In this document: one piece after another, positions 1 through 64,000 of the stretch
Layout of the letters: each line of letters begins with the position of its first letter
How positions within the stretch are numbered: the first letter of the stretch is position 1
Assembly (NCBI RefSeq): GCF_013402875.1
Contig: NZ_CP058579.1
Coordinates: 3,596,001-3,660,000 of the forward strand
DNA: 64,000 nucleotides
Source of the DNA: Halorarum salinum
GTDB taxonomy: Archaea; Halobacteriota; Halobacteria; Halobacteriales; Haloferacaceae
Direction of reading: 5' to 3'
Program-made: the position numbers and the translations under genes
The notes under the pieces: generated by a model
Told to the model about the DNA's origin: nothing
The model's input: the letters and a program-made list of their open reading frames with translations, nothing else
Databases searched by the model: none

Positions 1-16
1 GGGGTTCGACGAGCGA

Positions 17-35
17 GGGCGGCCTCCGGCCGCCC
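17..35. repeat. GC-rich hairpin downstream of korB
   Basis: Perfect 8-bp inverted repeat GGGCGGCC / GGCCGCCC with a 3-nt loop, about 32 nt beyond the korB stop codon. It is flanked on both sides by the same CGAGCGAGG direct repeat. A short T run (minus-strand CTCTTTTG) lies between the stop and the hairpin. The hairpin could stabilise or end the korAB transcript, but archaeal termination relies mainly on T tracts, so a terminator role is only a guess. Confidence 0.35.
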
Positions 36-66
36 GAGCGAGGAGCGACCCCCGCAAAAGAGGTTC

Positions 67-930
67 CTAGTAGAACTCGCGAACGAGGTCCATCGCGCCC
101 TCGGGGGCGCCGTCGTCGACCTCGTGCATCGGCGAGTCGAGCCCGTGCTGGGCCTCGTACGGGACGGAGTCCTCGTCCTGATAGAGGACGCCCATGTACT
201 CCTTGTCCGCGTCGAGAACCCTCTCCTTGGCCGCCTCGCGGTCGGTCGGGTCGTAGTCCTCCTCGTCGAGGTCGACCAGCGAGTCGCGGAAGTAGTCGTA
301 GGTGTCCACGTCGTTGAACGTCACGCACGGAGAGAACACGTTGACGAACCCGAAGCCGTCGTGCTCGACGGCCCGCTGGACGATCTCCTGGTGGCGGAGC
401 GCGTCGCTGGAGAACGACTGTGCGATGAACGTCGCGCCCGAGGCGAGCGCGAGCGCGAGCGGGTTGACCGGGGGCTGCTTGGGCCCCTCGGGCGTCGTCG
501 CCGTCTCGAAGTCCTCGCGCGAGGTCGGGGACGCCTGGCCCTTCGTCAGCCCGTAGATGCGGTTGTCCATCACGACGTAGGACATGTCGACGTTCCGGCG
601 GACGGCGTGGACGAAGTGGCCCGCGCCGATGGAGTAGCCGTCGCCGTCGCCGCCGGCGACCATCACTTCCAGTTCCGGGTTCGCCATCTTGACGCCGGCG
701 CCGACCGGGAGCGCCCGGCCGTGGACGCCGTGGATGGCGTAGCTGTGCATGTACGTGCCGATCTTGCCCGAACAGCCGATGCCGGCGACGACGAACGTGT
801 TGTCGGGGTCGTTCCCCGTCTCCGCGAGCGCCTTCATCATGCCGTTCATCGTGCCGAAGTCCCCGCACCCGGGGCACCACGTCGGCTGCTTGTCGGACTT
901 GAAGTCCGTGAATCTGACCTGGGAACTCAT
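67..930 (-). CDS. korB: 2-oxoacid:ferredoxin oxidoreductase, beta subunit
   Basis: Thiamine-diphosphate subunit that, with KorA, oxidatively decarboxylates a 2-oxoacid (2-oxoglutarate most likely) to acyl-CoA and reduces ferredoxin in the cytoplasm. The 287-residue product shows the CPGCGDFG motif (Cys19, Cys22), a further Cys53 in GIGCSGK and a late Cys in SPCVTF that fit one [4Fe-4S] cluster. The ThDP/Mg signature GGDGDG is at about residues 93-98, followed by DNRIYGLTKGQ near 122. The ATG overlaps the korA stop (ATGA), so the pair is translationally coupled. Length is closer to KorB than to the longer PorB; pyruvate as substrate cannot be excluded from sequence alone. Confidence 0.9.
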   Translation of the reverse strand: MSSQVRFTDFKSDKQPTWCPGCGDFGTMNGMMKALAETGNDPDNTFVVAGIGCSGKIGTYMHSYAIHGVHGRALPVGAGVKMANPELEVMVAGGDGDGYSIGAGHFVHAVRRNVDMSYVVMDNRIYGLTKGQASPTSREDFETATTPEGPKQPPVNPLALALASGATFIAQSFSSDALRHQEIVQRAVEHDGFGFVNVFSPCVTFNDVDTYDYFRDSLVDLDEEDYDPTDREAAKERVLDADKEYMGVLYQDEDSVPYEAQHGLDSPMHEVDDGAPEGAMDLVREFY

Positions 931-2675
931 GCGCTGAGGGTCTCCTTGATGTCCGTCGCCAGTTCGTCCGCCTTGAAGCGGACGCCGTTGTACTTGTTGA
1001 TTCGTTTCACGCGGGTAAGCGTGTCGTGTTCGAGCACGTCCGCGAACTGCCCGGTCGCGTTGCACTCGACCACGACGACCTCCTCCGCGGCCTCGAACTC
1101 CTCCGAGAGGTCGGGTCGCGGGAAGATGTACGGCACGGAGAGCACCCGCACGTCGACGCCGTCCTCCTCGAGGAACGCGAGCGCCTCGACGAGCGCGCCC
1201 TCGTTCGAGCCCCAGGAGACGACGAGGTTCTCCGCGTCGGGGTTCCCGAACTCGCGGGGACTCCAGTCCTCGCGCTCCCGGGCGGTCGCGACCTTCCGGT
1301 CGCGCTTGTCGACCTGCTTCACCCGCATCTCGGTGTCCTCGGTTCGGCGCCCGAGTTCGTCGTGTTCGAGGCCGGTTGACATGTGCGCGCCGCCAGCGGT
1401 TCCCGGGAACGCGCGCGGGCTGACGCCGTCCTCGGTGAGTTCGTGGGGCTTGAACTGCTCCTGTTCGGTCTGGTGGTCGCCGATCGACTCCTCGTCCACG
1501 ACGTTGCCGCGCTCGATCTCGACCGCGTCCATGTCGAACGCGTCCGGCTCGAACGTCTGTTCGGTGACCGCGAGCGCGAGGTCCGAGGTGAGGTACACCG
1601 GCGTCTGGTACTGCTCGGCGAGGTTGAACGCCTCGACGGTCTTCCAGAAGCACTCCGCGACGGTCGTCGGGGCGAGGATGAACCGCGGGACCTCGCCGTG
1701 CCCGCCGTGCAACAGGGTGTTGAGGTCGCCCTGTTCCTGCTTGGTCGGCATCCCGGTCGAGGGGCCCGAGCGCATCACGTCACAGATCACCAGCGGCGTC
1801 TCGGAGGTCGCAATCAGCCCGAACGTCTCGGTCATCAGGTCGATGCCGGGTCCGGAGGTCGCGGTCATCGAGCGGGCGCCGGAGCGGGCCGCGCCGAGCG
1901 CGAGGTTGATGGCGGCGAGTTCGTCCTCGGCCTGCACCACGTGGCCGCCGAACCGCTCGATGCGGCCGGTCAGGTACGTCATCACGTCGGTCGCCGGCGT
2001 GATGGGGTAGCCGGCGTAGAACTTGCAGCCGGCGGCAATGGCGCCCATCCCGATGGCCTCGTCGCCGTTCAGGAGGACGTAGTCGTTGTCGGTCGTGTCG
2101 AGGTCGTAGCCCAGGTCGTCCTCGTCGTACTCCTCGGTGACGTAGTCGAGGCCCTTCCGGGCTGCCTCCTTGTTGTTCTCGACGATCGCCTGCCCCTTGT
2201 CGCCGAAGCGCTTCTTCAGCGAGGAGTCGAGGTTCTCGATGGGGAAGCTCGTGACCGCGCACGCCGCGCCCAGCGCGACGACGTTGCGCATGATGGCCCC
2301 GCCGGCCTCCTCCGCGAGCCCCTTCAGCGGGACGTCGAGCCCGACCATCTCGTCGGGGATCTCGACGTCCTGCATCGTGGTGCGCTCGCCGTCGTAGATG
2401 ATCACCGACCCCTCGTGGAGTTCCTCGAGGTTCTCGTCGATGGTCCGCGGCGTGAGCGCGATGAGCACGTCGAGGCGGTCGACGACCGACTGGACCCGGT
2501 CGACGGAGGTCCGCACCTTGTAGGCGGTGTAGCCGCCCCGGATCCGGGATGCGAAGTCCTTCGAGGTGAACACGTGTCGGCCCGCCCGGGAGAGCGCCTG
2601 CGCGAAGATCTTCCCGGTCGAGTCGATCCCATCGCCGGCCTCCCCGCCGATGGCCCAGTTGAAGTCCGCTGGCAT
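927..2675 (-). CDS. korA: 2-oxoacid:ferredoxin oxidoreductase, alpha subunit (gamma-alpha fusion)
   Basis: Partner of KorB. The 582-residue protein begins with the gamma-type domain (IGGEAGDGIDSTGK near residue 8, RIRGGYTAYK near 45) and continues from about residue 205 with the alpha pyrimidine-binding domain, marked by GYPITPATDVMTYL and TATSGPGIDLM. This gamma-alpha order is usual for archaeal Kor/Por enzymes. The start at MPADFNWAIGG is chosen because family homology begins there; the longer open frame upstream is Arg/Pro rich and non-coding in character. No delta (ferredoxin) subunit lies nearby, as expected for the halobacterial two-subunit enzymes. Confidence 0.9.
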   Translation of the reverse strand: MPADFNWAIGGEAGDGIDSTGKIFAQALSRAGRHVFTSKDFASRIRGGYTAYKVRTSVDRVQSVVDRLDVLIALTPRTIDENLEELHEGSVIIYDGERTTMQDVEIPDEMVGLDVPLKGLAEEAGGAIMRNVVALGAACAVTSFPIENLDSSLKKRFGDKGQAIVENNKEAARKGLDYVTEEYDEDDLGYDLDTTDNDYVLLNGDEAIGMGAIAAGCKFYAGYPITPATDVMTYLTGRIERFGGHVVQAEDELAAINLALGAARSGARSMTATSGPGIDLMTETFGLIATSETPLVICDVMRSGPSTGMPTKQEQGDLNTLLHGGHGEVPRFILAPTTVAECFWKTVEAFNLAEQYQTPVYLTSDLALAVTEQTFEPDAFDMDAVEIERGNVVDEESIGDHQTEQEQFKPHELTEDGVSPRAFPGTAGGAHMSTGLEHDELGRRTEDTEMRVKQVDKRDRKVATAREREDWSPREFGNPDAENLVVSWGSNEGALVEALAFLEEDGVDVRVLSVPYIFPRPDLSEEFEAAEEVVVVECNATGQFADVLEHDTLTRVKRINKYNGVRFKADELATDIKETLSA

Positions 2676-3115
2676 ACTAGTCGATGGTTCCCGCGGTCGG
2701 AGGAAAAGCCTTCTGAAAGGGGGACCGTCGGCCTCCACGTAGACGTTGCCACTCGACGGAATACCGGCCGGTTCGTCGTCATCCGTCGAATCACCCGTCC
2801 CACGGGGGGCCGAAAACCGAACGTTCGTCGGCTTTTTCCGCGTATGCGCGCAAACACGCACGCGTAGACGCATTCGCGAGCGTCGTCCGCCCGTCCGCCA
2901 CCCGGAATTCTCCGGAACCATCGGCTCCTCCTCGCTTCACGCTCGATCCGTTCCCGTTCCGTATTCGACCCGTCCCGCACGGCAGCCGTTCTGTTCTACC
3001 AGTTCCCGCACGACACCGATCGCTCCCCGTGTGGTACCGTTCCCCCTCCGGTGCACCGAAGCACGCGTCCGCGCGAGAGCGACACCTTCCCGTACCCCCG
3101 GTCCGAATTGGGGGC
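2676..3115. other. Intergenic region between divergent genes
   Basis: 440 bp between the korA start (minus) and a flavin-reductase-like gene (plus). It should hold both promoters. Base composition drops locally, with runs such as CGGCTTTTTCCGCG near 2828. The open frames here are Arg/Pro rich and look like shadows. I see no RNA gene or clear repeat. Confidence 0.5.
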
Positions 3116-3745
3116 ATGGACGCCACCATCACGGTCCGCTCGGTCGAGGACGTCGGCCCCGACACGGTCGCAGTCGTGTTCGACGCGCCGTCGGAGTTCG
3201 ACGCGAAGCCCGGACAGTTCGCCCGCCTCACCGCCGAGGTGGACGGCGAACCAGAGTCGCGCTTCTACACGGTCTCCTCGCCGGACACGGAGGGGACCTT
3301 CGAGACGACCGTGGGCCTCGACGGCGGCGACTTCTCGGCGAAACTCGCGTCGCTGGAGTCGGGAGACACCGTGGAGCTTTCGGGTCCGTTCGGCGACGAC
3401 TACTACGAGGGGGAGCCGCGCGCGCTCGTCCTCGCCGGCGGGCCCGGGATCGGTCCCGCGGTCGCCATCGCGGAGGCGGCGCTCGACGCCGGCAACGAGG
3501 CGGCGGTGGTCTACCGCGACGACGATCCGGCCCACACGGAGCGGCTGGACGCCATCCGCGAGCGCGGCGCCAGCGTCGTCGTCACCGACGACGGGATCGA
3601 GGACGCCGTCGCGGACGCGGTCACGGGCGTCGAGGGGGAGCGCGCGTTCGTGTACGGCTTCTCGGAGTTCGTCGACGAGGCCTCCGAGGCGCTTGTCGCG
3701 GCCGGCGTCGACGTCGCGGACGCGAAGGTCGAGAGTTTCGGGTAG
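3116..3745 (+). CDS. FAD-dependent oxidoreductase, ferredoxin-NADP reductase family
   Basis: A 209-residue single-module flavoprotein. Residues 1-100 form the FAD-binding barrel with the RFYTVSSP signature (49-56), where Arg, Tyr and Ser contact the flavin. Residues 101-209 are the nicotinamide-binding domain with the phosphate loop GGPGIGP (108-114). It should pass electrons between NAD(P)H and a one- or two-electron partner. There is no fused ferredoxin or other redox domain, so the partner is unknown; ferredoxin is plausible given the adjacent Kor enzyme, which makes reduced ferredoxin. The ATG at 3116 starts exactly at the barrel; earlier in-frame starts give only non-homologous sequence. 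Confidence 0.8.
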   Translation: MDATITVRSVEDVGPDTVAVVFDAPSEFDAKPGQFARLTAEVDGEPESRFYTVSSPDTEGTFETTVGLDGGDFSAKLASLESGDTVELSGPFGDDYYEGEPRALVLAGGPGIGPAVAIAEAALDAGNEAAVVYRDDDPAHTERLDAIRERGASVVVTDDGIEDAVADAVTGVEGERAFVYGFSEFVDEASEALVAAGVDVADAKVESFG

Positions 3746-4080
3746 CACGCGGTTCGTACGGAGGGGCCGCCCCTCGAAGGACGACGGTCGGGAGCGTCGG
3801 GGGTACTGTTGTGACGACCTCGAAAGCCCGGCCCCTTTCAGTCCCGCCCCGTGGGACGGACGGGCGAGCGTCACGGTGTGTCCCCAGGCCTCCCCGGCGG
3901 GCGCGGCCCGCTCCCTTCGCGGGACTCGCTCCGCTCGACCCGCGTGCTCTCGTTCGCTCCGCTCGCGAGAACTGCGGTCGCTCGCGTGTGCGCCCGCCGC
4001 ATCCCGTCGACCGTCGGCCGGCAAACGCACGAGAGAGTACCGACGGCGGTCACGATTCGAAACCGACGAACGCAGCTAGC
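3746..4080. other. Intergenic region between convergent genes, with dispersed repeat core
   Basis: 335 bp between two convergent stops. It contains GCCCCTTTCAGTCCCGCCC at 3831-3849, also found exactly at 27341-27359 and, with two changes, inverted at 32277-32308. It is followed by CGCTCGC/GCTCCGC-rich sequence of the kind common between haloarchaeal genes. No credible gene is visible. Confidence 0.55.
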
Positions 4081-5427
4081 TCAGACCAGCGAGGCGCCGT
4101 CGAACTCCGTCCGGCTGTACTCCAGGTCCATCAGCTCCAGGATCGTCGGGGCGATGTCGAGCAGGTCCGCGTCGGTGACGGTCGCCTCGGGGTCGTCGAC
4201 GAACAGCGTCGCGTTGTCGAAGCTGTGCATCCCGTTGCGGGGCCCCTGCGAGAAGACGCCGTCGTCGTGGGGCTTGAACTTCGACTTGAGGTCGAAGCCG
4301 TCGTTCGGGATCACGACGAGGTCCGGCGCGATGTCGTCGTGCTCGCCGCGGAACGCCTCCTCCTTCTCCACGACGCGGGCGGCGACCTTCCTCCCGTTCG
4401 GTCCCTCCAGCGCCTCGAGGTCCGCCTTCAGTTCCTCGCGGGTCGCCTCGTACTCGGACTCGGGCACCGACCCGCGGGGCTCGCGCCCCTCGAGGTTCAG
4501 GTAGAACCGGCCGGGGATGAGCGAGTACGCCCGCGCGTCGTCGGCGATGTCGCCGAGTTCGTCGTGGTCGTCGTCCTCGAACGAGAGCCATCCCTCGTCC
4601 TGGAGCCACCGGTTCAGTTCGACCTCGTAGTCCAGCGAGGTGAACCCGTGGTCGGAGGCGACGACGAGCGTCACGTCGTCGGCGAGCGCCTCCCGGATGC
4701 GGCCGACGTACTCGTCGATCCGCTCGTAGAACCCGATGAACTCGTCGTGATACCGGCCGTCCTCCTCGTAGTCCTTGAACAGGAAGTGGTTCACCCGGTC
4801 GGTCGTCATGAACACGCCGAAGAACAGGTCCCAGTCGTCCTCCTCGATGTAGTGTTCGAACGCCTCCATCCGCGCCTCGACGGTCTCGTAGGCGTTCTCC
4901 AGGAACTCGGACTTGTCGTCCCTGTGGCCGAGTTTGGCGTTCGTGTCGATGCGGTAGTTCGTCGATTCGAGGTACTCCCTGAGTTCGTCGGGGTAGGCGG
5001 CCTTGTCGACGCCCGGCGAGAGGAACCCCGAGACCATCCGCTGGACGTTCCGCTGGGGCGGGAACGTCACCGGCACGTTCATCACCGTGGCGTCGAGCCC
5101 CTCCTCGGCGACGCGGTCCCAGAGGCGGGTGGCCTGCACGTCGCGGCCCATCGGCACGTACGTGTCGTAGGACCCGACTTCGCGGTCCTGGAACCCGTAC
5201 ACGCCCGTCTCGCCCGGGTTCACCCCCGTCGTCAGCGCGGGCCAGCACGCCGAGGACTCCGGCGGCACGATGGAGTCGATGGCGCCGCTCGACCCCTCCC
5301 TCGCCAGCGCGGCGAAGTTGGGGAACTCCTCCGGGTGGTCGTCGAGCAGCGAATACGGCACGCCGTCGATTCCGACGAACGCGACGCGCGGGTTGTCGGC
5401 CCCGCGAAGCCGGTCGAACAGTCCCAT
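4081..5427 (-). CDS. Alkaline-phosphatase-fold enzyme (type I phosphodiesterase/nucleotide pyrophosphatase family)
   Basis: 448 residues, cytoplasmic, no signal peptide. N-terminal FVGIDGVPYSLL supplies a metal-binding Asp (Asp21); the nucleophile Ser/Thr lies in PPESSACWPALTTG near 55-68; VVASDHGFTSLDYE near 240 gives the Asp-His metal pair; the last metal His is probably in GMHSFDN near 405. Family members hydrolyse phosphomono- or diester bonds, including nucleotide pyrophosphates and phosphoglycerate-type substrates; the substrate here cannot be told. It stands alone, convergent with the flavin-reductase gene. ATG at 5427 is immediately before the conserved core. Confidence 0.85.
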   Translation of the reverse strand: MGLFDRLRGADNPRVAFVGIDGVPYSLLDDHPEEFPNFAALAREGSSGAIDSIVPPESSACWPALTTGVNPGETGVYGFQDREVGSYDTYVPMGRDVQATRLWDRVAEEGLDATVMNVPVTFPPQRNVQRMVSGFLSPGVDKAAYPDELREYLESTNYRIDTNAKLGHRDDKSEFLENAYETVEARMEAFEHYIEEDDWDLFFGVFMTTDRVNHFLFKDYEEDGRYHDEFIGFYERIDEYVGRIREALADDVTLVVASDHGFTSLDYEVELNRWLQDEGWLSFEDDDHDELGDIADDARAYSLIPGRFYLNLEGREPRGSVPESEYEATREELKADLEALEGPNGRKVAARVVEKEEAFRGEHDDIAPDLVVIPNDGFDLKSKFKPHDDGVFSQGPRNGMHSFDNATLFVDDPEATVTDADLLDIAPTILELMDLEYSRTEFDGASLV

Positions 5428-5550
5428 ACACCCCGCCTCTCCCCCGACGAATAAAGTCCTTCAGGTTCGATGCGAGATTAGGCGGCGGTTAGCGCCGTCC
5501 GAAACGGGGCGCCGGGCGACCGACCCGCCCCCGGGTCGCCCCGCCGCGAT

Positions 5551-5790
5551 CCGAACCGTTTACGCGACCGGAGCCGAGGCGTCGGCTTCGGGGCCGTCGC
5601 CACCGTCGCCCAGCACGTCCTCTACGACGCCTCGAACGACTCGTCCGGCGAGTCCCTCGGCGACGTCGTCCACGGCGTCTCGCCGGTCGCGGCGTTCGCG
5701 AGCGCGACCGCCGTGGGGCTGGTGGGGACGGGCGACGACCTCTCCGGGGCGAGGTGTTCGCGGCGTACGCGTGAACGACGAGGCTTTGGG
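5551..5790 (+). pseudogene. Decayed coding fragment
   Basis: From about 5581 one frame reads as a normal haloarchaeal coding stretch with strong G/C at third positions: VGFGAVATVAQHVLYDASND then SLGDVVHGVSPVAAFASATA and LVGTGDDLSG. No start codon or upstream continuation is present (stops at 5480-5500). At about 5748 the natural continuation jumps frame to GEVFAAYA followed by a stop at 5771-5773, while the original frame becomes Arg/Ser rich. It looks like the C-terminal remnant of a small, partly hydrophobic protein broken at its 5' end and by a frameshift. The parent family is not recognised. Confidence 0.4.
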
Positions 5791-5811
5791 GGCTCCCGCA
5801 CAACGCCCGCC

Positions 5812-6159
5812 GTGAGCCGAAACGTCCCGGAGACGCCCGTCGACGGCGGGGGAGAGCGCGACGACGGCGACGCCGACGCCGTCGACCGGCCCCCGCGGGC
5901 CGCGATGCTCGAGGCGCTGTCCGTCAGGCGGAACGCGCTGGTCGGGGTCGGCGTCGGACTGCTGTTCGCGCTCGGCGTCTATCTGGTCCGGACGTTCGAA
6001 CTGCTCGGTCCAGTGGTTGAGACGCGCGAGTATCCGGTGCTCGGCCCGGAGGGGTACTTCGTCCTGCTCGCGTTCGTGCTCGCGGCCGCGGTCGCGATCC
6101 TCGTGGCGACGGGGCTCACCGTCGTCTCGCTCGTCCTGCTCGTTCGCAGGGAGACGTAA
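5812..6159 (+). CDS. Small membrane protein, two predicted TM segments
   Basis: 115 residues from the GTG at 5812. An acidic N-terminal tail (about 1-35) precedes two hydrophobic spans: about 40-60 (NALVGVGVGLLFALGVYLV) and about 78-108 (YFVLLAFVLAAAVAILVATG). It ends in a basic RRET tail. I recognise no catalytic motif; it resembles the many short haloarchaeal membrane proteins of unknown function. A longer frame runs upstream into the decayed fragment, but that part reads as another gene. Convergent with the PhoU/TrkA-C gene, 8 bp between stops. Confidence 0.6.
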   Translation: MSRNVPETPVDGGGERDDGDADAVDRPPRAAMLEALSVRRNALVGVGVGLLFALGVYLVRTFELLGPVVETREYPVLGPEGYFVLLAFVLAAAVAILVATGLTVVSLVLLVRRET

Positions 6160-6167
6160 GCGCCGGC

Positions 6168-7445
6168 TCAGTCCTCGAACTCGCGGGGGTCGCCGACCAG
6201 CGCGGAGAGTCGCTCCGCGCCGGCACGGGTCCCCTTCGCGAGCACGACGTCCCCGGGCACGAGTTCGGTGTCCGCGCTGGGGGAGACGACCCACTCCCCG
6301 TTCCCGTCTTCGTCGTTCCCGCCCTCGCCGTCCCGCCCCTCGTCCGCGTCGCCGGCTGCGGCCCCTCGCGGGGGGCGGCGGACGGCGATGACGCGCATCC
6401 CGGTCTCCTGCTTGACGGTCCGCTCGCCGAGCGTCGCGCCCGCGAGTTCGGCGTTCGGGGCGACCTCCAGCCTGACGATGACCTCGTCGGAGGCCTCGAC
6501 CGCCTCGGCGACGACGGGGTGTGCGTCCAGCCCCCTGAGCACCCCCTCGCTGATCTCGAGGGCGGCGTCGCTGATGACCTCCGTGGCCGACGCGAGGTGG
6601 ACGAGCCCCCTGAGCGACACGGGGTCCTCCACGCCCGCCGCCGCCCGGAGCGTCCACGCCTCGAACCGGGACTTGAGCGCGTCGACCTCGGCCTCCAGTT
6701 CGACGACCTCGCCCGCGACCGCCTCGCTGTCGAACAGCACCGAGCCGTACGCGAGGTCGACGGCGAGTTCGCTCATGTTCTTCATCAGCACCACGGAGTC
6801 GACGGCGCGTTCGAGGTCCTCGACGCTCGGCGCCGGCGGTTCGGGCCGCTCGTAGGCTCGCCCCGTGGCGACCTCGAACACCTCCCCCAGCCCCTCCTCG
6901 ACCCCGCGGAGGAACAGCGTGTCGCCGGCCCGGAGGACGGTCTCGGCGCCCGGGTTCAACAGCCAGTCGGAGCCCCGCCGGACCGCGATGACGCGGACGC
7001 CGGTCTCCGTCTCGACGTTGGCGTCGGCGAGCGTCCGCCCGGCGTACGCGGAGTCGGGCGAGAGCTCCGCCCGAACGAGCGTCTCGACCGCCTCGGGGAG
7101 CGCCGCGCGGATCGCGTCCGGGAGGCCGACCTCCTCCAGCACCACCTTCGCGATGTCGCCGGCCGCGTCGCTGATCTTCTCGGCGGCGCCGACGACGCCG
7201 AGCACCGGCGCCAGCACCTCGACGTCCTCGGGGGAGCGCGCGGCCATCATGACGCTCATCCGGGCCTGTAGCTGGAGTTCGTCCATCCGCGACTCCAGTT
7301 CCAGCACCTCCGCGGCCAGGTCGTCGCTCCCGTGCAGGACCGCCGAGTACGAGAGGTCGATGAGTAGCTCGGCCGTGTCCTTCATCTCGGCCAGCACGGC
7401 CTTCACGCTCGTCGGCTCGTACTCGACGCGCTCCTCGGGAGTCAT
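6168..7445 (-). CDS. Duplicated PhoU-TrkA_C protein (ion-channel regulatory type)
   Basis: 425 residues built as two repeats, each a PhoU-like helical domain followed by a TrkA_C (RCK_C) ligand-binding domain. Repeat 1: helices 1-110, RCK_C about 112-195 (GVRVIAVRRGSDWLLNPGAE, then GDTLFLRG). Repeat 2: helices about 220-310, RCK_C about 315-420 (GMRVIAVRRPP, then GDVVLAKG), with a Gly/Glu/Asp-rich insert near 370. No transmembrane pore is encoded here or beside it, so it probably acts as a soluble regulator of a K+ or divalent cation transporter elsewhere. The start at MTPEERVEY fits the domain; the upstream extension is Arg/Pro rich. Confidence 0.75.
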   Translation of the reverse strand: MTPEERVEYEPTSVKAVLAEMKDTAELLIDLSYSAVLHGSDDLAAEVLELESRMDELQLQARMSVMMAARSPEDVEVLAPVLGVVGAAEKISDAAGDIAKVVLEEVGLPDAIRAALPEAVETLVRAELSPDSAYAGRTLADANVETETGVRVIAVRRGSDWLLNPGAETVLRAGDTLFLRGVEEGLGEVFEVATGRAYERPEPPAPSVEDLERAVDSVVLMKNMSELAVDLAYGSVLFDSEAVAGEVVELEAEVDALKSRFEAWTLRAAAGVEDPVSLRGLVHLASATEVISDAALEISEGVLRGLDAHPVVAEAVEASDEVIVRLEVAPNAELAGATLGERTVKQETGMRVIAVRRPPRGAAAGDADEGRDGEGGNDEDGNGEWVVSPSADTELVPGDVVLAKGTRAGAERLSALVGDPREFED

Positions 7446-7619
7446 CCTTCGGGGAGGAGTTCGGCGGGCGGGTGGAAAAGGGTTGCTCGCGCGACCACCC
7501 CGGCCCGACCGCGGTTCGCGGGCCGGCCCGCGGACGCGAGCCCCGGCCGGGGACGCGGGGCTAAACGCCACGCCGTTTCCCGCCCGCGACTTTTACGTGA
7601 CCGTCCCCTACCCCCTCCG

Positions 7620-9110
7620 ATGGCACCGGAACTCTCGCTCGAGGCGGACTGGAACGGTCTCTACCTGAACGGCGAATGGGTTCCCTCGGAGGGCGGCGAG
7701 GGGATCGCGGTCGAGGACCCGTCGACCCGCGAGGAGATCGCGCGCGTCCCGTCCGGGGTCGAGGCGGACGTCGACGCCGCCTACGAGGCCGCCGCGGACG
7801 CGCAAGCCGAGTGGGCCGACGCCCCGCCGGCCGAGCGCGAACGGGTCGCACAGGCGTTCGCGCGGGCGCTCCACGAGCACGAGGACGAGATCGTCGACCT
7901 GCTGGCCCACGAGGCGGGCGGGTCGCGCGTCATGGGCGAGACGTCGGTTCGGATCGCGGCCGACCAGGCCGCGGAGGCGGCGACGTTCCCCCGCCGGATG
8001 AAGGGTGAACAGGCCGGCTCCAACGTCCCCGGCAAGGAGAACCTCGTCCGGCGCGAACCGGCGGGCGTCGTCACCGTCGTCTCGCCGTGGAACTTCCCGC
8101 TCAACCTCTCCGGGCGGGCGGTCGCGCCCGCCATCGCCGCCGGCAACGCGGTCGTGCTCAAGCCCGCGACGAACACGCCGATCACGGGCGGGCTCCTCAT
8201 CGCGAAACTGTACGAGGAGGCCGGGCTCCCGCCGGGCGTGCTCAACGTCGTGACCGGCCGCGGCTCGGAGATCGGCGACCGCGTCGTCGGCCACCCCGAG
8301 AGCGACGTCGTCGCGTTCACCGGCTCGACCCCGGTCGGCCGCGGCGTCGCCGCGACCGCCGGTGAGAACCTGGCGTCCGCCGCCCTGGAACTGGGCGGCA
8401 ACAACGGACACGTCGTCACCGCCGACGCCGACGTCGAGGCGGCGGTCGACTCGGCCGTCTTCGGCTCGTTCGTCCACCAGGGCCAGGTGTGCATCTCGAT
8501 CAACCGCCACATCGTCCACGAGGACGTATACGACGAGTACGTCGACCTGATGACCGAGCGAGCCGAGTCGCTCCCCGTAGGGAGCGCCCACGACCCCGAC
8601 ACGGTCGTCGGACCCATCATCGACGAGTCCCAGCGCGACGAGATGCTCGGCTACGTCGAGGAGACGGTCGAGGCGGGCGCGACGCTGGAGACCGGCGGCG
8701 AGACCGTCGGGATGGACGGGGTCGACGACTCGCTGCTCGTCGCGCCGACGGTGCTCTCCGAGGTGACCAACGACATGTCCGCCGCGTGCTTCGAGCACTT
8801 CGGACCGATCGCCCCGGTCATCCCGTTCTCGGACGTCGACGAGGCGGTCGAGATCCACGACGACACGGAGTACGGCCTCTCGGGGTCGGTCCACGCCGGC
8901 GACGTCGGCACCGGGCTGGAGATCGCGGAGCGGCTGGAGACCGGCATGGTCCACGTCAACGACCAGCCTGTGAACGACGAGGCGCACGTCCCGTTCGGCG
9001 GCACGGACGCCTCGGGGGTCGGCGGCTACAACAGCACCGACATCCTCGAGGAGGTTACCGAGAAGAAGTGGATCTCCCTCCAGCACGAACCGCGGGAGTA
9101 CCCCTTCTGA
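7620..9110 (+). CDS. NAD(P)-dependent aldehyde dehydrogenase
   Basis: 496 residues, full-length ALDH fold. Coenzyme-binding signature SPWNFPLNLS near 158, Lys in VVLKPATNTP near 182, FTGSTPVGRG near 226, general base Glu257 in ELGGNN, nucleophile Cys291 in GQVCISINR, and late FGPIAPVIPF near 400. It should oxidise an aldehyde to the acid in the cytoplasm. The motif after Glu reads GGNNGHVV where most relatives have Pro in place of the second Gly. The overall look is of the benzaldehyde/salicylaldehyde-type branch, but the substrate cannot be assigned. A monocistronic unit, followed 200 bp later by a hydroxyacid dehydrogenase. Confidence 0.9.
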   Translation: MAPELSLEADWNGLYLNGEWVPSEGGEGIAVEDPSTREEIARVPSGVEADVDAAYEAAADAQAEWADAPPAERERVAQAFARALHEHEDEIVDLLAHEAGGSRVMGETSVRIAADQAAEAATFPRRMKGEQAGSNVPGKENLVRREPAGVVTVVSPWNFPLNLSGRAVAPAIAAGNAVVLKPATNTPITGGLLIAKLYEEAGLPPGVLNVVTGRGSEIGDRVVGHPESDVVAFTGSTPVGRGVAATAGENLASAALELGGNNGHVVTADADVEAAVDSAVFGSFVHQGQVCISINRHIVHEDVYDEYVDLMTERAESLPVGSAHDPDTVVGPIIDESQRDEMLGYVEETVEAGATLETGGETVGMDGVDDSLLVAPTVLSEVTNDMSAACFEHFGPIAPVIPFSDVDEAVEIHDDTEYGLSGSVHAGDVGTGLEIAERLETGMVHVNDQPVNDEAHVPFGGTDASGVGGYNSTDILEEVTEKKWISLQHEPREYPF

Positions 9111-9160
9111 GCGGGCGGTCGCCCCCTCCGGGGCGCCGGCGTCGAGGCGCCGAATCCCGA

Positions 9161-9179
9161 CCCGTCGGCCGCCGACGGG
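9161..9179. repeat. Hairpin after aldehyde dehydrogenase
   Basis: Perfect 8-bp inverted repeat CCCGTCGG / CCGACGGG with a 3-nt loop, 51 nt past the aldehyde dehydrogenase stop and set in a segment rich in GGCCG. It may protect the mRNA 3' end. No T tract follows. Confidence 0.35.
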
Positions 9180-9309
9180 CCGAGGTCCGACCCGCCGGCC
9201 GCCGGCGCCGTAACTCGACGCGGCCGATCACCGTCCCTCGACGCGAGACCGGGCTCGCGACCGCCGTCGTAGCAAAATGTTCATGCTTCGTTCGTCGGTA
9301 GCTCTCCCC

Positions 9310-10272
9310 ATGTCAACGACCGTCGGCGTCCACGGCTCCGTCGGCGAACTGTTCCCGCCGGCCGTCCTGCGCGACGCGCTCGACCCGTCCGGCGAAGGTG
9401 ACGACCCGGCGTACAAGCGCGCCCTCTCGGACGTCCGGGTGGTGGAGACGGCGGACGAACTCGCGGGGTGTGACGCGCTCGTCACCTTCGCGTACGACGA
9501 CTCGTTCCTGACCTCGGACCTCTCCTGGATCCACTCGATCCAGGCCGGGGTCGACCGGTTCCCGTTCGAGGAACTCGAGCGACGGGGGATCAGCCTCACT
9601 AACAGCACCGGCATCCACGGCGACGCCGTCGGCGAGACGGTCGCCGGGTACATGCTCGAGTTCGCCCGGCGCCTCCACCGCCACCGGGACCGGGAACCTC
9701 GGCGCGAGTGGCGCTACCCCGACTGGGACGAGGCGTTCACCCTCTCGGGGGAGTCGGTCTGCGTCGTCGGACTCGGAACGCTCGGGCGGGGAATCGCGGC
9801 GCGCGCGGACGCGCTCGGCGCCGACGTCGTCGGCGTCAGGCGGACCCCGACCCCGGTCGAACACGTGCGAACCGTCCACACGCCGGACGGGATCCACGAC
9901 GCGGTCGCGGACGCCCGGTTCGTCGCGGTCGCCACGCCGCTCACCGACCGGACGCGCGGGCTGGTCGGGGCCGACGAACTCGCGGCGATGCGCGAGGACG
10001 CCTACCTCCTGAACGTCTCGCGCGGCGGCGTCGTCGACGACGCGGCGCTGCTCGACGCGCTCCGGGACGGCGGGCTCGCGGGGGCCGCGCTGGACGTCTT
10101 CGAGACGGAGCCGCTCCCGGAGGGCTCGCCGTTCTGGGACATGGAGAACGTGATCGTCACGTCCCACGCGGCCGCGGCGAACCGCGACTACTACCGGCGC
10201 GTCGCCGCGCTGGTGCGCGAGAACGTCCGGCGGCTCGCCGCGGGCGAGCCGCTCGCGAACCGGGTGCTCTGA
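9310..10272 (+). CDS. D-2-hydroxyacid dehydrogenase family protein
   Basis: 320 residues. NAD-binding Rossmann motif GLGTLGRGIA near 155; catalytic triad residues are visible as Arg in NVSRGGVVDDAALL (near 238), Glu in DVFETEPLP (near 267) and His in VTSHAAAANRDYY (near 290). It should interconvert a 2-oxoacid and a D-2-hydroxyacid with NAD(P)H (phosphoglycerate, glyoxylate or lactate-type substrates). It is too short for SerA with an ACT domain. ATG at 9310 begins the conserved N-terminal domain; an in-frame ATG at 9277 would add 11 unrelated residues. Confidence 0.85.
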   Translation: MSTTVGVHGSVGELFPPAVLRDALDPSGEGDDPAYKRALSDVRVVETADELAGCDALVTFAYDDSFLTSDLSWIHSIQAGVDRFPFEELERRGISLTNSTGIHGDAVGETVAGYMLEFARRLHRHRDREPRREWRYPDWDEAFTLSGESVCVVGLGTLGRGIAARADALGADVVGVRRTPTPVEHVRTVHTPDGIHDAVADARFVAVATPLTDRTRGLVGADELAAMREDAYLLNVSRGGVVDDAALLDALRDGGLAGAALDVFETEPLPEGSPFWDMENVIVTSHAAAANRDYYRRVAALVRENVRRLAAGEPLANRVL

Positions 10273-10299
10273 GGGCGGGGACCGGTCGGGCGAACCGCC

Positions 10300-10569
10300 T
10301 CAGGAGAAGCCGTCCTCGAACGCCTCGACCTCCTTCTCCCTGTCCGCGCGTCGGTCGGTCCGGTCGCGGTCGTCCGGGGCGGGCCCGTCGGTCCCGGAGT
10401 CGGACTGCCCGATCGCGACGGCGACGGCCAGCACCGCCGCGCCGAGGAGACCCGCCGCGTACCACGCGTACGCCGTCCCGCCGACGAGGAGCAAGCCGAG
10501 GCCGAGCAGCAGACAGGCTGCCGCCGCTTTCCCGAAGACGTTGAGCCGTGGAGGGTCGTCGGTCGACAT
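10300..10569 (-). CDS. Small membrane protein with acidic-basic tail
   Basis: 89 residues: two adjacent hydrophobic segments at about 12-32 (AAAACLLLGLGLLLVGGTAY) and 33-52, then a charged tail DRDRTDRRADREKEVEAFED. No known motif. The sequence before the ATG is unusual for this window because it carries both a strong Shine-Dalgarno-like GGAGGTGA and a good TATA-like box (separate entries). Confidence 0.65.
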   Translation of the reverse strand: MSTDDPPRLNVFGKAAAACLLLGLGLLLVGGTAYAWYAAGLLGAAVLAVAVAIGQSDSGTDGPAPDDRDRTDRRADREKEVEAFEDGFS

Positions 10570-10573
10570 GCGT

Positions 10574-10581
10574 TCACCTCC
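10574..10581 (-). promoter_or_regulatory. Shine-Dalgarno-like GGAGGTGA
   Basis: Minus-strand GGAGGTGA, complementary to the haloarchaeal 16S 3' end, ends 5 nt before the ATG of the gene at 10300-10569. It is one of few clear ribosome binding sites seen here. The TATA-like box at 10591-10600 would, at normal spacing, place the transcript start at or next to the ATG, so the site might not be transcribed. Confidence 0.5.
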
Positions 10582-10590
10582 CTCCCGATC

Positions 10591-10600
10591 GGATAAATAT
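10591..10600 (-). promoter_or_regulatory. TATA-like box ATATTTATCC
   Basis: AT-rich ATATTTATCC on the minus strand in a GC-rich surround, centred about 26 nt before the ATG of the small membrane protein gene. Good match to haloarchaeal box A. Confidence 0.5.
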
Positions 10601-10675
10601 CTTGTCGGCGTCGCTCCACGAACCGTACTCCGCTCCCGACCGCCTCACGAACCGTCTCCCGCCCGTCGACGCGCT

Positions 10676-11134
10676 TCAGTCCCTGAACAGCCGGTAGGAG
10701 GTCCGCCCGACCGCGACGTCCTTCTCCTCGCCATCCGGGTCGACGCTGGAGACGACGGTGTCGGTGTAGCCCATCGACCCGCCCGCCCGGAGCACCTCGG
10801 CCTCGACGCGGAGGTCGTCGGTCGCGGGCCTGAGGTAGGTGACGTTCAGGTCCGTCGTCGCCAGCGACCCCTCGACCGGGTCCTCGAACGTGGAGCGGAG
10901 CGCGAAGCCGGAGGCGGTGTCCACGAGCGTCGCGGCGATGCCGCCGTGGATGGAGCCGACCGGCGAGCCGGGGTTCACGAGCTTCTCGTCGTACGGGACG
11001 GACATGACGATGCGGCCGCGGTCGAGGTCCTCGACCCGCAGGTTCAGCCACGAGAGGAAGCCGTGGCTCTCGATGAACGACTGGAGGAGGTCCACGTCGT
11101 CGGCGTCCATCCCGGGAAACACGTCGTCGCTCAT
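10676..11134 (-). CDS. PaaI-type hotdog-fold thioesterase
   Basis: 152 residues with one hotdog domain. Core motif GSIHGGIAATLVDTASGFAL (about residues 60-79) carries the HGG(I)xxxxxD pattern of the PaaI/YbgC-4HBT group, where the Asp or Glu on the central helix is catalytic; a second strand SLATTDLNVTYLRPA follows near 92. It should hydrolyse an acyl-CoA thioester, perhaps phenylacetyl- or another aromatic/medium-chain acyl-CoA. Monocistronic, no signal peptide. Confidence 0.85.
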   Translation of the reverse strand: MSDDVFPGMDADDVDLLQSFIESHGFLSWLNLRVEDLDRGRIVMSVPYDEKLVNPGSPVGSIHGGIAATLVDTASGFALRSTFEDPVEGSLATTDLNVTYLRPATDDLRVEAEVLRAGGSMGYTDTVVSSVDPDGEEKDVAVGRTSYRLFRD

Positions 11135-11214
11135 GCCCGAACCGGGGACCGCACGCTACTTCACGGTTCGGAAACCGCGTTCGAACGCCCCTCCGCGTCC
11201 CGGTCGGGGGCCGG

Positions 11215-11964
11215 CTAGTCGTCGCCCTCGCGGACGTCGCGCTCGCCCGATTCGTCGCCGCTCGCCCCGGCGGGGTTCGTCCCGCCGACGCTTCCCTCGC
11301 CGCTTCCGTCCTTGGCGTCCCCCTTGCCGGTCCGTCCGAAGGTGCTCGCCACGCTTCCCGGCCGCTCGTCCCCCTCGCCGAACCCGGCCGAGAGGATGCG
11401 GGTGAGCGCGTCCTCGACGCGTTCGTCGGTCTCCGTGACGTCGTCGGGGTCCGCCTCGATGACGAAGCCGGTCGTGATGTTGGGCGCCGTCGGGAGGAAC
11501 ACCACGTCGCGGCCGTCGGCCGTGGTCTTGCCGGTCTTGAACGCGGTCATGCGCATCCCGTCCCACGGCTCGATCCTGACGGGCTTCTGGAGCTCCTCCG
11601 TTCCCGTCAGGGCGGTCTCGACGGCGAGCTTCGAGGCGTTGTACAGCACGCGGATGATGGGGACCCGGTTGATGGCGTCGTCGACCACGTCCTCGGCGAA
11701 CCGGCCGGCGGTCGTCCGCATCATGTACCCGGCGGCGAACACGACGAGGACGAACACCGTGAGCACGATGACGACCTGGAAGAAGTTGACGACGACGCTG
11801 ATGAACCAGTCCTGCATCCAGTTCGGCGGGTTCGTCCACTCGATTCGGGGGACGACGGGCAGGCCCAGTATCTGGAGGTAGAGCCAGTTCGCGACGAACA
11901 GGATGACGAGGAGCGGGAGGACGACGACGAGCCCGCTCGCGAAGTCCCGCTTCCACGTGGACAT
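11215..11964 (-). CDS. DUF502 family membrane protein
   Basis: 249 residues. TM1 about 8-32 (GLVVVLPLLVILFVANWLYL), a short hydrophilic loop, TM2 about 55-85 (VVVNFFQVVIVLTVFVLVVF). It continues with the DUF502 soluble part: GRFAEDVVDDAINRVPIIRV, then PWDGMRMTAFKTGKTTADGR near 140 and VVFLPTAPNITTGFVIEADP near 165. The C-terminal 50 residues are a Gly/Ser/Glu/Asp-rich low-complexity tail. Family members sit in bacterial and archaeal membranes with no known activity. Start chosen at MSTWKRDFASG, right before TM1. Confidence 0.8.
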   Translation of the reverse strand: MSTWKRDFASGLVVVLPLLVILFVANWLYLQILGLPVVPRIEWTNPPNWMQDWFISVVVNFFQVVIVLTVFVLVVFAAGYMMRTTAGRFAEDVVDDAINRVPIIRVLYNASKLAVETALTGTEELQKPVRIEPWDGMRMTAFKTGKTTADGRDVVFLPTAPNITTGFVIEADPDDVTETDERVEDALTRILSAGFGEGDERPGSVASTFGRTGKGDAKDGSGEGSVGGTNPAGASGDESGERDVREGDD

Positions 11965-12044
11965 TGTTGGTCTCGACTTCGAATGGGGTACGGGGGCTTA
12001 TCATCCCTTCTACATTCGGTCGCGGCGCCGGCGGAGTCGTGGAC

Positions 12045-12884
12045 TCACACGCCCGCTACGGCCCGGAGCGCGAACAGCAGGTTCTCCTTGCGCTCGCGCA
12101 CGCGGCGGTAGAAGTACGAGAGCCACTTCCCGCCGTACGGGGCGTACTGCCACACCTCAACGCCCTCGCGGGCCAGGTCCCGCTGTGCGTCCTCGCGCAC
12201 GCCCATCAGCATCTGCACCTCGAACTCGCTCCCGTACTCGGCGTGGAGTTCGCGCGCGTAGGCGACCATCGCCGGGTCGTGGCTGCCGACCGCGATGCCC
12301 GCGTCGCGCCGCGAGAACAGGAGCTCCAGCCCCTCGCGGTACGCCTCGTTCACGTCCGCCTTGTCGGTGTAGGCGATCGAATGGTCCTCGTCGTACGCGC
12401 CCTTCACGAGCCTGATCTTTCCGGGAACGTCCACGAGGCGGTCGAGGTCCTGCCTGGTGCGCCGGAGGTTCGCCTGGACGCAGAGACCCACGCCGCCGCC
12501 GTGCTCGCGCGCGAGCCCCTCGAAGGCGTCGAGCGTCGCGTCGGTCGTGGTCGCGTCCTCCATGTCGCACCAGACGAACACGTCGTGCTCCCGCCCGGCC
12601 TCGACGACGCGTCGGTAGTTCTCGCGGAACACGTCCTCGCCGACGTCGAGCCCGAGCTGGGAGGGTTTCACGGAGACGCAGGCGTCGAGGTCGGTGCCGC
12701 CGATGTCCGCGATCAGGCGCTCGTAGGCGGCCGCGTCCTCGTCGGCGGGGCCGCGCTCGCGGTAGTGCTCGCCGAGCAGGTTGAGGATGAGATTCACGCC
12801 GTCCTCGTTGCACTGTCGGGCGTGTTCGAACGCCGCGGCGGCGGTGTCGCCCGCGACGAACCGACTCGCGATGGGCGGGATCAT
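12045..12884 (-). CDS. Proline dehydrogenase
   Basis: 279-residue monofunctional flavoenzyme with a TIM-barrel core. It oxidises L-proline to 1-pyrroline-5-carboxylate and passes electrons to the quinone pool at the membrane. Recognisable motifs: VSVKPSQLGLD near 90, VWCDMEDATTTD near 125, CVQANLRRTRQDLDRL near 154, VKGAYDED near 183, SHDPAMVAYARE near 223 and the proline-binding YFYRRVRERKENL at the C terminus (paired Arg). Length fits stand-alone archaeal/Gram-positive PRODH. No P5C dehydrogenase gene is next to it; the aldehyde dehydrogenase at 7.6 kb is too far and not clearly of that class. Confidence 0.9.
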   Translation of the reverse strand: MIPPIASRFVAGDTAAAAFEHARQCNEDGVNLILNLLGEHYRERGPADEDAAAYERLIADIGGTDLDACVSVKPSQLGLDVGEDVFRENYRRVVEAGREHDVFVWCDMEDATTTDATLDAFEGLAREHGGGVGLCVQANLRRTRQDLDRLVDVPGKIRLVKGAYDEDHSIAYTDKADVNEAYREGLELLFSRRDAGIAVGSHDPAMVAYARELHAEYGSEFEVQMLMGVREDAQRDLAREGVEVWQYAPYGGKWLSYFYRRVRERKENLLFALRAVAGV

Positions 12885-13087
12885 CTGGTCGCACGCTTGC
12901 CACCCTCCCGTCTTGAGTGTTGGCGGTCCGCGATTCGCCTGCGGTGAGATCGTGTTTCGCGCGCTACGCTCGGGGCCGTCTCGAGGGACGAACTAGCCTC
13001 GACGCCGGAGTCGCGCGGCGATCGGTCCCGACACGACCGGGCGCCGACCGACCCATATTTACCCCCGCCCGCCCGACTGCCGACCGA

Positions 13088-13888
13088 ATGGACGACCCGG
13101 TGCTGCTCACGGGTGCGGGCGGTCGCGTCGGCCAGGCCATCCTCGCGGGGATCGGCCCCGACTACGACTGGCGCCTGCTCGACCGGGAGCCCCTGAGCGA
13201 GGACGAACTCCCCCACGGCGTCGCCAGCGACGACGTGGTCGTCGCGGACGTCACCGACGAGGAGGCCGTCCGGGGGGCCGTCGAGGGGGTCGGTGCGGTC
13301 ATCCACCTCGCGGGCGACCCCCGTCCGAACGCCCCCTGGGACTCGGTGCTCCGGAACAACATCGACGGCACCCACGCCCTGTTCGAGGCCGCGGTCGACG
13401 TCGGCGTCCGGAAGGTCGCGTTCGCCTCCTCGAACCACGCGGTCGGCGCCTACGAGACCGACGACCGGACGCCCGGGATGTACCGCCGGGACGACGATTA
13501 CCGGCTCGACGGCACCGAACTGCCCCGCCCGTCGAACCTCTACGGCGTCTCGAAGGCCGCCGGCGAGACGCTGGGACGCTACTACCACGACCACGACGGC
13601 CTCTCGGTCGTCTGCGTCCGCATCGGGAACCTCACGAAGTCACACCCGCCCAAGGAGTACGAGCGGGGCCAGGCGATGTGGCTCTCCCACCGGGACTGTG
13701 CGCACCTGTTCGACCGCTGTCTCCGCGCGGAGTACGGCTACGAGATCGTCTACGGCATCTCCGACAACGACCGGAAGTACTACTCGCTGGCGCGCGCACG
13801 CGAGGTGCTCGGCTACGACCCCCAGGACAACTCCGCCGAGTACACCTTCGAAGGGGAACCGCGCGGCGGCAACGATCTCGAAGATTGA
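13088..13888 (+). CDS. azf: NAD-dependent glucose-6-phosphate dehydrogenase (archaeal zwischenferment)
   Basis: 266-residue extended short-chain dehydrogenase. Rossmann motif TGAGGRVGQ near residue 7, VIHLAGDPRPNAPWDSVLRN near 73, and the catalytic YGVSKAAGE (Tyr-x-x-x-Lys) near 143. The sequence closely resembles, from memory, the H. volcanii Azf protein that oxidises glucose 6-phosphate with NAD+ at the entry of the oxidative pentose phosphate pathway; the same fold includes uronate dehydrogenases, the main alternative. Synteny with the RPA-histone block supports azf. Start ATG at 13088 directly precedes the Rossmann strand. Confidence 0.8.
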   Translation: MDDPVLLTGAGGRVGQAILAGIGPDYDWRLLDREPLSEDELPHGVASDDVVVADVTDEEAVRGAVEGVGAVIHLAGDPRPNAPWDSVLRNNIDGTHALFEAAVDVGVRKVAFASSNHAVGAYETDDRTPGMYRRDDDYRLDGTELPRPSNLYGVSKAAGETLGRYYHDHDGLSVVCVRIGNLTKSHPPKEYERGQAMWLSHRDCAHLFDRCLRAEYGYEIVYGISDNDRKYYSLARAREVLGYDPQDNSAEYTFEGEPRGGNDLED

Positions 13889-13973
13889 TCTCCGAGTCGG
13901 ATCGACGACCTCCCGAACCGTCGCCGGAGTCCCGACTGACTGCCGCGCCGCGGGGCATTGACGGGACCGACGG

Positions 13974-14111
13974 CTATCCCGCCGTCGGCACGCGAGGACC
14001 TGTCGGCGTGTCGTCCTCGTCCGGATCGCCGCGGTTGAGGATCGCGTCGCGGACGCGCTCGAACGCCGACCTGTCCACACTGATGATCTGGTGACGCATC
14101 CGTACGCCCAT
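13974..14111 (-). CDS. Small 45-residue hypothetical protein
   Basis: Short frame beginning MGVRMRHQIISVDRSAFERV and ending PTGPRVPTAG. Amphipathic N-terminal half, acidic Asp-rich centre (DPDEDD), and third-position G/C bias like real genes. An inner ATG at 14099 would give a 41-residue form starting MRHQII. The region upstream (minus-strand CCTACTAACATG) is locally AT-rich, as at leaderless haloarchaeal starts. No family recognised. It lies 92 bp after the DUF309 gene on the same strand. Confidence 0.45.
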   Translation of the reverse strand: MGVRMRHQIISVDRSAFERVRDAILNRGDPDEDDTPTGPRVPTAG

Positions 14112-14203
14112 GTTAGTAGGTAGCACACTTGGGTCTTGGGGAGCGAGACTCGAGGGACGAGTTCGCCGTCCCAACCGACCTCGGCGTCGTCTTCGGAATC
14201 CCG

Positions 14204-14869
14204 CTACCCGTCCACGTCCCGTTCCTCGAACAGTCCGGCCACGTCCTCCGCCTCGCGCCGCTTCCGCTCGACGTGGCCCTCCAGCCGGTCGAACACGAAC
14301 GCCCGCGTCGGCTCCCCCGCCAGGAAGTCGTACAGCATCGCGGCGAACCGGGAGCGGCCCGTTCCACGTTCCTCGCGGGCGTAGTCGATGGCGTCCGCGA
14401 GGACGCCCTCGTCGAACCCGTACTCCTCTGCGAGCACCTCGGCCGCGACCGCGGCGGCGTCGAGTTCGAGGTCCGGATACGCCAGCACCTCGCCCTCGTG
14501 GGTGAGCGGAACCGGCGGCGCCCGCTCGATCCGCTCCGGGTCGCGCTCGAGCGCCCGGAGGAACGGCCGGACCGTCGCGAGGTCGATGCCGCGGTACTCC
14601 CCCGGGAGGGAGTCGAGATATCCCAGCGCGCTCCCCGCGAGCCCGACCGCGCCGCTCCAGTTCCGGTTTCGCGCGTGGTGGACCGCCGCGGTCAACTGGA
14701 CGAGGCCGTGGAGCAGCCGTTCGTCGTCGCTTCCCCCCTCGAGCGGGAGCCAGACGGCCTCCCACGGGTCGTGGGCGGCGTGGAACTCCCCGGCGTCGTA
14801 CAGCGCGACGCCCGCCCGGAGCGCGCGGCGGAACTCGGTCACCCTCGGCGGTTGGTCGGGGACCGCCAT
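14204..14869 (-). CDS. DUF309 family protein
   Basis: 221 residues, soluble and mostly helical. The N-terminal part carries the DUF309 signature: FHAAHDPWEAVWLP near residue 28 and LLHGLVQLTAAVHHARNRNW near 52, both His-rich, suggesting a metal or substrate site. The C-terminal ~90 residues (LDAAAVAAEVLAEEYGFDE onward) are a haloarchaeal helical extension ending in an Arg/Glu-rich helix. Function of the family is unknown. Confidence 0.8.
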   Translation of the reverse strand: MAVPDQPPRVTEFRRALRAGVALYDAGEFHAAHDPWEAVWLPLEGGSDDERLLHGLVQLTAAVHHARNRNWSGAVGLAGSALGYLDSLPGEYRGIDLATVRPFLRALERDPERIERAPPVPLTHEGEVLAYPDLELDAAAVAAEVLAEEYGFDEGVLADAIDYAREERGTGRSRFAAMLYDFLAGEPTRAFVFDRLEGHVERKRREAEDVAGLFEERDVDG

Positions 14870-14976
14870 ATGCGTGTCCCCGGGCGGCGTCCTCGACCCG
14901 GTTCACGGCGGTTCGGCCCGAAAACCGACGCGGCCGACTCGCTACGCTCGTCGGCGTGGCGTCGGTAAAACGGAAC

Positions 14977-15048
14977 GTCCCGACGGAGATTTGAACTCCG
15001 GTCACTGGCTCCGCAAGCCAATAGGATGGTCCACTACCCTATCGGGAC
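14977..15048 (-). tRNA. tRNA-Arg (anticodon GCG)
   Basis: 72-nt cloverleaf on the minus strand. Acceptor GTCCCGA pairs perfectly with TCGGGAC; anticodon stem TTGGC/GCCAG encloses loop TTGCGGA, giving anticodon GCG (decodes CGC); T arm CGGAG-TTCAAAT-CTCCG. No intron. CCA is not encoded. Confidence 0.95.
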
Positions 15049-15171
15049 TCGTCCCTTGCTACTCCGGACCGACTTAAGACCGTTACGATACGGGGGCCCC
15101 GTGCCCCCGAGGCACAAACGACCCTTTGTGCCAACGGGGTTGTTTTCTCGGTGGCGACCCTCGGAACGGAC

Positions 15172-15729
15172 ATGTATCGACGAGGCTTCCTCTCGGGAAC
15201 GGTGGCGGTGAGCGTCCTCGGCGCCGCGAGCGGCTGTCTCGACGGCGGGACCGGCGGGGGGGTGGACGACCCGGACGACGGGGACGGAACGGACGCCCCC
15301 GCAGACGGAGGGAATTCCACCCCCTCCGACGACGACTCCACCCCCGCGGAAACCGGGACCGACGGGTCGACGCTCACCATCGCCGACCGCGAGTTCGTCC
15401 CGACGGGCGACTGCGGTTCCGACGACGCGGGGACGGCCCGGGTCGAGTTCGACGGGAACGAAGCAACCGTCACGGGCTGTATCACGGGGAGGAACGGCTG
15501 CCAGCGGGCGACGCTCGGCGACGTCGAGTACGACGCGGAGACCGACGCCGTGACCGTGGTCGTCACGACGACGGCGGGCGAGGAGACGCCGGACGCCTGT
15601 ACCCAGCAACTGGTCCATCGCGCGTACGAGGTCACGCTCTCGTTCCGCGAGCGGCTACCGAGCGAACTCGTCGTGTTTCACGAGTCGATGGACGAACGGA
15701 CCGAAGCCGGACGCGCGACGAGCGACTGA
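15172..15729 (+). CDS. Tat-exported lipoprotein, unknown function
   Basis: 185 residues. The N terminus MYRRGFLSGTVAVSVLGAAS followed by Gly-Cys is a Tat signal (twin Arg) with lipobox and Cys21, so the mature protein should be lipid-anchored outside the cell. An Asp/Gly/Thr/Pro-rich linker (about 22-65) leads to a compact domain of about 110 residues with conserved-looking cysteines in GDCGSD, TGCITGRNGC and DACTQQ, which could form disulfides. This pattern recurs in haloarchaeal secreted proteins; no enzyme motif is seen. Start at the twin-Arg ATG, since the 7-residue upstream extension would misplace the signal. Confidence 0.75.
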   Translation: MYRRGFLSGTVAVSVLGAASGCLDGGTGGGVDDPDDGDGTDAPADGGNSTPSDDDSTPAETGTDGSTLTIADREFVPTGDCGSDDAGTARVEFDGNEATVTGCITGRNGCQRATLGDVEYDAETDAVTVVVTTTAGEETPDACTQQLVHRAYEVTLSFRERLPSELVVFHESMDERTEAGRATSD

Positions 15730-16054
15730 CCGACAGGGTACCGACCGAGGGTTTATGCCCGAGGGCGCGACCACGGTCGGCCATGCTCGCGTCCCACCCC
15801 CGGCGTGACTCCGACCCCCGTCGTCCCCGGACCGGATCGGCGATCCTCCGATTCGGCCCGCGGACTCCCGGGATCCGTCCTCCGATCCGCCGGACCAGTC
15901 CGAGGTTCACGCGGACGAATCCCCCGCCCGACCGTGGCGTCGAGAACCCGGTCCGTGACCGGGTCGACCGTCGCGGGTACCCGCCCGGGACCCCGGCGGC
16001 ACCGGCCGAACGGCAACCCTTAAGCGACGCGTCCGCCCACAACGGGACAGGATT
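15730..16054. other. Intergenic region upstream of rpa2
   Basis: 325 bp. Holds TTTATG near 15754 and CTTAAG at 16019-16024, the latter about 34 nt before the rpa2 start and a fair box-A candidate. The open frames here are Arg/Pro rich without codon bias. Nothing else seen. Confidence 0.5.
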
Positions 16055-17545
16055 ATGGGCGACATAGAGGACGTCTACGAGGACGTGGAGACCGACGTCC
16101 CCTTCGAGGAGTTCGAGGCCGCCGTCGAGGACAAGGTCGAGCAGATGGGCGGGCTGGCCGACGAGGAGACGGCCGCGATGCTCATCGCCCACGAACTCCG
16201 CGACGAGGAGGTGAACTCGATCGCCGACATCAAGCCGGGGATGGACGACGTGAAGTTCCTCGCGAAGGTGATGAAGGTCGGCGAGGTCCGCACGTTCGAG
16301 CGGGACGGCGAGGACGATGACGGCCACGTGCTCAACGTGGAGGTCGCCGACGAGTCCGGCCGCGTCACCGCCTCGATGTGGGACGGGATGGCCGTCGACG
16401 CCGCCGAGACGCTGAGCCAGGGCGACGTGCTCCGGATCATGGGGCGACCGAAGGAGGGGTACAGCGGCCTGGAGGTCGCCGTCGACAAGGCCGAGCCGGA
16501 CGAGGACGCCGAGGTCGACGTGGAGGCGACCGACGAGTACCGGGTGGAGGACCTCTCGCTCGGCGTCTCGGACGTGAACCTCCTCGGGAAGGTGCTCGAC
16601 ACCGACTCCATCCGGACGTTCGACCGCGACGACGGCACCGAGGGCCGCGTCGCGAACCTCACGGTCGGCGACGAAACCGGCCGCATCCGGGTCACCCTCT
16701 GGGACGAACGGGCGGACCGGGCCGAGGACCTCGACGCCGGAACCGTCGTCGAGGTCGTGGACGGCTACGTCCGCGAGCGCGACGGCTCGCTGGAACTCCA
16801 CGTCGGCAATCGAGGCGCCGTCGAGGAGACCGACGCCGACGTGGAGTACGTCCCCGAGACGACCGACATCGCGGCGCTCGAACTGGGCGACACCGTCGAC
16901 GTCGCCGGCGGCGTCATCGAGACGGACGAGAAGCGCACCTTCGACCGTGACGACGGCTCGGAGGGGCAGGTCCGGAACGTCCGCATCAAGGACGAGACGG
17001 GCGAGATCCGCGTCGCGCTGTGGGGCGAGAAGGCCGACGCGGGGATCGACCTCGCGGACCGGGTCGTCTTCACCGACGTCGAGATCCAGGACGGCTGGCA
17101 GGACGACCTCGAGGCGTCGGCGGGCTGGCGGTCGACCGTCTCGGTGCTGGACGGCGACGCGCCGGCCGCGCCGTCCACGTCGCGCGGGTCGGCCGGCGGC
17201 GGTGCCGACTCCGGCTCCGGGGACCGCGACGCCGGCCAGGGCGGGCTCTCCTCGTTCGCCGACGAGGCCGCCGCGACGGACGCCGCGTCGGCCGACTCGG
17301 CGGCGGCCGACGCCGATGGAACCACCGACGGCGGCGACGCGGTCGCCGACGGAGCCGACGGGGGCGGCGGGGGCGGCGTCGTGGAGTTCACCGGGACGGT
17401 CGTGCAGGCCGGCGACCCGGTCATCCTCGACAACGGTTCGGAGACGCGGAGCGTCGACACGGGTGCGAAGCTCCGGCTGGGGGAGGAGGTGACCGTCCGG
17501 GGGACCGAGCAGGACGGCGCCATCGACGCCGAGGACGTGTTCTAG
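16055..17545 (+). CDS. rpa2: Replication protein A-like ssDNA-binding protein
   Basis: 496-residue single-polypeptide RPA. After an acidic helical N terminus (1-60) come three similar OB folds at about 65-150, 185-275 and 285-365. Each has the repeat pattern (K)V(x)RTF-R-DG, V-N/V-V-DE(S/T)GR-R-T-WD/WG (EVRTFERDGEDDDGHVLNVE; SIRTFDRDDGTEGRVANLTV; EKRTFDRDDGSEGQVRNVRI). A Gly/Ala/Asp-rich linker (about 385-440) leads to a short OB-like end (VVEFTGTVVQAGDPVILDNG). It should coat ssDNA in replication and repair. The stand-alone gene next to histone corresponds, from memory, to H. volcanii rpa2, the essential RPA. Confidence 0.88.
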   Translation: MGDIEDVYEDVETDVPFEEFEAAVEDKVEQMGGLADEETAAMLIAHELRDEEVNSIADIKPGMDDVKFLAKVMKVGEVRTFERDGEDDDGHVLNVEVADESGRVTASMWDGMAVDAAETLSQGDVLRIMGRPKEGYSGLEVAVDKAEPDEDAEVDVEATDEYRVEDLSLGVSDVNLLGKVLDTDSIRTFDRDDGTEGRVANLTVGDETGRIRVTLWDERADRAEDLDAGTVVEVVDGYVRERDGSLELHVGNRGAVEETDADVEYVPETTDIAALELGDTVDVAGGVIETDEKRTFDRDDGSEGQVRNVRIKDETGEIRVALWGEKADAGIDLADRVVFTDVEIQDGWQDDLEASAGWRSTVSVLDGDAPAAPSTSRGSAGGGADSGSGDRDAGQGGLSSFADEAAATDAASADSAAADADGTTDGGDAVADGADGGGGGGVVEFTGTVVQAGDPVILDNGSETRSVDTGAKLRLGEEVTVRGTEQDGAIDAEDVF

Positions 17546-17598
17546 CCCTCCCGGACGCCCGGAATCCGGACGGGATCCGGACCGTGTCAACGGAAAGC

Positions 17599-17606
17599 GT
17601 TATACT
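17599..17606 (+). promoter_or_regulatory. Candidate TATA box for the histone gene
   Basis: GTTATACT centred 26 nt before the ATG at 17629. The spacing supports a leaderless mRNA starting at that ATG rather than at the in-frame ATG at 17623. Confidence 0.45.
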
Positions 17607-17628
17607 GGCCACAGACCGGCGTATGTGT

Positions 17629-18060
17629 ATGAGTGTCGAGCTTCCGTTCGCGCCCGTCGACGAGGTCATCCGCCGTAACGCGGGCGACCTCCGGGTGAGC
17701 GCCGACGCCGCCGAGGAACTCGCCCGGCGCATCCAGACGCGCGGCGCGGAACTCGCCGTCGCCGCCGCCGACCGGGCGGACGAGGACGGGCGCAAGACCT
17801 TGATGCCGGGCGATTTCGGGGTCGAACGGCTCGTCGATCGGGAGGAACTCACGCTGCCCATCGCTCCGGTCGACCGCATCGCCCGGCTCGACATCGACGG
17901 CGCATACCGGGTCTCCATGGACGCCCGGGTCGCGCTCGCGGACATCCTCGAGGACTACGCCGACAACGTCGCGCGGGCGGCCGCCATCCTCGCGCGCCAC
18001 GCCGACCGCAGGACCGTACAGGGCGAGGACATCGAGACGTACTTCGCGCTCTTCGAGTAG
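17629..18060 (+). CDS. Doublet archaeal histone
   Basis: 143 residues with two histone folds in tandem. Fold 1 about 1-65 (LPFAPVDEVIRRN, RVSADAAEELARRI, LMPGDFGVE); fold 2 about 72-143 (LPIAPVDRIARLDIDG, RVSMDARVALADIL, RTVQGEDIETYFALFE). Each starts with the L-P-I/F-A-P-V-D/R motif of archaeal histones. It pairs within itself and binds DNA or, in haloarchaea, probably acts more as a regulator than as bulk packaging. Start at 17629 from TATA spacing; MCMSVEL from 17623 is the alternative. The stop is directly followed by the deacetylase ATG. Confidence 0.92.
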   Translation: MSVELPFAPVDEVIRRNAGDLRVSADAAEELARRIQTRGAELAVAAADRADEDGRKTLMPGDFGVERLVDREELTLPIAPVDRIARLDIDGAYRVSMDARVALADILEDYADNVARAAAILARHADRRTVQGEDIETYFALFE

Positions 18061-19071
18061 ATGCGCTTCGGCTACAGCGAGACCTGTCTCGACCACGACA
18101 CCGGCGCCCGCCACCCGGAGAACCCCGATCGCCTGCGGGCCATCCGGGAGGGGCTGAAGCGGAAGCACGGCGTCGAGTACGTCGAGGCCGACCCGGCCTC
18201 CCGCGAGGCCGTCGGAGCGGTTCACGAGGAGGAGTACGTCGAGGAGGTCTCGTCCTTCTGCGAGTCGGGCGGCGGCAACTGGGACCCCGACACGGTCGCG
18301 AGCGGGAACACCTGGGCGGCGGCGCTCGCCGCCGCCGGACAGGCGCAGTGGGCCGGCGAGCGCGCGCTCGCCGGCGAGGACGGCCGGAAGACCCCGTTCG
18401 CGCTCGGCCGCCCGCCGGGCCATCACGCGGTCGCGGACGACGCGATGGGCTTTTGCTTCGTGAACAACGTCGCCGTGGCGGCCCAGTCCGCGCTCGACGA
18501 CGACGACGCGGACGCGGACCGGATCGCCGTCTTCGACTGGGACGTCCACCACGGCAACGGCACCCAGGACATCTTCTACGAGCGGGGCGACGTGTTCTAC
18601 GCCTCCATCCACGAGGACGGGCTCTACCCCGGCACCGGCGACGCCGCCGAGACCGGGATCGGCGACGGCGCGGGCACGACCCTGAACGCCTCGCTCGGCG
18701 CGGGCGCGGCCGACGCGGACTACCTCGCGGTCGTCGAGGACGCCGTCGGGCCGGCCATCGAGCGGTTCGACCCCGACCTGCTCCTCGTGAGCGCGGGGTT
18801 CGACGCACACCGGCACGACCCCATCTCGCGGATGCGCGTCTCGACGGAGGGGTACGCGCTCATGACCGACCGGATGCGCGGGCTGGCCGACCGGACCGGC
18901 GCCGGACTCGCGTTCGTGCTGGAGGGCGGCTACGGGCTCGACACGCTCGCGGAGGGGGTCGCGACCGTCCACGAGACGTTCGACGGCCGGCCGCCCATCG
19001 AACCCGACGAGGGGCCGAAGGAGGGAACGGAGGCGGTCGTCGACGACCTCCGGGACCGGCTCGACCTCTAG
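18061..19071 (+). CDS. Class II-type histone deacetylase family protein (AcuC/AphA-like)
   Basis: 336-residue zinc hydrolase of the arginase/deacetylase fold. Signature residues: RPPGHHAVADDAMGFCFVNN near 117 (tandem His), FDWDVHHGNGTQDIFY near 157 (metal Asp and His), SAGFDAHRHDP near 242 (metal Asp) and EGGYGLDTLAEG near 287. Family members remove acetyl groups from lysines or small amines. The ATG abuts the histone stop with zero spacing, so the two are surely one transcript; deacetylation of histone or another chromatin protein is an attractive but unproven role. Confidence 0.88.
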   Translation: MRFGYSETCLDHDTGARHPENPDRLRAIREGLKRKHGVEYVEADPASREAVGAVHEEEYVEEVSSFCESGGGNWDPDTVASGNTWAAALAAAGQAQWAGERALAGEDGRKTPFALGRPPGHHAVADDAMGFCFVNNVAVAAQSALDDDDADADRIAVFDWDVHHGNGTQDIFYERGDVFYASIHEDGLYPGTGDAAETGIGDGAGTTLNASLGAGAADADYLAVVEDAVGPAIERFDPDLLLVSAGFDAHRHDPISRMRVSTEGYALMTDRMRGLADRTGAGLAFVLEGGYGLDTLAEGVATVHETFDGRPPIEPDEGPKEGTEAVVDDLRDRLDL

Positions 19072-19081
19072 ACGCGGGCTT

Positions 19082-20461
19082 CTAGACGTGCGGCTCGAAG
19101 TACGCCCGCAGCTCGTCCCCGAACTCGCCGTCGAGCCCCGCGAGTTCCTCGCCCGCGAGCACGTCGTAGCCGGCGCGGAGCGCCGTCTCCACCCGGGCCC
19201 CGAGGGCCGCCTCGAACAGCAGATCCGAGTCGAGCAGCGCCGCCGCGTCCCGCTCCTCGCGCTCGCGCTCGACCACGTAGCGGCCGTCGGCGACGAACGG
19301 GCCGTAGGCGTCGGCGTCGGCGTACTTCCGGTAGAACCCCTCGGCGTGGTCGCGGACGTGGACCGGCGGCCCCTCGTGGCGCTCGACCGCCGGCAGGGTC
19401 CGGTGGGCCAGTTCGAACAGGAGCAGGGCCCGCCGGCCGTCGTCGGGTTCCGTCGCGGCGGTCGTCGACCGGACGACCTCGAACCCCCGGCCGGACAGTT
19501 CCCGTTCGAGGCCGTCGAGCGACCGGCGGAGTTGCGGGTAGAGCTGGTCGTCCACGACGTCCGGGGCGTCGAAGGCGACGGCGACCGGCGCCGTCCCGCG
19601 GCGTCGAACGTGTTCGTGCACCTCCTCGGCGGACATCGGCGGGCGCTCGGGCGGGAAGAAGACCGACTCGCGCGGGTCGGCGAGCAGGTCGCGGGCGTGG
19701 TGCTGGAAGCGGGCGAGGTTGTCCCGCGAGAGCACGGCGGCGACGTTGCGCTCGGGGTCGGTCGGGTCGACGACGACGAGCGGGTCGTCGAAGGAGGCGC
19801 GGCCGTGGCCCTCCGGGTCGAACTCGACCGGCGGCGTCCAGTCGGCGGCGGCCCCGACCGTCGCGCGGAACGAGCCGTGTTCGAGCACCAGCAGCTCGGC
19901 GAGGTAGCCCGAGAATCCCTCCGTCCGCAGGTCGCTGCCGTAGACGCCGATCCCCTTGAGGAATCGTTTGAACGCCCGAACCTCCCCCGAAAGGGCGTCG
20001 TCGAGCCTGGCGGCGAGGTAGGCGTTGTGGAACGGCGTCCGGTCGACCGACGAGCGGATGTCGGCCGCGCTCTCCACGTCGTAGCAGGGGACCAGGTCGA
20101 CGTCGAACCCCTCGTACTCGCCCTTCACGTACGGGTGTTCGGCGTACTCCTCGCGTCCGTCGGGGAGCGTCGCGTGGCCGACCCGGAGGCCGTACGTCTC
20201 CAGGTCGGAGGTGGGGATCGAGGTCGGGAAGCGGACGAAGACGTCGATGTCCCGGTCCCCGGCGAGCCACGTCCCCCGCGCGGTCGAGCCGACCTGCAGC
20301 ACGTCCGCCTCGTCGGCCGGTTCCGGGAGGTCGGCGACGGCGGCCGTCGCGCGGGCCACGAGGTCGCTCGCGGCCGCCCGCAACCGCTCGCGCTCGGCGG
20401 CGTCGGGCGTCACCCGCTCGCGTACGCGGGTGACGAGCGCGTCGAGGTCCGTGTCGGTCAT
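19082..20461 (-). CDS. cca: CCA tRNA nucleotidyltransferase, archaeal class I
   Basis: 459 residues. N-terminal nucleotidyltransferase domain with QVGSTARGTWLAGDRDIDVF near 57-76 (GS motif and catalytic Asp pair) and VDLVPCY near 120 (third Asp); central archaeal domain with TEGFSGYLAELLVLEHGSF near 165; tail domain to the C terminus. It adds or repairs the CCA end of tRNAs, needed because the tRNA genes here do not encode CCA. Start at MTDTDLDAL; a longer frame adds 23 residues of no homology. Divergent from the tRNA-Asn gene. Confidence 0.92.
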   Translation of the reverse strand: MTDTDLDALVTRVRERVTPDAAERERLRAAASDLVARATAAVADLPEPADEADVLQVGSTARGTWLAGDRDIDVFVRFPTSIPTSDLETYGLRVGHATLPDGREEYAEHPYVKGEYEGFDVDLVPCYDVESAADIRSSVDRTPFHNAYLAARLDDALSGEVRAFKRFLKGIGVYGSDLRTEGFSGYLAELLVLEHGSFRATVGAAADWTPPVEFDPEGHGRASFDDPLVVVDPTDPERNVAAVLSRDNLARFQHHARDLLADPRESVFFPPERPPMSAEEVHEHVRRRGTAPVAVAFDAPDVVDDQLYPQLRRSLDGLERELSGRGFEVVRSTTAATEPDDGRRALLLFELAHRTLPAVERHEGPPVHVRDHAEGFYRKYADADAYGPFVADGRYVVEREREERDAAALLDSDLLFEAALGARVETALRAGYDVLAGEELAGLDGEFGDELRAYFEPHV

Positions 20462-20556
20462 GTCCCCCCGTTCAGGCCCGGCCGTTACGAGCGTGTCGGT
20501 CCCATCGGGGGGAAACGAAAGCCCTATCAAATGCAGCGCGGTACGTGAGAGTGCCT

Positions 20557-20629
20557 GCCGAAGTAGCTCAGCTGGTAGAGCACCTCGCTGTTAACGAGGT
20601 TGTCCCAGGTTCGAGTCCTGGCTTCGGCG
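20557..20629 (+). tRNA. tRNA-Asn (anticodon GTT)
   Basis: 73 nt. Acceptor GCCGAAG/CTTCGGC, D arm GCTC-AGCTGGTA-GAGC, anticodon stem CCTCG/CGAGG with loop CTGTTAA (anticodon GTT), T arm CCAGG-TTCGAGT-CCTGG, discriminator G. No intron and no encoded CCA. Confidence 0.96.
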
Positions 20630-20717
20630 CTTCTCCTCACGGTCGCGGTGTCGAGCTATGCCGACGTGTTCGAAGAGGGCAAGGTACTTGACCGTCTCCG
20701 CGGAACTGCCGTACCGA

Positions 20718-20793
20718 GGGCCCTTAGCTCAGTCCGGTCCAGAGCGCCCTGCTCATAACGGGGTGGTCGAGGGTTCGAATCCCTCAGGGCCCA
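20718..20793 (+). tRNA. tRNA with CAT anticodon, probably tRNA-Ile2
   Basis: 76 nt. Acceptor GGGCCCT/AGGGCCC, anticodon stem CCCTG/CGGGG with loop CTCATAA (anticodon CAT), T arm GAGGG-TTCGAAT-CCCTC, discriminator A. The initiator in haloarchaea begins with a different acceptor and, from memory, the elongator tRNA-Met gene carries an intron; this gene has none. That and the GGGCCC acceptor favour the AUA-reading tRNA-Ile whose C34 is changed to agmatidine. Elongator Met remains possible. Confidence 0.85.
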
Positions 20794-20847
20794 GTTCTGC
20801 GGTCCCCTTGACCGACTGATCGCTTCAAGCCGTCGTCCGATCCGGGG

Positions 20848-21525
20848 CTAGAAGTACGTGTCCCGGACCGTCCGCGCGAGCAACCCGTCCCGCTCGAACG
20901 CGACGTAGACGACCACGAACGCACCGTCGGCGGGCCGCAGGACGAACACCTCGCGTTCGGGCGGATGCTCGGCCCCGTCGTCCACGTCGTCCGCGTCGTC
21001 CGCGTCGTACCCGCCTCCGCCGTCCCCGTTCGCGTCCTCGATCGCCCCCTCGTTCACCCGCTCGACGAGCGGTTCGATCGGCGTCGTCCCGTTCCGGAAC
21101 TCGGCCAGCAGGTCCCGCGCGCCGGCGTCGGCGAAGACGTACAGCGCCCCGTTCGTCTCGCCGTCCGTGTTCCGGGTCACCCGCGAGCCCATCGCGTCTC
21201 CGGCGGCGCGAGCGTCCCGCCACGCGTCGCGGGCCGCCTCGAAGAGGTTCTCCACGTCGTCGGCGTACCAGTACCGGTCCCGCCGGCGGACGGAGACGGA
21301 TTCGAACCGCGCCTCGCCGCCGGCCCAGGCGAGCTCCGCGTCCACGACGAAGCCCGGTTCGAGCGCGGCGACCGCGTCCGCGAGGCTCCCGCCGTAGTCC
21401 GTCGCGGCCACCTGGACGGGCTCGTAGGCGTCCGCCGGGTCCTCGACTGGCGCGAGGTCGGCCAGCGTGACCGCCCCCTCCCCGCGCGAGAGCACGCGGT
21501 ATCGTCCGTCCGTGGTCGCCTCCAT
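20848..21525 (-). CDS. Haloarchaeal hypothetical protein (DUF6663-like)
   Basis: 225 residues, soluble. Starts MEATTDGRYRVLSRGEGAVT, with a small beta-rich N-terminal part (to about 75), a Trp/Tyr-containing middle (RDRYWYADDVENLFEAARD near 85), an acidic linker near 165-185 (DANGDGGGGYDADDADDVDD) and a beta-rich end (REVFVLRPADGAFVVVYVAF). I recall this pattern from a haloarchaea-only family of unknown function. Convergent with nothing nearby; it lies just past two tRNA genes, with no integrase or attachment-site duplication visible. Confidence 0.65.
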   Translation of the reverse strand: MEATTDGRYRVLSRGEGAVTLADLAPVEDPADAYEPVQVAATDYGGSLADAVAALEPGFVVDAELAWAGGEARFESVSVRRRDRYWYADDVENLFEAARDAWRDARAAGDAMGSRVTRNTDGETNGALYVFADAGARDLLAEFRNGTTPIEPLVERVNEGAIEDANGDGGGGYDADDADDVDDGAEHPPEREVFVLRPADGAFVVVYVAFERDGLLARTVRDTYF

Positions 21526-21644
21526 GCCACGACCGAGCGGCCCGGGGCACAAGCGCGTGTCGTTTCGAACCGAGGGGAGGCCCCGACGCGTCGACGCCGA
21601 CCGCGAGCGACACGGCTTACCGTCCGCGAGGACACGATGGAGTC

Positions 21645-22352
21645 GTGCCGTCGTTCCGCTTTCGCGACCGCGCCGTCGTCGTGCCCGCCGCCGACGCGAT
21701 CGTCTGTGCCGACCTCCACGTCGGGCGGGGCGAGGCCTCCGACGTGGAGTACCCCGTCGGGGAGACGGCGGACCTCCGCGGACGGCTCCGGGAACTCCTC
21801 TCCGAGCACTCGCCGGGCGAGGTGGCGTTCGCCGGCGACGTCCTTCACCGGTTCCGTCGAGCGTCGGTCCGGACCGATCGGGCGCTCTCGGCGCTCGCCG
21901 ACGCGTGTCGGGACGCGGGCGCGAGGCCGGTGCTGGTCGCCGGCAATCACGACGCGATGCTCCCCGAGGTGTGGGACGGGCCCGTCCACGACGCGTACGC
22001 GCTCGAGGCGGACGGCGAACGGGTCGTCGTCCGCCACGGCCACGAGGCGCCGCCCCCCGACGAGACCGCCGACTGCTACGTCGTCGGCCACGACCACCCG
22101 ACAATCTCGGTCGAGGGGCACCGACGGCCCTGCTTCCTGTTCGGCCCGGAGCAGTTCCGGGACGCCGACGTGCTGATGCTCCCGTCGTTCACGCGGCTGG
22201 CCCCGGGCGTCCAGGTGAACGGCATGGGGACCAGCGACTTCGACTCGCCGTTCGTGACCGACGCCGACGCGCTCAGGCCCGTCGTCCGTGACCCGGACGC
22301 GGGCGAGACGGTGACGTTCCCGCCGCTCGGGGCGTTCAGGCGGATGCTGTGA
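21645..22352 (+). CDS. Metallophosphoesterase, ICC-like (COG1407 type)
   Basis: 235 residues with the calcineurin-like fold. Metal-site motifs in order: CADLHVGRGE near 23 (DxH), VAFAGDVLHRF near 62 (GDxxHR), VLVAGNHDAMLP near 96 (GNHD), VVRHGHEAPP near 127 and VVGHDHPTISV near 147 (GHxH). It should be a two-metal phosphoesterase; in archaea this group is sometimes encoded near helicases or recombination genes, but the substrate is unknown. Start is the GTG at 21645; the ATG at 21637 is out of frame. Confidence 0.85.
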   Translation: MPSFRFRDRAVVVPAADAIVCADLHVGRGEASDVEYPVGETADLRGRLRELLSEHSPGEVAFAGDVLHRFRRASVRTDRALSALADACRDAGARPVLVAGNHDAMLPEVWDGPVHDAYALEADGERVVVRHGHEAPPPDETADCYVVGHDHPTISVEGHRRPCFLFGPEQFRDADVLMLPSFTRLAPGVQVNGMGTSDFDSPFVTDADALRPVVRDPDAGETVTFPPLGAFRRML

Positions 22353-22482
22353 GTCGCGCCGAGGGTCGCGGGCCGACGGGCGGACCTGGCGACTGCGGCG
22401 AGTCGAAGACCTGACGGCCACGGCGAACCGTGCCGATTGCAGCGACCGGAACGGATACGGAGCACCCGCCGCATGCTCGGGT

Positions 22483-23604
22483 ATGACACGGGCCGAGGAG
22501 GGGGACGCGCCGGCGGACCCGATGGGGGACGTGTACCGCGTGCTCGACCGGGACGGGAATCCGGTCGAGCAGGTGCCCGACGTGGACGACGCGACCCTTC
22601 TCGACGTCTACCGCGACATGCGGGCCGCCCGTCGGTTCGACGAGCGGGCGGTCAGCCTCCAGCGGCAGGGACGCATCGGAACGTACGCGGCCATCGCCGG
22701 ACAGGAGGCCGTCTCCGTCGCGGGCACCCACGCGCTCCGGTCCGACGACCCGGTGTTCTACCAGTACCGCGAACACGGCGCGGTGATCGCCCGCGGGTTC
22801 CCGCCGGGCTATCTTGCGTACTGGATGGGCCACGAGGGGGGGACCGCCGAGCTCGCGGACGTCGACGTGTTCCCCCTGAACATCGGCGTCGCCGCGCACC
22901 TCCCCCACGCCGTCGGCGCGGCGATGGCGTTCGACCACCGGGACGAGGACCGCGTCGTCGCGGCCCACTTCGGCGACGGCGCGACCTCGGAGGGCGACTT
23001 CCACGAGGCGCTCAACTTCGCGGGCGTCTTCGACGCGCCGAACGTCTTCCTCTGTACGAACAACCAGTGGGCCATCTCGGTCCCGCGCGAACGACAGACC
23101 GCGTCCGACACCATCGCCGAGAAGGCCGTCGCGTACGGCTTCGAGGGCGTCCGCGTCGACGGGATGGACCCGCTCGCCGTCTACGACGTGACGCGGCGCG
23201 CGGCGGCGAAGGCCCGGGCGGACGACGGGGACGCGGACCACCGCCCGACGCTCGTCGAGTGTGTCGCGTACCGCTTCGGCGCACACACCACCGCCGACGA
23301 CCCGTCGGCGTACCGGGAGGAGGCCGAACTCGACCGGTGGAAACGGTGGGACCCGATCCCCCGGTTCGAGGCGTTCCTCCGCGGACGGGGACTGCTGGAC
23401 GACGAACGGGTCGAGGCGATCGGGGCCGACGCCGACGAGCGGGTGGCCGAGGTGATCGAAGCGGCCGAGTCGGTCGAGGCGGACCCCGCGTCCATGTTCG
23501 AGCACGTGTACGCGGAGCCGACCCCGGAGCTTCGGCGCCAGCGCGACGAGTTCCTGGACGCCCTCCAGCGTCACGGCCGCGACGCCTTCGAGCGGGAGGG
23601 CTGA
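22483..23604 (+). CDS. Thiamine-dependent 2-oxoacid dehydrogenase E1, alpha subunit (orphan)
   Basis: 373 residues, alpha subunit of the pyruvate/branched-chain dehydrogenase E1 type. Motifs: FDERAVSLQRQGRIGTYAAI near 45, YREHGAVIARGF near 88, and the ThDP/Mg site HFGDGATSEGDFHEALN near 167 ending in NNQWAIS near 195; the phosphorylation-loop-like RFGAHTTADDPSAYR lies near 267. Normally the beta subunit gene follows; here the next gene is an unrelated PLP-fold protein and no E1-beta, E2 or E3 is in the window. It may pair with a beta subunit encoded elsewhere. Haloarchaea carry several such paralogues, some required for amino-acid use rather than pyruvate oxidation. Confidence 0.85.
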   Translation: MTRAEEGDAPADPMGDVYRVLDRDGNPVEQVPDVDDATLLDVYRDMRAARRFDERAVSLQRQGRIGTYAAIAGQEAVSVAGTHALRSDDPVFYQYREHGAVIARGFPPGYLAYWMGHEGGTAELADVDVFPLNIGVAAHLPHAVGAAMAFDHRDEDRVVAAHFGDGATSEGDFHEALNFAGVFDAPNVFLCTNNQWAISVPRERQTASDTIAEKAVAYGFEGVRVDGMDPLAVYDVTRRAAAKARADDGDADHRPTLVECVAYRFGAHTTADDPSAYREEAELDRWKRWDPIPRFEAFLRGRGLLDDERVEAIGADADERVAEVIEAAESVEADPASMFEHVYAEPTPELRRQRDEFLDALQRHGRDAFEREG

Positions 23605-23697
23605 GTCCGGACGGCCGCCGGTTCCACGACCGCGCCGGCTCACCGCGGGCGGGCGCCGAACGGAAGCCACTATGCCCGGGGCGCCGAACGCCGCCGC

Positions 23698-24879
23698 ATG
23701 GAGACGACGCAGGCGTTCCGCGGGCTCGACTGCACGGGCTGTGGCGCGTCGTTCGACGCGAACGAGCACGGGCGCTGTCCCGAGTGCGGAGGGTCGCTCG
23801 ACCCGGCGTACGACTACGACGCGGTCGAACCCGGTGACCTCCTCGGCCGGACGTCCGACGACGGTCCGGGACACTGGCGGTACGACGCGCTGCTCCCGTT
23901 CCCGGCAACGGGCGGCCTGTCGGCGAACGAGGGCGACACGCCGCTGGTCCGGACCGATCGACTCGCCGAGGAGCTCGGCGTCGCGGCCGCGTACGTGAAG
24001 GACGAGGGCCGAAACCCGACGGGGACGGTGCTCGACCGCGGGATGAGCGTCGTCGCGACCGCCGCGGCCGACAGGGGGCTGGAACCGCTCGCGCTCGCGG
24101 CCGCCGGCAACGCGGGACAGTCGGCGGCGGCCTACGCCGGGCGGGCCGACCTCCGATCGTACGCGTTCGTCCCCTCGCGAACGGCCTTCTCGAACAAGGC
24201 CATGGTGAACGTCCACGGCGGCGACATGCGGGTCGTCGGCGGGCGCTACGCCGACGCCGCCGCGGCGGTGGACGACCAGCTGGAGACGGAGTACCACTCG
24301 CTCCAGGAGTTCACGACGCCGTACCGCCACGAGGGGGCGAAGACGATCGCCTTCGAACTGTTCGCGGACGTCGGCGTCCCCGACGCCGTCGTCGTTCCGG
24401 TCGGGACCGGCGAGTTGCTCGTCGGGGTCGTGAAGGGCTTCCGGGAACTCCGGGCGGTCGGCGCGACGGAGTCGCTCCCCTCGGTGTACGCCGTCCAGCC
24501 GGAGGGCTGCGCGCCCATCGCGACCGCGTGGCAGGCCGGCGCCGACGCCGTCGAGGCGTGGACCCGCCCGGACACCATCGTGGGCGAACTGGAGATCGAG
24601 GAACCGGCGGGCGGTGACCGCGCGCTCGCCGCGCTCGCGGACGCGGACGGTGACGCGTTCGCGGTCCCCGACGCCGACGCGCTCGAGAGCGCAGTCACCG
24701 TCGCACAGTCCGAGGTCCTCGAAGTCGGCGGCCCCGGCGGAGTCGCGCTCGCCGGCGCGTGGCGACTGGCCGAGGAGGGGGATCTGGACGCGGCGGAGGA
24801 GGTGGTCGTCGTGAACCCCGACGCCGGCGGAAAGACGCCCGACGTGTTGCGCAGCCACCTGATGGGGAAGGGCATCTGA
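23698..24879 (+). CDS. Threonine-synthase-like protein lacking the PLP lysine
   Basis: 393 residues in the fold type II family. N-terminal zinc ribbon CTGCGASFDANEHGRCPECG (12-31), then GDTPLVRTDRL near 79 and the segment NPTGTVLDRGMS at 106-117. Active threonine synthases read NPTGSFKDRG here, with the PLP-binding Lys; this protein has Leu112 (codon CTC at 24031-24033). The phosphate-binding AAAGNAGQSAAAYAGRA near 130 and VPVGTGELLVGVVKGF near 240 persist, as does VQPEGCAP. The end VNPDAGGKTPDVLRS also departs from the usual. So it is likely not a normal threonine synthase: either a pseudoenzyme or a repurposed fold. The reading frame is intact and normally biased. Confidence 0.85.
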   Translation: METTQAFRGLDCTGCGASFDANEHGRCPECGGSLDPAYDYDAVEPGDLLGRTSDDGPGHWRYDALLPFPATGGLSANEGDTPLVRTDRLAEELGVAAAYVKDEGRNPTGTVLDRGMSVVATAAADRGLEPLALAAAGNAGQSAAAYAGRADLRSYAFVPSRTAFSNKAMVNVHGGDMRVVGGRYADAAAAVDDQLETEYHSLQEFTTPYRHEGAKTIAFELFADVGVPDAVVVPVGTGELLVGVVKGFRELRAVGATESLPSVYAVQPEGCAPIATAWQAGADAVEAWTRPDTIVGELEIEEPAGGDRALAALADADGDAFAVPDADALESAVTVAQSEVLEVGGPGGVALAGAWRLAEEGDLDAAEEVVVVNPDAGGKTPDVLRSHLMGKGI

Positions 24880-24973
24880 GCCGTGCCCACGGCCGCAGCC
24901 GACTGCCCCGGCCGCTCGTCGTCCGCGGGTCGACGGTCGGCCGACCCCGCCGTTCGGTCCGCCACACATAAGG

Positions 24974-24989
24974 ATTAGACCCGACTAAT
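24974..24989. promoter_or_regulatory. Candidate operator of the DtxR/MntR gene
   Basis: Inverted repeat ATTAG-ACCCGA-CTAAT, 8 nt before the ATG of the DtxR-family gene. AT-rich arms in a GC-rich surround and the TTAG/CTAA half-sites resemble known operators of this family. Its place, over the expected transcript start and just after CATAAGG (weak TATA), fits autorepression by occlusion. Confidence 0.55.
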
Positions 24990-24996
24990 TCGGGGT

Positions 24997-25689
24997 ATGC
25001 TGAGCGACGTGATGGAGGACTACCTCAAGGCGATCTACGTCCTCCAGACGGAGGAGGGGCCGCCGGTTTCCACCTCCGCCATCGCCGAACGAGTCGGCAA
25101 GACCCCGCCGACGGTGACGAGCATGCTCGACACGCTGGCCGAGCGAGGCCTCGTCGAACGGGAGAAGTACAAGGGTGCCGAGCTGACGGCCGAGGGCCGG
25201 ACCGTCGCGCTGGAGGTGATCCGCCACCACCGGCTGCTGGAGGCGTACCTCGCCGAACACCTCGACTACTCCTGGAGCGAGGTACACGAGGAGGCCGACG
25301 CCCTCGAACACCACATCAGCGAGGAGTTCGAGCGGCGGGTCGCGGAGGCGCTCGGGAACCCGAGCGTCGATCCACACGGCGATCCGATCCCGGGCGTCGA
25401 CCTCGAACCGCCGGGGGACGCCGAGACGCACCCGCTCACCGACTTCGAGGTCGGTGACCGTGTCGTCATCGCGCGGGTGAGCGACCGCGACGACGAGGAG
25501 CTCGAGTACCTCGACCGGGCGGGCATCACCCCGGGGACCGTCGTCACCGTCGTCGACGTGGCGCCGTTCGGAATGGTGACCGTCGACGTCGACGGGGACG
25601 AGCAGAGCCTACCCGAACCGATCGCCACGTCGGTTCGGGTACGGACCGACGCCCGTGAAAGCTCCACCCCGAAGACGACCGACGCGTGA
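24997..25689 (+). CDS. DtxR/MntR-family metal-dependent repressor
   Basis: 230 residues. Winged-helix DNA-binding domain 1-62 (MEDYLKAIYVLQ; VSTSAIAERVGKTPPTVTSM), metal-binding dimer domain about 63-125 (HHRLLEAYLAEHL; EEADALEHHISEEF), then an SH3/FeoA-like C-terminal domain about 145-215 (FEVGDRVVIARVSD; GITPGTVVTVVDVAPFG). At the position where IdeR/DtxR have Cys the sequence has an acid (EEADALEH), as in MntR-type sensors, so manganese is the favoured metal. It overlaps the next gene (transporter) by 4 nt, and an inverted repeat lies over its promoter. Confidence 0.88.
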   Translation: MLSDVMEDYLKAIYVLQTEEGPPVSTSAIAERVGKTPPTVTSMLDTLAERGLVEREKYKGAELTAEGRTVALEVIRHHRLLEAYLAEHLDYSWSEVHEEADALEHHISEEFERRVAEALGNPSVDPHGDPIPGVDLEPPGDAETHPLTDFEVGDRVVIARVSDRDDEELEYLDRAGITPGTVVTVVDVAPFGMVTVDVDGDEQSLPEPIATSVRVRTDARESSTPKTTDA

Positions 25690-26393
25690 CCGGCTACCCG
25701 GAACTCGTCGTCGTCGCGGCGATCGCACAGCTCGCGGTCCTCCCAGGCGAGAAGGTGCAGTTCATCATCGCCGGGCTGTCGACCCGGTACCGTCCGGCTA
25801 TCGTCGTGGCGGCCGCGGCGACGGCGTTCGCCGCCTGGACCGCCGTCGAGATCGCCTTCGGCGCGGCCGTCCAGGAGGTGCTCCCGCCGGTCGCCCTCGA
25901 CGCGGTCACAGCGGGGCTGTTCCTCCTCTTCGCGGTGCTGCTGCTCCGATCGGCGCCGGCAGCCGACGCCGGACCACACGCCGCGGAAACCGACGGCGGC
26001 GACGCGGCGCTGCCGAGCGTCGACGGCGGGACGACCGTCCTCGGCCGCGAGGTGTCGGGGCGGGTCGGGAGCTTCGTCTCCATCTTCACCCTGCTGGCAG
26101 CCGGCGAGTTCGGCGACAAGACCCAGCTCGTCACCATCGGGCTCGCCGCCCAGTACGGCGCGAGTTCGGCCATCTGGGTCGGCGAGATGCTCGTCATCGT
26201 CCCGGTGAGCCTCGCGAACGCGTACCTCTTCCACCGGTTCTCCCACCGGTTCGACGTCCGGAAGGCCTATCTGGTCGGCGCGATGCTGTTCGCCTTCTTC
26301 GGGTTCGACGCGGTGCTGACCGTCCTCACGGGGTTCTCCGTCTGGGAGACGATCGTGGGCGGCGCATCGCAGGCGGTCCTCGGCCCCCTGTGA
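25686..26393 (+). CDS. TMEM165/Gdt1 (UPF0016) family cation transporter
   Basis: 235 residues, about six TM helices in two repeats joined by an acidic loop (about 98-125). Repeat 2 holds the classical motif LLAAGEFGDKTQLVTIGL (near 135-152, E-x-G-D-K-T). In repeat 1 the equivalent reads QLAVLPGEKVQFIIAGLS (near 14-31): the first Glu is lost and Asp becomes Glu. Family members export Mn2+ or exchange Ca2+/Mn2+ for protons. The GTG start overlaps the regulator stop, so the pair should form a metal-homeostasis unit. The asymmetry of the two motifs is worth note. Confidence 0.85.
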   Translation: MTGYPELVVVAAIAQLAVLPGEKVQFIIAGLSTRYRPAIVVAAAATAFAAWTAVEIAFGAAVQEVLPPVALDAVTAGLFLLFAVLLLRSAPAADAGPHAAETDGGDAALPSVDGGTTVLGREVSGRVGSFVSIFTLLAAGEFGDKTQLVTIGLAAQYGASSAIWVGEMLVIVPVSLANAYLFHRFSHRFDVRKAYLVGAMLFAFFGFDAVLTVLTGFSVWETIVGGASQAVLGPL

Positions 26394-26438
26394 GTGCGGG
26401 TCGCGCCGCTTAAGTCGGCGGTCTCCGTCCGCCGTGAC

Positions 26439-27125
26439 GTGTCGGTGACCGCCGTCTCACTGCTCGCGGGTGGCCTCTTCGGGCTGGCGCTGGCCGCGCC
26501 GCCGGGACCGATGAACGCCGTCATCGCCGAGGAGAGCGTCGTCCGGGGGTGGGCCGCCGGGGCGAAGGCGGGCCTGGGCGCGGCGACGGCGGACGGCGTC
26601 TTCTTCCTCCTCGCGCTCGTCGGCGTCGTCGGCGTCGTCGAGCGATACCCGGCGCTCCGCGGGGTCATGGTCGGCGCCGGCGGCGTCCTGATGTGCTACT
26701 ACGCGGTCGGCGCGGCGCGGTCGCTCCGGAGCTCCTTCGTCGACGGAGACTCGGCGTCCGACGCGTCGGCCGGGTTCCGGAAGGCGTTCGTCCTCGCGCT
26801 GACGAACCCCTACCAGGTGCTGTTCTGGCTCACCGTCGGCGTCGGACTGCTCGAACCCGGAACGGTGGACGTGTTCGCGGAGGCCGGCGTCGCGTCGCTC
26901 GCCGGGTCGGTCGTCGTCCAGACCGGGAGCCCCGCGCTCGTCGTCGGCTTCTTCGGCGGCATCGGGCTGTGGATCGTCGGCTTCCCCGCCGCGCTAGTGG
27001 CCGCACGGCAACGGGTCGAGGCGCTCGCGCCGGCCGTCGCCGGGCTCTCGGCGCTGGTGCTCGCCGGGTTCGGCGTCGCGTTCCTGCTCGACGCGGCGGG
27101 GACGCTCGGCGGGGTCGTCGGGTGA
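26439..27125 (+). CDS. LysE/RhtB-family exporter
   Basis: 228 residues from the GTG at 26439, about six TM helices. The N terminus has the LysE signature GLALAAPPGPMNAVIAEESV near 17, and KAFVLALTNPYQVLFWLTVG (N-P) near 115. It likely exports amino acids or other small solutes. An in-frame GTG at 26394 follows the Gdt1 stop directly, but CTTAAG at 26409-26414, about 28 nt before 26439, suggests an own leaderless promoter and the shorter start; 26394 would add 15 residues. It may still be cotranscribed with the manganese genes. Confidence 0.75.
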   Translation: MSVTAVSLLAGGLFGLALAAPPGPMNAVIAEESVVRGWAAGAKAGLGAATADGVFFLLALVGVVGVVERYPALRGVMVGAGGVLMCYYAVGAARSLRSSFVDGDSASDASAGFRKAFVLALTNPYQVLFWLTVGVGLLEPGTVDVFAEAGVASLAGSVVVQTGSPALVVGFFGGIGLWIVGFPAALVAARQRVEALAPAVAGLSALVLAGFGVAFLLDAAGTLGGVVG

Positions 27126-27593
27126 CGGGCGGCGTCGCCGGGACGCCGTCGGGGCGCTGGGGCTGACAGGCGGCGGTCGTCGGTCCGGACGCGCCTCGAC
27201 CGCGCAACCGCGTGCGGCGCGCCCGGCGGTTCTCATCGCATGGGCCGTCTGGTTCGGTATCCGGTTTGAACCTTCGGCGATTCTTCAACGCTCGGCTGCC
27301 GTTCGGTTCGGTCGTCGTTGAGCAGTTCCCGACAGCCGCGGCCCCTTTCAGTCCCGCCCGCACCGCCGCCTCACCCTCCCCAGCCTCCTGCGCTCCTCGC
27401 GTTCGCTCGCTACGCTCGCTCACGCTCCGGTTCTCGTCCCTCGCGCGTCGTTGGCCGCGCACGTGGCGCGGCCGCCGCGCGCCGTTCGTGGGAGTCCCGA
27501 GTCGCCTCGTCGGCGGCACAGTCGGAGACCGTGAGCCGAGAAGCCCCGTCCGCGGACGGGAAACCCTTTGGCCGGTGATTGCGAGGTGCCGGT
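27126..27593. other. Intergenic region with dispersed repeat
   Basis: 468 bp between a LysE gene and egsA, both plus strand. It contains CCCGACAGCCGCGGCCCC followed by TTTCAGTCCCGCCC (27328-27359), repeated elsewhere, and then palindromic GCTCGC/GCGAGC-type sequence (27390-27440) typical of haloarchaeal spacers. No convincing gene. The last 40 bp should carry the egsA promoter. Confidence 0.5.
27328..27359 (+). repeat. Dispersed intergenic repeat, copy B
   Basis: 32-nt unit. Its last 19 nt are identical to 3831-3849, and the whole matches the reverse complement of 32277-32308 at 30 of 32 positions. Its left part CCGACAGCCGCGG is also the arm of the large inverted repeat at 32295-32404. Function unknown; transcript-end or nucleoid-related structure are possibilities. 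Confidence 0.6.
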
Positions 27594-28640
27594 ATGTTCG
27601 GGAAAACGACGTGGATCAAGCTCCCGCGGAACGTGCTCGTGGGTCACGGCGTCGTGGACCAGGTGGGCGCGGCCGTCGAGGAGCTATCGCTCGCGGGGCG
27701 CCCCCTACTGGTGACCAGTCCCTCGCCGGACGACATCGCCGGCGACCGCGTCCGCGCGCAGTTCGAGGACGTCGCCACGACGACCGTCGACGAGGCGGGC
27801 TTCTCGGCGGTCGGCGAGGTGATCGAGGCGGCCGAGGCGGCCGACGCGACGTTCCTCGTCGCGCTCGGCGGCGGCAAACCGATCGACATCGCGAAGATGG
27901 CCGCCGACGAACTCGGCCTGGGCTTCGTCTCGGTCCCCACGGCGGCGAGCCACGACGGCATCGTCTCCGGGCGCTCCTCCATCCCGGAAGGGGACACCCG
28001 CCACTCGGTCGCCGCGGACCCGCCGCTCGCGGTCATCGCCGACACCGAGCTGATGGCCAACGCGCCGTGGGAGCTGACGACGGCGGGCTGTGCCGACATC
28101 ATCTCCAACTACACTGCCGTGAAGGACTGGCGGCTCGCCCGACGGCTCAAGAACGTCGAGTACTCCGAGTACGCGGCCGCGCTCTCGGAGATGACCGCGG
28201 AGATGCTCGTCGACAACGCCGACTCGATCAAGCAGGGGTTGGAGGAGTCGGCCTGGGTCGTCTCGAAGGCGCTCGTCTCCTCGGGCGTCGCGATGTCCAT
28301 CGCCGAGTCGTCCCGCCCCGCCTCGGGGGCCGAACACCTCTTCTCCCACCAGCTCGACCGCATCGCCCCGGGCGCGGCGCTCCACGGCCATCAGGTCGGC
28401 GTCGGCTCCATCGTGACCGAGTTCCTCCACACCGGCGAGAACGGGGCCTGGCGGGACATCCGCGACGCGCTCCGTGCCATCGGCGCACCCACCACCGCCG
28501 CCGAACTCGGCGTCGACGACGACACGGTGATCGAGGCGCTCACCACCGCCCACGAGATCCGGGACCGCTACACGATCCTCTCGGGCGGGGTGAGCGAGGA
28601 CGCCGCGCGGGAGGTCGCCTCCTTCACCGGCGTCGTCTGA
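27594..28640 (+). CDS. egsA: sn-Glycerol-1-phosphate dehydrogenase
   Basis: 348 residues. It reduces dihydroxyacetone phosphate to sn-glycerol 1-phosphate with NAD(P)H, the step that sets archaeal lipid stereochemistry. Motifs: VALGGGKPIDIAKMA near 86 (nucleotide site), SVPTAASHDGIVSGRSSI near 112, zinc ligands in GCADIISNYTAVKDW near 166 (Asp), GAEHLFSHQLD near 243 (His) and HGHQVGVGSI near 262 (His). The KLPRNVLVGHGV opening is typical. ATG at 27594 chosen; an upstream frame start adds five unrelated residues. Its stop overlaps the convergent M48 gene by 17 nt. Confidence 0.95.
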   Translation: MFGKTTWIKLPRNVLVGHGVVDQVGAAVEELSLAGRPLLVTSPSPDDIAGDRVRAQFEDVATTTVDEAGFSAVGEVIEAAEAADATFLVALGGGKPIDIAKMAADELGLGFVSVPTAASHDGIVSGRSSIPEGDTRHSVAADPPLAVIADTELMANAPWELTTAGCADIISNYTAVKDWRLARRLKNVEYSEYAAALSEMTAEMLVDNADSIKQGLEESAWVVSKALVSSGVAMSIAESSRPASGAEHLFSHQLDRIAPGAALHGHQVGVGSIVTEFLHTGENGAWRDIRDALRAIGAPTTAAELGVDDDTVIEALTTAHEIRDRYTILSGGVSEDAAREVASFTGVV

Positions 28641-29355
28641 ACGGGCCTGCCGCGCCCGCGTTCTCGGCGCGGCCGGACGGCTCCCCCTCGCCGGCGCGTC
28701 CGCACAGCCGTTCGATCCGCGAGGCCAGCGACGGGTGCCGCGAGAGCCACCCGCCGTCGGTGACGTGGCCCTCGTCCGCGAGCGCGACGAGCGCGGCGGC
28801 CAGCGCGGCGCCGTCCCCGCGCTCGCGGGCGAACCGGTCCGCGTCGTGTTCCGTCCAGCGCGAGACGTGGACCGTGAGGGCCGCCGCCGGGGGAACGAGC
28901 GCCACGCCGACCACGAAGCCCGGGTCGGACGAGAGCGTCGCGCCGACCGCCCAGGCGAGCGCGAACGCCACGGGGACGACGACCCGCAGCGGGACGTGCC
29001 GCCGCGCGAGGTGTCCGTACTCGTGGCTGACCACGCCCGCGGCCTCGTCCGGGTCGAGGTTCGAGAGGAGTCGCTCGGAGACGAACACCCGGCCGCGAGC
29101 CGGAGAGAGTCCCGCCGCGAACGCGACCGGGCCGCGCCCGCCCGCGAGGACGCGAACGCGGTCGGCCGGGACTCCGGCGCGAGCGACCGCGTCGGCGACG
29201 GCCCGGTCGAGCGCCGGGTCCAGCGACCGGGTCGGCTCGGTCCGGCCGACGACCGCGGGCGTGATGCCGGTCCCGACGACGCCGGCAAGCACGAGCGCCC
29301 ACAGCTCCCACCACTCGAGGACCCACGCGGCGACGGACGCGAGCGCCGCGATCAT
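28624..29355 (-). CDS. M48-family membrane zinc metalloprotease (HtpX-like)
   Basis: 243 residues. N-terminal TM about 4-30, then the protease domain: GRVFVSERLLSNLDPDEAAG near 87, zinc motif VVSHEYGHLARRH (HExxH form, near 108-120), two TM segments (about 123-165) and the third-ligand region WTEHDADRFARERGD near 168. It ends in SRHPSLASRIERL, typical of HtpX/Ste24 relatives, and a basic tail. It probably degrades misfolded membrane proteins, active site facing the cytoplasm. The 3' end overlaps egsA on the other strand. Confidence 0.85.
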   Translation of the reverse strand: MIAALASVAAWVLEWWELWALVLAGVVGTGITPAVVGRTEPTRSLDPALDRAVADAVARAGVPADRVRVLAGGRGPVAFAAGLSPARGRVFVSERLLSNLDPDEAAGVVSHEYGHLARRHVPLRVVVPVAFALAWAVGATLSSDPGFVVGVALVPPAAALTVHVSRWTEHDADRFARERGDGAALAAALVALADEGHVTDGGWLSRHPSLASRIERLCGRAGEGEPSGRAENAGAAGPFRRRR

Positions 29356-29511
29356 CGGCCGACGGGGACGGAAAGTCCTGGCCGGAGAGACGACACGCGG
29401 TGGAGTCGCGCGGGCGACGTTGTAGGCTTTTCCCCGCTACGGCGGGAAGATCCCGACCGCCGGTACAGCAGTTCGTCGGGGTGTTCGTGGATCCAGCGCG
29501 CGTCGGCACGC

Positions 29512-29528
29512 GGTCCGTTCAACGGACC
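29512..29528. repeat. Near-perfect palindrome upstream of DUF420 gene
   Basis: GGTCCGTT-C-AACGGACC, 8-bp arms with one central base, 97 nt before the start of the DUF420 gene. It could be a protein-binding site or chance in GC-rich DNA. Confidence 0.3.
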
Positions 29529-29624
29529 GGATGCCGGAGCGTTTCGCCGGCGACGGCCCGTCGCCCGTTCGGCCGGAAGACCGGAACCCGAAGACGAAAG
29601 GCGCCCCGTTCCATATCGCCGACA

Positions 29625-30263
29625 ATGGCAACTACCGACGTCGGTGGACTCCGCGGCGCGGTGAAGGCCCACCCCCGGACGTTCGTCGCGGCGGTGTCGA
29701 TCGTGGGATACGGGCTGGTGATCGGCACCTTCGCGGGGGTCGTCCCGGCGTCGGTGTTCCCCTCGCTCACGCGGGGGGAGGTCGACCTCCTCAGCCACGC
29801 CATCGCTGCGGTGAACACGGTGACGACCGTCCTGCTGGCGCTCGGCTGGCGGTGGATCCGCGCGGACGAGGTCCGAAAGCACGCCGCCGCCATGACCGCC
29901 TCCTTCGGGCTCATCATGCTGTTCCTCGTCCTGTACCTGACGAGGGTCGGCGGCGGGCCCGGGGAGAAGCGGCTGGTCGTCGAGTCGGGAATGTTCCTCG
30001 GGCAGTTCGCCGGCCTCGTAAGCGGCGCGTACCTGGCAATGCTCGCGATCCACATCCTCCTCTCGGTCGTCTCCGTCCCGGTGGTGCTGTACGCCATCAC
30101 CCTCGGACTCACCCACTCGACCGCCGAACTCCGGGGTACGCCACACGCCCGCGTGGGGCGGATCGCGGCCGGGGCGTGGATCCTCTCGCTCGTGCTCGGA
30201 GTGGTGACCTACCTCCTGTTGAACTGGGTGTACGCCTACGAGTTCGTGCAGGTGTCGTACTGA
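29625..30263 (+). CDS. DUF420 family membrane protein
   Basis: 212 residues, five to six TM helices: about 19-42, 55-80 (with NTVTTVLLALGWRWIR), 84-105, 123-150 and 182-205. His residues in LLSHAIAAVN, RKHAAAMTA and MLAIHILLSV lie in or near membrane helices, as in DUF420/YozB proteins, which are linked to haem-copper oxidase maturation in bacteria and archaea. No oxidase genes are in the window, so the role is inferred from family only. ATG at 29625 starts the conserved part. Confidence 0.8.
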   Translation: MATTDVGGLRGAVKAHPRTFVAAVSIVGYGLVIGTFAGVVPASVFPSLTRGEVDLLSHAIAAVNTVTTVLLALGWRWIRADEVRKHAAAMTASFGLIMLFLVLYLTRVGGGPGEKRLVVESGMFLGQFAGLVSGAYLAMLAIHILLSVVSVPVVLYAITLGLTHSTAELRGTPHARVGRIAAGAWILSLVLGVVTYLLLNWVYAYEFVQVSY

Positions 30264-30291
30264 GGCGTCGTGTAGCCGGGGGTGGTCGGAC

Positions 30292-30738
30292 TCAGGCGCG
30301 GCGGAGGTCCTCGACGTCGGCGGCGGTCGGGACGCCGTCCTGGGGTGCGCGTTCGGGGAGGACGATGGCGTTCTCCCTCCCGACCGTCACCCGGACGATG
30401 CGTCCGTCGTCCTCCAGTTCCCCCAGGATGCGGCTGATCGTCGAACTCGACAGGTCCGTGAACTCGGTGAACGATTTCTGGGGGAGCGCGCCGTCGTGGT
30501 GCGCGACGAGGCGGGGGAAGAACTCCTCGGGGGGCATGCCGAGTTCCACGACGAAGTCCCGCCGGGAGGACAGCGCGTCGGGGTCGTACTCGGGGAGCGG
30601 GGCCCCGAATCCCGCGTCGCGCCCGTTCGACGAGCGAGCCCGGCTCCCGACGGAGTCCGTCGTACGGGCGGCCGGCGCGGTCTCCGTCGAGGACGTTCCG
30701 AACACGATTCGCCGGATGCTGTCCAGCGGGGATTCCAT
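30292..30738 (-). CDS. Winged-helix transcriptional regulator
   Basis: 148 residues. A variable N-terminal 65 residues precede a winged-helix domain: VVELGMPPEEFFPRLVAHHD, then KSFTEFTDLSSSTISRILGE (recognition helix near 95-112) and wing DDGRIVRVTVGRENAIVLPE. This layout matches haloarchaeal MarR/ArsR-like HTH proteins that lack a ligand domain. Start at MESPLDSIRR; a TTG start 16 codons earlier is possible but less likely. It faces the DUF420 gene convergently and is divergent from the M28 peptidase gene, which it might control. Confidence 0.7.
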   Translation of the reverse strand: MESPLDSIRRIVFGTSSTETAPAARTTDSVGSRARSSNGRDAGFGAPLPEYDPDALSSRRDFVVELGMPPEEFFPRLVAHHDGALPQKSFTEFTDLSSSTISRILGELEDDGRIVRVTVGRENAIVLPERAPQDGVPTAADVEDLRRA

Positions 30739-30859
30739 CCGTCCTTCCCGTGTCCGTACGCCCGGTAGTAGGTTACTCCTAACCAATTAGGGACGCGGTT
30801 ACCCGGAGCTCCGGACCGGCTCCCGAAACGCTTTCCGTGGCGACGCGGAGCCTCACGCG

Positions 30860-32206
30860 ATGACCGACCTCTCGACGCGGCCGGGCTGGATCGGCGAGAC
30901 GTTCACGAGCGACGCGGGCTGGGACCTCCTCGAGGAGCTGGTCGACCTCGGCAACCGGATGGCCGGACGGCCCGGCGAGCGTGCCGCGCTCGAACGCGTC
31001 CGCGACGCGCTCGAGGGGGCGGGCTGCCGGGACGCGAGGATCGAGGAGTTCGACCTGCAGGGCTGGGTGCGCGGCTCCTCGCGCATCGACGCGCCCGGCG
31101 GCGAGCAGGACTGCATCTCCCTCCCGCGCTCGTCGGCCGGCGAGGCGACCGGCGAGTTCGCCGACCTCGGCTACGGCCTCCCGGACGACTTCGCGGACGC
31201 GGAGCTCGACGGGAAGGTGGCGATGGTCTCCTCGACGGTGCCGGACCACTACGAGCGGTTCATCCACCGGCGTGAGAAGTACTACTACGCGGTCCAGGCC
31301 GGCGCGGCGGGGTTCGTCTTCCGGAACCACGTCGAGGGCTGTCTCCCGCCGACGGGGTCGGTCGGCACGCCGGACGCCCCCATCGGCGACGTCCCGGCGG
31401 TGGGCGTCTCCGCGGAGGTCGGCGCGCGACTCGCGCGGCGCGCGGAGGGCGAGGACGTCACGGTCGCCGTCGACTGCGAGACCCCGGCGGCGACGAGCGG
31501 AAACGCGATGGCCGAACTGGGACCCGACACCGACGACGAACTGCTGGTCACCTCCCACGCCGACGCCCACGACGTCGCCGAGGGAGCGATGGACAACGGC
31601 GCCGGGACCGCGACGATCGTCGAGGTCGCGAACGCCCTCGCGAACCACGAGGACGCGCTCGACACGCGCGTCAGGTTCGTCGCCTTCGGCGCCGAGGAGG
31701 TCGGGCTGGTCGGCTCGTCGGTCGAGGCCGACCGGACGGATCACGACGCCGTGAAGGCGGTCGTCAACGTCGACTCGAACGTCTTCGGCCGGACCCTCAA
31801 ACTCCACACCCACGGGTTCGACGACCTGACCGCCGCAGCGGATCGCGTCGGGGAGCGGTTCGATCACCCCGTCGAGGCCATCCCAGAACAGAACCCCCAC
31901 AGCGACCACTGGCCGTTCGTGCAGGCGGGCGTGCCGGGCTACATGGTCTCGGGGAAGACGGAGGGGCGCGGCCGGGGCTGGGGCCACACCTTCGCGGACA
32001 CGCTCGACAAACTGGAGGTCAGGAACCTCCGCGAGCAGGCCGTCCTCCTCGCCGCGCTCGTCGCCGACCTCGCGGACGACGACACCGACGTCGCGAGGCA
32101 AGATCCCGCCGACGTCGCCGCCGCGGTCGAGGCCCAGGACCTCGCCGAGGGTATGAAGGTGACCGGCGACTGGCCCTACGACGCGGACGGGAACCTGCTG
32201 GGGTAG
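30860..32206 (+). CDS. M28-family zinc aminopeptidase
   Basis: 448 residues, no signal peptide, so cytoplasmic. A PA-like inserted domain occupies about 95-205. The M28 dinuclear zinc site: TSHADAHDVAEGAMDNGAG near 232 (His and bridging Asp), FGAEEVGLVGS near 275 (catalytic Glu pair), VVNVDSNVFG near 299 (Asp) and GHTFADTLDKL near 375 (last His). It should cleave N-terminal residues from peptides. ATG at 30860. Confidence 0.85.
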   Translation: MTDLSTRPGWIGETFTSDAGWDLLEELVDLGNRMAGRPGERAALERVRDALEGAGCRDARIEEFDLQGWVRGSSRIDAPGGEQDCISLPRSSAGEATGEFADLGYGLPDDFADAELDGKVAMVSSTVPDHYERFIHRREKYYYAVQAGAAGFVFRNHVEGCLPPTGSVGTPDAPIGDVPAVGVSAEVGARLARRAEGEDVTVAVDCETPAATSGNAMAELGPDTDDELLVTSHADAHDVAEGAMDNGAGTATIVEVANALANHEDALDTRVRFVAFGAEEVGLVGSSVEADRTDHDAVKAVVNVDSNVFGRTLKLHTHGFDDLTAAADRVGERFDHPVEAIPEQNPHSDHWPFVQAGVPGYMVSGKTEGRGRGWGHTFADTLDKLEVRNLREQAVLLAALVADLADDDTDVARQDPADVAAAVEAQDLAEGMKVTGDWPYDADGNLLG

Positions 32207-32528
32207 CGACCGGTCGACCGTAACTGCGACGTTCTCCCGACGTTCCGCCCGACGACGCTCGACCGACCATCGCCACGGGCGGGAGTGGAAGGGGCCGCGG
32301 CTGTCGGGGAAGGCGCGGACCGACGAGCACCGCAACCGAGGGAGCGAACGGAGCGAGCGACCGAGGTGAGGAGCGCCGCGGCCGCACCGAGCCGACAGCC
32401 GCGGGGGCTTCCGCGGTCGTCACCTGCCGGGACCGAACCGCCACGCGGTCTGATCCACCCGTGAACGAGACGCGACGAGGGAACCGGACCCACGCCGATT
32501 TAAGTCCCGGCCCACGAAACGGCCGACG
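32207..32528. other. Intergenic region with large inverted repeat
   Basis: 322 bp between the M28 peptidase and an NAD-kinase homologue. Most of it is taken up by the repeat element at 32277-32410. The last 30 bp (GATTTAAGTCCC near 32500) give a good box-A for the next gene. Confidence 0.6.
32277..32410. repeat. Dispersed repeat copy C with long inverted arms
   Basis: Left arm CCGCGGCTGTCGG (32295-32307) and right arm CCGACAGCCGCGG (32392-32404) are a perfect 13-bp inverted repeat, extendable to 17 of 19, enclosing 84 nt rich in GAGCGA/GGAGCG. The left 32 nt, read on the minus strand, match the unit at 27328-27359 at 30 of 32 positions. The element could fold into a long hairpin in the mRNA or form a cruciform. 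Confidence 0.6.
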
Positions 32529-33233
32529 ATGAGCGAACTCCGGGTCGCGCTCGCCGGCGACGACGGGACGGTCCGCGACGCCGTCGAGGCGGCGGGCGGG
32601 GCGGTCGTCCCGTCCGACGAGGCCGACGCGCTGGTGACGTTCGGCGAGCGCGCGCTCGTCGACGCCGCGCTCGCCGGGCCGGCGGCGCCGCTCTTCCCGG
32701 TTGCGGGCGGGGAGGGCCGCCACTCCGTGCCGAAGCCGGAACTCGCCGCCGCGCTGGACGCGCTGGCCGACGGCGACGTTCGGCGGGAGTCCCACCCCGC
32801 GCTCTCGGTGAGGGTGGGGGGAGACGAAACCGCCCGCGCGCTGCTCGACGCCTCGCTGATGACCAGCGAACCGGCCCGCATCTCCGAGTACTCCGTCCAC
32901 GCCGCCGGGGAGGAGGTCGACCGCTTCAGATCGGACGGCGTCGTCGTCGCCACGCCCGCCGGGTCCGCCGGCTACGCGCGGGCGGCCGGCGGGCCGGTGC
33001 TCGCGCCGGGGACGGGCCTCGGCCTCGTGCCGGTGTCGCCGTTCGCGACGAACGCGGAGACGCGGGTGTTCGACGGCGACGTGACGCTCGTGGTCGAACG
33101 CGACGAGAGCGACGTGAGCCTCGTCGCCGACGACCGGGTGGTCGGGTCCGTCCCGGCCGCCACGCCCGTCGAGGTGGCCGCCGACGGGGCGGTCGAACTG
33201 CTCCGGGTTCCGGGCGTCGGCACGTCCAGGTAG
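32529..33233 (+). CDS. NAD-kinase-fold protein lacking the GGDG motif
   Basis: 234 residues. The C-terminal half is plainly NAD-kinase-like: RSDGVVVATPAGSAGYARAA near 137-156 (NAD-binding TPTGSTAY region), GGPVLAPGTGLGLVPVSPFA near 157-176. In the N-terminal half the ATP/NAD motif GGDGT is missing; the aligned place reads DALVTFGERALVDAAL near 34-49. The catalytic Asp is therefore absent. It may be a regulatory paralogue or use another substrate. Haloarchaea generally carry a second, conventional NAD kinase. TATA-like TTTAAG lies about 28 nt upstream. Confidence 0.75.
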   Translation: MSELRVALAGDDGTVRDAVEAAGGAVVPSDEADALVTFGERALVDAALAGPAAPLFPVAGGEGRHSVPKPELAAALDALADGDVRRESHPALSVRVGGDETARALLDASLMTSEPARISEYSVHAAGEEVDRFRSDGVVVATPAGSAGYARAAGGPVLAPGTGLGLVPVSPFATNAETRVFDGDVTLVVERDESDVSLVADDRVVGSVPAATPVEVAADGAVELLRVPGVGTSR

Positions 33234-33365
33234 TCCCGCCGGGCCACGGACGCCGAGCGGAGCGGGGCGAGACGGGAGGAGGGGCCGTTCCGGGCCCCCC
33301 GAGCCGGCCGTTCCGGGTCGCCCGGATTGGAAACCTTCTAATGAGTCGTCCCCGCAGTACCCCGT

Positions 33366-33818
33366 ATGCAACCGCTACCGCTGGAGTTCCTCGTCCCGGT
33401 CGGGGCGCTGGAGGTCGTCGCGGGGGTCCTGCCGTTCGCCGTCCTCGTGGTGGTGCTTGCGAACCTCCTGACCCGGGTGCTCGCCCAGCGCACGTACGTC
33501 AGGCAGGCAGACGAGGGCGAGGACGACGAGGCCGTCTCGCGGTACCTCCCGCACGAGGCGACGAACGTCCTGCTCGTGGCGCTCGCGTTCGCCATGACGA
33601 TCGTCCAGCCCCACGGGGGGCTGGTGCTGGCGACGCTCGTCGTCGGCCTGTTCGTCTCGGACTTCTTCGAGTTCGAGGCCCGCCGCGTCGAGGCGCGCAA
33701 CGGCATGGAGATCGAGAAGCCCAAGAGCGCCATCTTCGCCTCCGCGCTCGTGCTGGCGTACGCCGCCTTCCAGGCGCTGTTCTTCCTCGTCGAGCCCTAC
33801 TGGGGACAGGTCGTCTGA
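33366..33818 (+). CDS. Small haloarchaeal membrane protein (DUF7313-like)
   Basis: 150 residues with three to four hydrophobic helices: about 14-36 (EVVAGVLPFAVLVVVLANLL), 66-86, 88-103 and 126-147. The loop between the first two is acidic (QADEGEDDEAVSRYLPHEAT) and a basic/acidic loop FEFEARRVEARNG follows the third. No catalytic motif. Conserved-looking in haloarchaea but of unknown role. Start ATG at 33366. Confidence 0.65.
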   Translation: MQPLPLEFLVPVGALEVVAGVLPFAVLVVVLANLLTRVLAQRTYVRQADEGEDDEAVSRYLPHEATNVLLVALAFAMTIVQPHGGLVLATLVVGLFVSDFFEFEARRVEARNGMEIEKPKSAIFASALVLAYAAFQALFFLVEPYWGQVV

Positions 33819-33932
33819 GCCCGTCCCGCGATTCCTCCGTTCCACCCCACGACTCTTCGGTTCCGTCCCCGCGTCCCCGGCGAACGGGTCGCCGACCGCG
33901 ACCGTTTTCCCCGGCGCTGACGACGTCGTCGT

Positions 33933-34925
33933 ATGACCGACTCCGCGCTCGTGATCGGCGGCACGCGCTTCATCGGCCGACACGTCGTCGAGGACCTGCT
34001 CGAGCACGGCTACGAGGTGACCACCTTCAACCGCGGGAACCACGGGAACCCCTTCGCCGACCGCGAGGCGGTGGACCGCGTCGAGGGCGACCGCAGGGAC
34101 GACACCGACCTCCGGACGGCGAAGCTCTCGGTCGAACCCGACGTGGTCGTCGACTGCGTGGCGTACTACCCAGCGGACGTCGAGGCGGCCGTCGACGTCT
34201 TCTCGGACGTGGACGGCTACGTGTACGTCTCATCGGGATCGGCGTACGCCGCCGAGGAGGTTCCCAAGCGCGAGGGGGAGACGGAACTGTGTGACTGTAC
34301 GCCCGAACGGGCCGAGGACGACTCGATGGACAGCTACGGGCCGCGCAAGGCCGAGGGCGACCGGATCGTCGCCCGGGCGGGCGGGGACGGCGTGAACGCG
34401 ATGGCCGTCCGGCCGTGCGTCGTCTACGGCCCGCACGACTACACCGAGCGGCTCGACTACTGGATCGACCGGGTGCTCACGTACGACCGGGTGGTCGTCC
34501 CCGGCGACGGGCAGCACCTCTGGCACCGCGCGTACGTCGAGGACGTCGCCGCCGCGCTGCGGGTCGTCGCCGAGGGGGGCGACCCCGGCGAGGCGTACAA
34601 CGTCGGCGACCGGCGGCTGGTCACGATGGAGGAGATGGTCGACGTGATCGCCGAGGCGGCGGGGACCGGGTGCGAGGTCGTCCGCGCGAGCGAGCGCGAA
34701 CTCTCGGCGGGCGGGCTCTCCACCTCCGACTTCGTCCTCTACCGGGAGTACCCGCACGTGCTGGACACGAACAAGTTGGCTGAACTCGGGTGGGAGTCGA
34801 CGCCGGTGGCGGAGGCGATGGCACGGACCGTGGCCGAGCACCGCGAGTCCGACCGCGACGGCGCCGAACACGACCCCGGGCGGGAGGCGGAGGAGCGCGT
34901 CCTCGGCGTGCTGGACACCGTCTGA
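33933..34925 (+). CDS. NAD-dependent epimerase/dehydratase family protein
   Basis: 330 residues, extended SDR fold. Modified Rossmann motif VIGGTRFIGRHV near 7 (GGTxFIG), VSSGSAYAAEE near 99, and SYGPRKAEGDRIV near 131. The usual YxxxK reads Tyr-Gly-Pro-Arg-Lys, so the Tyr and Lys are present with the correct spacing. The C-terminal part has HRAYVEDVAAALRVVAEGG. GGTRFIG-type proteins include the chloroplast RNA-binding CSP41 group and reductases of unknown substrate. Single gene; product role unknown. Confidence 0.8.
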   Translation: MTDSALVIGGTRFIGRHVVEDLLEHGYEVTTFNRGNHGNPFADREAVDRVEGDRRDDTDLRTAKLSVEPDVVVDCVAYYPADVEAAVDVFSDVDGYVYVSSGSAYAAEEVPKREGETELCDCTPERAEDDSMDSYGPRKAEGDRIVARAGGDGVNAMAVRPCVVYGPHDYTERLDYWIDRVLTYDRVVVPGDGQHLWHRAYVEDVAAALRVVAEGGDPGEAYNVGDRRLVTMEEMVDVIAEAAGTGCEVVRASERELSAGGLSTSDFVLYREYPHVLDTNKLAELGWESTPVAEAMARTVAEHRESDRDGAEHDPGREAEERVLGVLDTV

Positions 34926-35001
34926 GCCGCCGGCCGGCCGGCCGCGACTGCGGGTGACGAGCGGGCGGCACGGGAAATCCCGTACCGAAACTTACATGAT
35001 A

Positions 35002-35034
35002 CGCATCGGTGAATTCACTCCCGATACCGATGCG
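35002..35034. promoter_or_regulatory. Inverted repeat spanning a start codon
   Basis: Perfect 9-bp inverted repeat CGCATCGGT (35002-35010) and ACCGATGCG (35026-35034) with a 15-nt spacer. The right arm includes the ATG (35030-35032) of the next gene. As RNA it would hide the start codon in a hairpin; as DNA it is a plausible operator. The upstream ACTTACATGAT is a weak TATA region. Confidence 0.45.
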
Positions 35035-35275
35035 TCCACGGCGAGCCCTCGCGTCGTTCGTCGGCGCCGCGGCGATGGTCCTCGGCCTCCTCGACGCGCT
35101 CGGTCCCCCCTTCTCGCCGTCGGGGGCGGCGCTGTTCGTCGCGGGGGTCGTCGGCTACCCCGACACGAGGGCGACGCTCGAGGACGCCGTCGGCGTCGAA
35201 CTCGGCGCGTGGACCGTGACCGCGCTGTTCCTCGCCTGCTGGCTCCTCAGCGTGGGCCTGCTCGTCGTCGGCTAG
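35030..35275 (+). CDS. Small membrane protein, two TM segments
   Basis: 81 residues, start MRPRRALASFVGAAAMVLGL. Hydrophobic spans at about 7-25 and 57-80 (WTVTALFLACWLLSVGLLVV), with a short middle segment SGAALFVAGVVGYPDTRATL. Third-position G/C bias supports coding. No recognised family. The start codon sits in the right arm of an inverted repeat, which suggests control at translation or transcription. A GTG start at 35009 would add seven residues. Confidence 0.5.
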   Translation: MRPRRALASFVGAAAMVLGLLDALGPPFSPSGAALFVAGVVGYPDTRATLEDAVGVELGAWTVTALFLACWLLSVGLLVVG

Positions 35276-35356
35276 GCCGTTCCGCGCGAGCGGCGTCGCC
35301 GACCTCGCGAGGCGCCGCTCGTGGCGTCGTTCGGCGCGGGTCCGGCGTCGGCCGCC

Positions 35357-36064
35357 TCAGGAGGACGCCGCGTCCTCGCGCTCCCAGTCCATCCCCGTGA
35401 CCTCCTCCTCCAGCCACTCGCGGAACCAGCGGACGCGCTTGAGGCGCTCGTGGGCGATGGACTCGGCCGTGTCCGACTCGACGCGGGCGACGTGGTCCTC
35501 GCCGCGTTCGAGCACCCGCTGGACCATCTGTGCGGCGTCCATGTGCGTCCGGGCCTCGTAGCCCATCCGGAGCAGCATCAGCGCCGTGCCGTTCGCGCCG
35601 ACCTTGTCGAGCAGGTCCGCCTCGATGAGACACCGGGCCTCGAGCGAGAGGTCCGAGAGCGGCCCCTGGTAGGAGTGGTCCGTCACCGCCGTGCACACCT
35701 CCTCCACGAACGACTCCGGGAAGTCGCCGTGGCTCGTCAGGTACTCGCGGGCGACGCGGGCGCCCTCCTCGGCGTGGACGTCCTGGTCGGCCTCCAGTTT
35801 CGACACGTCGTGGAACAGCGCGGCGACGCGCACCACGTCGGCGTCGGCGCCCTCGCGCGCGGCGATGCGCCCGGCGAGCGCGACGACGTTGCGGATGTGG
35901 TTGAACCGGTACTCGGCGGAGTGCCAGGGGTACCAGCGCATCCGCCCCCCGTCGTCCTCGGACTCGACGGAGGCCGAGAGGTACTCGCGGACGAACCGCT
36001 CCATCGCCTCGAACTCCTCGTCGGTGACCTGCGACCCCTTTATCTCGACGCCCACGGCGGACAC
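35357..36064 (-). CDS. HD-domain phosphohydrolase
   Basis: 235 residues. HD-domain pattern: HSAEYRFNHIRNVVALAGRI near 48 (first His), VVRVAALFHDVSKLEADQD near 79 (HD doublet), DVHAEEGARVAREYL near 97 and VTDHSYQGPLSDLSLEARCL near 127 followed by EADLLDKVGANG near 148 (last Asp). All metal ligands are present, so it should be an active phosphohydrolase, perhaps on nucleotides. The GTG start at 36064 is uncertain; GTG at 36055 is equally good. The palindrome TTACGCGTAA lies upstream. Confidence 0.8.
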   Translation of the reverse strand: MSAVGVEIKGSQVTDEEFEAMERFVREYLSASVESEDDGGRMRWYPWHSAEYRFNHIRNVVALAGRIAAREGADADVVRVAALFHDVSKLEADQDVHAEEGARVAREYLTSHGDFPESFVEEVCTAVTDHSYQGPLSDLSLEARCLIEADLLDKVGANGTALMLLRMGYEARTHMDAAQMVQRVLERGEDHVARVESDTAESIAHERLKRVRWFREWLEEEVTGMDWEREDAASS

Positions 36065-36107
36065 CTCCGTGCTCGCGGCGGGCCCGTACGGACGAGCGTA
36101 GTTCTCA

Positions 36108-36117
36108 TTACGCGTAA
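36108..36117. promoter_or_regulatory. Palindrome between divergent HD and alaX genes
   Basis: TTACGCGTAA, a perfect 10-bp palindrome in a locally AT-rich stretch between two divergent starts, 44 nt from the HD gene start. It may be a regulator-binding site for the HD gene. Confidence 0.3.
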
Positions 36118-36194
36118 GTGAGGTGTGTTTCGTTCTTAGGCGTTACGACACTCACGGTTCCCGCCCGCGCGGGCGGCTGCCGCCGAGCGAACCC

Positions 36195-36201
36195 CTAAAT
36201 A
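36195..36201 (+). promoter_or_regulatory. TATA-like box of alaX
   Basis: CTAAATA centred 26 nt before the GTG start at 36224, the spacing of a leaderless haloarchaeal promoter; it supports that start. Confidence 0.5.
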
Positions 36202-36223
36202 GCAGGCCGGACTCCCCTCGGGC

Positions 36224-36946
36224 GTGACCGAGCAACGCTACCTGGCGGACAGCACGGTCCGGACGTTCGAGGCGAGCGTGGAGCGTACCCTCGAGGACCG
36301 GGTCGTCCTCGACGGCACCCACTTCTACCCGACGGGCGGCGGCCAGCCGAACGACACCGGGAGCCTCTCGTTCGAGGGCGGCGAGGCCGCGGTGGTCGAC
36401 GTCCGGAAGCAGGACACGATCTACCACCGCCTCGACGGCGACGTCCCGGCCGAGGGGGCCACCGTGACGGGCGAACTCGACTGGAACCGGCGGCACGCCC
36501 ACATGCGGTACCACACCGCCCAGCACCTGCTCTCGGCGGTGCTCCTCGACGGGTTCGACGCGCAGACGGTGGGCAACCAGCTGTACGCCGACCGCGCGCG
36601 ACTCGACGCCGACCACCCGAAGTTCTCGGAGACCGACCTCGCGGACGTGGAGGCGCGCATGAACGAACTCGTCGAGGACGGCCTCGCCGTCGACGCGTAC
36701 ACGATGGACCGCGACGTCGCGGAGGCGGAACTCGACGCCGAGCGGACCCGCATCGACCTGCTCCCGTCCTCGATCTCGGAGCTGCGGATCGTCGAGATCG
36801 GCGGCGACGGCCCGGACGACCCCTTCGACCGGACCGCCTGCGCCGGCACCCACGTCGCCGACACCGGGGAGGTGGGCGAGGTGACGGTGACGGGGCGGAC
36901 GACGCAGGGGAGCGACACGGAGCGCGTCGAGTTCACGCTCGGGTAG
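36224..36946 (+). CDS. alaX: Alanyl-tRNA editing protein AlaX
   Basis: 240 residues, stand-alone homologue of the AlaRS editing domain. It hydrolyses mischarged Ser- (or Gly-) tRNA-Ala. A beta-barrel N-terminal part (YPTGGGQPNDTG near 36) leads to the zinc/active-site motifs HTAQHLLSAVL near 98 (HxxxH) and CAGTHVADTGEVG near 205 (CxxxH). Length corresponds to the AlaX-M type. GTG start supported by the TATA spacing. It guards against errors in a cell whose proteins are Ala-rich. Confidence 0.92.
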   Translation: MTEQRYLADSTVRTFEASVERTLEDRVVLDGTHFYPTGGGQPNDTGSLSFEGGEAAVVDVRKQDTIYHRLDGDVPAEGATVTGELDWNRRHAHMRYHTAQHLLSAVLLDGFDAQTVGNQLYADRARLDADHPKFSETDLADVEARMNELVEDGLAVDAYTMDRDVAEAELDAERTRIDLLPSSISELRIVEIGGDGPDDPFDRTACAGTHVADTGEVGEVTVTGRTTQGSDTERVEFTLG

Positions 36947-37050
36947 CCCGGGACGACGGCTTGTTTTCACGCCTGATAGGCGGGGGCGAACCCATATATG
37001 TCGGTTCGGGGAAGCGACGGGTAGCGGCACAGGGAGTGCGGACGAACAGG

Positions 37051-37509
37051 ATGCTCAACCCGAAGGACTACGACCGGACGGAGTTGCGGGCGCTGGCGGG
37101 AGCGACAGCGCCGCCGCGCGACGGCCCCGCGGAGGACCGGTGGGCGACGCCGGACGACTTCCTCGTCGGGGCCGACGCGCGCGTCAGGCAGGGGCAGCTC
37201 GAGGACGCGTTCGTCCTCGCGGCCGCCGGCGACGGCGCGGTCAGGCCCTACCTGACGGGGCTGCCCGACTCCGGGGTCGGCACGCGGCTCGCGCTCGACT
37301 GGCTCCGGTTCCTCGTGACCGTCGGCGGTCGCGAGGGCGCCCGCGAGGCGCTCGCCTACTACGGACGGGTCGACTGGCTGGGCGCCGACGCCGAGGAGGC
37401 GCTCGCGACCCACCTCGAGGCGTTCTCCGGCGGCGAGAGCCGCCCGCTCGGTCCCGGCCACCATCGGACGAGCCTGTTGTTCCTCGCCCGCCTCGCCGCG
37501 CTCCGATAA
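37051..37509 (+). CDS. FlaD/FlaE-domain protein
   Basis: 152 residues. After a short N-terminal stretch (NPKDYDRTELRALA), the region about 70-130 has the archaellum FlaD/E pattern: RPYLTGLPDSGVGTRLALDW then LRFLVTVGGREGAREALAYY and GRVDWLGADAEEAL (W-L-x-F-L and Y-Y-x-x-x-x-W-x core). In motile archaea this domain belongs to the archaellum motor switch complex. No other archaellum genes are near; instead the actin-like gene starts 2 nt after the stop. Start at MLNPKDYD chosen; GTG at 37036 is possible. CATATATG at 36992-36999 is a likely TATA box. Confidence 0.65.
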   Translation: MLNPKDYDRTELRALAGATAPPRDGPAEDRWATPDDFLVGADARVRQGQLEDAFVLAAAGDGAVRPYLTGLPDSGVGTRLALDWLRFLVTVGGREGAREALAYYGRVDWLGADAEEALATHLEAFSGGESRPLGPGHHRTSLLFLARLAALR

Positions 37510-37511
37510 CC

Positions 37512-38576
37512 ATGGCAGCAGAATCCGACGCGAACGACGACGGCATCGAATCGGACGAACCGACCCCGGTCGGCGTGAAGCTCGGCTCCACCCGGACGGT
37601 ACTCACGTACCCCGACGGGAACGGCGGCGTCCACGCCGAGCGCTCGCTCACCTGCCTCGCGACGTACGAGGACGCCATCACCGGCGACGAGAAGGCGCTG
37701 TTCGGCGAGCGCGCCGCCGCGGAGTACCCCGACTGCGTTGAGTACATGCTCCGCTCGGGGCTCCCGGAGGACGACGAGCGCGCGGCGCTCGCGGACCGCT
37801 ACTTCCGCGAACTGCTCTCGGCGAACGGCGTCCCCGAGGAGAGCGCGGTGGTGTACGCCGTCCCGACGATGGAGAACGACGAGGGGCTCGAGAACCTCAC
37901 CGACGTCATCGAGTCCTCGCCGATCGGCGCGGCCGGGATGCGCTCGTACCCCGAGTCGCTCTGCGGGGCCATCCCCGCGCTCGGCGACGGCGTCGAGGCC
38001 GTCGACGAGGTGTTCCTCGCGGTCAACATGGGCTCGACGAACCTGGAGGCATCGGCGTACCGCCGGGGCGACCAGCTCGTCCCGTTCTCGACCGGCTCGG
38101 TCACCGGAAACGACGTGGACCGGCGCATCGTGGCGAACGTCGAGGAGGAGACGCAGGGGAGGGTCCACGTCGACCTCACGACCGCCCGCGAGTACAAGGA
38201 GGAGCACGGCGACTTCGAGTCCTTCGAGCCGTTCTCGGACGTCGTCCAGCAGCCCGGCGGCGGCTCCCACGAGTTCACCATCGAGGACGGCGTCCAGGAC
38301 GCGCTGAACTGGTACCTCGACGCCGCGGTCGACGCAGTGGCCAACGAGTTCCTCCCGGACCTCGCGAACGACTTCATGAAGCCGTACCAGCTCGCGCTCG
38401 CGAACCCCATCGCGCTCACCGGCGGGATGGCCTGCATCCCCGGCATGACCGGGGAGTTCGAGCGTCGCCTCTCGGCCGAACTGGACCGCGAGGTGGCGGT
38501 GGTCTCGCCCGACGAGCCGGACCTCGCGGCCGCCGAGGGCGCCCACCGCATCGCCGAACGGCTCGCCGGCCGCTAG
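37512..38576 (+). CDS. Actin-like ATPase, salactin/volactin type
   Basis: 354 residues with the actin/Hsp70 ATPase outline. Phosphate 1 loop VGVKLGSTRTVLTY near 20-33; VVYAVPTMENDEG near 112; phosphate 2 loop VFLAVNMGSTNLEASAYRRG near 169-188 (MGST in place of DxGGGT); adenosine motif ANPIALTGGMACIPGM near 295-310. It resembles, from memory, the haloarchaeal cytoskeletal actin homologues salactin and volactin, which form dynamic filaments or shape cells. Cotranscribed with a FlaD/E-domain protein (2 nt apart) and a membrane protein (4 nt apart). MreB or Hsp70-like relatives are less likely. Confidence 0.72.
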   Translation: MAAESDANDDGIESDEPTPVGVKLGSTRTVLTYPDGNGGVHAERSLTCLATYEDAITGDEKALFGERAAAEYPDCVEYMLRSGLPEDDERAALADRYFRELLSANGVPEESAVVYAVPTMENDEGLENLTDVIESSPIGAAGMRSYPESLCGAIPALGDGVEAVDEVFLAVNMGSTNLEASAYRRGDQLVPFSTGSVTGNDVDRRIVANVEEETQGRVHVDLTTAREYKEEHGDFESFEPFSDVVQQPGGGSHEFTIEDGVQDALNWYLDAAVDAVANEFLPDLANDFMKPYQLALANPIALTGGMACIPGMTGEFERRLSAELDREVAVVSPDEPDLAAAEGAHRIAERLAGR

Positions 38577-38580
38577 GCCG

Positions 38581-39183
38581 ATGCCCGGGGCAGTCGGGTC
38601 CGGCGACGCGGACCGGGGGCCGGACGCGGACCCGAACCGGGACCGGGAGCTCGCGGCGCTCCTCTACGACGGCGAGTCCGTCGAGGCGGCGGTCCCCGTC
38701 GAGGACGGCCGGCTGGTTCGTACGAGCCACCGGCTGCTGGCGCACACGCCCGAGGGGGACGGTCGAACGCTGGCCGTGGTCCAGCGGCCGAACGTCGAGG
38801 GCGTCACGGTCGCCGCGTCCGGCAGCGGCTGGCTCGTCTCGCCGGCGGTGAAGACGCTGCTGGCCGGCGGCCTGTTGCTCGGCGCGGGCCTGACCGTCCC
38901 CGTGGACGGGTTCGCGGACGCCGCCCCGTCCGGGTCCGGCGCGAACGCCGCCGGGCTCGGCGGGACGATGGCGGTGCTCGCCGGCGTCCTCGAGGCGGTC
39001 GCGCTCGTGGACGAGGCGCTCCGGGTGCTCGGCGCGACCACGCTGCTCGTCGGGGTGGCGCTGCTGGGGCTGTATCTGCGGTCGCGGGAACGGGAGTTCG
39101 TCGTCGCGGTCGCCGGCGGTGACGACCTCCGCGTGCCGGCCGGCACGGGGTCGGAGTCGGACGCCGGACGGATCGAGCCCTGA
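38581..39183 (+). CDS. Membrane protein with N-terminal PH-like domain
   Basis: 200 residues. Residues 20-75 look like a small beta-domain (LLYDGESVEAAVPVEDGRLV, then VRTSHRLLAHTPEG, a bacterial-PH-like pattern), followed by hydrophobic spans at about 88-106, 122-145 and 148-165 and a soluble tail with FVVAVAGGDDLRVP. No enzymatic motif. It starts 4 nt after the actin-like gene and ends that operon, so a membrane anchor or partner for the cytoskeletal protein is possible. Confidence 0.6.
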   Translation: MPGAVGSGDADRGPDADPNRDRELAALLYDGESVEAAVPVEDGRLVRTSHRLLAHTPEGDGRTLAVVQRPNVEGVTVAASGSGWLVSPAVKTLLAGGLLLGAGLTVPVDGFADAAPSGSGANAAGLGGTMAVLAGVLEAVALVDEALRVLGATTLLVGVALLGLYLRSREREFVVAVAGGDDLRVPAGTGSESDAGRIEP

Positions 39184-39232
39184 AAGCAAAGAGGGGGACC
39201 GCCGTGCCGTCGGGCGTCGCCGGGCCGGCCGC

Positions 39233-40375
39233 CTACAGTTCGCCCAGCTTCCGGAGGAGCTGGCCGCGGTAGCGCTCGTCGGCCACGACGCCCTTGATCT
39301 CGAGGACGTTCCGCTCTAGCTTGTCGAGCGCGACGTGGAAGGCGTGCTCCGCGCCGTACCCCTCGCCCGAGCCGGCGACCTGCCCGTGGGTCGTCCGCAG
39401 GCGGATTTGACACTGGATGAGCGGCGTGCCCCGGAGCTTCTCCTTGTGCTCGTGGAAGCGGACGTGCGCGTGGAGCACCCGCATCTCCTGGTACTTCTCG
39501 GCGACCTGCCCGATGGACTCGCGGACGTCCTCGCGGGTGATGGTGTCCATCAGGTCGACGCTCGTGATCTGGACGTCCATCGCGTCCTCCTCGGTGAACG
39601 TGAGCGCGCGGAGCACGTCCGTGATGGTGACGACGCCGGCGACCAGGCCGTCCTCCCCCTCCGGGGTGACGACGAGGCCGCTCACGTCCTGCTTCCGCAT
39701 CGTCTCGACGGCCGAGCGGACCGACGTCCCCGGCGTCGTCGTGAACACCGGGCTCGACATCATGTCGTAGACGGGCAGGTCGAGCATCCGGTCGAGGTCG
39801 CCGCTCCTGTCGCCCTTCCCCTGTCGCTCGTCCTCGCGGACGACGAAGTCCACGATGTCGTGGGTGGTGAGGATGCCGGAGAGGTTCCCGTCGTCGTCGA
39901 CGACCGGGAGCCGGGAGATGCCGTGCTCGCGGAGGCGGTTGATCGCCTGCCCGACGTGGGCGTCCTCGGTGACGGTGACGACGTCGGTGGTGTAGATGTC
40001 GTCCACGTCGAGCGCGACGAGGTTGTCGAGCACCGCGTCGAGGATCGCGTCGGCCGTGACGATGCCGTAGCGGCGCTCCCCCTCGTACACGGGCGCGACC
40101 CTCACGCCGCCCTCGACGAGGACGCGCGCGACCTCCCGCACGTCCTCGCGGCGGTCGACCTCCGGGGCGTGTTTCATCAGCGCACCCGCCTTCGTGTCGT
40201 CGTCGACGCGCGAGCGGACCAGGTCCCGCTCGTCGATGATCCCCACGTACTCGCCGTCCTCGACCACGACGATGCCCTTCGGGTTCTCGCGTTCGAAGAG
40301 GGAGCGGATCTTTCCGAGTCGTTCGTCCGACTCCACCTCGACGAACTCCGGCACGGCGATGTCTTCGATGTCCAT
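39233..40375 (-). CDS. Four-CBS protein fused to an HPF/RaiA-type ribosome-associated domain
   Basis: 380 residues. Four CBS motifs at about 5-55, 65-115, 120-175 and 195-265 (VVVEDGEYVGIIDERDLVRS; VYEGERRYGIVTADAILDAV; LPVVDDDGNLSGILTTHDIV; GLVAGVVTITDVLRAL), forming two Bateman modules that usually bind AMP, ATP or related nucleotides. The C-terminal about 110 residues (IGQVAEKYQEMRVLHAHVRF, then GAEHAFHVALDKLERNVLEI) resemble the hibernation-promoting factor fold. So ribosome dormancy might be tied to nucleotide state. Start at MDIEDIAVP. Confidence 0.8.
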   Translation of the reverse strand: MDIEDIAVPEFVEVESDERLGKIRSLFERENPKGIVVVEDGEYVGIIDERDLVRSRVDDDTKAGALMKHAPEVDRREDVREVARVLVEGGVRVAPVYEGERRYGIVTADAILDAVLDNLVALDVDDIYTTDVVTVTEDAHVGQAINRLREHGISRLPVVDDDGNLSGILTTHDIVDFVVREDERQGKGDRSGDLDRMLDLPVYDMMSSPVFTTTPGTSVRSAVETMRKQDVSGLVVTPEGEDGLVAGVVTITDVLRALTFTEEDAMDVQITSVDLMDTITREDVRESIGQVAEKYQEMRVLHAHVRFHEHKEKLRGTPLIQCQIRLRTTHGQVAGSGEGYGAEHAFHVALDKLERNVLEIKGVVADERYRGQLLRKLGEL

Positions 40376-40446
40376 AACTCCGTCGTGGGGGTTGGCTCGC
40401 CTCCGTCTTGAAGGTTGGTCCGGCGCCGTCCGTGGCGTACGGCGGC

Positions 40447-41301
40447 TCAGAGCCAGCGACCCGGCCCGCCGACGCGACGGCGCCCGGCCGAGCGGACGTG
40501 GGCCACGACCGCGGCGGGGACCCCCCGGCGGGCCAGCGTGACACAGAGCGCCGCGAGCAGCGCGCCCGCGACGACGTCGGTCGCCCAGTGGATGCCGAGA
40601 TACATCGTCGCGACCACGATGCTCCCCGCGAGCACGGGCGCGACGACCGCCCAGGCCGGGTAGGTGTCGCGGGTCCGGACCGCGAACGCGGCGACCGTGA
40701 GCGACAGCGAGGTGTGCAGCGACGGGAACACGTTCGTGTTCGTGTTCACCTGCGCGACCAGTTCCATGTACTGCGGATACGTCGAGTACAGCAGCGGCTC
40801 CACCTGGTCGGCGAGGAGGTTCCGCGGCCCGTAGGCGACGAACACCGCGTAACAGACGAGTCCGATGACGTAGTTCAACCCGTAGGCGACGGCGAGCTCG
40901 CGGAGGTGGCGCGGGTCCGGGTGGAGCAGGTACGCGAGCAGCGGGAAGACGAGCACGAACGTGTAGCCGAACACGTACGTCGCGGAGAAGTACGCCGTCG
41001 CCGCCGGCGTGGCGAACGTCTGGAGCCACGGGACGAACCCGCCCTCGATCGCGTGGATGTAGCCGGTGATGTTCACGCCGACGAGCCACGCGACCTTCGG
41101 GACGTGATCGCGGACGACCGCGTTGACCGCGAGCGCCGCGCCGAGCGCGACGAACGCCGGGGCGACCTCGTGGACGCGGGCCCGCCCGTCGCGACGAAGC
41201 AGTTCGAGCCTGCCGCCCCTGACGAGCATGGCCGCGCCCCCGATACACAGCACCGTCACGACGACGACCACCTGCAGGAGGACCGTGGTGAGGATGCTCA
41301 T
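40447..41301 (-). CDS. PAP2-family membrane phosphatase
   Basis: 284 residues, about six TM helices starting with TTVLLQVVVVVTVLCIGGAA. The PAP2 acid-phosphatase signature is present as FPSLHTSLSLTVAAFA near 208 (SxxH motif) and YLGIHWATDVVAGALLAALC near 250 (GxHxxxDxxxG). An upstream Lys/Arg-containing motif is not clear. It likely removes phosphate from isoprenoid, lipid or inositol phosphates at the outer face of the membrane. Its ATG overlaps the stop of the binding-protein gene by one base (TGATG), so the two are coupled. Confidence 0.82.
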   Translation of the reverse strand: MSILTTVLLQVVVVVTVLCIGGAAMLVRGGRLELLRRDGRARVHEVAPAFVALGAALAVNAVVRDHVPKVAWLVGVNITGYIHAIEGGFVPWLQTFATPAATAYFSATYVFGYTFVLVFPLLAYLLHPDPRHLRELAVAYGLNYVIGLVCYAVFVAYGPRNLLADQVEPLLYSTYPQYMELVAQVNTNTNVFPSLHTSLSLTVAAFAVRTRDTYPAWAVVAPVLAGSIVVATMYLGIHWATDVVAGALLAALCVTLARRGVPAAVVAHVRSAGRRRVGGPGRWL

Positions 41302-43226
41302 CAGTCCCGGAGTCGACCCTCCTCGTCGTAGCGGAAGCCGGCCTCTCGGAAGGCCTCCTTCGCGCGCTCGACGTCCAGTTCGCCGCCCTCGCCGAAGAAC
41401 TCCGCCTCGCGCGTCTCGGCGTCCCATCGGAGTTCGGGCGCCTCCCACGCGGTCCCGGCGAGCGGGGTCGCCGCCGGGACCGCGTAGCCGCCGAACTGGT
41501 CCGCCACCACCCGCCCGGAGTCGAGCAGGTCCGACACCGTCCGTCTGAACCGGGTGTTCGACAGCGGCGACCGGCGCACGTTGAACCCGAGGTGATAGAA
41601 CGACCACGACCGCGAGGAGACGAGGCGCACGTCGCCCGTCCGGCCGATCCGCGGCACCGTGGCCGGTCGGAGCCGGGAGATCGTGGCGTCGACGTCCCCC
41701 GCCGTGACGAGCTCCACCGCGGTCGAGTCCGACGGGGCTCGCTGGACGACCAGTTCGTCGAACGCCGGCTTCCCGTGGAACCGCTCCGGGACGTCGGCCG
41801 GCGGACGCTCGGCGGCGAGGAAGTGGTCGGGGTTCCGCGAGAGCGCGACCGACTCGCCCCCGCTCGCGCGTTCGAAGCGGACGGGGCCGCTCCCCACCGG
41901 CTCCGGGTTCGCCCACACCAGCGCCTCGGTGACCCCGTCGGTGTCGAGCCCCGGGACGTTCACCTCGTTCGCCCGTTCCTGCCAGACGTGCGCCGGGAGC
42001 ACGGGCACTGTGAGCGCCCGGACCGCGACCGACCGGCTCGGGGTGGCGAAGCCGAGTTTGACCGTCCGGTCGTCGAGCGCACCCGCCGACTCGACGAGCG
42101 ACGCGCGCCCGCGGAACCGGGGGGCGGGGACCGGCGAGTCCAGGTTTCCCATCGAGGTGTCGGCGAGGAAGTGGTAGGTGAACGCGACGTCGGCGGCCGT
42201 GATCGGCTCCCCGTCGTGCCAGGTGAGCCCGTCGCGGAGGGTGACCGTCGCCGTCGTCGCCGGCCCGTCCGTCTCCGTCCCGCCGCCCGATCCGGCCGTC
42301 CCGCCGCTTCCCCAGTTCCAGTCGACCGCGAGCCACGGGTTGAACTCGCCTGCGTACTGCCTCGCGAGCGGGTCGTAGAGGAGCCCCGTGAACGTGCCCG
42401 AGCCGCGGAACTCCACGGCGATGGGGTTCCTGTTCTCCGTGATCCGGCCGTCCGTCGTCGCGAGCGTGAACCGCGTCGGCTCCTCGTTCCCGTCCGGGGA
42501 CTCACCCGGGTCGTCGGCGCCGCCGTCGCCGTCGGTGTCGTCCGACTCCGACGACCCCACGCCGGTCCAGTCGCCGTCCGTCCCGTCATCGGTTCGATCG
42601 AGACTCAAGAGCCCGAGCGGCGTGTCGAAGCCGCCGGTCGTCCGAAGCCAGCCCTCGTACCTGCCGGCGCGGACCGCGGAGAGTTCGTCCGGGAACGCGA
42701 GCACGGAGAAGGGGGCGATCTCCGAGAGCGTGTGCTGGAGTTCGACGGCCGCATCGAGGCGGTCCTCCCCCGTCGTCGTGCGCTGCCGCTCGAGCAGTTC
42801 GTCGACGGAGGGGTCGCTGGTGCCGAACGGGTTCTGCCAGCCCGGTTCGCCGAAGAACCGCGAGTGCAACAGCGGGTAGAGGTCGTCGGGGTCGACCGCG
42901 TTCCGCGTCGGATACTGGCCGACGTAGACGTCGAACTCGTTGTTGATGAGCACCTGCCGGTACAGCTCCTCGACGGCGACGGGCGTCACGCGGGCGCCGA
43001 CGCCGGCCGCGTCGAGGTTCTCCCGGAGCGCCCGGGCGATCCGGATCGCCACGGGGTCCGCGTCCGCCGGCGGCGCCTTGATCTCGAGCGAGAGCCGTTC
43101 GCCCGCGTCGCGGCCTGCGGCACCCCTGATCTGGTCGAGACACCCGGCCGCGGACGTGACGCCGCCGGTGGCGGCGACCGCGGCGAGGAATCGGCGGCGC
43201 GTGGACCTCGGAGAGACAGGCGACAT
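41301..43226 (-). CDS. Peptide/nickel-type ABC substrate-binding lipoprotein (SBP_bac_5)
   Basis: 641 residues. Tat lipoprotein signal: STRRRFLAAVAATGGVTSAA followed by Gly-Cys near residue 29. Two lobes of the family 5 binding fold, with WLAVDWNW near 300, VTLRDGLTWHDGEPITAADV near 325 and RFRRTVSDLLDSGRVVADQF near 560. An acidic linker (about 215-245) splits the N-terminal part, so the layout is unusual: a first domain (45-210) resembles the C-terminal lobe of such proteins and precedes a complete N-terminal lobe. No permease or ATPase genes are adjacent. TATA-like CATTAAACG lies about 33 nt before the ATG. Confidence 0.82.
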   Translation of the reverse strand: MSPVSPRSTRRRFLAAVAATGGVTSAAGCLDQIRGAAGRDAGERLSLEIKAPPADADPVAIRIARALRENLDAAGVGARVTPVAVEELYRQVLINNEFDVYVGQYPTRNAVDPDDLYPLLHSRFFGEPGWQNPFGTSDPSVDELLERQRTTTGEDRLDAAVELQHTLSEIAPFSVLAFPDELSAVRAGRYEGWLRTTGGFDTPLGLLSLDRTDDGTDGDWTGVGSSESDDTDGDGGADDPGESPDGNEEPTRFTLATTDGRITENRNPIAVEFRGSGTFTGLLYDPLARQYAGEFNPWLAVDWNWGSGGTAGSGGGTETDGPATTATVTLRDGLTWHDGEPITAADVAFTYHFLADTSMGNLDSPVPAPRFRGRASLVESAGALDDRTVKLGFATPSRSVAVRALTVPVLPAHVWQERANEVNVPGLDTDGVTEALVWANPEPVGSGPVRFERASGGESVALSRNPDHFLAAERPPADVPERFHGKPAFDELVVQRAPSDSTAVELVTAGDVDATISRLRPATVPRIGRTGDVRLVSSRSWSFYHLGFNVRRSPLSNTRFRRTVSDLLDSGRVVADQFGGYAVPAATPLAGTAWEAPELRWDAETREAEFFGEGGELDVERAKEAFREAGFRYDEEGRLRD

Positions 43227-43253
43227 CGCGTTGTCGGACTGTTGCCGGCAGAG

Positions 43254-43263
43254 GCGTTTAATG
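43254..43263 (-). promoter_or_regulatory. TATA-like box of the binding-protein gene
   Basis: Minus-strand TCATTAAACG, an AT island centred about 33 nt before the ATG at 43226; suits a transcript with a leader of a few bases. Confidence 0.4.
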
Positions 43264-43494
43264 ATTCCGTGACCGGTTCGCCCGAATCCGGCGGGCGGCC
43301 AGGGTGCGATCCCATCCCGGACCCGGTTCGAGGCGTCGTTGCGGTCGACGAGGACCGCGGGTCGACGTTCGACGGCGGTCGCGCGGGCAGCCCGCCCGCT
43401 CCGCGCCGACTCCATGGGTCAGACGTTCACGAGTAGCGTGGTAAGCCGAACGTAGTCACAAGCGTTTTTCCGTCAGTTCGCAACTGTACCGACG

Positions 43495-44889
43495 ATGAAC
43501 ATCGACGACCGGCGTCGGGTGGTCCTCGCGACGGCGACGCTGCTGGCGGCCGCGGTCCTCGTCGGGGGGTTCGCGTCCGCCCAGCTCTCGGGCGACGGGG
43601 TCCGCGGCGATCCGGCGGTCGAACAGGCGTTCCGTTCCGGGGACACGGGACAGGTCGTGGCCGAGCGCGACGACGTCACCGTCGTCGGGACCGACTCCAC
43701 CGCGTTCGTGGGCGACGAGGGGTCCGGACCCCGGAAGCTCGCCGAAATCGTCGCGTTCGCTCCCGACGGGAGCATCTACTACTACGACAGGAGGCACACG
43801 CGCTACTGGGACGTCGATCCGGTCGAGGGGACCGACGCGACCGTCGAGTTCGTCTACTCCGACCACCTCGACGCCGACGAGTGCGGGTCCGAGACGGTGT
43901 GTACCAGGAACGGCGTCGAGCGAGTGAACCTCACGACCGGGGAGCGGCGGTCGGTGTACAGCCGCATCACGCCCGGGAAGCACTCGACGCGGTGGCACGA
44001 CGTGGACCGCATCGACGACGAACGGCTCCTCGTCGCGGACATCGACCGGGACCGCGCGTACGTCGTCAACACCACGACCGGCCTGGTCGAGTGGGAGTGG
44101 GACGCCCAGGACCGGTTCGACCCCGAGAGCGGCGGCCCGTACCCGGATGACTGGACCCACATCAACGACGTCGAGTACGTCGAGATCGACGGACGGGAGA
44201 CGGTGATGGTGAGCATCCGGAACCACGACCAGGTCGCGTTCGTCGACGTGGAGCGCGGATTCCGCGAGGACTGGACGCTCGGGAGCGACGACGACCTGGA
44301 CGTCCTCTACGAGCAGCACAACCCCGACTTCATCCCGGCCGACCGGGGCGGGCCCGCGGTGCTGGTCGCCGACTCCGAGCGCGGTCGGGTCGTCGAGTAC
44401 CAGCGGGAGGACGGCGAGTGGGAGCAGTCCTGGCAGTGGTCCGACCAGCGGCTGACCTGGCCGCGCGACGCCGACCGCCTGCCGAACGGCCACACCCTGA
44501 TCACGGACTCGAACGGCGACCGCGTGCTGGAGATCGACCGGGAGGGCGAGATCGTCTGGAGCGCGGACGTCGGCTTCCCGTACGAGTCCGAGCGGCTCGG
44601 CACCGGCGACGAGAGCGCGGGCGGCGAGAGCGCCGCGTCGCTCGGGCTCGAGAGCCGGCAGCCGCCGGCCGCGCGCGGCGAGGGCGACCTCGTCTCGCGG
44701 GCCGCGGCGACGCTTCCGCCGTCGGTCGTGAACGCGATCGCCTACGTGCTGCCGCCGTGGGTGGGCATCCCCCAGGTGCTCGCCGCGCTGGTGCTGCTCG
44801 TGGCCGCACCGTGGTGGCTCCTGGCCGAGTACCGCCGGAGTTCGTACGATCTGTCGCTCCGGTCGCCGCTCTCGGTGCGGCGACGATGA
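43495..44889 (+). CDS. Arylsulfotransferase-like membrane propeller protein
   Basis: 464 residues. TM1 about 9-29 (VVLATATLLAAAVLVGGFAS), a large extracellular region with beta-propeller repeats (DRAYVVNTTTGLVEWEWDAQ; TWPRDADRLPNGHTLITDSN; DRVLEIDREGEIVWSADVGF) and a C-terminal TM about 423-445 ending in a basic tail. The segment WTHINDVEYVEIDGRETVMV (about 219-238) and NHDQVAFVD match the ASST/arylsulfotransferase family. Whether it transfers sulfate is doubtful for this TM-anchored subgroup; a role on surface glycans is suggested by the next gene, a glycosyltransferase overlapping it by 4 nt. Confidence 0.75.
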   Translation: MNIDDRRRVVLATATLLAAAVLVGGFASAQLSGDGVRGDPAVEQAFRSGDTGQVVAERDDVTVVGTDSTAFVGDEGSGPRKLAEIVAFAPDGSIYYYDRRHTRYWDVDPVEGTDATVEFVYSDHLDADECGSETVCTRNGVERVNLTTGERRSVYSRITPGKHSTRWHDVDRIDDERLLVADIDRDRAYVVNTTTGLVEWEWDAQDRFDPESGGPYPDDWTHINDVEYVEIDGRETVMVSIRNHDQVAFVDVERGFREDWTLGSDDDLDVLYEQHNPDFIPADRGGPAVLVADSERGRVVEYQREDGEWEQSWQWSDQRLTWPRDADRLPNGHTLITDSNGDRVLEIDREGEIVWSADVGFPYESERLGTGDESAGGESAASLGLESRQPPAARGEGDLVSRAAATLPPSVVNAIAYVLPPWVGIPQVLAALVLLVAAPWWLLAEYRRSSYDLSLRSPLSVRRR

Positions 44890-46493
44890 GCGACGACTCC
44901 ACGGGGACGGGCGACGGTTCGTCGCCGACCGGCGACCGATCCGCGGTCCGCCCGCTCCGAGCGTTCGCCGGCGCGCGCCGGCTGCCCGAGGCCCCGCTCA
45001 CGCGCGCGGACGCGCCGTGGCTGGGCGGCGTGCTCGTGGTGGGGGCCGCGGTCGCGGCGACGTACGTGCTCACGAACCCCTACCCCGCGTTCGGCGCGGG
45101 GCTCTTCACGGTCATCGCCGACGCGATACGCGAGTCCGGGTACGGCCTCCCGACGAGCGTCCCGGGGTACTCCGAGGAGCCGGTCCCGGTGGCGTACCCG
45201 CCGCTCGGGTTCTACGCGCTCGCGGTGCTGCGGGACCTCGGCGCGGATCCCTTCGCCGCTGCTCGGTTCGTCCCGCCGCTCGTCACCGCCGCCGCGCTCG
45301 TCCCGGCGTACCTGCTCGGGCGCGACCTGCTCGACGGGCGGGCGCGGGGCTGTGCGGCCGCCCTGCTGCTGGGGGTCAACTCGCAGGTGCTGAAGTGGCA
45401 CGTCTCGGCCGGCGGGGTGGTCCGTGCGCCCGCCTTCCTGTTCGCGCTGGCGAGTGCGTACGCCGGGCTCCGACTGTTCCGCGACCGCGAGGCCGCGTGG
45501 CTCCCGGTCTCGGTCGCGACGTTCACGCTCACGGTCCTGACCCACCCGACGTACACGCTGTTCGTCGTGCTCACCTACCTGCTGTTCTGGGTCGGCTACG
45601 ACCGATCGCTCGCCGGACTGCTCCGGGGTGCCGCCGTCGGCTTCGGCGGGTTGCTCCTCTCCGCCCCGTGGTGGCTGTCCGTCGCCGGGCGCCACGGGCC
45701 GACCGTGTTCGCCGCCGCCGCGGGCACGCACGGCGGGATCGGCGGCGGGCTGCTCGAGGCGATCACCCCCTGGTCGCTCGTCCCGGTCGCCGCCGCCGTC
45801 CTGCTGGCGCTCGCCGGGTGGCGCGTGCTGCCCGCCTGGGTCGTCCTCGCCAGGATCGCGTTCGCCCAGTCGCGGTTCGTCTACGCCGTCGGCGCGTTCG
45901 CGCTCGTCGCCCTCGCGGTCGAACTCGCGCCGCGGCTCCCCGACCCGTTCCCCGGCCGCCCCGGGGCGCGAAGGGCGGTCGCGGTCGCGGCGCTCGTCTG
46001 CATCGCGACCGTCGGCGTCGGCGGGCTGGGCTACTCCTTTTCGAGCGCCGCCGACCCGACCACCCCCTCGTTCGTCGACGACGACGACGTGGAGGCGATG
46101 GAGTGGGCCGCCGCCGAGACCGAACCGGACGCGACGTTCGTCGTGCTCGGCGACGCCGCGGAGTGGTTCCCCGCCGTGGCCGACCGGACCATCCTCGTCG
46201 CGCCGTGGGGCGCCGAGTGGCGAACCCCGGAGACGTACGAGCAGCACCTGGGGGCGTTCGAGAACGCCTCGGCCTGCGGGACCGCCGCCTGCCTCGACTA
46301 CCACCTCTCGGCGGTCGAACCCGAACCCCGACCGGACTACCTCTACGTCCCCCGCGGCGGCTACACGATTCGGGGGAGCCGCACCGTCCAGTTCGGGACG
46401 CTGGAGCGGTCGCTCGAACACGCCGGCGGCTACGAGCGGGCGTACGCGAACGACGGCGTCGTCGTCTACCGCGTCGTGAACGGGACCGACTGA
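44886..46493 (+). CDS. GT-C fold membrane glycosyltransferase (GT39-like)
   Basis: 535 residues. A polytopic N-terminal part of about ten TM helices runs to about residue 380; extracytoplasmic loop 1 has NPYPAFGAGLFTVIADAIRE and VPVAYPPLGFYALAVL, as in Dol-P-sugar-dependent mannosyltransferases. A soluble C-terminal part (about 385-535) begins SFVDDDDVEAMEWAAAETEP and has WFPAVADRTILVAPWGAEWR. It probably moves a sugar from a dolichol carrier to a lipid or protein. The ATG overlaps the previous stop (ATGA), so it is coupled to the arylsulfotransferase-like protein. Confidence 0.75.
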   Translation: MSDDSTGTGDGSSPTGDRSAVRPLRAFAGARRLPEAPLTRADAPWLGGVLVVGAAVAATYVLTNPYPAFGAGLFTVIADAIRESGYGLPTSVPGYSEEPVPVAYPPLGFYALAVLRDLGADPFAAARFVPPLVTAAALVPAYLLGRDLLDGRARGCAAALLLGVNSQVLKWHVSAGGVVRAPAFLFALASAYAGLRLFRDREAAWLPVSVATFTLTVLTHPTYTLFVVLTYLLFWVGYDRSLAGLLRGAAVGFGGLLLSAPWWLSVAGRHGPTVFAAAAGTHGGIGGGLLEAITPWSLVPVAAAVLLALAGWRVLPAWVVLARIAFAQSRFVYAVGAFALVALAVELAPRLPDPFPGRPGARRAVAVAALVCIATVGVGGLGYSFSSAADPTTPSFVDDDDVEAMEWAAAETEPDATFVVLGDAAEWFPAVADRTILVAPWGAEWRTPETYEQHLGAFENASACGTAACLDYHLSAVEPEPRPDYLYVPRGGYTIRGSRTVQFGTLERSLEHAGGYERAYANDGVVVYRVVNGTD

Positions 46494-46658
46494 CCGGACG
46501 GACCGGCCGGGCGCGACCGGCCGACCGGACGCGCCGGGACGCCGTCCGTCGACGGTTCGCCGACGGGGGCGCCGCCGATCGCCCGAGACCCCACCACGGG
46601 TCGCCGGGGCTCGACGGTGGAGCGGGCCACGACCGTTTCGAGGGGAAACCGCGCGTAA

Positions 46659-46673
46659 GGCGTTCCTAACGCC
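46659..46673. promoter_or_regulatory. Operator-like inverted repeat upstream of GH13 gene
   Basis: GGCGTT-CCT-AACGCC, 6-bp perfect arms with a 3-nt spacer, 51 nt before the GH13 start. Its place and size fit a regulator site for sugar-responsive control; ACAAACGGTTATCC at about 46684-46697 is the nearby TATA candidate. Confidence 0.35.
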
Positions 46674-46724
46674 CGGGATGGCTACAAACGGTTATCCGCT
46701 CCGGCGGCCTACGTGGAACCAGTA

Positions 46725-48404
46725 ATGGCACCCTCGTCGCACGACACCTGGTTCAAGAACGCCGTCGTGTACGCGCTGGACGTCGAGGCGTTCAACGATT
46801 CGAACGGGGACGGCGTCGGCGACTTCCCGGGGCTAATGGAGAAACTCGACTACCTCGACAGGCTCGGCGTCTCCGCGCTGTGGCTCCTCCCGTTCTACCC
46901 GACGCCGAACCGGGACAACGGCTACGACGTGAAGGACTACTACGGCGTCGACCCCAGGCTCGGCACGCTCGGCGACTTCGTGGAGTTCATGGACGAGGCG
47001 GACGCCCACGGCATCCGCGTCATCGCCGACCTGGTCGTGAACCACACGTCCGACGAGCACCCCTGGTTCCGGAAGGCGCGCTCGGACCCCGAGTCGCCGT
47101 ACCGCGACTACTACGTCTGGATCGACGAACCGCCGCCGGAGGACCCCGAGCGGGGCACGGTGTTCCCCGGCGAGGTCGAGGACGAACGGGTGTGGACCTA
47201 CGACGAGGAGGCGGAGGCGTACTACTACCACCGGTTCTACCCGTTCCAGCCGGACCTGAACCTCGCGAACCCGGACGTCCGCTCGGAGATCTACCGCATC
47301 ATGAAGTTCTGGCTCGAACTCGGGGTGGCCGGCTTCCGCATCGACGCCGCCACGCTGATGATCCAGCCGAAACCCCCGAGCGTCGAGAAGCTGGACGACC
47401 CCCACGAGGTGCTGCGGAGCCTCAAGCGCCACGCCGTCTCCCGGCGGACGGACGCCGTCCTGCTCGCCGAGGCGGACGACGCGCCCGGGGAGCTGGAGTC
47501 GTACTTCGGGGACGGCGCCGAGATGGACCTGCTGATGAACTTCGTGCTCAACGCCCACATGATCGCCGCGCTCGCGACCGAGCGGGCGGCGCCGCTGGTC
47601 GAAGGGCTCGAACGCCTCCCGCCGGCCGACGTCGGCCAGTGGATGAACTTCCTGCGCAACTACGACGAGCTCAACATCGGACGGCTCCCGCCGGACGTGC
47701 GGGCGGAGGTGTTCGACCGGTTCGCGCCCGAACCGAACATGCGCATCTACGGCCGCGGCATCCGCCGGCGGCTCGCGCCGATGCTGGAGGGCGACGAACG
47801 GCGGATCAAGCTCGCGTTCAGCCTGCTGTTCTCGATGCCGGGGACGCCGATGCTGCTGTACGGCGACGAGATCGGGATGGGCGAGGACCTCTCGCTGCCC
47901 GGCCGGACGTCGGTCCGCACGCCGATGCAGTGGACCGACGAGGAGAACGCCGGCTTCTCGACGGCCCCCGCCGAGGAGCTCGTGCTCCCGGTCGTCTCCG
48001 GCGGCCCGTTCGGCTACGGGACGGTGAACGTCGCCACCCAGCGCGCCGAGGCGGAGTCGCTGCTCAACTGGATGGAGCGACTCATCGCGACCCGGCGCGA
48101 GAGCAGGGAGATCGGCGAGGGAACCTTCTCCGTCATCGGCGCCGAGAACCCGTGTGCGTTCGCCCACCGCTACGACTACAACGGGAACTCGGTCGTCTGC
48201 GTGCACAACCTCGCCGACGAGACGTGTTCGCTCGAGTTCGACCTGGAACTCGTCCAGGGGGACGCGCTGTACCCGCTGCTCGGCACCGCCGAGCACACCC
48301 GCCACGACGACGGGACCTGCCGGGTCACCCTCGACGGCTACGGCTACATCTGGCTCAGGCTCCACCGGACGGGCGCAGGGTCGAGCGTCACCCCGCCCGG
48401 GTAG
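46725..48404 (+). CDS. GH13 trehalose-synthase-like enzyme
   Basis: 559 residues, (beta/alpha)8 barrel. Conserved regions: I DLVVNHTSDEHPWF near 106, II GFRIDAATLM near 205 (nucleophile Asp, preceding Arg), III LLAEADD near 247 (acid/base Glu), IV FLRNYDELNIGRLPP near 309. The segment MRIYGRGIRRRLAPMLEGDE and GTPMLLYGDEIGMGEDL fits maltose alpha-glucosyltransferase (TreS), which interconverts maltose and trehalose. In region IV the nearly invariant His of NHD is Tyr313, which is unusual. The C-terminal part is a small beta domain. ATG 46725 follows a TATA-like box. Convergent with another GH13 gene. Confidence 0.8.
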   Translation: MAPSSHDTWFKNAVVYALDVEAFNDSNGDGVGDFPGLMEKLDYLDRLGVSALWLLPFYPTPNRDNGYDVKDYYGVDPRLGTLGDFVEFMDEADAHGIRVIADLVVNHTSDEHPWFRKARSDPESPYRDYYVWIDEPPPEDPERGTVFPGEVEDERVWTYDEEAEAYYYHRFYPFQPDLNLANPDVRSEIYRIMKFWLELGVAGFRIDAATLMIQPKPPSVEKLDDPHEVLRSLKRHAVSRRTDAVLLAEADDAPGELESYFGDGAEMDLLMNFVLNAHMIAALATERAAPLVEGLERLPPADVGQWMNFLRNYDELNIGRLPPDVRAEVFDRFAPEPNMRIYGRGIRRRLAPMLEGDERRIKLAFSLLFSMPGTPMLLYGDEIGMGEDLSLPGRTSVRTPMQWTDEENAGFSTAPAEELVLPVVSGGPFGYGTVNVATQRAEAESLLNWMERLIATRRESREIGEGTFSVIGAENPCAFAHRYDYNGNSVVCVHNLADETCSLEFDLELVQGDALYPLLGTAEHTRHDDGTCRVTLDGYGYIWLRLHRTGAGSSVTPPG

Positions 48405-48467
48405 GACGGGCGAGCGGCCGGGTGGTCGGACCGGGGCCGCCCGGGGCGGAAGCCGGACGGAGCGGGG

Positions 48468-50216
48468 TCACTCGAGCCGATAGACCCTCGCCTCGTACGG
48501 TCGCAGGTCGAAGCCGTCGGGCCCCTCGGGGCGCTCGACCTCGTAGTTCGAGATGAGCAGTTCCGCCCCGTCGTACGCCACGGATCCGGGCAGGTCGAAC
48601 CGGGGCTCGCCGTCGAAGAAGTTCAGGACGACGAGCGCCCCGACGTCCTCGAGGGTCCGCCGGTAGGCGTAGATCTCGGGGTGGTCGGGCAGGAGGGGTT
48701 CGTAGTCGCCGTAGACGAGCACCGGCGCGTCGTGGCGCAGGTCGATCAGGCGGCGGTAGTAGTGCCACACCGAGTCCGGGTCGGCCCGGGCGCTCTCGAC
48801 GTTCACCTCGGTGTAGTTCGGGTTGACGGTCAGCCAAGGCTCCCTGTCGGTGAACCCGGCGTTCGGGGCGTCCGACCACTGCATCGGCGTGCGGGCGTTG
48901 TCGCGGCTCCCGTACCGCACCGCGTCCCCGATGTCCTCGAAGTTCTCCACGTCGTCGCGTTCGAGCATCCGCTCGACGTACCGGAGCGTCTCCACGTCGA
49001 CGAACTTGCCGGCGCTCTCGAACGGGACGTTCGTCATGCCGATCTCCTCTCCCTGGTAGACGAACGGCGACCCGCGGAGCGTGTGGAGGAACGTGGCGAG
49101 CATCGTCGCGGACTCGACGCGGTACGCCTCGTCGCCGAACCGCGAGACCATGCGGGGCTGGTCGTGGTTGTTGAGATACAGCGCGTTCCACCCCTCCCCG
49201 GCGAGCCCCGTCTGCCAGCGCGTGAACGTCTCCCTGAAGTCGTCGAGCGACCAGTCGCGGAAGTTCCACGGGTCATCCGGTCCCTCGTCGAGGCGCATGT
49301 GCTCGAAGTGGAACGCCATGTCGAGGGGGCCGTCCCGGCCGACGTACTCCCGCGCGTCCTCGACCGAGATTCCGGGCATCTCGCCGACGGTCACGACGTC
49401 GTACTCGGAGAGCACCCGCTCGTCCATCTCCCGGAGGTACTCGCAGGCGTGGGGTCCGTTGATGAAGTGCTCGCTCCCCGTGACGACCGCGGAGGGGTCG
49501 CCGTCCGGGAGCCCGTCCGCCTTCGAGATGAAGTTGATGACGTCCATCCGAAAGCCGTCGATGTCCCGGTCGAGCCACCAGCGCATGATCCCGTACACGT
49601 CCTCGCGCACCGCCGGGTTCCGCCAGTTCAGGTCCGGCTGTTTCCCGTCGAACAGGTGGAGGTAGTACTCGCCCCGGCGCTCGTCGTAGGTCCAGGCCGG
49701 CCCGCCGAACAGCGAGTCCCAGTTGTTGGGGAGCGCGTCCGGGTCGTAGGGGTCGCCGGAACCGGCCTCCGGATCGCCCTCGCGCCAGATGTAGTAGTCC
49801 GTGTACGGGTCGACCTCCCGCCGTGACTTCTCGAACCACTCGTGCTCGTCGGAGGTGTGGTTGACCACGAGGTCCATGACGAGCCGCATGTCCCGCTCGT
49901 GGAGGCCGTCCCGGAGCCGTTCCCAGTCGTCCATCGTGCCGTACTCGTCGAGGATGTCGCGGTAGTCGCGGATGTCGTAGCCGAAGTCGGCCTGCGGGGA
50001 GTCGTACACCGGCGTCAGCCAGACGACGTCGACGCCGAGGTCGTCCAGGTAGTCCAGTTTCCGGACGATTCCGGGGAGGTCGCCGACGCCGTTGTCGTTC
50101 GAGTCGTAGAAGCTCCGCGGGTAGATCTCGTAGAACACTGACTCCTTCCACCACGTTCGTTCGCTCTCTGCGACGCTCGCGGTGCTCGTGGACGTCGGGG
50201 AGGACGTTGAGTTCAT
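48468..50216 (-). CDS. GH13 alpha-glucosidase (oligo-1,6-glucosidase type)
   Basis: 582 residues. A Ser/Thr-rich N-terminal tail (1-20) precedes the barrel. Regions: I DLVVNHTSDEHEWF near 114, II GFRMDVINFISKADG near 213 (nucleophile Asp), III VTVGEMPGISVE near 270 (Glu), IV YLNNHDQPRMVSRFG near 344 (His-Asp intact). The GFRMDVINxIxK form is that of exo-acting alpha-glucosidases and oligo-1,6-glucosidases. It should release glucose from maltose, isomaltose or short oligomers in the cytoplasm. Start at MNSTSSPT chosen; a longer frame is not conserved. Confidence 0.88.
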   Translation of the reverse strand: MNSTSSPTSTSTASVAESERTWWKESVFYEIYPRSFYDSNDNGVGDLPGIVRKLDYLDDLGVDVVWLTPVYDSPQADFGYDIRDYRDILDEYGTMDDWERLRDGLHERDMRLVMDLVVNHTSDEHEWFEKSRREVDPYTDYYIWREGDPEAGSGDPYDPDALPNNWDSLFGGPAWTYDERRGEYYLHLFDGKQPDLNWRNPAVREDVYGIMRWWLDRDIDGFRMDVINFISKADGLPDGDPSAVVTGSEHFINGPHACEYLREMDERVLSEYDVVTVGEMPGISVEDAREYVGRDGPLDMAFHFEHMRLDEGPDDPWNFRDWSLDDFRETFTRWQTGLAGEGWNALYLNNHDQPRMVSRFGDEAYRVESATMLATFLHTLRGSPFVYQGEEIGMTNVPFESAGKFVDVETLRYVERMLERDDVENFEDIGDAVRYGSRDNARTPMQWSDAPNAGFTDREPWLTVNPNYTEVNVESARADPDSVWHYYRRLIDLRHDAPVLVYGDYEPLLPDHPEIYAYRRTLEDVGALVVLNFFDGEPRFDLPGSVAYDGAELLISNYEVERPEGPDGFDLRPYEARVYRLE

Positions 50217-50352
50217 TCGACTCCGGTTACGGGCCCGAGACACGAAAGCGTTGAGTCGGCCGCTCGGTCCCGCGTTCCGGAGGTCGAAGGTGCCGATGTG
50301 GTCCGGGTCGGGCCCCGGAAGCCAACCTGGGACGCGTCCGCGTCTCGCCCGA

Positions 50353-50625
50353 TCAGCCGTTCCGCACGAACGTCGCGGATCCGTCCTGTTCGACGCTGAC
50401 GCGGTACCCCTCGTAACTGAACGCCACCTCCACATCGGCCCCCGGCCTGGGCGGGTCCGAGAAGACGCGGTCGAGGACGTGGTCGATGCAGTCGTAGATG
50501 GCCTCCAACTCGTCTACCTCCTTCCCCTCCAGTTCCGCGATCACCTCGGACACCTGTACCGCCGGATTCGCCCCGTCCCGCTCCAGTTCACGTCGGACGA
50601 CGTCGCTCTCGGCGTTCTCGCGCAT
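50353..50625 (-). CDS. HalOD1-domain small protein
   Basis: 90 residues, start MRENAESDVVRRELERDG. The body matches the halobacterial output domain 1: VQVSEVIAELEGKEVDELEA, IYDCIDHVLDRVFSD then a beta end VEVAFSYEGYRVSVEQDG. Such stand-alone proteins are abundant in haloarchaea and are thought to act in signalling; no partner is obvious here. TATA-like TTAAACCG lies just upstream. Confidence 0.75.
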   Translation of the reverse strand: MRENAESDVVRRELERDGANPAVQVSEVIAELEGKEVDELEAIYDCIDHVLDRVFSDPPRPGADVEVAFSYEGYRVSVEQDGSATFVRNG

Positions 50626-50714
50626 CGCCACACGGTTTAACGGAGTCGCCAAAACGGATGTCGGCACGATAGCGACCGGGTCGTGACCGATCGCGGACGG
50701 CGGCCCCGCGGCGC

Positions 50715-51887
50715 TCACTCCGTGGAGATGACGACCTCCTCGGTCGCGGTGGCCCCGTCGTCGTCGGTGACCCGCAGCGCCATGGACAGCTCACCGCAGT
50801 ACGACAGCGACGCCTCGACGGTCTCGCCGCCCTCCTCGAACTCGTCGGTGCCGTCGACGTCCCACTCGTAGCGCACGATCTCGCCGTCCGGGTCGCTCGA
50901 TGCGGACGCGTCGAGCACGACCGTGTCCCCCTCCGAGAAGTCGACGTCCTCCGCGTCCGCCGGGTCCGTCCCGATGACCGCCTCCGGGGGTTCGTTGTCC
51001 GCCCCGTCGTCCTCGCCGTCCGATCCGTCTTCCTCGTCCCCGTCGTCACCGTCCTCGCCTTCGTCACCGTCCTCGTCGTCCCCGTCGTCGATCGCCGATT
51101 CGTCCAGGAGTTCCTCCCAGAGGAGGCTCCTGACGATCCGCCTGTGCCACCGGATCCTCGTCGAGAGTTCCGGCTCGCTGGAGACGGTCTCGGCCAGGAA
51201 CGCGACGGCGTCGGTGTCGCGTGCCGCCTTGTGGACGAGCATGTTCGGCGTCTCGCTGGGCGGCAGGGAGAACGGTGCCACGGTGAAGTCGTACGCGGAG
51301 TCCGAGACGTGGTTCTCGTTCAACTGGTCGGCCGCCTCCTCGGCCTCCCGCTCGGCCTCGGCGTCGCGCGAGTGGAAGATCGCCTGCCCGACGCCGTCCT
51401 CGACGTCCCCGTCGTACAGGTTCCGGGACTCGTGGAGGTCGATGACGACGTCCGGCTCGAAGCGTTCGAGGACCCCCCAGATCGCCCGCGCGAGTTCGGT
51501 CGTCGGCTCCTCGCCGGTCGGGAACTGCCGGTTCAGGTCGGTCCCGTCGTCCCCGATCCGTGACCCGCTCTCGATGGCCGTGACGTTGGCCCGCGGGACG
51601 GTGACGAGGCGACCTCGTACGATGTCCATGTCCGACACGCTCGCTGCGGCCTCGTAGCCCGCGACCTCGTTCCCGTGGAGCCCCCCGACGACCAGCACGG
51701 TGGGGCCGTCGGCGTCCGCGGTCCGGACGGTCCCGGTCGTCTCGTACTCCGTCCCCTCGAGAATCGTGAACGAGTCCTCGGAGGTTTCGGCGTTCGCGCG
51801 GTCGGATGCGCCGACGATACCCAGTCCGCCGAGGGCGACCCCCGCGGCCGCGGCGAGCAACGGTCTCCGCTCCGTCTCCGGTTGCAT
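50715..51887 (-). CDS. Secreted M14/AstE-type metallopeptidase with C-terminal PKD domain
   Basis: 390 residues. Tat-type N terminus (TERRPLLAAAAGVALGGLGI, only an RR pair) and cleavage near residue 33. Zinc peptidase domain about 40-265: GGLHGNEVAGYEAA near 67 (His, Glu), VIDLHESRNLYDGDVED near 149 (third ligand), NRQFP with Arg near 117. Then a highly acidic linker of about 40 residues (DDGDDEDGDEGEDGDDGDEE) and a PKD-like domain about 306-390 (VVLDASASSDPDGEIVRYEW). It should cut amide bonds of a peptide or N-acyl amino acid outside the cell. AT-rich DNA upstream, including CTTAA-7nt-TTAAG at 51941-51957. Confidence 0.8.
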   Translation of the reverse strand: MQPETERRPLLAAAAGVALGGLGIVGASDRANAETSEDSFTILEGTEYETTGTVRTADADGPTVLVVGGLHGNEVAGYEAAASVSDMDIVRGRLVTVPRANVTAIESGSRIGDDGTDLNRQFPTGEEPTTELARAIWGVLERFEPDVVIDLHESRNLYDGDVEDGVGQAIFHSRDAEAEREAEEAADQLNENHVSDSAYDFTVAPFSLPPSETPNMLVHKAARDTDAVAFLAETVSSEPELSTRIRWHRRIVRSLLWEELLDESAIDDGDDEDGDEGEDGDDGDEEDGSDGEDDGADNEPPEAVIGTDPADAEDVDFSEGDTVVLDASASSDPDGEIVRYEWDVDGTDEFEEGGETVEASLSYCGELSMALRVTDDDGATATEEVVISTE

Positions 51888-51940
51888 GACGGGTACAGGA
51901 GGGGACGTTTAGCGATTAACTATACGCCGTGTAACGACCA

Positions 51941-51957
51941 CTTAACGCCGTATTAAG
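51941..51957. promoter_or_regulatory. Inverted repeat in divergent promoter region
   Basis: CTTAA and TTAAG arms with a 7-nt spacer (CGCCGTA), inside the AT-rich gap between the secreted peptidase and moxR genes. Other local AT islands (GATTAACTATACG at 51914-51926) should be the TATA box of the peptidase gene. Operator role is a guess. Confidence 0.3.
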
Positions 51958-52114
51958 CCGGGGCTAAACGCGTACGGCGTCCCGGCGCCGGCGGGGGACC
52001 GACCGTCGACGCCCACGCGCGAGCGCGTTCGCCGGCCGTGGCGGACCGCGTCCGCCGGCGTACGGGCGACGGTGGAGGGGCTAACAAAGTACGCCCCGCG
52101 TGTGGCGTCCGACG

Positions 52115-53080
52115 ATGAACGCACAGGACGTCGAGACCCGCTGTCGAGCCATCGTCGACGAGCTCTCGCGGACGGTCATCGTGGACGACGAGGTCCTGCG
52201 GACGGTGCTGACCGGGCTGCTCGCGGGCGGTCACGTCATGCTCGAGGACGTCCCCGGCACGGGGAAGACGCTCACCGCTCGGACGCTCGCGGACGCGCTG
52301 GGGCTCTCCTTCTCGCGCGTCCAGTTCACCCCTGACCTCCTCCCCTCGGACGTCACCGGGACCGACGTGTTCGACGAGGGGAGCCGGGAGTTTGAGTTCC
52401 GGCCCGGGCCGCTGTTCGCGAACGTCGTGCTCGCCGACGAGATCAACCGCGCCTCCCCGAAGACCCAGTCGGCGCTGCTGGAGGCGATGGAGGAGGAGCA
52501 GGTCACGGTGGGCGGCGAGACGCACCCGCTCCCGACGCCCTTCTTCGTCGTCGCGACGGGCAACCCGGTGGAGTCGGAGGGCACCTTCGAGCTCCCGGCG
52601 GCACAGCGGGACCGGTTCATGCTCGAGACGAGCATCGGCTACCCCGACATGGACGGCGAACTCGAACTGATCGACAGGCGGGCGAGCCGGCGGGCGACGC
52701 GGCCGAGCACGGAGCAGGTCTGCACGGCCGGGGAGGTCGAGGAACTCCGCGAGGCGCCCGAGGACGTCCACGTCGAACCGCCGGTGAGGCGGTACGTCGC
52801 CTCCGTCACGCGGGCGACGCGCGAGGACGACCGCGTCGCCACGGGCGTCTCGCCGCGCGGGACCGAGCGGCTGTTCGAGGCCGCGCGGGCGAGGGCGGCG
52901 ATCGGCGGCCGGGAGTACGTCTCCCCCGACGAGGTGAAGGACGTGGCCCCGGCCGCGCTCGCCCACCGGCTCATCCTGACCGCCGAAGCCCGCATCGAGG
53001 GCGTCGGCAAGCGGGAGGTCGTCGACGACGTGCTCTCGACGGTCGAGGTGCCGAAGCTCTCGGGGGCCGAACGTCGCTGA
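52115..53080 (+). CDS. MoxR-family AAA+ ATPase
   Basis: 321 residues. Walker A LEDVPGTGKTLTARTLA near 43-59 (Lys51), Walker B NVVLADEINRASPKTQSALL near 104-123, sensor 1 VVATGNPVESEGTFELPAAQ near 146-165 and arginine-finger region AQRDRFMLE. The C-terminal lid has TGVSPRGTERLFEAARARAA near 246. MoxR proteins act as chaperones that insert metals or assemble complexes with DUF58/VWA partners. The partners here are encoded convergently in the next operon. ATG 52115 fits the family start. Confidence 0.92.
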   Translation: MNAQDVETRCRAIVDELSRTVIVDDEVLRTVLTGLLAGGHVMLEDVPGTGKTLTARTLADALGLSFSRVQFTPDLLPSDVTGTDVFDEGSREFEFRPGPLFANVVLADEINRASPKTQSALLEAMEEEQVTVGGETHPLPTPFFVVATGNPVESEGTFELPAAQRDRFMLETSIGYPDMDGELELIDRRASRRATRPSTEQVCTAGEVEELREAPEDVHVEPPVRRYVASVTRATREDDRVATGVSPRGTERLFEAARARAAIGGREYVSPDEVKDVAPAALAHRLILTAEARIEGVGKREVVDDVLSTVEVPKLSGAERR

Positions 53081-53130
53081 GCGGAACGTCCGAAACGTCC
53101 GTCCGACGGGGCGCCGCCGAAACCGCACGC

Positions 53131-53874
53131 TCACTGGCGGAGCGCCAGGACGAGCACGAGGCCGGCGACGAGGAGGGCGGTAAAGCCTGTCAGCGAGAGC
53201 TCGCGGATCCCGAGCCGGTCGACGCCGAGCGCCGCGAGGAACGCGCCGACTCCGACGGCCAGGCTCCCGCCGCCGTGGACCAGCTCCGCGCGGTACGTGC
53301 TCGCCCCTCGCCCCACCTGGGCACCCAGCGAAACCGCCTGCTCCCCGAGGTCCCACGCGAGGACCGCCGCCAGACCGGCGAGGAGTAAGGTCCCGAGCGT
53401 CGCGCCGTGAACGACGCCGCTCGTGAGCACGCCGACGAACAGCAGCGCCGTCCCGGCCGTCACGAGCGTGCGCTCCCTGCCCGCTCGGACTGGGAGGAGG
53501 CCGGCGAGGAGCACGGCCAGGCCGACCAGCCCCGGCGCGAGTTCGAGCCGGTGGATCATCGCCGGCGGACGCGTGAGCGCGACGGCGACCGCCGTCGCGA
53601 TCAGCGACGCGCCGACGACCGCGAACAGTCCCCCGACGACGCCCGCCGGCGCCCCGTCGACCCGGGAGCGACGCCGCCAGGCCGCGTACCCGGCGGCGAC
53701 GAACACGATGCCGGCCACCTCCACCAGCAAGGCCTGCCACTGCTCGGGGGTGTCGATCAGGAGCGCGACGGACGCGACGCCCGCCGCGACCGCGAGGACG
53801 CTCCCCGGGACGGTGGGGCGGAGGTCCGGCCGCTCGACCGGACGGTCGGCCGAGCGCGGGGCGGACGCGGTCAC
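53131..53874 (-). CDS. Polytopic membrane protein of the MoxR-DUF58 locus (DUF7519-like)
   Basis: 247 residues, six to seven hydrophobic helices: about 21-38, 46-60, 72-95, 104-118, 128-152 and 199-246, with a cytoplasmic loop of QAVSLGAQVGRGASTYRAEL. No catalytic motif. GTG start overlaps the DUF58 stop by 4 nt (GTGA), so it is the last gene of the four-gene operon. It ends 50 bp from the convergent moxR stop. In haloarchaea such proteins are repeatedly seen beside DUF58 genes. Confidence 0.7.
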   Translation of the reverse strand: MTASAPRSADRPVERPDLRPTVPGSVLAVAAGVASVALLIDTPEQWQALLVEVAGIVFVAAGYAAWRRRSRVDGAPAGVVGGLFAVVGASLIATAVAVALTRPPAMIHRLELAPGLVGLAVLLAGLLPVRAGRERTLVTAGTALLFVGVLTSGVVHGATLGTLLLAGLAAVLAWDLGEQAVSLGAQVGRGASTYRAELVHGGGSLAVGVGAFLAALGVDRLGIRELSLTGFTALLVAGLVLVLALRQ

Positions 53875-55409
53875 GCCGATCCCCCCGCGGCCGCGGCCAG
53901 CGCCGTCCGGAGGTCCTCGCCGGCCGCCCAGTCGACGACCGGCACGCCGGTCCGCCGGAGCGTCCGGAGCCGGCGCGAGCGCTCGACGCCCGCCAGCCGG
54001 GTTCCGACCGTCTCCGGCGCGGTGGTGTCGGGGCTGACGACGTACACGGGATGTCCGGCGGCCTCGAGCGATCGAACGGCGCCGAGGACGCCGTCGTCGG
54101 CGAGCGGGCTCACCAGCGTCACCTGGGTCCCCGGGTCGAGTCGCTCCCGCAGTTCGGCGGCCTGGCGCCCGCGGGCCCCCCGGGCGGTCCCGTCCCTCCG
54201 CCCGCCGTCCGACAGCGTGGCCACGCCGTCGGGGAGCCGTGCCGGGCTCGCTTCCTCGTCCGACCCGCGGTCGCCGCTCCGGTTTCCGTCCACCCCGCCC
54301 GTACGTCCGGCGTTCTCCCCGGTGGGCCACCCGTTCCGACCCGCACGTCCCGGTCCGCCGGGGCTCGATCCGTCCCCGGGGCCGTCCGCCGTGCCGAACG
54401 CCGGGTGCGTGTCGAGCGCGTGCCGGAGGCGGTCGAGGTGGGCGGTCCCGCCGGACGGCGGGATCCAGCAGTGACGGTCCCCGAGCGTCGCGAGCCCGAC
54501 CTCGTGGTTCGCCGCCTCCAGGGCGCTCGCCAGCCTGTCCGCCGCGAGGACCCCCCGGGCGAGCGCGTGGGGGTTCGAACGCGCGTCGACGTCCGCGGTC
54601 GGATCGACGTCGGAGCCGGAGGCCGGATCGGTCGACCCCGAACGCCCGTCGGGGGCGTCCGGCCCGCTCGCCCCCGCGGCCGGCGGGGAGCCGACGTCGA
54701 GACAGAGGACCACCGAGGCCGACCGTTCCTCCCTGTACTCGACCGTCGCCAGTTCGCCCGTCCGGGCGAAGCGCCGCCAGTCGACCCGGTTCATCGGGTC
54801 GCCCGGCCGGTACTCCCGCGTCCGGTGGAACTCGATGCCGCTCCCGCCGTCGTCGGTGACGAGTTCGCCGGGGCGGTTGCGCGTCAGTTCCCGGAGCGCC
54901 GCGGCGGGTACCGGCGCCCCGCAGTCGACGACCGTCGGATGGGCGGCGGCCGTCCGCAGTTCGGTCGCGCCGCTGGCGTCCCGCGAGACGACGGTCGCCG
55001 GCTCGAAGCGGTGTTTCCCGGGCCGCGCCTCGACCGAGTAGCGGAACGTCGCCTCGCCGCCCGGGGGCAGCGCCGTCGCGTGTCGCGGCGTCCCGTCGAC
55101 CACGGGGAGCAGCGACGGCACGCCGTCGACGACCCGGAGGTCCGGGAGCGACCGGTCCCCCTCGTTCCTGACGGTCACCGTCACGTCGACCCGGTCGCCC
55201 TCGGCGGGCGAGTCCGGGGCGGTCGTCCGCTCGACGGCGAGGTCCGGCTCCGGCGACGGGGGGACGAGCCGCGGGTAGGCCGCGAACCCGACGCCGAGCG
55301 CCGCGAGGAGCAGCACGTCGGGGCGCTGTGCCAGCAGGCCGACGGCGCCGGCGAACAGGGAGACGGCGACGACGCCGCGCCAGCGTCCCGTCGCGGACGG
55401 CGCGGTCAC
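53871..55409 (-). CDS. DUF58-domain protein with membrane anchor
   Basis: 512 residues. Two TM segments at about 12-45, then a Ig-like domain about 55-150 (VDVTVTVRNEGDRSLPDLRV), and the DUF58 core with the hallmark GIEFHRTREYRPGDPMNRVD near 200-219 then WRRFARTGELATVEY. A vWA-like part follows (VVLCLDVGS) with long inserts rich in Gly, Ser, Asp and Arg, and ends GVPVVDWAAGEDLRTALAAA. These proteins work with MoxR ATPases; in bacteria they relate to envelope or respiratory assembly. GTG start overlaps the previous stop. Confidence 0.85.
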   Translation of the reverse strand: MTAPSATGRWRGVVAVSLFAGAVGLLAQRPDVLLLAALGVGFAAYPRLVPPSPEPDLAVERTTAPDSPAEGDRVDVTVTVRNEGDRSLPDLRVVDGVPSLLPVVDGTPRHATALPPGGEATFRYSVEARPGKHRFEPATVVSRDASGATELRTAAAHPTVVDCGAPVPAAALRELTRNRPGELVTDDGGSGIEFHRTREYRPGDPMNRVDWRRFARTGELATVEYREERSASVVLCLDVGSPPAAGASGPDAPDGRSGSTDPASGSDVDPTADVDARSNPHALARGVLAADRLASALEAANHEVGLATLGDRHCWIPPSGGTAHLDRLRHALDTHPAFGTADGPGDGSSPGGPGRAGRNGWPTGENAGRTGGVDGNRSGDRGSDEEASPARLPDGVATLSDGGRRDGTARGARGRQAAELRERLDPGTQVTLVSPLADDGVLGAVRSLEAAGHPVYVVSPDTTAPETVGTRLAGVERSRRLRTLRRTGVPVVDWAAGEDLRTALAAAAGGSA

Positions 55410-55993
55410 GTCCGATCCCCCTCCAGCGACTGGAGCGCCGCGACCGCCGTCCGGACCCGCCGCCGGAACCAGTGGTCGCCGGCGAGGAGCGTCCCGAGCT
55501 TCCGCTTGAGCGGCGGGTCCTCGAGGGTCGCCGTCGCGAGGAACGCCGCCGCGTCCGCGTCGTCGGTCCACTCGCCGCGTTCCACGCGCTCGCGGGCGGC
55601 GCTCCGGGAGCACCGATCCCGCTCCGCGACCGCGCTCACCGCGGCCCGTCGGAGCCGCCCGTGGACCCGCCCGTGTTCCGCGGTCGTCCGGAGTGGCGGG
55701 AGCGCGTCGAGCGCCGCGTCGACCTCCCTCCCCATCGACGCGGGGGCGACGCCCTCGACGGCCGGGGGGGTCGCCTCCGCGACGCCGGTGGCGGCCCGCG
55801 CGAGCAGGACCGCGACGGTCGCGGCGAGCGCGAACGCGGCGAACGCGGCGACGAGGAGGTAGTCGTTTCCGAGCCGCGCGACCACGGCCGCCGTCGGGAC
55901 GAGGTCCGCGACGACAGGGGAGACGAGGACGAACGCGGCGAACGCGAGCGCGGCGAACGCGAGCGCGCGCGAGACGGGCCGTTCCGGGGTCAT
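55406..55993 (-). CDS. Membrane protein of the MoxR-DUF58 locus (DUF7269-like)
   Basis: 195 residues. Two hydrophobic segments at about 8-28 and 45-67, then a soluble helical part (about 75-195) with SMGREVDAALDALPPLRTTA, SAARERVERGEWTDDADAAA and WFRRRVRTAVAALQSLEGDR. No known catalytic motif. ATG overlaps the DUF4129 gene stop (ATGA) and its own stop overlaps the DUF58 start, so the four genes are coupled. Position between DUF4129 and DUF58 genes recurs in haloarchaea as far as I recall. Confidence 0.7.
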   Translation of the reverse strand: MTPERPVSRALAFAALAFAAFVLVSPVVADLVPTAAVVARLGNDYLLVAAFAAFALAATVAVLLARAATGVAEATPPAVEGVAPASMGREVDAALDALPPLRTTAEHGRVHGRLRRAAVSAVAERDRCSRSAARERVERGEWTDDADAAAFLATATLEDPPLKRKLGTLLAGDHWFRRRVRTAVAALQSLEGDRT

Positions 55994-56847
55994 GGGCTCC
56001 CGCCCCCGCGGTCGTCGGCGTCGATCGGAACGTCGAGGCGGCGGCCCGTCCGCCTCGCGACCCGCTCGTGTCGCTCCGTGACCGGCCGCCCGCCGTACCG
56101 CACTTCCCGGAACGCCTCGGTGAGCGCGTCCACCGCGTCGGGGTCGAACCCGGCCCGGACGGCCGCGGCCGCACACTCGCCGGGGGTCATCGCGGCGGGG
56201 CGATCGGGGTCGAGCGTGCGGACCATCCCGACCCAGGCCCGGTCGACGGCGTTCGACGGCGGCCCGTCGAGCCAGTCGTCGGTCGCGGAGCCGTCCTCGA
56301 CCGCCGGATCGGGGTCGGCGAGGAGGGCCCGCAGTCGATCCCGGTATCGGTGGACGAGCCAACCCGCCGCGAGCAACGCGGCGAGGAGCAGGAGGTACGG
56401 GAGGAGCGCGAGGAGGCGCCCGAGGAGGGAGAGGTCGCCCGGCGTCTCCCCCGGGAGGCCGCTCGCGCCGCTGCTCCCGTCGGAACCGCCGCTGCTCGAC
56501 TCCGAGGCCGCGCTGCTTCCGGCCGGCCGGGATCGGTCGTCCGCGGAGTCCCTCGGGCGATCGGCGGCGACCTCCTCGTCCGCGTCGGAGCGCCCCGGGT
56601 CGGCCGCCTCGTCGCCGTCTGGGTCGGACCGCTCGGCGGCGCCGTCCGAGCCGTCGGGGTCGCCGGCGCTCATCTCCCGAACGATCGTCGCCGCGTCGTC
56701 CTGGCCGATCGGGAGGCGGTCGTAGTCGAGGTCGATGACGTCGTCGGCGTCCGTGCTCGTCGCCGACTCGAACGTCGTCGCCGCGACGCCGAGCGCGCCG
56801 ATCGCGACCATCGCCATCGCGAGGTTCAGAATCGCGTCCCTGTTCAT
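55990..56847 (-). CDS. DUF4129-domain membrane protein
   Basis: 285 residues, first gene of the operon. N-terminal TM about 6-24; a long linker rich in Asp, Ser, Gly and Glu (about 60-140); second TM about 145-168 (LLALLPYLLLLAALLAAGWL); then the DUF4129 domain about 205-275 with AWVGMVRTLDPDRPAAMTPG, ECAAAAVRAGFDPDAVDALT and FREVRYGGRPVTERHERVAR. DUF4129 is otherwise the tail of membrane transglutaminases, which this locus lacks. Promoter presumably in the AT-poor 374-bp gap upstream. Confidence 0.78.
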   Translation of the reverse strand: MNRDAILNLAMAMVAIGALGVAATTFESATSTDADDVIDLDYDRLPIGQDDAATIVREMSAGDPDGSDGAAERSDPDGDEAADPGRSDADEEVAADRPRDSADDRSRPAGSSAASESSSGGSDGSSGASGLPGETPGDLSLLGRLLALLPYLLLLAALLAAGWLVHRYRDRLRALLADPDPAVEDGSATDDWLDGPPSNAVDRAWVGMVRTLDPDRPAAMTPGECAAAAVRAGFDPDAVDALTEAFREVRYGGRPVTERHERVARRTGRRLDVPIDADDRGGGSP

Positions 56848-57221
56848 GGTGCGGAGGAGCGTCGCATCGTCCGATGGTAACTCCCGGCCGGGGATTTGTT
56901 ATGGAGCACCAAGGTCCGGCGGCGGGGCGGTTGGCCGAGGCTTCGGGGGCGGGCCACGCGCCCGAAGCAGGTCGGGACTTCAGGGGACCGACGTCCCGGT
57001 CCGCCGGCGTCGCCCGCGTCGTGTGAGCCCGGGGACGGCCGGGTCGCGGTCCGGGCGGTAAGGATCGACCTTCTTCCCTTTACCCGGAGGTAACCCCTCC
57101 CTAGCGGGGCCGACGGCGAATCCGACGTGGAAAACGGGACCCGCGCCCACGCGGGGTGCGCGGTTTCGACGACCTCCCAGTCCGTCGACGGCCGGCCAGG
57201 TCGCGTGCCGGCCGCCCGCTA
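56848..57221. other. Intergenic region with hairpin
   Basis: 374 bp between the stop of the AddA-like gene and the DUF4129 start, both minus strand. Contains an inverted repeat GCTTCGGG-13 nt-CCCGAAGC at 56940-56968, about 260 nt after the AddA-like stop, and the promoter of the DUF4129 operon. No gene visible. Confidence 0.5.
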
Positions 57222-60083
57222 CTACGGGGCGGTCGGCGTCGCCCCTTCCTCCCGGAGGAGGTCGACGAGGTCCGTGACCGGGAGCGGGTCGACCGGGACC
57301 AGGTCGCCGTCGTACGTGTAGTGGACGTGAGCGTCGACGGTCCGGTCCGTGAACCACTCGTCGAGCACCCGGTGGTAGACGCTGACCTGCTTGCGGTACT
57401 CCCCGTGGGCCCGTCGGGTCGTGTCGGTCTTGAAGTCGACGACCTCGACCGTCCCCGGTCGGACGTGGACGAGGTCCGCCAGCCCCGAGAGGACGACGCG
57501 CTCCCCGTCGACCTCGAGCGGCAGGACGATCTCCTCCTCCGGGCGGAGTTCGCCCCCGAGCGAGTCGAGGAGGTCGACGACGTGGCCCGCGTCCGGCTCC
57601 AGCCGGGCCGGCGGGTCGTCGGTCTCGCCCAGCGCGTACCGCTCCGCGAACTCGTGGACGTCGGTCCCGTAGGCCGCGCCGCGTCCGTCCGCCGTCCCGG
57701 AGAACGCCTCCTCGCGCATCAGCGTGTGGGGCGTGTACCCGACCGGTCCCTCCGGCGTCGGCACGGAGAACCCGAGGGTCGCCTGTTCGGTCCCCCCGGC
57801 GTCGGCGCGCCGGACGGTCGGCTCGACCGTCCCGATATCGACCGGCAGTTCCTCGAGGAACGCGTTCGGCTCCCCGCCCGCGGCGAACACGAGGTGCCGT
57901 TCGGCGCGCGTCAGCGCGACGTACAGCAGCCGGCGCTCCTCGTCGTACTCGGTCGGCAGACAGCGCCGCAGGGCGTCGGTCCGCCAGTCGTGGTAGACGT
58001 GCGGGTGGCCGTGGTCCTCGGCGTACACCCGCCGAGCGCGGAGGCCGAGGGGATCCTCGAACGTGATCGTCCCCGCGCCGCCGCCGCCCGGGGGGAACCG
58101 GTTCGCGTTCATGTTCGCCAGCACGACGATCGGGTGTTCGAGCCCCTTCGTCGCGTGAATCGTTCTGACCGTCACCGAGTCGGCGCCGGCGCCCGCGCTC
58201 ACCTCGCGGGTGGCGCCCGACTCGACGCCCCGCTCGAGGAACCGGATCAGGTCCCCGCGTGTCATCGTCGTCGCGGCGCGGACCGACTCGACCGCGTCGA
58301 GCACCGTCGCCGCCACCCCGCCGTCGTACCCGTACCGGGAGAACACCCGCCGCGCGACGCCGCCGACGCCGTTGGCGCCCGCGAGTTCCGTGCGGAACGC
58401 GCGCATGTTCCCGGGATAGGTCCCCTCCTCGAGCACGTGCCGGACCTCCTCGAAGGAGTAGCCCGCCTCCTCCAGCACGACGGCCCAGCCGCGGTCGGCG
58501 TCCGACTCGAGGATCCGGAGCCAGGCGAGGAGGAGCTTCGCCTGGTCGGTCCGGAACAGTTCGACGCCGCCCTCGTAGGCCATCGGCAGGTCGTACTCTC
58601 GGGCGACCTCCAGGAGCTCCCGGCCGTAGTCGCGGGTCCTGGTCAGCACCGCGACGTCGCCGTACCCCGGGGCCACCAGTTCCCCGTCCCGCTCGATCGC
58701 GTACGCCTCGTCTCCGACGATGGACTGGACCTTCGCCAGCACCGCCTCGTGTTCGTCCTCGTGGCTGATCGCCTCGATGCGGGAGTTCCCGAACGCGGCG
58801 TTCGACTCGAGCGGGACGATCCGGTCGCGGACGGCCGCCGGGTCCACCTCGTCGCCACCGGTCGCGGGCGTCACCAGCGCGCGTTCCGCGAAGTCGATGA
58901 TCGCCTGCGTCGAGCGGTAGTTCTCGACGAGTTCCAGCCGGGACACCCCGTCGATCGGGAGCCCCACCCGCTCGCGGTCGTCGTTCAGTTCGGCGGCGAA
59001 CCGTTCGAGGCGGGCCTCGAACTCGGCCACGTTCTCGACGGCGGCGTACTGGAACGAGTAGATGCTCTGCTTCCAGTCGCCGACCACGCAGAGGTTGTCC
59101 GTCCCCGCGAGCAGCAGCGCGAGCTTGAACTGGATCTCGCTGGAGTCCTGGAACTCGTCGACCATCACGTGCTCGAAGGCGAGCTCCTCGCGGAGGTCGT
59201 GGTCCTCGCACAGCAGGACGAACGCGAACAGCTGCAGGAAGCCGAACGTGAGGTAGTTCCGTCGCAGCGCGAACGCGAGGTAGCCGCGGTAGACGTCGTG
59301 GACGAACGACTTCAGGGCCTCGCGGTCGTCCTCGAACAGCAGTTCCGCGGTCCCGTCCGGGACCCGCTTGGTTCCCTCTCCCCTGAGTTCCGCCCGCGAC
59401 GGCGCGTCGGCCCTGTAGCACTTCCCCCGCCCGTAGCTCCCGAGCCGCTCGCGGATCCGGGACTGCTTTCCCCCGCCGTTCCGTGGCCGGTTCCCCGCCT
59501 CGAACGTCTCCGCGAACGCCTCGAAGTCGCCGTCGAGGTGGCGCTCGCCGTTCCGGTACCAGCCCTCCTCGGTCGGGAAGACGCCCTTCGCGGCCAGCTG
59601 GTTCACCAGCCCCAGCAGCTCCGTCGGCTCCTCGACGACGCGCAGGAACGGCTCGTGTTCGGGGTGGTCGTCGGCGAACCGGCCGTAGAACTCGCGGAAC
59701 AGCTCCCGCTCGACGGTCTCGTCGTCGACCAGCCGGGTCGCGCGGGTGATGCGGTCGTCGATGCCGAGCAACGTCGGCGCGTGGACGCCGTGTTCCAGCA
59801 GGACGTCGTGGCAGAGGCCGTGGAACGTCCCGATGGGGGCGTCCCGGAGTTCGCGCACGCCGTAGTCGCTGTGGGCGACGATGCGGTCCCGCATCTCGGT
59901 CGCGGCGTTGTTCGTGAACGTGACGAGCAGCACGTCGTCGGGTTCCACGTCCCCGCCGTCGACGAGGTTCGCGTACCGTCGGGTGATCGTGAACGTCTTC
60001 CCGGTTCCGGGGCCGGCGTCGACGAGGTGGACCCCCTCCGTGCTCTCGATCAGCCGTCGTTGCTGGCCGTTGGGTTCGGTCAT
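57222..60083 (-). CDS. AddA/UvrD-like ATP-dependent helicase-nuclease
   Basis: 953 residues. Superfamily 1 helicase motifs in order: Walker A DAGPGTGKTFTITRRYANL near 22, Ia VTFTNNAATEMRDR near 54, Walker B VMVDEFQDSSEIQFK near 308, III VVGDWKQSIYSFQYA near 331, IV/V with VRTIHATKGLEHPIVVLANM near 610, VI RRLLYVALTRAERHLVF near 681. The C terminus (about 760-953) is a PD-(D/E)xK nuclease: GTDVHEFAERYALGE, ADLVHVRPGTVEVVDFKTDT and EYRKQVSVYHR. This is the AddA layout of bacterial double-strand-break resection. The ATG overlaps the AddB-like stop (ATGA). Length is shorter than bacterial AddA (about 1200). Confidence 0.88.
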   Translation of the reverse strand: MTEPNGQQRRLIESTEGVHLVDAGPGTGKTFTITRRYANLVDGGDVEPDDVLLVTFTNNAATEMRDRIVAHSDYGVRELRDAPIGTFHGLCHDVLLEHGVHAPTLLGIDDRITRATRLVDDETVERELFREFYGRFADDHPEHEPFLRVVEEPTELLGLVNQLAAKGVFPTEEGWYRNGERHLDGDFEAFAETFEAGNRPRNGGGKQSRIRERLGSYGRGKCYRADAPSRAELRGEGTKRVPDGTAELLFEDDREALKSFVHDVYRGYLAFALRRNYLTFGFLQLFAFVLLCEDHDLREELAFEHVMVDEFQDSSEIQFKLALLLAGTDNLCVVGDWKQSIYSFQYAAVENVAEFEARLERFAAELNDDRERVGLPIDGVSRLELVENYRSTQAIIDFAERALVTPATGGDEVDPAAVRDRIVPLESNAAFGNSRIEAISHEDEHEAVLAKVQSIVGDEAYAIERDGELVAPGYGDVAVLTRTRDYGRELLEVAREYDLPMAYEGGVELFRTDQAKLLLAWLRILESDADRGWAVVLEEAGYSFEEVRHVLEEGTYPGNMRAFRTELAGANGVGGVARRVFSRYGYDGGVAATVLDAVESVRAATTMTRGDLIRFLERGVESGATREVSAGAGADSVTVRTIHATKGLEHPIVVLANMNANRFPPGGGGAGTITFEDPLGLRARRVYAEDHGHPHVYHDWRTDALRRCLPTEYDEERRLLYVALTRAERHLVFAAGGEPNAFLEELPVDIGTVEPTVRRADAGGTEQATLGFSVPTPEGPVGYTPHTLMREEAFSGTADGRGAAYGTDVHEFAERYALGETDDPPARLEPDAGHVVDLLDSLGGELRPEEEIVLPLEVDGERVVLSGLADLVHVRPGTVEVVDFKTDTTRRAHGEYRKQVSVYHRVLDEWFTDRTVDAHVHYTYDGDLVPVDPLPVTDLVDLLREEGATPTAP

Positions 60084-62662
60084 CGGTCCCCCAGGAGCAG
60101 GTCGCGGTGGCTCAGGCGGCGCTCGTTCGGCTCCGGGCCCAGGTCGTGGACGGGGAACCGCTCCTCGCCGGCCCGCCGGCGGTTCAGTTCAGCCAGCCGC
60201 TCGTCGACGAACGACTCGAAGGCGTCGAGGTCGTCGGCGAAGTAGTTCCGGGCACGGAGCCGGTACAGGTGCCGGAGCGCCTGCTCACAGCCCTTCTCCA
60301 CGTACTTGTAGTCGCCGACGGCCCGCTTCGTCGCCTCGGTCAGCTCCCGCCGGAGCCGCGAGTCCACGAACGCCGCCTTCCCGCGGACGGCGGGGACGCC
60401 GGCCGCGTCGAGGACCTCGCGGTAGGTCCCGTACTCGACCTTCGAGAACGTCTTCGTGCAGGCGTTCGGGGCGTCCTCCCGCAGTTCCTCGAAGACGGAC
60501 TCGCGCGCGGCGTGGTCGGCGAAGGGTCGCGGGTGGTACGTCACCGTCGTGAGACACTCCGAGCGGTCGGGGTCGCCCCGAACCGCGTCGTCGAGCGTCT
60601 CGAGGAAGTGGAGGAAGGTGAACTCGAGCCGTTCCCCCGGGCGTCGGCTCCGCAGGTAGGTGAGATACAGCAGCGCCTGGAAGTTCGGCCGCCCGTCCGG
60701 CGGGTCGAGCGACGATCCGCTCACCACCCGGCGGGCGGACTTCCGCGAACCGCTCTTGTAGTCGAGCAGGCGCCCGGGCCCGTGGACGAGGTCGACGAAC
60801 CCCTTCAGGCCGAGGTCGGGGTCCTCGAACCACCGCTCCGTGTGGGCGCCCTCGACCGGGAGGTCGAAGTGGTCGGCGACGTCGTTTCCGGGCGACCAGC
60901 TTCCCGGCCCCACGAGGTCGTCGCCCTCCGGCGGGTGCTCCGCGAGGTACCCCCGGATGGTCTCCAGGCCGAGCCTGTATCGCGTCCGACGGACGTCGCG
61001 GTGGGCCTCGGCGAGGAACGGCCCGACCTCGGCGAGCATCAGGTCGACCGTCTCCTCGAGGAAAGCGTCGTCGACGGCGTCGGGGTGGTGGACGGCACAC
61101 TCCGCGAAGTCGTGGAACAGGGTCCCCTCCCTGAAGTAGTCCCGCTCGGGCGAGTCGAGCAGGCGGTCGAAGAAGTAGTCCCGCGGGCAGTTGACGTAGG
61201 CGTTCAGGCTCGACTGGCTGACCGTCTCGACGGGATCCGCCGGGGCGTCGAGTTCCTCGGTCTCGAAGCCGTCCGACCGCGTCCGGCGCGGGGGCGAGCG
61301 TCGAACCGACTCGAGGTCGCCGAAGCGCTCGAACTCGCCGTCGAGCAGTTCCTCGAAGTAGAGACAGGGGGAGACGGGCGAGCCCCCCTCCGTGTCCCGC
61401 ACGAGGTAGTGCTGGTCGACGCCGCTCTGTAGCAGGAGCTGGAACGCCCGCAGGTTCCGCTCGTACTCCCGCTCCTCGTCGACCCAGGGGCGCCGCGGCG
61501 ACGAGCGGGTCCAGCCGTCGTCGAGGCCGAGGAAGAGGACGACCGGGCGGTCGACGTGGGCGGCCGACTTCGCGTCCGCGAGGAGCACGCCCTCGTTCTC
61601 GCGCTCGACGGGCACCTCGTAGGACTCGAGGTAGAACCGGAGGCGGTCGACGCCCGCCTCCGTGACGGGGTCGTCCGCGATCCCCAGTTCCGCCAGTTCG
61701 GCCCGGAGCCTCCCGAGGGTCGTCCCAGCCAGGTCCTCGTAGGCGCCCAGCGCCGACGCGAACGTGTGGTCCCTCGGGGTGTCGCGCAGGTCGAACAGCG
61801 GGTCGAGCGCCGGATCGTCGAGGTCGTCGAGCCGCTTCCGGTCGTGTGCGACGGGGACGTCGATGCCCAGTCGGGCGAGCAGCGGCCGGACCGTCGCGAC
61901 GCGCGTGTCGCGGCCGGCGTGGGTCCACCGGAGGAGCCGGACCACGCAGCGGCGGTCGGGGTCGTCGAAGAACCCCGGCCCGCCGTAGTACGGGATCCCC
62001 TCGGCGTCGAACGCGGACTCGACGAGCCTCGAGTACTCGCTCCCCTCCTCCAGCACCACGGCGACGTCGGCGGCGTTCTCGACCGTGACGGCCTCCAGCA
62101 GCGTGTCGACGATCGCGGCCGCGGAGTCGAGGATCCGGAACCGCGGGCGGTCGAACGCCTCGTCGGTGAACGGGTCGACCGCGTGATGCTCGGAGGGCAG
62201 GACGGAGCGTTCGAGCGACGTGAGCTGACCCGACCCGACGACGGCCACCGACTCGCCGCCGTCGACGACGAACTCCGAGAGCCGGCCGGAGGTGGTCTCC
62301 AGCCCGGAGAGGTGGTCGACGGCGCGCCGATGCCGCTCGTCGTCGAACCGGGGGTACTCCAGCACCGCGTCGGGCCGCCCCTGGTGCTCCCAGCACTGGA
62401 GGACGTTCCCGACCGCGTGGGCGGCGTCCTTCCAGTCGAGGTCAGTCTCCGAGACGAGTTCGAGGAAGGCGAGGCGGTCCTCGGCCTCCTCGCGCCGGCC
62501 GGCGGCGAGCCGTCGGGGGGTGACCGCGAAGGGGCCGAACTGCGGCCGGTCGAGCCGCCGGTTCAGGGCGCTCGCGAGCGGGGCGTCCGGGACGACGACG
62601 AGGTCGTGGCCCGCACACTCGTCGTAGAGGTCGTCGACGGGTTTCGCACGGGCGATCGGCAC
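60080..62662 (-). CDS. AddB-like protein with PD-(D/E)xK nuclease
   Basis: 860 residues, GTG start. The N-terminal half has no intact Walker A, as in AddB, where the helicase part is inactive and serves recognition; helicase-like remnants include HVDRPVVLFLGLDDGWTRSS near 360. The nuclease part at about 480-720 shows ETVSQSSLNAYVNCPRDYFF, REGTLFHDFAE, GLKGFVDLVHGPGRLLDYKS and PNFQALLYLTYLR (Asp, Asp-x-Lys and Gln motifs). Bacterial AddB has a four-Cys iron-sulfur knot; here only single Cys in NCPRD and KGCEQ are clear, so a cluster is doubtful. It should act with the overlapping AddA-like gene. Confidence 0.78.
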   Translation of the reverse strand: MPIARAKPVDDLYDECAGHDLVVVPDAPLASALNRRLDRPQFGPFAVTPRRLAAGRREEAEDRLAFLELVSETDLDWKDAAHAVGNVLQCWEHQGRPDAVLEYPRFDDERHRRAVDHLSGLETTSGRLSEFVVDGGESVAVVGSGQLTSLERSVLPSEHHAVDPFTDEAFDRPRFRILDSAAAIVDTLLEAVTVENAADVAVVLEEGSEYSRLVESAFDAEGIPYYGGPGFFDDPDRRCVVRLLRWTHAGRDTRVATVRPLLARLGIDVPVAHDRKRLDDLDDPALDPLFDLRDTPRDHTFASALGAYEDLAGTTLGRLRAELAELGIADDPVTEAGVDRLRFYLESYEVPVERENEGVLLADAKSAAHVDRPVVLFLGLDDGWTRSSPRRPWVDEEREYERNLRAFQLLLQSGVDQHYLVRDTEGGSPVSPCLYFEELLDGEFERFGDLESVRRSPPRRTRSDGFETEELDAPADPVETVSQSSLNAYVNCPRDYFFDRLLDSPERDYFREGTLFHDFAECAVHHPDAVDDAFLEETVDLMLAEVGPFLAEAHRDVRRTRYRLGLETIRGYLAEHPPEGDDLVGPGSWSPGNDVADHFDLPVEGAHTERWFEDPDLGLKGFVDLVHGPGRLLDYKSGSRKSARRVVSGSSLDPPDGRPNFQALLYLTYLRSRRPGERLEFTFLHFLETLDDAVRGDPDRSECLTTVTYHPRPFADHAARESVFEELREDAPNACTKTFSKVEYGTYREVLDAAGVPAVRGKAAFVDSRLRRELTEATKRAVGDYKYVEKGCEQALRHLYRLRARNYFADDLDAFESFVDERLAELNRRRAGEERFPVHDLGPEPNERRLSHRDLLLGDR

Positions 62663-62773
62663 GTAGTCGTGGTTTCATCCATCCGTGATAAATCTGGTCG
62701 ACAGGTGGTCGGCGTCCGGTCGACGGGTTCGGCGGGGGCCGGGCGGGGTCGGCCGTCGTCGGAAGTCGTCGAA

Positions 62774-62820
62774 GGAATCGAAGGCGGTCGATGGGATGGA
62801 GAGGAATCGAAGGCGGTCGA
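62774..62820. repeat. Two 18-bp direct repeats
   Basis: GGAATCGAAGGCGGTCGA occurs at 62774-62791 and 62803-62820, starts 29 bp apart, in the gap between the AddB-like gene and the YedK-like gene. It may be a binding site pair or a small tandem duplication. Confidence 0.5.
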
Positions 62821-62856
62821 CGGAGACGGGGGCGTTCGGCGGGGGCGAGACGGCCG

Positions 62857-63555
62857 CTATCCCGCGAAGTCGCCGAGCCCGGACTGGTCGCCGACGTCGA
62901 CCTCCTCCAGCAGGTCCGCCGAATCGTTCCCCGGATCGTCGACGCGCTTCGACACGGGGTAGGCGTGTAACTCGTCGCTCGGGTACGGCTTCAACACCGA
63001 CCGGAGTTCGTCGGGTGACTCCTCGGAGAGCCACCGCTCCTCGTTCCCCTCCTCGAGGATGACGGGCATCCGGTCGTGGATGGGTTCGACCACCTCGTTC
63101 GCGTCGGTCGTGAGGACGGTGCAGGTGACGCGCGGGTCGCCCTCCGCGGGCGTCCACGTCTCCCAGAGGCCGGCGTAGGCGAACGGTGATCGGTCGGGAC
63201 GCTCGATGCGGTAGGGTTGCTTCGACCCGCGGGTTCCCTGCCACTCGTAGAACCTGTCGGCGGGGACGAGACACCGGCGGGACTCGAACGCGTCACGGAA
63301 CATGGGCTTCTCGGCGACCGTCTCCGAGCGCGCGTTGATGGGCCGGGGGACGTCCTCGGGGTCGTCCGCCCACTGGGGGAGCAAGCCCCACTCCAGAAGG
63401 TCGAACTCGTGGGGGACGTCGTTCCGGACGACGAGGAGGTCGTCCCGGGGGGCGACGTTGTACCGCGGCCGGATGGTGACGCCCTCGGCCGGTCGGGCGT
63501 CGAACCGTTCCTCCAGGACGGCGAGGTCGACGGCGAGCGAGGTGCGGCCGCACAT
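62857..63555 (-). CDS. SRAP-domain protein (YedK/HMCES), abasic-site DNA-protein crosslinker
   Basis: 232 residues. It begins MCGR, so Cys2 becomes N-terminal after Met removal and forms a thiazolidine link with abasic sites in ssDNA, protecting them. Other conserved elements: RYNVAPRDDL near 30 (Asn), PINARSETVAEKPMFRDAF near 72, CLVPADRFYEWQGT near 94 (Glu) and EPIHDRMPVILEE near 155 (His). Length and motifs are complete. It is divergent from the amphi-Trp gene and just upstream of the AddAB-like pair on the same strand, which suggests a repair neighbourhood. The first ATG frame start is farther upstream, but MCGR is required for function. Confidence 0.93.
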   Translation of the reverse strand: MCGRTSLAVDLAVLEERFDARPAEGVTIRPRYNVAPRDDLLVVRNDVPHEFDLLEWGLLPQWADDPEDVPRPINARSETVAEKPMFRDAFESRRCLVPADRFYEWQGTRGSKQPYRIERPDRSPFAYAGLWETWTPAEGDPRVTCTVLTTDANEVVEPIHDRMPVILEEGNEERWLSEESPDELRSVLKPYPSDELHAYPVSKRVDDPGNDSADLLEEVDVGDQSGLGDFAG

Positions 63556-63645
63556 GTCGTGTGATTCGGCCGCCGACGGCGTAAACGTGTGCGTCGCACG
63601 GAACGGGTGACGCATTTATCGGTCATGGGAGTGATGAACAGGTGT

Positions 63646-63933
63646 ATGCCCGAAGAAGTACTGTTCAAATCCGAGAGCGGCCAGAGTCGAGAAGAGATCG
63701 CGTCGTACCTCCGGACGGTCGCGGATCGGCTCGACGGCGGGGACGCGGTCACGCTGACGGCGGGTGGCGACTCCGTGACGCTGGACCCGCCCTCCAGCCC
63801 GACCTTCGAAGTCAAGGCCGAACGCGAGGGGCCGACGGACGGTCCCGGCGAACTGAGCATCGAATTCGAACTCGAATGGGACGAGAACGGCGACGACGGG
63901 GATGGAACGAGCGGACGGTTAGAGATCGAGTGA
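63646..63933 (+). CDS. amphi-Trp-domain small protein
   Basis: 95 residues, start MPEEVLFKSESGQSREEIAS. The core LRTVADRLDGGDAVTLTAGG (about 26-45) and VTLDPPSSPTFEVKAERE fit the amphi-Trp/type I domain seen in many short haloarchaeal proteins; the C-terminal third is very acidic (ELEWDENGDDGDG). Role unknown. Two earlier in-frame starts (63589 onward) would add 19 residues without family match. GCATTTATCGG at 63611-63621 is a good TATA candidate, about 30 nt before the start. Confidence 0.75.
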   Translation: MPEEVLFKSESGQSREEIASYLRTVADRLDGGDAVTLTAGGDSVTLDPPSSPTFEVKAEREGPTDGPGELSIEFELEWDENGDDGDGTSGRLEIE

Positions 63934-64000
63934 GAGTGGCGCAGACGGGGGTCACGTTTGGTCCTCCCTCGGGGACGACCGCTCCGTCCCGAGGAGATGC

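Follow-up and report, generated by a model that had tools for sequence, protein, structure and literature searches.

The window, that is, the whole analysed stretch of 64,000 nucleotides from Halorarum salinum, contains a threonine-synthase-like gene whose features are compiled in Table 1. According to profile searches, the encoded protein belongs to PALP fold type II (PF00291, 8.3e-61). With the curated family profiles PRK08197 and TIGR00260 it scores 251.5 and 137.9 bits, which is under the respective cut-offs of 303 and 167.1. When an AF2 model of the protein (pLDDT 89.8, pTM 0.91) was submitted to Foldseek, the top 17 PDB matches were all threonine synthases, the best being that of Arabidopsis with a query TM of 0.88. 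Residues 106-117 read NPTGTVLDRGMS, and in phmmer alignments with four threonine synthases of known structure, V111-L112-D113 is matched to F-K-D. This confirms the claim of an earlier sequence-only reading that a Leu encoded by CTC stands in the column of the Schiff-base lysine. A sequencing or reading error at Leu112, for which that reading had allowed, is ruled out by the presence of Leu in many independent assemblies. The zinc ribbon, which had been described as retained, has all four Cys in the window protein, but at three of the four columns Cys is found in just 69% of the Lys-less relatives (about 30% lost).

Table 1. Features of the threonine-synthase-like gene; positions are those of the window
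Feature	Position	Strand	Remarks
Putative Lys-less PRK08197-type threonine-synthase-like pseudoenzyme gene	23698..24879	+	393 aa plus stop, ATG start
Zinc-ribbon-like CxxC...CxxC, N-terminal (C12, C15, C27, C30)	23731..23787	+	Intact in window
NPTGTVLDRG, former PLP-lysine loop	24013..24042	+	Alignment of relatives
Codon CTC, Leu112	24031..24033	+	Schiff-base lysine column, Thermus ThrC K61
AAAGNAGQS, former PLP O3'-contact/carboxylate loop	24097..24123	+	N138 present in window
PSRTAFSNKAMVNVHGGDMRVVGGR, conserved orthologue-specific segment (R161, K167, N171, V172, R183)	24172..24246	+	Column comparison with canonical ThrC
PVGTGELLV, degraded phosphate-binding loop	24397..24423	+	Alignment; PTGGGVGL in Lys-bearing relatives
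PDTIVGELE	24568..24594	+	P291, D292, G296, E299 invariant in Lys-bearing and Lys-less forms; Glu at 297
Pro374, replacing the pyridine-N partner Thr	24817..24819	+	Alignment; Thermus T317
C-terminal tail, ending in DVLRSHLMGKGI	24823..24876	+	Least relaxed segment in Lys-less forms; missing from canonical ThrC

An antisense open frame of 877 codons (window 22336-24969, minus strand) extends over the whole gene; such frames are typical for high-GC haloarchaeal DNA, and it is probably no gene. A dehydrogenase E1-alpha gene lies directly upstream (window 22483-23604) and is also found near the gene in a genome of the same genus and in a few relatives, while a flavin amine-oxidase-like gene takes its place in many other lineages. 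Besides E1-alpha, genes for an iron-dependent-repressor-type regulator, GDT1, LysE, a metallophosphoesterase and a glycerol-1-phosphate-dehydrogenase-like protein are found nearby, and the locus has neighbours in common with the Haloferax and Halobonum loci. The neighbour set varies by lineage, and a search of it for functional hints yielded no clear partner. In H. volcanii, HVO_0817 has been described as a flavin-containing amine-oxidoreductase (PMC4300041). Since a gene of this type adjoins the Lys-less gene in Haloferax loci, the Lys-less orthologue of H. volcanii is probably HVO_0818; a search of open-access papers for this name found none that mentions it.

Degradation of the PLP site

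In the Lys-bearing orthologues, the residues K112, F111, N138, G236-G237-G238-V239-G240, and T374 are invariant. Their aligned counterparts in Thermus ThrC are K61, F60, N87, the phosphate loop, and T317, residues whose PLP roles are established for fold type II enzymes. Among 72 dereplicated Lys-less sequences, the lysine is retained in 3%, G237 in 7%, F111 in 14%, and V239 in 17%, and decay is less advanced at G240 (31%), T374 (60%), and N138 (65%). All 25 Lys-bearing representatives have 8 of 8 PLP-shell residues, the Lys-less forms keep 1-6, and the window protein has 3. Shell columns have suffered more loss than the remaining columns that are conserved among the Lys-bearing forms (Mann-Whitney p=0.004; Fisher p=0.02), and the mean column entropy of the phosphate loop is 0.07 bit in Lys-bearing versus 1.56 bit in Lys-less sequences. 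The phosphate loop of the window protein, which the sequence-only reading had regarded as remaining, is in fact altered to VGTGELL versus the TGGGVGL that is invariant among Lys-bearing relatives; in addition, Thr374 is replaced by Pro and Gly297 by Glu.

Lysine is sometimes retained beside a degraded loop. Two proteins (L062:6001-7188 with TSKDRG and L186:4536-5705 with TVKDRG) have the lysine together with a degraded phosphate loop and have sister species without it; the latter protein has also lost the Asn. In these cases, the lysine is either sometimes the last residue to go or has reverted.

It had also been considered that a lysine elsewhere in the protein might be used. An alignment of Lys-bearing and Lys-less relatives does not bear this out, as none of the lysine columns is confined to the Lys-less forms and K101, K167, K215, and K379 are conserved to an equal or higher degree in the Lys-bearing relatives. 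A further possibility is a lysine-independent enzyme that binds PLP non-covalently or has reused its pocket for another substrate or cofactor via Glu239 and Glu297. Glu is found at phosphate-loop position 239 in 38 of the 72 Lys-less sequences and replaces Gly297, which is present in all Lys-bearing forms, in 44; the two co-occur with an odds ratio of 8.5 (p=8e-5), a value in which shared ancestry is uncorrected. Position 297 aligns with A240 of Thermus ThrC, which presumably packs near the PLP ring in the structure. Such an enzyme would also agree with the conserved loops around the old site (N106-G109, D113, R114, R210, K215), of which N106, P107, T108, G109, D113, and R114 are retained in at least 93% of the Lys-less relatives, and with the conserved, orthologue-specific Cys271. 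A rebuilt active site would be expected to look different, however: the lysine, the phosphate loop, and often Asn138 and Thr374 have been lost with varied replacements, Ala, Thr, Arg, or Lys occur inside one genus, and columns specific to the Lys-less forms are limited to Ser160 and Gly306. A lysine-independent enzyme is therefore regarded as improbable.

Distribution and history of the Lys-less form

The lysine column was read in 80 named haloarchaeal loci and in 80 genus-representative genomes. Among about 200 sequences of the family and its paralogues, 83 have Lys and 69 have Leu, and about 47 relatives have another non-Lys residue (Ala, Thr, Arg, Val, His, Ile, Asp, Phe, Tyr, Glu, Gly, or Gln). 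Thus, the Leu substitution noticed in the window recurs widely, as the proposed count of Leu-bearing relatives shows, but the view of a single aberrant protein has to be replaced by that of a family-wide and probably recurrent loss in which diverse residues have taken the place of the lysine. In the window's own family, the named members of which are Haloferacaceae, Leu predominates and His, Ile, Phe, Tyr, and Thr occur in single lineages. In a genus of another family that clusters with named Natrinema sequences (g27), the residue is Ala, Thr, Arg, or Lys depending on the species, and every member of two further genera (g35, g71) has TFKDRG. When orthologues were delimited by a cut-off of E<=1e-58 and A2 paralogues (see below) were separated by a tree, 26 of the 80 genomes had a Lys-bearing gene at the locus, 50 had a Lys-less one, 4 had neither, and none had both. 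Matches outside the class, among 295 genomes sampled across the phylum, reached at most 232 bits and about 32-38% identity, which is the level of ordinary ThrC, so that the orthologous group is apparently confined to the class. Plasmid-borne relatives were looked for and none were found. Lys-less NPTG...DR motifs elsewhere (G375:C1:128248-128276, G238:C1:2198193-2198221) are possibly further degraded PALP paralogues or chance matches.

Three further relatives with the lysine are encoded in the window genome: the TFKDRG paralogue A2 (L002), which is 48% identical to the window protein; the canonical ThrC (L003), with 291.6 bits for TIGR00260 at a cut-off of 167.1; and a more distant Lys-bearing relative (L004). 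The second, intact thrC that had been suggested as a check is thus present. A separate canonical ThrC above the cut-off was found in 80 of 80 genus-representative genomes, and threonine synthesis therefore need not rely on the window gene. In H. volcanii, a transposon insertion in thrC3 (HVO_2969) caused auxotrophy that was rescued by Gly, Ser, and Thr (PMC4300041), which means that this step is not covered by any other paralogue; HVO_2969 would correspond to the canonical ThrC. A diverged Lys-bearing subfamily with NPTNTFKDRG and without the LRSHLM tail (L200, L201) is present as a second copy in two genomes (G372, G137) that also have the main orthologue.

One Lys-less protein (L056:6001-7185) reaches 341.7 bits with PRK08197, over the cut-off of 303, so that automatic annotation would name it threonine synthase. 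Proteins of this kind constitute a systematic annotation error.

In a 103-row tree computed from all columns, nearly all Lys-less forms fell into one clade (SH-aLRT 99). Because such a clade could also arise from the same residues decaying in parallel, the columns separating the two states were removed for reduced trees. A quick 93-row tree from the reduced columns had 3 state changes and did not reject a single Lys-less clade (p=0.42), and the log-likelihood rose by 20.5 versus the free search when one family (f4 plus Natrialbaceae) was forced together. In a careful 32-row tree from the reduced columns, there were at least 7 state changes and the genes largely tracked host families; here, a single Lys-less clade was 44.9 log units worse, with a p-AU of 0.08 for reduced and 0.17 for full columns. 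An rpoB-region tree of 30 genomes from the 32-row set required 12 changes and contained several well-supported mixed sister pairs. Flanking genes are common to Lys-bearing and Lys-less members of such pairs (e.g. L170/L133, L147/L156, L169/L165, L056/L080).

Because of the state changes on the trees and the mixed pairs with common flanking genes, repeated loss in place is favoured but not proven, and allele replacement by recombination is possible. Under a single ancient loss, a Lys-less form of one origin would have replaced the Lys-bearing form by reciprocal duplicate loss or homologous recombination. This scenario, which would likewise make the window protein a non-PLP pseudoenzyme, is consistent with the all-column grouping and with the AU tests, which do not reject one clade, but it is rather unlikely for three reasons. 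None of the 80 genomes has both forms together, the grouping is driven by decayed columns without which the Lys-less genes stand beside the Lys-bearing genes of their own family, and the likelihood rose when the two kinds of genes of one family were forced together.

Retained residues and possible function

The median pairwise dN/dS is 0.19 for Lys-bearing and 0.19 for Lys-less pairs, values that are only roughly comparable as the pairs were selected by protein identity. Judging from these ratios, the degraded form is under purifying selection. A decaying pseudogene or a sequencing artefact might be suspected from the lost catalytic residues and longer branches, but it is hardly credible for an open frame with this dN/dS ratio, a Lys-less state in 50 of 80 genus-level genomes, and Leu in independent assemblies. 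The longer branches of the Lys-less forms indicate that part of the protein is relaxed. Of the 154 columns conserved in the Lys-bearing forms, 50 are retained at 93% or more in the Lys-less ones, as expected of a protein that is still selected.

Columns specific to the orthologue were defined against 25 canonical haloarchaeal ThrC sequences. Residues that are specific in this sense and present in both states include R161, K167, N171, V172, R183, C271, P291, D292, G296, and E299 as well as R385, S386, M389, and G392 in the C-terminal part. The Lys-bearing paralogue A2 also lacks N171, R183, P291, E299, M389, and G392. The window protein has R161, K167, N171, R183, P291, D292, G296, E299, R385, S386, and M389. 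The rise in entropy upon loss of the PLP site is smallest in the C-terminal tail DVLRSHLMxxG (0.29 bit, versus 1.49 in the phosphate loop), and this tail persists, slightly altered, in the majority of the divergent members inspected. Mainly because the tail and the orthologue-specific residues are kept in both states, the conserved function would be independent of PLP chemistry and would predate its loss. The signature residues could also be structural instead of functional.

The interpretation as a haloarchaeal non-PLP pseudoenzyme, already offered by the sequence-only reading, is well supported, as degradation extends to the entire PLP site in a widely distributed group under selection, with an intact ThrC elsewhere in the genome. 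Sequence comparison shows a loss of the lysine and most of the PLP shell, a strict alternation of Lys-bearing and Lys-less forms, synteny, purifying selection, and a retained signature. The window gene is thus best described as probably encoding a non-PLP pseudoenzyme that is a same-locus orthologue of a PRK08197-type PLP enzyme and has been kept for a second function. In the proposed scenario, canonical ThrC would supply threonine synthase in every genome and make the PLP reaction dispensable. The retained role would be the binding of a partner or ligand via the C-terminal tail, R161/K167/N171/R183, and the P291-E299 segment. This non-catalytic function would be common to the Lys-bearing orthologues, and the PLP site would have been lost repeatedly. 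Both the retained binding and the dispensability of PLP are suggested by conservation. The fuller version, with at least about seven independent losses of PLP catalysis at one locus and retention for a function of the C-terminal tail and surface signature already in the Lys-bearing enzymes, is put forward tentatively.

A specific version of a retained non-catalytic function would be a helper subunit, i.e. an allosteric regulator of ThrC or A2 like the plant TSB-like protein. The canonical ThrC found in all 80 genomes and the fold-type II precedent (PMC12727527) are in line with this idea, which is nonetheless doubtful given the lack of genetic linkage to thrC.

Comparison with known systems

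Canonical ThrC (TIGR00260; Thermus 1uim/1v7c, B. subtilis 6nmx, Arabidopsis 2c2b) resembles the window protein in its PALP fold type II, the NPTG..DRG frame, and the overall structure. In contrast to canonical ThrC, the window protein has no Schiff-base lysine, no Thr partner of N1, and an altered phosphate loop, but has a C-terminal LRSHLMxxG tail that is missing from canonical ThrC. The haloarchaeal Lys-bearing PRK08197 'threonine synthases' (e.g. L080, L075, L058) are closer: they are encoded at the same locus, have about 50-54% identity, and contain the signature residues and the C-terminal tail. These forms differ from the window protein by a complete PLP shell (8/8 versus 3/8) and by PRK08197 scores of 376-393 bits versus 251.5.

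No description of the haloarchaeal Lys-less group was found in the open-access literature. The family already has a name, 'threonine synthase', but that its cofactor site has been lost appears to be undescribed. The alternation of the two states amounts to a naturally replicated experiment on the death of enzymes and on the causes of their retention, and the genetically tractable Haloferax has the dead form at the locus, which allows a direct search for the hidden function.

Catalytically dead proteins of PLP families have precedents. The plant TSB-like protein is a pseudoenzyme of a fold-type II PLP family that derives from an active enzyme and activates TSA (PMC12727527). It is similar to the haloarchaeal proteins in being a fold-type II PLP-family protein without the ancestral activity. 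However, its activity was lost via two other residues, whereas in the haloarchaeal group the PLP site itself is gone. Rv3778c of M. tuberculosis is a PLP-family protein without the conserved lysine that its authors judge to be non-catalytic (PMC12910592); it is a cysteine desulfurase relative of another fold type and a single case, in contrast to the recurrent decay of one orthologue. In general, pseudoenzymes are described as single events after duplication, whereas in the haloarchaea active and dead states alternate at one locus throughout the class.

Follow-up and report, generated by a model that had tools for sequence, protein, structure and literature searches.

A recurrent arlD-salactin gene pair in haloarchaea at a locus of Halorarum salinum

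A 64,000-nucleotide stretch of the Halorarum salinum genome, here called the window, was analyzed. Within it, three plus-strand genes are separated by intergenic gaps of 2 and 4 nt, an arrangement claimed by the first-pass annotation and borne out by the gene coordinates. The features of the locus are as follows.

36990..37050, + strand: putative promoter region of arlD, with a TATA-like element near CCATATATG and a 5′ leader (alignment with relatives)
37051..37509, + strand: gene 1, ATG to TAA, 152 aa; arlD (flaD), archaellum switch-complex protein (PF04659, alignment, and tree)
37512..38576, + strand: gene 2, ATG to TAG, 354 aa; salactin, actin-family filament ATPase (PF25229 and NF053533)
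38581..39183, + strand: gene 3, ATG to stop, 200 aa; probable membrane protein with a likely split PH-like domain, a lineage-restricted accessory (predicted model and Foldseek)

The three genes are presumably cotranscribed. An alignment with four relatives from two genera shows that a TATA-like stretch is conserved, as is the block AGCGGCA..GGGAGTGCGGACGAAC directly 5′ of the arlD ATG, so the set is probably driven by its own putative promoter. Upstream of arlD, positions 36224-36946 of the window encode an AlaXM-like alanyl-tRNA editing protein (257.7 bits; NCBIfam cut-off, 300).

Gene 1 matched the Pfam family Arch_fla_DE (PF04659) with 63.5 bits (cut-off, 21). The FlaD/E motif recognized at first pass was thereby confirmed, and the family was upheld when the assignment was challenged by profile search. 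The same Pfam search returned no second match and no FlaC domain; the ArlCE of a Halobellus-genus relative (L113) matches both PF05377 and PF04659. In an alignment with 37 relatives, gene 1 has an N-terminal NPxxYDxxELR motif and a C-terminal FlaD/E domain. Two FlaD/E genes are present in the whole genome, gene 1 and one about 2.7 Mb away, and the distant gene is arlCE, inside the arlCE to arlJ operon. These archaellum genes lie at about 920-926 kb of contig C1, and the window starts at 3,596 kb. The first-pass statement that no further archaellum genes are near thus holds for the H. salinum genome.

Orthology was examined with a tree of 109 FlaD/E rows and 108 columns, in which few columns and long branches led to reliance on the deep split only. 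A branch with 98/98 support divides 35 rows, including all 25 ArlCE proteins, from 74 rows, which include all 48 salactin-linked proteins and all five archaellum-operon ArlD proteins. The latter were defined by reading the archaellum loci of five family f2 genomes (L093-L096 and L130), where a short FlaD/E gene lies directly 5′ of arlCE. Ten further rows fall on the ArlCE side; they include the second, short FlaD/E gene found in some genomes without salactin. The tree and domain content rule out that gene 1 is a fragment of ArlCE or an unrelated, stray FlaD/E-like protein. Gene 1 is the sole ArlD of the genome. Like the ArlD of the switch complex ArlCDE, it has the FlaD/E domain and the N-terminal motif and groups with operon ArlD, but its gene adjoins salactin and lies about 2.7 Mb from the remaining archaellum genes. 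Searches of PDB sequences with gene 1 and its profile gave nothing usable, and the predicted ArlD model (pLDDT 79) had no PDB match with an E-value under 0.001, so nothing in the model points to actin binding. Beyond salactin, Haloferax-genus genomes have an additional short FlaD/E gene whose branch in the tree is very long (1.48; L081:8010-8456, L079:7583-8035, L080:1243-1695, and L118:16315-16887).

Gene 2 is a salactin. It matched the Pfam family Salactin (PF25229) with 572 bits (cut-off, 27.1) and the NCBIfam equivalog "salactin" (NF053533) with 563.5 bits (cut-off, 400), both over residues 17-351. The Volactin profile (PF25216) scored 22.7 bits, below its cut-off of 35. The first-pass annotation had outlined an actin-type ATPase like salactin or volactin; the salactin part stands and the volactin part does not. 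The stretches VGVKLGSTRT, VNMGSTN, and LTGGMACIPG are present and largely invariant among 30 sequences, and we take them to be nucleotide-binding loops. A search of PDB sequences gave chance-level matches only. The salactin of Halobacterium salinarum (Zheng et al. 2023, PMC10746226) belongs to the same family by the curated equivalog model. The volactin of Haloferax volcanii is likewise described as a haloarchaeal actin with dynamic filaments (PMC10869688), but it belongs to another family, as its below-cut-off profile score on gene 2 indicates.

Gene 3 had no match in the Pfam profile search. In its AlphaFold model (pLDDT 74), a long helical hairpin (helices 83-168) interrupts a beta-sheet whose strands span 34-80 and 170-186. 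The helices inserted in the sheet are long and hydrophobic, as judged from the AlphaFold model rather than a dedicated membrane predictor. The best Foldseek matches in the PDB are bacterial PH domains (3hsa and 3dcx), with a best probability of 1.00, a best E-value of 0.008, and modest TM scores. The bPH_3 family was matched by 2 of 11 relatives (best E-value, 0.19). From the predicted fold, gene 3 is a probable membrane protein with a split PH-like domain. It adjoins salactin in just 10 of 60 fetched loci (genera g1, g9, g14, g17, g23, and g81) and is for that reason an accessory, perhaps a membrane anchor. The triplet is ruled out as a conserved unit by the same count.

Profiles of ArlD and salactin were applied to 97 haloarchaeal genomes, a non-random set of best-scoring loci and representatives picked per genus. 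In 78 of them (26 of 31 genera), an ArlD gene precedes salactin on the same strand at a distance of no more than 600 nt. The 97 are the genomes with fetched salactin loci, from 189 salactin-positive genomes in a 391-genome sample of the class. The adjacency, which could have been unique to one genome, is thus not so. Where conservation of all three genes across haloarchaea had been raised, it holds for the arlD-salactin pair and fails for gene 3. In a named GTDB set that overlaps with the first, arlD and salactin are adjacent in 75 of the best 80 of 138 loci, which lean towards relatives of the window. These loci represent 19 named genera, including Halorubrum, Haloarcula, Haloferax, Halobellus, Halobaculum, Natronomonas, and Halocatena.

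Exceptions comprise all sampled loci of genera g26 and g53 (genes separated), g56, and g66 (a spacing of about 5 kb), both g50 genomes (inverted in G165, separated in the other), and 2 of 3 genomes each in g37 and g44, where the genes are separated. One Halocatena-genus locus has a 712-nt spacing. The remaining exceptions are a second salactin copy in G277, a second salactin in G076 with a FlaD/E gene 75 nt downstream, and G380, in which everything is decayed. At G380:C8:772000-777300 (L111 and L082), decay is joint: arlJ has an internal stop, and the FlaD/E gene and salactin are reduced to fragments. The flanks of the pair vary. With one locus taken per genus that has the pair, the next most common neighbor is found in 6 of 24 genera, so the pair is more durable than its surroundings; gene calls at these loci, which also underlie the island orders below, came from a simple caller that misses some genes, such as the ArlD-domain gene in L248, found in L018.

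In eight genomes from outside Halobacteria (three with only 1.5 kb of flank), salactin has no FlaD/E neighbor, and an ancient, pre-haloarchaeal pairing is unsupported. Six of 21 salactin genomes outside the class are without any FlaD/E gene, including G421 and G502 (no PF04659). An older role of salactin therefore cannot depend on ArlD. Other neighbors were seen in these lineages. In G412, a salactin homolog lies directly downstream of PilB3-like T2SSE, T2SSF, and pilin-like genes on the same strand (L242:4018-9885), making this a second lineage that places salactin beside type IV pilus-type machinery. In two genomes, a same-strand gene for a 730-750 aa carboxypeptidase-regulatory/PEGA-domain surface protein precedes salactin (L240:6259-9601 and L241:9175-12567), and this protein is possibly another lineage-specific partner. 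In genus g123, a gene for a PhoU/AbrB-like protein lies directly before salactin (L244:6417-8464, also L238 and L239; Pfam was run on the L244 copy only).

In several relatives, arlD-salactin is inside the archaellum/chemotaxis island. The order in L113 (genus g3, Halobellus) is arlJ-I-H-G, arlCE, and archaellins, followed by DUF7500-cheY-cheC-cheD-arlD-salactin. This order recurs with small differences in L114, L115, L116, and L118, the last two from the Haloferax genus code g6. In genus g19, coordinates place arlD-salactin and arlCE about 10-12 kb apart. For H. volcanii, PMC13286277 names "ArlD/HVO_1202" as a single transcriptional unit whose expression rises together with that of archaellum genes when csmR is deleted. 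From the Haloferax gene order and the salactin match in the H. volcanii control genome, HVO_1202 is very probably salactin.

The distribution of these genes was compared with that of the archaellum. PF04659 is present in 188 of 189 salactin-positive genomes, and the exception, G288, has a sub-cut-off salactin match. G288 and G049, both sub-cut-off for salactin, are counted among the 189 and omitted from the 187 used for the ArlJ/salactin table, in which G380 (broken ArlJ with salactin and FlaD/E fragments) is tallied as positive for ArlJ and salactin. ArlJ is present in 296 of 391 haloarchaeal genomes, and salactin is missing in 117 of those 296. Many archaellated genomes have two FlaD/E genes without salactin. 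Three Halobellus-genus genomes (G219, G289, and G334; code g3) encode an archaellum and arlD at the island position and no salactin. A Halorubrum-genus genome (G311, g2; 93% complete) has an intact ArlJ, an internal stop in its arlD match (G311:C13:109716-110195, L123), and no salactin match, a loss that is tentative at this completeness. Four archaellated genomes (G061, G066, G098, and G108) have a single FlaD/E gene in a long, ArlCE-type frame, with no detectable ArlD and no salactin.

Eight genomes encode salactin without ArlJ: G183, G277, G338, and G361 of the Halocatena genus code g69, G290 and G335 of the Haloplanus genus code g13, G352, and G389, which is 81% complete. ArlI was above cut-off in none of them. 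The idea that salactin needs an archaellum is ruled out by these genomes. All eight keep an ArlD-domain (FlaD/E) gene, with one directly upstream of salactin in each. Among the ArlJ-less genomes that are also salactin-free, a FlaD/E gene is kept in 1 of 87 (G360). Fisher's test on this difference gives 7e-11, and 3e-5 once the positives are collapsed to three lineages, both values uncorrected for kinship. The ArlD-domain protein thus seems to be kept for the sake of salactin or for a function common to both. Except in the two g13 genomes, the ArlD-domain proteins of archaellum-less genomes are more diverged (87-99 bits vs mostly 148-214 bits).

In H. volcanii, ArlD-GFP forms polar foci, and small clusters move, occasionally from pole to pole (PMC6509185). 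A flaD deletion is described there as non-motile and generally without archaella (PMC6509185). ArlD polarity is affected by MinD2 and MinD4 (PMC11588486), and CetZ1 is reported to affect ArlD placement (PMC11621097). In H. salinarum, salactin forms dynamically unstable filaments that grow and shrink out of polar foci (PMC10746226). Its deletion is reported to leave motility unchanged and to cause a DNA-distribution defect in low phosphate, read by the authors as a DNA-segregation defect (PMC10746226). The same paper reports poor synteny for salactin, even within Halobacterium, with DNA replication and repair genes nearby (PMC10746226). Gene 2 instead follows arlD, as salactin does in most genera examined here. 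No published report of the arlD-salactin pairing was found in a literature search that covered few subscription papers.

The identities of the two genes, the orthology of ArlD, gene order, island placement, and retention without an archaellum couple arlD and salactin genomically. Cotranscription, physical contact between ArlD and salactin, the direction of action, and the role of gene 3 are inferred. At about even odds (probability roughly 0.5), arlD and salactin form a conserved haloarchaeal module. The polar ArlD assembly would be the site where salactin filaments dock or start, and the filaments would in turn position ArlD-marked polar machinery or share it between poles and daughter cells. 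This two-way arrangement is the simplest reading when polar ArlD and polar salactin foci are set beside the operon. Expression from one operon would keep ArlD and salactin in step, and gene 3 would be a lineage-specific membrane anchor. A broader version is tentative and, in our judgment, somewhat doubtful: ArlD may be the polar anchor or nucleator of salactin in an actin-based pole-to-pole system that would place and distribute polar machinery, namely archaellum pre-motors and, by way of the same pole, DNA at low ploidy. This system would work even in archaellum-less lineages, and the switch-protein function would be one job of ArlD among others.

MamK and ParM are actins that position organelles or plasmids. 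The arlD-salactin proposal follows the same logic, in which a dynamic actin works with a dedicated partner to place a cargo in the cell. The partner is not homologous, however, and the MamK profile matches gene 2 weakly (26.5 bits; cut-off, 400).

The pair may also reflect co-expression only: salactin and the archaellum would both be required during the motile-rod growth phase, and a place behind arlD would give salactin that timing without contact. Short intergenic gaps and the position of the pair in the archaellum island of relatives fit this explanation, as do the joint rise of the ArlD/HVO_1202 unit and other archaellum genes when a regulator is deleted (PMC13286277) and a salactin deletion described without a motility defect (PMC10746226). 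Pure timing would not preserve an ArlD protein in archaellum-less genomes, however, and the retention of an ArlD-domain gene beside salactin in 8/8 such genomes, against 1/87 without salactin, leaves co-expression alone unlikely. The published deletion also bears on the first-pass suggestion of a link between motility machinery and an actin filament. On the genomic side, this link has stronger support than the sequence alone could give, from the pair in 26 of 31 genera, from island placement, and from survival of the pair after archaellum loss; the absence of a motility defect in that report speaks against it.

The pair has outlasted the archaellum motor genes in Halocatena, in G352, in two genomes of the Haloplanus genus, and in one incomplete genome, which could mean that the ArlD-domain protein is mainly a salactin cofactor (a regulator or adaptor) for chromosome partitioning, with its archaellum role a second job. 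The DNA-distribution defect of the salactin deletion (PMC10746226) agrees with this. We consider this explanation unlikely, as H. volcanii is reported to need ArlD to swim and to make archaella (PMC6509185), and many archaellated genomes have two FlaD/E genes and no salactin. The greater divergence of ArlD-domain proteins without an archaellum (87-99 bits vs mostly 148-214 bits, not including the two g13 proteins) also looks as if constraint were partly gone. Finally, arlD and salactin may have become neighbors once and merely never separated, consistent with pairing seen only within Halobacteria (0/8 genomes outside) and with its loss in several lineages. Such historical linkage is very unlikely given that flanking genes have been exchanged (next most common neighbor in 6 of 24 genera) and that a FlaD/E gene remains after archaellum loss almost only with salactin (p = 3e-5, with the positives as three lineages and kinship on the negative side uncorrected).

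Under the preferred reading of a module of ArlD and salactin, the conserved operon is a concrete candidate pair both for the upkeep and inheritance of the archaellum at the poles and for the polar hold of salactin. The poor synteny described for salactin is worth a second look, with the pair split in the sampled genomes of f2, the presumed Halobacterium family. H. volcanii would be suited to testing the pair if HVO_1202 is salactin, and ArlD-GFP is already an established polar marker in this species.
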